A stretch of 8,918 nucleotides of DNA from Candidatus Zhuqueibacterota bacterium (GTDB lineage: Bacteria; BS750m-G25), in the NCBI GenBank assembly GCA_016783505.1, contig JADHWK010000077.1, positions 1-8,918 on the forward strand, in the 5' to 3' direction. The translations under genes and the position numbers were made by a program. Position 1 is the first letter of the stretch, and every line of letters starts with the position of its first letter. A model generated the notes under the pieces. The model did no database searches and was not told the DNA's origin. It was given only the letters and a program-made list of their open reading frames with translations. Of this stretch, positions 1-8,918 are shown piece after piece.

Positions 1-240
1 CTTCTCAATTCGCAATAGTGGAAGTAGAAACTCACGCCAATCATCAATAGAACCGTTCACCCCGTTTATCTCAAGCCCTTCGGGATCGTAATATATTTCC
101 AACTTCTCTTCACAACACCCACATTTCAAAAGATATCGCGGCATTTTCCTTCCCGAACCCTTTCTGTGGTAAACCCTGATCTGAGGATAACCATCTGGTC
201 TTGTGTAATAAAAGCGATTGGATCTCTTCAATATATTCAT
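1..240 (-). CDS. conserved Cys-rich hypothetical protein, C-terminus cut by window edge
   Basis: An uninterrupted frame of 80 codons starts at ATG 240-238 and runs off the left edge, so the protein is partial at its C-terminus. The N-terminal third is basic and aromatic (RSNRFYYTRPDGYPQIRVYHRK). A C-x-C-C cluster follows (residues 40, 42, 43), then an acidic stretch with LEIYYDPEGLEING and WREFLLPLL. The cysteines suggest a metal site, but one half of a possible zinc ribbon would be unusual on its own and the rest is missing. No ribosome site is clear; a GGGG lies about 10 bases upstream. It sits immediately downstream of attC 280-413, so it is the sixth cassette gene. I do not recognise a function. 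The smooth codon flow and typical cassette position support it being real. Confidence 0.65.
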   Translation of the reverse strand, partial: MNILKRSNRFYYTRPDGYPQIRVYHRKGSGRKMPRYLLKCGCCEEKLEIYYDPEGLEINGVNGSIDDWREFLLPLLRIEK

Positions 241-279
241 TTAAAAAACCCCATTAATAAAATACAATGTTACCCCTCA

Positions 280-413
280 TCCTAACGAGTGAACTCACCT
301 GTGTGAGACTTTTGACCACCTTAGGTCTTAAATACCAAATCACCTTTCCCCAACCCTCAAAACTTTGAAATCACACTGAACGCTTTTCAAGTCCGGTGCA
401 GCGGGGGTTAGAA
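280..413 (-). other. attC site of the HEPN cassette (long, weak stem)
   Basis: Read on the minus strand, R'' is TTCTAAC (413-407) and R' is GTTAGGA (286-280). L-box pairing is weak: CACC at 296-299 against GGTG at 395-398, set 8-9 bases inside each core. A small extra hairpin (CTCAC 294-298 with GTGAG 303-307) lies in the R' half. R'' is the exact complement of the GTTAGAA that opens the HEPN cassette at 1276-1270, as expected when one cassette owns both. The weak stem makes it less certain than the other sites. Confidence 0.6.
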
Positions 414-434
414 TGCGCCATTTTATGACCAAAT

Positions 435-1226
435 TTAGGTAACCCCATACCTAACTTTAATTTCCTTCATTTCTTCTAATAGTATAGCAAAAGTGCGTCT
501 TTTAAAAATTTTGTCATTTTCATCCATCCCTACGATAGATGGTGTAAAAACTGTTAAAACTGGTACCCTATTTAGAGATTTATCCAATTTCCTCATTTCT
601 TCCAAAGCTTTATTTGCCCTTTCTTGGTTATAGAAATATATGTTTTTTAGTTCAGTTTTAAAGTCATTTCTTAGAACAATTATTACATCAAAAATTGTAT
701 CAACTACCTTTGAAGCAAAATTTTTGACTTCATCACTCTTTGGGATATATCCTTGATGTATAACTTTATTTCTGAATTCAATTATTTTAGTGTCCGGTGT
801 ATATTGTATTCCTGTCTCAGAAAGATAGTACATACAGAAAGCACCCAACTGTCTTTCAGACTGTTTTTTCAAATACTTCCAAGCTTTATCAATTTTCTCA
901 AGTTGTATACCTTTCTTATTTAATGCTGCGAAGATGAATAATTCATACAGTCTCTCTAAAGAACCCGCTATGCTTAAAACCGACTCAGAATGAAACCCTG
1001 CAAGGAATGCTAGAATACCTGATTCTAAAAGTATATCAAACCGATGTTTACTAAGGTATCCAATGGAAAGATGTCCACTATCACAGTGAAAAGAAGCAAA
1101 AAAATTGTCATCAATTTCAGCTATTACTTCTTGAACTAAATCAGATGAATATTTTCCAGTTTTTGGGATTAGACCTTCTTTTATCTTTTCATTGTAACAT
1201 ACTGGACAGGTTACCATAATTCTCAT
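435..1226 (-). CDS. zinc-knuckle plus HEPN-domain protein (candidate RNase/toxin or defence protein)
   Basis: The protein is about 263 residues. Numbering here is from the in-frame upstream TTG at 1238. The N-terminus holds CPVC (11-14) and HCDSGH (51-56), a likely zinc-binding knuckle. The rest is helical and contains an R-x4-H motif, FRNKVIHQGYIP at 155-166, followed by an amphipathic helix. This R-x4-6-H pattern with the trailing Q/K-G-Y-I-P turn is characteristic of HEPN domains, many of which are ribonucleases in toxin-antitoxin, CRISPR and abortive-infection systems. An earlier helix (SLERLYELFIFAAL) fits the first HEPN helix. No antitoxin or nucleotidyltransferase partner is adjacent. 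An extended -10 at 1250-1242 puts transcription start near 1235, which excludes the TTG. ATG 1226 or ATG 1217 is therefore the start; 1217 has a weak GAG upstream. The HEPN call is a motif inference; RNase activity and target are unknown. Confidence 0.75.
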   Translation of the reverse strand: MRIMVTCPVCYNEKIKEGLIPKTGKYSSDLVQEVIAEIDDNFFASFHCDSGHLSIGYLSKHRFDILLESGILAFLAGFHSESVLSIAGSLERLYELFIFAALNKKGIQLEKIDKAWKYLKKQSERQLGAFCMYYLSETGIQYTPDTKIIEFRNKVIHQGYIPKSDEVKNFASKVVDTIFDVIIVLRNDFKTELKNIYFYNQERANKALEEMRKLDKSLNRVPVLTVFTPSIVGMDENDKIFKRRTFAILLEEMKEIKVRYGVT

Positions 1227-1241
1227 ATTTAAGGTCAATAA

Positions 1242-1250
1242 ATTATATCA
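1242..1250 (-). promoter_or_regulatory. extended -10 promoter of the HEPN cassette gene
   Basis: The minus strand reads TGATATAAT, a perfect TGn-TATAAT extended -10 element. The region 17 bases upstream has no good -35 hexamer, which extended -10 promoters can tolerate. The predicted transcription start near 1235 leaves a leader of only about 9-18 bases before ATG 1226 or 1217. The element lies inside the cassette, just after the recombination core, so this cassette would carry its own promoter. Confidence 0.5.
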
Positions 1251-1269
1251 GTTATAATTTTCTGGCATA

Positions 1270-1338
1270 TTCTAACGTCTGAGCTCAGCCGCCCTTAGGG
1301 AGCGCAGCGGAGTAAGGGTCGGCTGCAGAGAGTTATTA
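1270..1338 (-). other. attC site of the 165-aa protein cassette
   Basis: On the minus strand, R'' is TAATAAC (1338-1332), overlapping the stop codon of the upstream gene, and R' is GTTAGAA (1276-1270). The stem is strong: CAGCCGCCCTTA (1286-1297) pairs with TAAGGGTCGGCTG (1313-1325). All bases pair except one extrahelical base at 1319. A 15-base GC-rich loop separates the arms. A single-base bulge in an otherwise paired arm is the strand-choice signature of attC sites. Confidence 0.85.
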
Positions 1339-1833
1339 GGCTTTATTATTCCATAGTTCCCATTCCCACTTAGCAATTGACTTCTTTCCTTTATGGCTAC
1401 GAATTTTAGTTATTACGTCTTTGTATTCCTTTATTGTTTTTAAATCAGTCCACTTACGAGTATCTTTAATTTCTTTTAACACGATTCGGTCAATAGGACA
1501 ATGTTTTGGCTTTTTTGCTTCATCTAAGCACCAAAGAAATTTAATGTATACATTTAATAGTTTTTGTGCAGTTCCAATTCTTAACTGGCCACCTTTTAAT
1601 TTTTCTCTGTGCGTGTTAGATATTGTTTGTGACAATTGTTGTATCTTATTTATGTGACTACTTTCAGAAACAGAATTAGTATAATTCTTTGCGATTTTCT
1701 TTAATTCTTCTTTGATGCTCTTTTTTAGTTCGGTTCGGTCTTTTTTGCTTAGATCTTCCGCGTAAACTTTTCCCCTTTGGAACGCTGCTTGGATTGTTCT
1801 TCCTATTATGATTTTTTCAATAAATTCATTCAT
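1336..1833 (-). CDS. conserved basic hypothetical protein (integron cassette)
   Basis: A 165-residue protein starting at ATG 1833. The first 80 residues are lysine-rich and predicted helical (KKDRTELKKSIKEELKKIAK at about 30-49). The centre carries the most distinctive stretch: GTAQKLLNVYIKFLWC at 87-102, then HCPIDRIVL at 111-119 and KWTDL at 127-131. Two cysteines and a histidine (102, 111-112) sit close together but do not form a standard zinc motif. There is no signal peptide or membrane segment. I recall similar cassette-borne hypothetical proteins with this central block but cannot name a function; nucleic-acid binding is a guess from the charge. The stop codon lies inside the R'' core of its attC. 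The ribosome site is weak, and AGGTATAAAAATT precedes the ATG. The reading frame is clearly real from length and position. Confidence 0.75.
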   Translation of the reverse strand: MNEFIEKIIIGRTIQAAFQRGKVYAEDLSKKDRTELKKSIKEELKKIAKNYTNSVSESSHINKIQQLSQTISNTHREKLKGGQLRIGTAQKLLNVYIKFLWCLDEAKKPKHCPIDRIVLKEIKDTRKWTDLKTIKEYKDVITKIRSHKGKKSIAKWEWELWNNKA

Positions 1834-1855
1834 AATTTTTATACCTAATGGATTA

Positions 1856-1911
1856 GTTCAACTGTCCGCCGGCTGCCAGGTCAGATGCAGCGGCGGGCTG
1901 GATTTTGCTAA
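1856..1911 (-). other. attC-like site of the HNH cassette (degenerate R'')
   Basis: On the minus strand R' is GTTGAAC (1862-1856), a perfect GTTRRRY. The stem pairs CCGCCGGCTGC (1866-1876) with GCAGCGGCGG (1887-1896), with one extra base at the G/C step. The expected R'' (RYYYAAC) is not present after the HNH stop codon; the place is filled by TTAGCAAAAT. Outer ATTAG/CTAAT pairing remains. The site is either divergent or damaged on one side. Confidence 0.6.
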
Positions 1912-2280
1912 TTAACTCCCTGTTTTATCCTTTCGTACATTTCCATTCCAGAATTCATGATAGCTATTTCTGGTTTTCATAACATATGGCTTCCGTTGGG
2001 CAACTAATTCCTCAAGAGTCATACCATCGAATTTGAGGCCTCTCTCCTCTGTTTTAACAAAATATTGATTATCTGCAACATTACAGAACATACAAGCAGT
2101 AACAATATAATCCGGATCGTCTCGTTTGGGATGCCCTTTTGGCAAAAGATGATCCCATGAAAGACTCAACCATGATGAGAATGATTCTGATCCATCTAGT
2201 CCGCAATAGATACATTTAAAGCCATCGCGTTTATGAATATAATAAGCATAACCACGTAATGCATCGTTAAACTTGGCCAT
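1912..2280 (-). CDS. HNH endonuclease (integron cassette)
   Basis: A 122-residue protein with a compact HNH nuclease layout. CIYC (23-26) forms the first zinc pair. WDHLLPKGHP (42-51) holds the catalytic D-H. CMFCN (63-67), followed by ADNQ, forms the second zinc pair and the Asn end. Such proteins cut DNA, usually nicking or making double-strand breaks with a divalent metal. The length is typical of stand-alone HNH proteins, and no methylase or specificity subunit lies next to it. The start is set by a good ribosome site, AGGAG, seven bases before ATG 2280. Neighbouring cassettes are functionally unrelated, so a role in phage defence or DNA processing is inference. The family call is strong; the target is unknown. 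Confidence 0.88.
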   Translation of the reverse strand: MAKFNDALRGYAYYIHKRDGFKCIYCGLDGSESFSSWLSLSWDHLLPKGHPKRDDPDYIVTACMFCNVADNQYFVKTEERGLKFDGMTLEELVAQRKPYVMKTRNSYHEFWNGNVRKDKTGS

Positions 2281-2308
2281 ATCTCATCTCCTACTTTATT
2301 AAACATAA

Positions 2309-2369
2309 ATCTAACGATTTGCATAACCGGCGCGGCGAAGCCGAGTCCGAGTTGATGCCCTGGTTAGGT
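2309..2369 (-). other. attC site of the zinc-ribbon cassette (canonical)
   Basis: The cores match consensus exactly: R'' ACCTAAC (2369-2363) and R' GTTAGAT (2315-2309) on the minus strand. GCATCAACTCGG in the R'' half pairs with CCGGTTATGC in the R' half when two bases (C and T) are left extrahelical. The centre is a GC-rich hairpin with a TTCG turn. At 61 bp it has the classic short attC length and is the clearest site in the window. Confidence 0.92.
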
Positions 2370-2791
2370 CACCTCATTTCTAACCATGATTTTCCTGACC
2401 ACTTTAATTGTGCACCACAATTATTTGTACATGATGCTATTGTGGGGTTTTCTTGATTGTTGACTATAAAACCTAAATTACACCAATGACATTTTCTATA
2501 AATGGAAGGGATATAATCTGGGTTTTCTTTTAGTAGATTAAAACCTACTGGATGAGATGTTTCTGTGTCTTTAGTAATCCTTTGTATATTTTCGATCATA
2601 AATTTCTTCGATTCTTTAGATAAATTACCAGGTAACTTGACTATTAAATTATTAATTCTCCTAAGTTGCTCTAACAGCATATTAATAGAGTCCTTTTGGT
2701 CGTTTAGAGAACGATGATAATAATATTTAGTAATAGCCCAACCAGCTATACTACCGACAATTAAAGTAAGCAATGTAAGCATTATTTCCAT
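2369..2791 (-). CDS. membrane-anchored zinc-ribbon hypothetical protein (integron cassette)
   Basis: About 140 residues from ATG 2791, or 145 from an in-frame TTG at 2806 (numbering here is from the TTG). The N-terminus is one hydrophobic helix (about 8-28, TLLTLIVGSIAGWAI) followed by KYYYHR, so the bulk should face the cytoplasm. A leucine-rich, probably coiled segment covers about 35-60. The C-terminal 45 residues carry CHWC (106-109) and CTNNC (126-130), a four-cysteine zinc-ribbon arrangement. No enzyme domain is visible. A TATAAT at 2824-2819 would start transcription near 2812, which favours ATG 2791, though a GGGA lies before the TTG. The stop codon overlaps the attC core. Function unknown; membrane-tethered sensing or binding is only a guess from the architecture. 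Confidence 0.75.
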   Translation of the reverse strand: MEIMLTLLTLIVGSIAGWAITKYYYHRSLNDQKDSINMLLEQLRRINNLIVKLPGNLSKESKKFMIENIQRITKDTETSHPVGFNLLKENPDYIPSIYRKCHWCNLGFIVNNQENPTIASCTNNCGAQLKWSGKSWLEMR

Positions 2792-2824
2792 AAAGATGAT
2801 GTTCAAATAATCCCGTTAATTATA

Positions 2825-2957
2825 GCCTAACGGCCATATTTGAGCAGCCGCCAGAATTATACAAATTACTCCTGTTAGTTCGCCAAACTTTTATAAGACC
2901 ACAAAATTCAAATATTTTACTAACTTGAGGCGGTCTGTCTCGAAATAATTGTTATAC
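2825..2957 (-). other. attC site of the lipoprotein cassette (long form)
   Basis: On the minus strand R'' is GTATAAC (2957-2951) and R' is GTTAGGC (2831-2825). The arms GAGCAGCCGCC (2842-2852) and GGCGGTCTGTCTC (2929-2941) pair perfectly if two bases, at 2934 and 2938, are extrahelical. The loop between them is about 75 bp and AT-rich. R'' complements GTTATAC at 3517-3511, the opening core of the lipoprotein cassette. Extrahelical bases, core complementarity and spacing all fit attC. Confidence 0.88.
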
Positions 2958-3013
2958 GCAACTTCTTGGATGCCTCGCGGTATATCTGCCATTACTTCTG
3001 CTTACTCCATAGC

Positions 3014-3487
3014 TCAATTGTTTGTATTAAAAATATGGTGAGTTACTTTCCAAGAACCCGCCTCTTTGCGAAGGATGTCTATGTACTTCCGATCCAACTT
3101 AATAGACTCACCTCCACTTTTTGGCATAATGGTCGCTATACCGCTGTACCTGTGGAAGGCCCAATCACCCAAAACTTGGATTTCATTCGACTGCCATGGG
3201 TTAAACTGGAATTTGTAGTTCTCAAAAAAGTCGGTTATGAAAGACTGGATCTTAGCCGTGCCCACAACCGCTGGTTGGCCAGAGTACATCATTACGGCTT
3301 CTTCTGATAAATGGTTCATATAACCTTCTACATCCCCTGACTCAGCTACCACGATAAGACCTATGAATACTGCCATTACGGCCTCTCGCTCGGCCTCTAC
3401 ATCGATAGAGCTTTTCTTAGAGACCTGACCACAGGCCATAATGATTATGAGGACCAACATCAAGCCCAACTGACTGGAAGCTTTCAT
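3014..3487 (-). CDS. SnoaL/NTF2-like (DUF4440-type) lipoprotein, first cassette gene
   Basis: A 157-residue protein from ATG 3487. The upstream in-frame ATG at 3502 overlaps the GGAGG ribosome site that serves 3487, so the shorter start is preferred. The N-terminus is a lipoprotein signal: a hydrophobic run ending I-M-A-C with the lipid-bearing Cys at residue 19. The mature part looks like the NTF2/SnoaL fold: an N-terminal helix (AEREAVMAVFIGLIVVAESG), then Y-M-N-H-L-S-E-E-A, a strand-rich middle (WAFHRYSGIATI) and a C-terminal WKVTHHIFNT. This ending resembles the usual 'W+I.H.H.S' of DUF4440 proteins. It would sit in the inner or outer membrane facing the periplasm. Many relatives are non-enzymatic binding proteins or steroid isomerase-like; none can be chosen here. 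It is flanked by inverted GTTATACGCAA cores that mark cassette ends. Confidence 0.8.
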   Translation of the reverse strand: MKASSQLGLMLVLIIIMACGQVSKKSSIDVEAEREAVMAVFIGLIVVAESGDVEGYMNHLSEEAVMMYSGQPAVVGTAKIQSFITDFFENYKFQFNPWQSNEIQVLGDWAFHRYSGIATIMPKSGGESIKLDRKYIDILRKEAGSWKVTHHIFNTNN

Positions 3488-3510
3488 TGGATTTTCCTCC
3501 ATTTTATTGC

Positions 3511-3566
3511 GTATAACATGGTTTTATACCGCACCATGTTATGACACCACTCACTGCGGTATAACA
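3511..3566. repeat. nested (A-B-A'-B') inverted repeats at the array entry point
   Basis: Two perfect 10-bp inverted repeats interlock. ATAACATGGT (3513-3522) pairs with ACCATGTTAT (3533-3542), and TTATACCGCA (3524-3533) pairs with TGCGGTATAA (3555-3564). Because the arms alternate, only one hairpin or a pseudoknot can form. GTATAACA occurs twice (3511-3518, 3559-3566). On the minus strand both copies read GTTATAC, the cassette entry core, and the 3517 copy is the left-hand crossover point. At under 60 bp with no extrahelical base it is not a normal attC. It may be an attI-like, minimal attC-like or operator element. Confidence 0.6.
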
Positions 3567-3677
3567 CTGCTCCTTACTGATGAACTTCTATTGAAAAAGC
3601 TTTTCTCGTCTCCGCCTAAAATCTCCGGCATTTGCAGGACAATATACTTGGATAATTTTTTGGATTGTTACATTCAC

Positions 3678-3706
3678 AAAATAAAAATATCCAATGTAAA
3701 TGTCAA
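3678..3706 (-). promoter_or_regulatory. sigma70-like promoter reading into the cassette array
   Basis: On the minus strand TTGACA (3706-3701) is a perfect -35. A 17-bp spacer leads to TATTTT (3683-3678), a four-of-six -10. A 7-bp inverted repeat, TTACATT (3668-3674) and AATGTAA (3693-3699), brackets the -10 and could be an operator. Transcription would start near 3671 and cross the nested repeats before the lipoprotein gene. The position, between the ECF terminator and first cassette, is that of a cassette promoter, though no integrase is linked to it. Confidence 0.5.
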
Positions 3707-3723
3707 GAGAAAAATAAAAATGT

Positions 3724-3741
3724 ATGATAATATTTTATCAT
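3724..3741 (-). terminator. AT-rich hairpin plus T-runs after the second ECF ATPase gene
   Basis: ATGATAA (3724-3730) and TTATCAT (3735-3741) form a 7-bp stem with a 4-base loop, 27 bases past the stop codon of the ATPase gene. On the minus strand it is followed by ACATTTTTATTTTTC. The stem has only one G-C pair, so strength is doubtful, but position and T-tracts fit an intrinsic terminator. Confidence 0.4.
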
Positions 3742-3767
3742 TCCTCAACATCTTAACCCCGCCGCCA

Positions 3768-4475
3768 TCAGTTTATCCCCCTCATAAAGTTGGGAGAACC
3801 ATCAAAAGAAATATGACCATTCTTTATCACAATCACCCTTTGGGCTAAACGGGCCACCATTTCCAGATCTTGTGATATCAACAGAATGGTCCTTTGATCG
3901 GTATGATATTTTCTCAAAATCCCCTCGATTTTCTTCGTCCCCCCCCAATCCAGTCCCACCGTTGGTTCATCCAGGATCAAAAGTTCAGGTTCCATCACCA
4001 GAATACTGGCCAGGGCCACCCGGCGCTGTTCCCCGTAGCTTAGGGTGAAACAGGACCGCCGGACAAAGGAAACAAAGTCCAGTCCCACCATTTCCAGAGC
4101 GCGACGGATTTTTAAGTCCAGTTCACGATCATTCAAGCCGAAGTTCCGGGGTCCGAAGGCCACCTCGTCGTAAACGGAACCGGCGAAGAACTGGCTCTCC
4201 GGGAACTGGAAAGCAAGACCGATCCGGCGGCGAACATCCAAGATGTCCGCTTCCTTCCCGGCAATATTGATCCCATCCACCTTAACCACACCTTTCTGGG
4301 GTGTTAAAAGCCCGTTGAAGAGTTTCACCAGGGTGGTTTTCCCCGCCCCGCTGCGGCCCACCAGCCCCACGAATTGTCCCCCCTCAATGGTCAGGCTGAT
4401 CCCGTTCAGCACCGGATGCTCCCCTCCCCCAAAATCCGTATAAGCGAAATGAACGTCCTTAAGTTCTACTTTCAT
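3768..4475 (-). CDS. ecfA2: ECF transporter ATPase (EcfA/CbiO family), second of a pair
   Basis: A 235-residue ABC ATPase that would power an energy-coupling-factor importer for a vitamin or metal (the S component, not seen, would set the substrate). In order: Walker A GRSGAGKTT (40-48), Q-loop Gln90 in FQFPESQ, signature LSYGEQ (145-150), Walker B ELLILDEPT (164-172) and D-loop GLD (174-176). FQFPESQ and the overall length are typical of EcfA/CbiO rather than LptB-type ATPases. The switch loop reads LLISQDLEM, with Gln202 where a His is usual; the codon is CAA, checked in the bases. The signature Gly is Tyr (LSYGE). It follows its sister gene after a 234-bp gap, and an EcfT gene, usual in the next position, is replaced by the cassette array. 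The symbol reflects gene order only. Confidence 0.85.
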   Translation of the reverse strand: MKVELKDVHFAYTDFGGGEHPVLNGISLTIEGGQFVGLVGRSGAGKTTLVKLFNGLLTPQKGVVKVDGINIAGKEADILDVRRRIGLAFQFPESQFFAGSVYDEVAFGPRNFGLNDRELDLKIRRALEMVGLDFVSFVRRSCFTLSYGEQRRVALASILVMEPELLILDEPTVGLDWGGTKKIEGILRKYHTDQRTILLISQDLEMVARLAQRVIVIKNGHISFDGSPNFMRGIN

Positions 4476-4709
4476 CTTACTGATTCTCTATAATAAACCC
4501 CAGGACAAAAGGGGAGCTAATCCTCCTGTTTCTCTATATTAATTAAAACCGGTTGAGTTTAACCCAAAATTCACTAGGGCGAAGGTGTCTCACCGAAGCC
4601 CCAAACTTTTATAACTCCACCGGCCTTCGGGCAAGAATGGCCTTCAAATGTTGAACATTTCCAATATTCGTTATCACATTTCACACTTCGCACTTCACAT
4701 TTCGCACTT
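4476..4709. other. intergenic spacer between the two ECF ATPase genes
   Basis: Unusually long for an ATPase pair. It holds the heptamer array at its right end, a 15-base palindromic repeat AAATGTT-G-AACATTT (4646-4660), and a short GCC-TTCG-GGC hairpin near 4623. An AGGAGGA on the minus strand near 4521 is not followed by a start codon at normal spacing. CCAAACTTTTATAA (4601-4614) recurs exactly at 2883-2896 inside an attC loop, perhaps by chance. I see no gene. Confidence 0.5.
4675..4709. repeat. five-copy heptamer tandem repeat
   Basis: Exactly five 7-bp units: CACATTT, CACACTT, CGCACTT, CACATTT, CGCACTT (consensus C-R-C-A-Y-T-T). They end at the base before the stop codon of the upstream ATPase gene. 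On the minus strand the units read as AAGTGCG and AAATGTG variants, so the array starts right after translation ends. Confidence 0.8.
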
Positions 4710-5426
4710 TCATCCAGAAGGTACCCCAATTCCCCACTCCTTTAGTTGGGTTGAATGGTTAAACACCTTGCTGGGTTGATCGTCATAGGCGATCTTTCCC
4801 CGATGGAGAATCAGGAGGCGATCGGCAATAAGGGCTTCATCAGGATAGGGGGTGATAAAAAGGATGGCCATTTTCCCCTTCATTGAGAGCATAAATTTTA
4901 AAAAATCGTCCCGGTCCTGGGGGTCTAATAAGGTAGTGGGTTCGTCAAAGATTAACCCCGTTGGTTCCATGACCAGAACAGAGGCTAGGGAGAGCCGGCG
5001 CTTTTCCCCCCCGGAGAGCTGGCTGGGGGAACGGTGACGATGGTCTAACAACTGATAAGCGGATAGATGTTGTTCCACCTTTTCCCGCAATTTCACTGGC
5101 TCCACGCCCCTATTTTCCAGCCCAAAGGCGATCTCCTGCTCTACTGTCGGGGCTACAAATTGATGGTCGGGGTTCTGAAAGACCAGCCCTAACGACCCTT
5201 CGGGTTCCCTGGAGGGATCCACTAGATTACCGTTAATAAAAATCCTGCCGGACAGCGGGGTTAACAGACCCTTCAGCAGCAAAGACAGGGTGGTTTTCCC
5301 TGACCCGTTGGCCCCCATCAGGGCCACCCATTCATCTCCCCCAATATTGAATGAAAGCCCATCCAGAACCCGAATTTTTATCCCGTCCGTTTTATATTCA
5401 AAAATGAGGTCGTGAACGGCAATCAT
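4710..5426 (-). CDS. ecfA1: ECF transporter ATPase (EcfA/CbiO family), first of a pair
   Basis: A 238-residue ABC ATPase, the likely heterodimer partner of the following gene. In order: Walker A GANGSGKTT (38-46), Q-loop Gln84 in VFQNPDHQF (the classic EcfA/CbiO form), signature LSGGEKRR (137-144), Walker B TGLIFDEPTT (156-165) and D-loop LLD (166-168). The switch loop reads LFITPYPDEAL, with Pro193 where the family has His (ITH..DEA); the codon is CCC. The rest of the fold is intact, so this is not simple decay. The start ATG at 5426 has a weak ribosome site. Only 21 bases before it, the minus strand reads CGTTAGAATAT, a copy of an attC R' core seen at 1277-1267. Cytoplasmic, peripheral to the membrane. 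Confidence 0.85.
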   Translation of the reverse strand: MIAVHDLIFEYKTDGIKIRVLDGLSFNIGGDEWVALMGANGSGKTTLSLLLKGLLTPLSGRIFINGNLVDPSREPEGSLGLVFQNPDHQFVAPTVEQEIAFGLENRGVEPVKLREKVEQHLSAYQLLDHRHRSPSQLSGGEKRRLSLASVLVMEPTGLIFDEPTTLLDPQDRDDFLKFMLSMKGKMAILFITPYPDEALIADRLLILHRGKIAYDDQPSKVFNHSTQLKEWGIGVPSG

Positions 5427-5455
5427 ATATCTATCTTTTATATTCTAACGTCTCG

Positions 5456-5471
5456 TCCCGAATATTCGGGA
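5456..5471. repeat. 16-bp perfect palindrome upstream of the ECF ATPase pair
   Basis: TCCCGAATATTCGGGA is fully self-complementary and lies about 30 bases upstream of the ATG of the first ATPase gene. It could be an operator for a dimeric regulator or a cruciform/hairpin in the leader. No terminator T-run follows on the minus strand. Confidence 0.55.
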
Positions 5472-5497
5472 TAAGAACTGACTTCAACGAAAATGGG

Positions 5498-5537
5498 GTG
5501 ATGGAATAATGGAATAATGTATACAACATTCCATCAC
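5498..5537. repeat. inverted repeat with internal tandem octamer
   Basis: GTGATGGAAT (5498-5507) is mirrored by ATTCCATCAC (5528-5537). Between them, ATGGAATA is repeated in tandem from 5501 and is followed by ATGTATAC. The layout resembles small dispersed intergenic repeats found in many environmental genomes. Confidence 0.5.
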
Positions 5538-5687
5538 TCTATCTCACGTCTGCCATCTTAAACTTCCTATCTATGAATCTTCCCGAGTCAGTATGGGTAG
5601 ATATATTTATATGAATTATTTTATAATTTTATTGACCCCATATGAAGGGATGATTACCACAAAGTTTATACTTCATCCTATTTACAA

Positions 5688-5722
5688 GTCCTCCATATTA
5701 AGGGGGGATTTAGGGGGGTGTT
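5688..5722 (+). repeat. left G-run repeat flanking the DUF559 pseudogene
   Basis: The + strand reads GTCCTCCATATTAA, then G6, ATTTA, G6, TGTT. The right flank, read on the minus strand from 6206, gives GTCATCCCCCCATATAAA, G6, AACAAA, G7. The two are clearly related and inverted with respect to each other around the gene. Confidence 0.65.
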
Positions 5723-5740
5723 AAAACATACTGGATGCTA

Positions 5741-6124
5741 TTAAAGCGTTATCCTTCCTTCTTTTTCCTCCCTCTCAATCCAATCCCCAATAACTGCTAT
5801 CACACCTTCTATATTGTTCTTTATATCAGAATCATAAAACCTTAAGAATTCTATGTCTTGTTTTTCGATTTCCCTCTGTCGTATCTTATCCCCTTTGAAC
5901 TTGTCTTTATGGCTGATGCCATCAATTTCAATCGCCAAACGGAGTCTGCTGCAATAGAAATCCCCCCATGTAATTCCCAATAGGTTTTTGCCGGGTGAAT
6001 TTATAGCCTTCTATCTGTCCTCCTTTGATCTGCATCCAAAGTAGAACTTCATATAAAGTGCCTTTCCTACGCAATTTTCTTGAGAGTGCTTTGAGTTTTG
6101 GTTGTAATAAATTTTCTTTAACAT
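5741..6124 (-). pseudogene. DUF559 (Vsr-like PD-(D/E)XK nuclease fold) gene broken by two frameshifts
   Basis: From ATG 6124 the frame reads MLKKIYYN, then shifts. Adding one base at 6100/6101 restores PKLKALSRKLRRK. Removing one G from the six-G run (C6 at 5962-5967 on the + strand) then joins RQKPIGNYMG to DFYCSRLRLAIEIDG. The repaired product is about 127 residues, the usual DUF559 size, with the conserved KPIGNY, D-F-Y and E-I-D positions of the nuclease core. The two shifts have opposite sign, so the first and last segments share a frame. Without repair, translation from 6124 stops after some 37 codons. The longer open stretch beginning at 6245 only reads through the G-run repeat and is unlikely to be the true start. 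Decay or homopolymer sequencing error are both possible; the six-G site could be either. Confidence 0.75.
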
Positions 6125-6130
6125 GTCTTA

Positions 6131-6206
6131 AACACCCCTCTTTTATTCCCCCCTTCTTAGGGGGGACTACCCCCCCTTTGTTCCCCCCTTTATATGGGGG
6201 GATGAC
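6131..6206 (-). repeat. right G/C-run repeat with two hairpins, upstream of the DUF559 pseudogene
   Basis: Two hairpins are visible: CCCCCC-TTCTTA-GGGGGG (6148-6165) and CCCCCC-TTTATAT-GGGGGG (6183-6201), separated by a C7 run (6170-6176). The segment 6131-6153, read on the minus strand, ends G-rich then GGGGTGTT, like the inner end of the left repeat (5702-5722). The right side looks like an expanded or duplicated version of the left. Confidence 0.65.
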
Positions 6207-6378
6207 CACCTTACTTTTCTCCGTCCATGAATATGAAATCTTCAAATCTCATTAAGATGAAAGAACTTTTGGAACCTTCGAGTACAGTTATCGAATATTT
6301 GATTACCCCCTCCAAATCCGGGATGACCTTATCTATTTTCATGCCTTAGTGTCTTTGTGGCTGGACTATTATGGTTTT

Positions 6379-7680
6379 TCAATGTATTTGAATGTTCCGG
6401 ATCAGAAAATCGCATACCCTCTGAGTAGCCCCCAGATTTTCCATTACCAACCGTTTAGCTTCCTCACCAGCGCGATGCAGTCGTTCCCTATCCGATAAAA
6501 AAGAACTGAATAATTGATAAAAATCCTCTTGCGTATGCACCATAAACCCGCCCCCACAGGCCATCAGCGTTTGCGCCTCCGGGGAAACGTGGATCCTGGG
6601 ACCGAAAAGGACGGGTATGCCGTAGACAGCCGCCTCCAGAACGTTGTGCAACCCGGCACCAAACCCCCCCCCCACATAAGCGATTTCACCGAGCCGGTAG
6701 ATCTCGGCAAGGATACCCATCCTGTCTATCAAAATAATCTTTTCATCGCCCAGAGCCTTCCCATCCAGCCATCGGCTGTAATGAATGAGTGACAGGTGAT
6801 GGGAACGGCACAGGCTTTCGATTTCGGCGAGGATGGGGTCGGAGGGCTCATGGGGAACCAGGATAAGCAGCAGATGGTTCTCTTCAGCGGATAATCTCGC
6901 AAATGCGGGAAGAAGGCGACAATGACAGGGGGGCCAGGTGCTGCCAGCGACGATGACCCTTTTCCCTTTAAGCTCCCGGCCTAACTTTTCAATTTCATCC
7001 TTAGAACAAAGCGACCGTTCGGACACCCGGTCATACCGGGAATCCCCAAACACCTGAATATTGGTGCGTTCCCCCAGCACAGCCCTGAAGCGCCGGCCTT
7101 CTTCCTGGGTAGCTGGAAGAATAAAGTCAAAGCTGCCGAATATGCTTCGGGTGAAGCTTCGGATCATGGGATGAAACCAGGGGGATTTGGCGGGGAAGGC
7201 GGCGTTCAAAAGCACCGTCCACACCCCCCTTGCCCGGGCCTGCCAGAGGTGATTGGGCCAGACGTCATGCTTGGTAATGATCATCGCCGTGGGATTGACT
7301 ATGTCTAAAAATCTTCTGGCATTCCTGATCGAATCAAACGGGAGATAGCAGACCACATCAGCCCCCTGATAATCCTGGATATTGGAAAAGACCGAGGGGG
7401 AGAAACAGGTGAGAGCAATATTGGGACGGGGTGATTTTTGACTCAAGAGATCTATAACCGGCTTCACTTGCTCGAACTCACCGGTAGAGGCACAATGAAA
7501 CCAGAGAGTAGGTCGGGTCGGGTCTGTCCCTGACATATCTTCCCTAAGCCGGGGAAAAAGTCCCCTTCTTCCCCTAACTCCATTACGGATCTTTCCCACC
7601 AAGGGGCTCAATATCCAAAAGCCACAATAAAGTAAGGGGATGACTATCACATTATAAAATATTTTCCAGAGATTATCCAT
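6379..7680 (-). CDS. waaA: Kdo transferase, WaaA/KdtA family
   Basis: About 433 residues. It transfers Kdo from CMP-Kdo to lipid A precursor, the first step of LPS core assembly, at the inner face of the inner membrane. Numbering here is from an upstream GTG (7686). An N-terminal membrane helix spans about 10-30 (NVIVIPLLYCGFWIL). The N-domain has WFHCASTGE (62-70); its Glu70 matches the proposed catalytic base. KHDVWPN (138-144), GDSRYDRV (213-220) and AGSTWP (246-251) follow. The C-domain has GGGFGAGLHNVLEAAVYG (338-355), the CMP-Kdo-binding hallmark. The length fits WaaA. ATG 7680 is preferred over GTG 7686 because AGGTGG lies just before it. Oddities: KHDVWPN replaces the common E-T-E-x-W-P-N, and WPPCHC replaces the usual acidic WPxDE. 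A Kdo-like sugar or divergent clade is possible. Confidence 0.88.
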   Translation of the reverse strand: MDNLWKIFYNVIVIPLLYCGFWILSPLVGKIRNGVRGRRGLFPRLREDMSGTDPTRPTLWFHCASTGEFEQVKPVIDLLSQKSPRPNIALTCFSPSVFSNIQDYQGADVVCYLPFDSIRNARRFLDIVNPTAMIITKHDVWPNHLWQARARGVWTVLLNAAFPAKSPWFHPMIRSFTRSIFGSFDFILPATQEEGRRFRAVLGERTNIQVFGDSRYDRVSERSLCSKDEIEKLGRELKGKRVIVAGSTWPPCHCRLLPAFARLSAEENHLLLILVPHEPSDPILAEIESLCRSHHLSLIHYSRWLDGKALGDEKIILIDRMGILAEIYRLGEIAYVGGGFGAGLHNVLEAAVYGIPVLFGPRIHVSPEAQTLMACGGGFMVHTQEDFYQLFSSFLSDRERLHRAGEEAKRLVMENLGATQRVCDFLIRNIQIH

Positions 7681-7747
7681 ACCCACCTATGATCAGTACA
7701 TCACAATCAGTCAAGACTATGTCGAATTGTCTGAATTTCAAAAAGTT

Positions 7748-7763
7748 CCCCGAAACTTCGGGG
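7748..7763 (-). terminator. intrinsic terminator between the heptosyltransferase and waaA
   Basis: CCCCGAA (7748-7754) pairs with TTCGGGG (7757-7763). On the minus strand the stem is followed by AACTTTTTG. It lies about 85 bases past the stop of the heptosyltransferase gene and 68 bases before waaA, so waaA probably has its own promoter or depends on partial read-through. On the + strand no T-run follows. Confidence 0.6.
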
Positions 7764-7788
7764 CCTAAATTTCAAAAAAATTATTTCA

Positions 7789-7800
7789 AAGGAGCTCCTT
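7789..7800. repeat. 12-bp palindrome AAGGAGCTCCTT
   Basis: A perfect palindrome in the waaF-waaA gap, between the stop codon and the terminator hairpin. It is followed on the minus strand by TTTGAAATAATTTTTTTG, so it could act as a second, weaker stem of a tandem terminator. Confidence 0.4.
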
Positions 7801-7847
7801 ATTGTAAAAATTTCTGAGATTTTTGAACTTATGGCAATTTTAGAAAT

Positions 7848-8909
7848 TTAACCCTTTCTATTATCATTTTGATCTACCAATGATATAATATCTCGAACTG
7901 CAGCCAACCCCTCCTCTGCGGAAATGTCCGCCATGCATCGAAAATGCCCCCGGGGACAGCGGGTTGATCCCAGATGGGAACAGGGCCGGCAGGGGAGATC
8001 TTTTTGGAGAACCACACTCCGGATGCGGAAGGGGAAGAAACCAAACTCCTCTACCGTGGGACCGAAAAGGGCCACCACCGGTTTCTTTAGGGCGGCGGCC
8101 ATATGCATGATGCCGTTATCGTTGGTAACCAACAGGGTGCATTTTTCTACCAGGGCCCCGGTTTCCAAAAGATCTAATTTCCCGGATAGATTCATGGCAC
8201 TATTCCCGATGGCAACGGCAATCCATTCACAAAGGCCCCGTTCTTTCTCATTTCCAAACAGGATCAGGTTGGCATGATAATCTTTAATCAACCTTTTTCC
8301 CAGCCAGGTAAATCTTTCTTTGGGCCAGCGCTTGGTGGGATGACCAGCCCCGGGGGCCATTCCAATCAAGGGATCACCCGGGTTTAAGCCACCCTTTATG
8401 AGCTCCACCTCCGCCCTTTCCCGGCTCTCCTGGGGGATGAAGAATTCTAACCCCAGACCGTCATCCTCGACCCCAAAAGCCCTCACCGCCCTGATGTAAA
8501 TTAATGGTATGGAGGGGGAACTTCTGTAAAGGTTCAAACCAAAGGCCACCAATAGGAAGCGTCGCCACAACCCTTTGTGACTCTTGACTACCAGCCCGGC
8601 TCCGGAAAAATGCCGCAGGTAAACGGTGCGTAAATTTTTATGAATGTCCACCACCAGGTCATATTCCCTGTCCCTGATCGCCCGTTTTATCTCCTTTAGT
8701 CCATGCCAACCCGTTCGGGGTTCATAGGAATAGATATGATTGAGGCGAGGATTGTGACGTATTAATGGCTCAAACTGGTTTTTCACCACGAAATCTATTT
8801 CGGCACCGGAAAACCTTTGCCTGAGCACCCTCAACAGGGGGCTAGTCAATAAAATGTCCCCTATGGAACTTAAGCGAAGAATCAGAATTTTTTTGGGTGC
8901 TGTTACCAT
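7848..8909 (-). CDS. waaF: ADP-heptose:LPS heptosyltransferase (GT9, WaaF-like)
   Basis: A 353-residue GT-B glycosyltransferase of family 9, which adds L-glycero-D-manno-heptose from ADP-heptose to the LPS inner core on the cytoplasmic side. The N-domain opens with ILRLSSIGDILLTSPLL (10-26), the family's acceptor-side signature, then YDLVVDIHKNLRT (83-95). The C-domain has GMAPGAGHPTKRWPKERF (183-200), the usual nucleotide-loop region, and NDNGIMHMAAALKKPVVALF (263-282), the GT9 donor-binding hallmark, with N-D-N-G where N-D-S-G is common. A Cys-rich end (CRPC at 307-310, CP at 318-319, GHFRC at 321-325) matches the typical WaaF-type tail. The start at ATG 8909 lies only 9 bases from the window edge, so its ribosome site cannot be seen. 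WaaC or WaaQ are alternatives; I favour WaaF from the Cys-rich tail. Confidence 0.85.
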   Translation of the reverse strand: MVTAPKKILILRLSSIGDILLTSPLLRVLRQRFSGAEIDFVVKNQFEPLIRHNPRLNHIYSYEPRTGWHGLKEIKRAIRDREYDLVVDIHKNLRTVYLRHFSGAGLVVKSHKGLWRRFLLVAFGLNLYRSSPSIPLIYIRAVRAFGVEDDGLGLEFFIPQESRERAEVELIKGGLNPGDPLIGMAPGAGHPTKRWPKERFTWLGKRLIKDYHANLILFGNEKERGLCEWIAVAIGNSAMNLSGKLDLLETGALVEKCTLLVTNDNGIMHMAAALKKPVVALFGPTVEEFGFFPFRIRSVVLQKDLPCRPCSHLGSTRCPRGHFRCMADISAEEGLAAVRDIISLVDQNDNRKG

Positions 8910-8918
8910 AATAAATAT

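Follow-up and report, generated by a model that had tools for sequence, protein, structure and literature searches.

A partly decayed gene-cassette array without an integrase, lying behind two ecfA genes in a draft bacterial genome

The 8918-base stretch of DNA analysed here (the window), which is the complete contig C17 of the draft genome G000, carries a real, partly decayed gene-cassette array without an integrase. Such arrays are known as CALINs (clusters of attC sites lacking integron integrase), a term that comes from IntegronFinder (PMC9024848). The best explanation as a whole, to which we give a probability of roughly 0.8, is that the array was loaded in trans behind a pair of ecfA genes, is now a relic and begins at what is probably a diverged attI-type site. 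The host genome (89 contigs totalling 2.51 Mb, with completeness of 59.9% and contamination of 1.8%) is the sole member of its phylum in the comparison genome set, and the array thereby extends integrons to little-known bacteria.

On the minus strand the window reads, in this order, a heptosyltransferase gene, a Kdo transferase gene (waaA-like), two energy-coupling factor ATPase genes (ecfA) and an array of six ORFs. The ecfA pair are the upstream neighbours of the array, on the same strand, and the array starts 250 nt past the second of them; it is truncated by the contig end at position 1, and its 3' end lies beyond C17. The genes concerned are:

3768-4475 and 4710-5426, minus strand: two ecfA genes, best NCBIfam matches TIGR04521 and TIGR04520
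3014-3502, minus strand: cassette 1 ORF, 162 aa, SnoaL/DUF4440-like with a lipoprotein-type signal (Pfam DUF4440, 1.2e-6)
2369-2806, minus strand: cassette 2 ORF, 145 aa, with a predicted hydrophobic stretch at the N-terminus and cysteine pairs at the C-terminus; ORF call only
1912-2280, minus strand: cassette 3 ORF, 122 aa, HNH endonuclease-like (Pfam HNH, 3.2e-4, just under cut-off)
1336-1833, minus strand: cassette 4 ORF, 165 aa, no family assigned; ORF call only
435-1238, minus strand: cassette 5 ORF, 267 aa, no family assigned
1-240, minus strand: cassette 6 ORF, cut by the contig end

The gene ecfT was found once in the genome, on contig C89 next to truA, and not on C17. An Rfam search of the window gave no match above gathering scores, and a WaaA scan of genome contigs for close relatives returned two far ones alone (25-34% identity). 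Between the ecfA and waaA-like genes, at 5741-6245, lie two overlapping ORFs in different frames that resemble what may be one broken endonuclease-like gene.

Family searches with the cassette 2 ORF gave no confident family. When the HNH protein of cassette 3 was searched alone against 385 other genomes, a single one had a homologue, at 62% identity and in a different gene context; the cassette 5 protein has relatives at about 30% identity on Paenibacillus plasmids. An earlier sequence-only reading of this DNA had hinted at defence genes; for the window this hint is weak, coming down to the HNH nuclease-like ORF and one weak PADLOC match. The ends of several cassettes are complementary to each other, as expected if both ends derive from one circular attC: the SnoaL cassette (cassette 1), which starts with GTTATACGC and ends with GCGTATAAC, matches at 9 of 9 nt, the 267-aa cassette (cassette 5; start GTTAGAAT, end ATTCTAAC) over 8 nt and cassette 2 at 6 of 7. 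The ends of cassettes 3 and 4, both of which border decayed boxes, are not complementary.

Five attC or attC-like sites had been proposed between these ORFs:

2825-2957, minus strand: attC site E, 133 nt, with the boxes R'' GTATAAC and R' GTTAGGC and with three extrahelical bases
2309-2369, minus strand: attC site D, R'' ACCTAAC, R' GTTAGAT, 61 nt
about 1856-1915, minus strand: attC-like site C, decayed, with R' GTTGAAC and paired arms but lacking an R'' consensus
1270-1341, minus strand: attC site B, R'' decayed to GCCTAAT, R' GTTAGAA
280-413, minus strand: attC-like site A, weak, R'' TTCTAAC, R' GTTAGGA, 134 nt

They were scored in two ways. The covariance model R1 was trained on 26 trimmed attC sites taken from other integrons only, in order to avoid circularity; the sources were named plasmids with class 1 arrays, an array on a Gemmatirosa plasmid, and genomic integrons with full-length IntI. 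A second scorer took into account the boxes, their pairing, arms with L''-side bulges and lengths of up to 160 nt. Its null, 60 dinucleotide-preserving shuffles of the window, reached a maximum of 38.6. Across 94 kb of control contigs this scorer returned about five hits with a score of at least 36, and lone hits near 36-42 were not trusted.

Site D obtained 33.2 bits with R1 (E 4e-7 in the window and 1.2e-4 genome-wide) and 44.5 with the second scorer, above all 60 shuffled windows and second in rank to site E, which led with 46.9 against the shuffle maximum of 38.6. The L'' arm of site E, TTT(C)GAG(A)CAG(A)CCGCC, is fully paired with its L' arm GGCGGCTGCTCAAA and leaves three extrahelical bases on one strand. 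R1 gave no full-length match to site E, probably because the model is too short for a 133-nt site. Site B received 21.3 bits with R1 (E 5.7e-4 for the window, 0.16 genome-wide) and 34.8 with the second scorer; beyond D and B, nothing in the window rose above about 10 bits with R1. D and E show every feature of an attC site (R'' and R' boxes, paired L arms, an extrahelical base on the L'' side), B shows them with a decayed R'', and A and C show them in part. Sites D, E and B all lie in the orientation of the ORFs. Folding of the single-stranded DNA gave z values of -2.1 for D, -2.5 for E, -2.1 for B, -2.2 for C and -0.25 for A. The 29.0 that the second scorer gave to site A is inside background and its fold is no better than that of shuffles; what speaks for it is its position and the complementarity of the cassette ends. 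Site C, at whose R'' position GCAAAAT or similar stands in place of the expected RYYYAAC, was not scored by R1.

Three sites (B, D and E) are thus supported, and A and C are compatible with attC in position and orientation, at a level not above chance. The layout of six minus-strand ORFs described in the sequence-only reading stands with these three of its five sites. That reading had also credited D, B and E with core consensus, paired arms and extrahelical bases, which is right for D and E, while B is real with a decayed R''. The covariance-model check that it proposed, in which a score for none of the five would have spoken against it, found D and B with an independently trained model.

The usual definition of a CALIN depends on the lack of intI, and the window agrees with it: sites D, B and E lie within 1.7 kb, and the NCBIfam integron-integrase model TIGR02249 has no match on C17, up to the contig end that forms its left limit. 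The claim that the contig has no intI frame is therefore borne out. In a complete integron intI would stand beside the array, and here the ecfA genes occupy the 5' side. Throughout G000 the integron-integrase model found no match above cut-off. Partial matches below cut-off occur on C36, C82, C87, C62 and C59, with similar ones in 14 of 14 control genomes, and are taken as other tyrosine recombinases. A pseudogene with an internal deletion, on the plus strand of C44 (2866-3190), is the sole intI found in the genome. Its N-terminal part of about 54 residues is 68.5% identical to the nearest intact IntI found, and its conserved C-terminal part of 40 residues (90% identity) is joined to the former out of frame, about 200 codons between them having been lost. 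Given that the genome is about 60% complete and in 89 contigs, an intact intI may lie outside the bin, and may be absent from the bin and not from the organism. The attC scores and the lack of an adjacent intI uphold the earlier description of a cassette array beside an ECF pair, outside a textbook integron or the remnant of one, and the pseudogene fits the word remnant.

The window is one of several places in G000 where cassettes have accumulated. Over the whole genome, R1 matches at E 0.005 or better fall on C39 (three), C2, C13, C44, C53, C72, C73 (two) and C17, and the second scorer adds long attC sites on C72, C13 and C44 and on two new contigs, C30 and C37. Sites of this kind lie on at least seven contigs besides C17, some of them splitting conserved gene orders. 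With 10 R1 matches at E 0.01, G000 is second only to an intI-bearing genome with 16; of 58 other genomes used as control, 43 had no R1 match at this threshold. The clusters lie in or beside runs of housekeeping genes and on the same strand as these, the gene names being mostly read from the sequence:

C53: two cassettes between V-ATPase B and D
C30: clusters on both sides of glnS
C2: cluster upstream of dnaB; C2 is joined to C24 by a 139-nt overlap
C73: cluster after rplI
C44: attC sites at 8845-8916 and 10249-10378, downstream of the intI pseudogene on the same strand, then purB

Overlaps of 139 nt also occur between the end of C17 and the start of C73, and between the start of C44 and that of C89; the length equals an assembly word length, and such overlaps were taken as contig adjacency. 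The tails past the last attC, when compared across clusters, have no common sequence. Several clusters hold further items. A cassette on C44 (L101:7127-8916) encodes an SfiI-type restriction enzyme (Pfam 7e-88) and an N4/N6 DNA methylase and is followed by an attC; the whole of contig C39 (L095:1-6085) is an array with about five attC sites and mostly lipoprotein-like ORFs; and one array on C72 has two near-identical small cassette ORFs of 88 and 86 aa (L100:7348-7614 and 8906-9166), which suggests a duplication.

Eight cassette 5' boundaries have a block of about 54 bp in common, which ends at the G|TTA crossover where the first cassette begins. In it TTTTTATACGGCCTAAACGCCGTGTTATAACACGGCGTTTAGGC, a 34-bp palindrome that is nearly perfect, is followed by 12 nt (13 in one copy) and by the G|TTA. 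The copies are on C13 (two), C23, C30 (two), C37, C53 and C72, with a degenerate copy on C69; they end in GTTAG in C13a, C13b, C23, C30b, C37, C53 and C72 and in GTTAA in C30a. In seven of them a gene and an attC follow, and the C23 copy is cut by the contig end. Allowing up to 3 mismatches, a search for the block pattern found 13 strand matches in G000, a palindromic copy being matched on each strand. In 385 other genomes it found at most 2, compared with about 8 for the reversed control. No exact match to the palindrome was found in viral contigs.

Like attI, the eight blocks stand directly before a first cassette and end at G|TTRRRY. No intI match was found on any of the contigs that bear them, so that the adjacency to intI that marks an attI is lacking, and no copy of the block lies beside the C44 pseudogene. 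The block was compared by alignment with the sequences flanking intI in 13 integrons whose IntI is full-length, and contig C23 of another genome, G097 (L058), gave an end-to-end match at about 70% identity, scoring 52-58 for most blocks; none of 200 shuffles was as good for the block tested. The G097 block lies just upstream of an intact divergent intI and ends at GTTAG before the next gene, which is the position of an attI. The contig ends soon after it, and a first attC would lie beyond that end. Beside it, at L058:9150-9260, are two more copies of the short inverted repeat GCCGTCTAAGACAAAAATTTTGGATGTTAGAYGGC. Alignments of attI1 of class 1 integrons with the blocks were weak (p 0.008 to 0.74 by block) and are not used as evidence. 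From these comparisons we infer, on good grounds, that the dispersed blocks are attI-type sites without intI.

The 5' boundary of the window's array probably has a related structure:

3511-3575, minus strand: array 5' boundary, site F, with the crossover G|TT at 3517/3516 and the R' box GTTATAC (3511-3517)

Interleaved inverted repeats precede the crossover, with a hairpin z of -3.3. The block core GTGTTATAACACGG, allowing 3 mismatches, has three matches in the window, all of them in F (3534-3547, 3554-3567 and 3556-3569), where 0.53 would be expected in the whole window, a comparison weakened by having been made after the block was found. The best of them is GTGTCATAACATGG at 3534-3547, with 2 mismatches. 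Gapped alignment of F with the full block gives p of about 0.045, and other places in the window align equally well; the distance from core to crossover in F is 5 nt shorter than in the block. Boundary F is probably a diverged copy of the attI-type site.

We propose that the cassettes would have been inserted one by one, by an integron integrase acting in trans, at the G|TT 250 nt downstream of ecfA, and that the landing sites across the genome would be of attI type, or attG where no block is present. All cassettes of the window are co-directional with the upstream operon, and so are probably transcribed from it by read-through. Loss of intI would have frozen the arrays, the one in the window now being a relic, as suggested by two attC sites without an R'' box and by the pseudogene as the sole intI found. 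A wider reading, which we hold tentatively and at somewhat less than even odds, is that one lost integrase served at least eight scattered attI-type sites, every one of which followed a housekeeping operon and took up a separate array, the window's array being one of these.

Whether the landing sites were attI-type at all is questioned by an account in which the cassettes came to non-classical genomic sites (attG). Such insertion of cassettes into genomes was established experimentally by Loot et al. (2024, Nat Microbiol), as reported in papers citing that work (PMC12444791), and it resembles the present case in that cassettes lie among chromosomal genes and are readable from host promoters. 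Boundary F has no clear block copy, and the same is true of the clusters at C44, C73 and C2/C24. The attG sites are, however, described in the citing papers as very variable, whereas the block in G000 is long and conserved; its fixed crossover spacing at eight other cassette starts is unlike a loose genomic consensus, and the window boundary retains the block core. We consider the attG account somewhat unlikely.

The palindromic block might also be a dispersed repeat (REP- or MITE-like) and not an attI, a favoured landing place by chance. A near-perfect 34-bp palindrome in many copies would suit such an element, and C89 has a gene (1233-1676) that, by resemblance, may encode an IS200-like transposase. 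But the palindrome is just one part of the common block, whose end coincides with the crossover; at least seven of nine copies head a cassette followed by an attC, and the homologous G097 block adjoins an intact intI. We consider a mere repeat unlikely.

Quite improbable is the idea that the array is a split-off part of one ordinary chromosomal integron, broken by assembly, whose intI is merely outside the bin. CALINs are overcounted in most draft genomes for such a reason (PMC9024848), this genome is 60% complete, and the left end of C17 and the ends of several other array contigs fall inside arrays. The 5' end of the array, where intI would be expected, is nevertheless in the window and holds the ecfA genes; chromosomal genes flank several clusters on both sides (C53, C30, C72, and C44 before purB); and, given the 139-nt overlap of C73 and C17, three separate clusters lie among housekeeping genes within a stretch of about 23 kb. 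That the hairpins are ordinary terminators or repeats and form no array is hardly credible, since only A and C are no better than chance, while D, B and E score with independent models, in one orientation and between unrelated ORFs, the covariance model having refuted this reading for D and B.

The array taken alone belongs to a known kind, the CALIN, and the set of arrays headed by attI-type sites would be a variant of it. In RefSeq, CALINs and complete integrons occur at about equal frequency, and CALINs are common among draft genomes (PMC9024848). The present case differs from the typical one in that some attC sites have decayed and in that several other clusters in G000 start at a common attI-like block, as the window boundary may too. 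In Xanthomonas, dispersed CALINs have been described, and in many strains a deletion or frameshift has disrupted intI (PMC12444791); there as here the clusters lie at several chromosomal loci away from intI, and intI is inactivated, but for Xanthomonas a link was drawn to integration of the attG type or to ancestral activity, whereas the starts in G000 mostly have one long attI-like block. A Shewanella prophage has one CALIN with its own attI (PMC9892861), likewise an attI-type site heading an array without intI; that is one extra copy, as against at least eight dispersed copies in G000, where no intact intI was found.

Integrons are taught as a single platform with intI, one attI and one array. 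If the many attI-type sites are true, cassettes can be captured and expressed at places scattered along a chromosome, and an integrase can die and leave its cargo wired into housekeeping operons, which bears on how CALINs arise. Two other genomes of the comparison may hold related arrangements. In G026, the 3.2-kb contig C126 (L116) has four attC matches and an N-terminal fragment of IntI with a TGA stop, and is another relic integron. In the one-contig genome G057 (C1), with no full intI match, four attC matches lie far apart or in pairs, which makes it a further candidate for dispersed cassettes.

Follow-up and report, generated by a model that had tools for sequence, protein, structure and literature searches.

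The histidine of the switch loop is a general feature of ABC ATPases, and this canonical residue is absent from both ECF (energy-coupling factor) ATPases, motor proteins of a class of importers for vitamins and metals, encoded in the stretch of DNA analysed here, which raises the question whether such a pair can still drive transport. The whole stretch, referred to as the window, is the complete contig C17 (8,918 bases) of a metagenome-assembled genome of 2.5 Mb that is 60 percent complete. None of the sampled relatives of this genome is nearer than the same domain.

Two ECF ATPases without the switch histidine

The window encodes an EcfA1-type ECF ATPase of 238 aa (4710..5426) and an EcfA2-type ECF ATPase of 235 aa (3768..4475), and both genes, with all the motifs given below, lie on the minus strand. 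EcfA1 was recognised by NCBIfam, Pfam ABC_tran and a solved homologue; its best NCBIfam model is TIGR04520 ECF_ATPase_1 (E 4.9e-70; 236 bits, under the curated equivalog cutoff of 315) and it matches the solved EcfA1 9kym_A at E 1.4e-46. EcfA2 was recognised by NCBIfam, with TIGR04521 ECF_ATPase_2 as the best model (E 3.2e-77; 259 bits, under the curated equivalog cutoff of 330), and by its match to the solved EcfA2 4mki_B (E 8.8e-54). The Q-helix that follows the Q-loop in ECF ATPases has the consensus X-P-D/E-X-Q-hydrophobic (PMC6828968), and it is matched by NPDHQF in EcfA1 (5157..5174) and by FPESQF in EcfA2 (4188..4205). Elsewhere in the genome, an EcfT with the coupling motifs SRG and ARG is encoded before truA on contig C89 (E 5.6e-42) and a PF12822 S-component candidate is present on C68 (E 4.5e-9); BioY as an S component was not found in this 60 percent complete genome. 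The best models, the Q-helices, EcfT and the S-component candidate all support membership of the pair among the ECF ATPases. In the relatives checked, ecfT also lies apart from the ecfA genes (about 3.6 Mb away in G057), so a rearrangement was rejected as the reason why ecfT does not adjoin ecfA.

Upstream of ecfA1, positions 6379-8909 of the minus strand carry a KDO-transferase (waaA-like) gene and a gene for a glycosyltransferase of family 9 (heptosyltransferase), which suggests an LPS-bearing cell. Between these and ecfA1, a DUF559 gene (5741-6245, minus strand) is split into overlapping frames for its N-terminal half (5928-6245) and its C-terminal half (5741-5980) and is apparently frameshifted. 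Repeats rich in G/C runs, of which two are direct copies and the third is inverted, surround it at 5687-5721, 6134-6165 and 6169-6200. A search of the window for RNA elements and tRNAs found none.

The initial annotation had reported proline in the first ATPase and glutamine in the second where His is expected. This was borne out by an alignment of 380 ATPase sequences, EcfA1 and EcfA2 together, in which Pro193 of EcfA1 (CCC, 4848..4850; motif ITPY) and Gln202 of EcfA2 (CAA, 3870..3872; motif ISQD) share one column, as do the Walker A Lys, the Q-loop Gln, the Walker B Asp-Glu and the D-loop Asp of the two proteins. This column holds His in the solved structures 4mki_B and 2yz2_A aligned to EcfA2 and in 9kym_A and 4huq_B aligned to EcfA1, so the idea that the catalytic His is located elsewhere was rejected. 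The canonical H-loop His is thus gone from both halves, as had been claimed. A scan of named genomes, which returned mostly Bacillota loci, found the switch His in 78/78 EcfA1 and 75/75 EcfA2, and its absence from both members of one pair is therefore beyond chance. No second, canonical ecfA pair was evident in the 60 percent complete genome, where 11 matches with E up to 1e-10 were found and the best one besides the window pair has an E value of 3.4e-27.

All other motifs had been described as kept, and this holds for Walker A, the Q-loop and Walker B in both proteins: EcfA1 has GANGSGKT (5292..5315) and GLIFDE with the catalytic Glu162 (4941..4958), and EcfA2 has GRSGAGKT (4335..4358) and LLILDE with the catalytic Glu170 (3966..3983). 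It does not hold for the signatures. That of EcfA1, which faces the EcfA2 Walker motifs, is an intact LSGGE (5004..5018), whereas that of EcfA2, which faces the EcfA1 Walker motifs, is LSYGE (4029..4043), with a degenerate third residue, Tyr replacing the first Gly of LSGGQ. EcfA2 is also short, 235 aa against a median of 283 in its relatives, its C-terminus lacking about 45 aa. Shortening by a frameshift was rejected since the downstream DNA holds no credible C-terminal remnant.

Asymmetric ATP sites in the relatives

The closest relatives of the window EcfA1 (43-46 percent identity) all carry Gln at the switch position. Candidate division KSB1 was sampled through the 82 genomes of the phylum to which G044 belongs (71 EcfA1 and 70 EcfA2 counted), a phylum that was taken as KSB1 because the EcfA1 on G089:C189 is identical to that of the KSB1 contig L049. 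The switch residue of EcfA1 is Gln in 69/71 and His in 2/71 in this sample, and Gln in 7/7 in two phyla neighbouring KSB1 (6/6 in the phylum of G054, plus G057). Wider lineages have Gln in several more cases, Pro in G230, Ala in G356 (with LSFGE) and Thr or Asn in others. Judged by this distribution, loss of the switch His is an old trait of EcfA1 in several phyla. As the residue is absent from nearly all EcfA1 of the clade, it is no criterion for EcfA1 membership. In one KSB1 genus, L191 and L188 (genomes G136 and G135) combine an EcfA1 with His (ITHFAPEA) with an EcfA2 with LSQGE, possibly a reversion of EcfA1.

The EcfA2 proteins of these phyla show the converse pattern. All 70 from KSB1 keep the switch His, but the third residue of their signature is other than Gly in 57/70 (E 45, Q 7, D 2, S 1, A 1, Y 1), while the LSGG signature Gly is present in 71/71 KSB1 EcfA1. 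In the phylum of G054, EcfA2 has the switch His in 4/4 and LSSGE in 4/4. EcfA1 and EcfA2 of G057 are fused in one ORF of 578 residues with the switch and signature pattern of KSB1, and the fusion in a single frame argues that the two act as partners. The fused gene (L260, 3534-7218) stands directly downstream of larB-like and larC-like genes (nickel-pincer cofactor), recognised by eye; these would suggest that the substrate in G057 is a metal.

In an ABC dimer, each ATP site combines Walker and H-loop motifs from one subunit with the signature of its partner (PMC7756269), and the switch loss in EcfA1 and the signature loss in EcfA2 therefore fall in one composite site. The changes are indeed concentrated there, as P193 with LSYGE in the window and as Gln with LSxGE in the clade, where the opposite site has His and LSGG. 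The replaced residues, and the asymmetry of the sites across the clade, are plain in the sequences. Replacement of the Walker B Glu in the degenerate site, another mark of degenerate/consensus asymmetry, was not seen, this Glu being kept in all surveyed EcfA1 and EcfA2; an intact His at the consensus site, a further mark, is missing in the window genome only (Gln202). Among 44 pairs of the wider sample, loss of the EcfA1 His was, in a plain count, associated with loss of the EcfA2 signature (Fisher p 0.011), and a kinship-aware test, with too few independent pairs, was non-significant. Coordinated degeneration of the EcfA1 switch and the EcfA2 signature is likely from these patterns.

The EcfA2 switch His was found in 134/135 surveyed pairs, the window being the sole exception, and on the tree the H/Q change takes one step, at the row of the window. 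This loss is peculiar to the window genome. The initial annotation had treated the two losses as one event, which does not agree with an old loss in EcfA1 shared by several phyla and an H-to-Q change in EcfA2 of this genome only. On its question whether close relatives share the two residues, the EcfA1 relatives also lack His, mostly having Gln, but the EcfA2 relatives keep it. By this comparison, the window pair is an asymmetric set of ECF ATPases: its degenerate site is shared across the clade, and its predicted working site has undergone a further change, from His to Gln, in this genome. Other ABC ATPases, arranged in tandem or fused (L297, L298, L304, L308, L309, L310, L312, L314, L318, L323), carry an LTKG signature in one domain and have His in both, unlike the window and KSB1 pattern.

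A proposed one-site motor and its alternatives

We consider it more likely (probability about 0.58) that the pair forms a working, possibly slower, asymmetric one-site ECF motor than that it is dead or has a regulatory role only. In such a motor, site 1 would consist of the Walker A/B motifs and Pro193 of EcfA1 together with LSYGE of EcfA2; it would be degenerate, probably binding ATP but hydrolysing it inefficiently, as in TAP and MRP1. Site 2, made of Walker A/B and Gln202 of EcfA2 with the intact LSGGE of EcfA1, would be the working site, where Gln202 could still hydrogen-bond the gamma-phosphate, so the motor probably turns, perhaps slower. We infer that site 1 would be non-hydrolysing and site 2 hydrolysing, and that the pair would drive transport. 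The working motor is favoured because, according to PMC7756269 (citing Yang and Chang 2007), loss of the NBS1 His of MRP1 has little effect and only Gln or Asn at the switch of the consensus site, NBS2, keeps near wild-type transport. It is also supported by the site asymmetry of the clade and its counterpart in TAP, by the EcfT and the S-component candidate in the genome, by an EcfA2 branch that shows no acceleration and by the fit of both Q-helices to the ECF consensus.

Published results also speak against it. Replacement of the His by Ala, Asp, Arg or Tyr is near-fatal in HlyB (H662A), HisP and MalK, and H/Q itself, it is argued, could block a proton relay (both PMC6222333). In the ECF transporter of L. 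delbrueckii, which has ATP at EcfA and ADP at EcfA', a Walker B mutation in either ATPase abolishes activity (PMC10368641), which leaves hydrolysis at a single site of an ECF module as a prediction; a literature search found no ECF module in which it is established. The fuller statement, that this is a natural ECF motor without any switch His in which a clade-wide, TAP-like degenerate site is combined with Gln as gamma-phosphate sensor at the consensus site, is put forward tentatively, at somewhat under an even chance.

Early decay of the pair, in which EcfA1 tolerated a Q-to-P change and EcfA2 lost its His and C-terminal helices, the transporter being no longer needed, seems unlikely but has several features on its side. 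The H-to-Q change of EcfA2 is unique, and no recognisable C-terminal remnant of this short protein (235 aa against the median of 283) is present downstream. Departures from near-invariant columns number 4/38 in EcfA1 and 2/28 in EcfA2, each joint highest in its set, and the end branch of EcfA1 is long (1.65-1.73 against a median of 0.48; 1.80 for EcfA1 of G061). The long branch and the roughly 45 aa missing from EcfA2 are compatible with weakened constraint. On the other hand, both frames are intact, the phosphate-binding and Walker B residues are all present, both Q-helices fit the ECF consensus, and the codon-position GC resembles that of the neighbouring waaA. The EcfA2 branch (0.98, against 1.10 in G057 and 1.42 in G061) is as unexceptional as those of EcfT (0.92) and TruA (0.98) in the same genome, and by this similarity the window lineage is simply divergent. 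The separation of ecfT from ecfA is no sign of breakdown, since G057 and other relatives checked show the same split, and Gln is among the mildest replacements known (PMC7756269). Gross decay of EcfA2 is not supported by these comparisons.

It is improbable that the pair binds ATP with negligible hydrolysis and serves as a switch operated by ATP binding, either to release or retain S components or to regulate EcfT. Such a switch would suit the missing canonical H-loop in both sites and the report that the S component is expelled by ATP binding and not by hydrolysis (PMC10368641). However, the catalytic Walker B Glu is present in both proteins, a module that did not hydrolyse ATP should presumably remain closed once it had fired, and MRP1 tolerates Gln (PMC7756269). 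More improbable still is an assembly or sequencing error at one or both codons of this metagenome-assembled sequence. The residues come from a single genome that is 60 percent complete, CCC and CAA are each one base from a His codon and the Pro193 codon lies inside a CCCCC run, but two independent errors would have had to strike the same catalytic column with both frames undisturbed, the relatives make loss of the EcfA1 His expected, and G230 has acquired Pro at this position independently. Altered hydrolysis or a regulatory role, and not simple decay, had been proposed at the outset for the loss of both residues. The evidence leans against decay, as proposed; a regulatory role need not be invoked, since Gln at the consensus-site switch is tolerated in MRP1 (PMC7756269) and EcfT and a candidate S component are present.

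Comparison with known systems

Like the Group II ECF module EcfA1-EcfA2-EcfT (4huq/9kym; 5d3m from L. delbrueckii), the window encodes two ATPases of the EcfA type, each with the ECF Q-helix motif, and the genome has an EcfT that carries two coupling motifs of the form X-R-X, as well as a PF12822 S-component candidate. The solved homologues aligned and all Bacillota relatives have both His, whereas the window pair has neither; its EcfA2 signature is LSYGE, and ecfT is found at a different locus from the ecfA genes. The proposed one-site motor has a close parallel in the immune transporter TAP1/TAP2 (ABCB2/ABCB3), where H/Q in TAP1 and the change of LSGGQ to LAA/VGQ in TAP2 fall in one composite site (PMC6222333). 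TAP is an exporter with another membrane part, however; TAP1 has a Glu-to-Asp change in Walker B where EcfA1 keeps Glu, and TAP2 keeps the switch His that EcfA2 of the window lacks. A literature search found no description of a TAP-like degenerate composite site in ECF transporters. The H-loop mutants of MRP1 (ABCC1), with a dispensable His in NBS1 and one replaceable by Gln or Asn in NBS2 (PMC7756269), offer a further likeness, but they were engineered in a eukaryotic exporter, while the window holds a natural ECF pair.

The nearest sequence relatives are the KSB1-type ECF ATPases, with ITQF in EcfA1 and VSH, often with LSEGE, in EcfA2. They share the site asymmetry of the window pair but keep the EcfA2 His where the window has Gln, and have Gln in EcfA1 where the window has Pro. 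In KSB1 and neighbouring phyla, the ECF motor carries one composite ATP site that is degenerate, at the two positions also altered in TAP. This asymmetry makes it possible to ask, in a natural setting, whether two hydrolysing sites are required by ECF importers, and the window pair would further test whether, in nature, Gln can stand in for the switch His at what would be the only working site.
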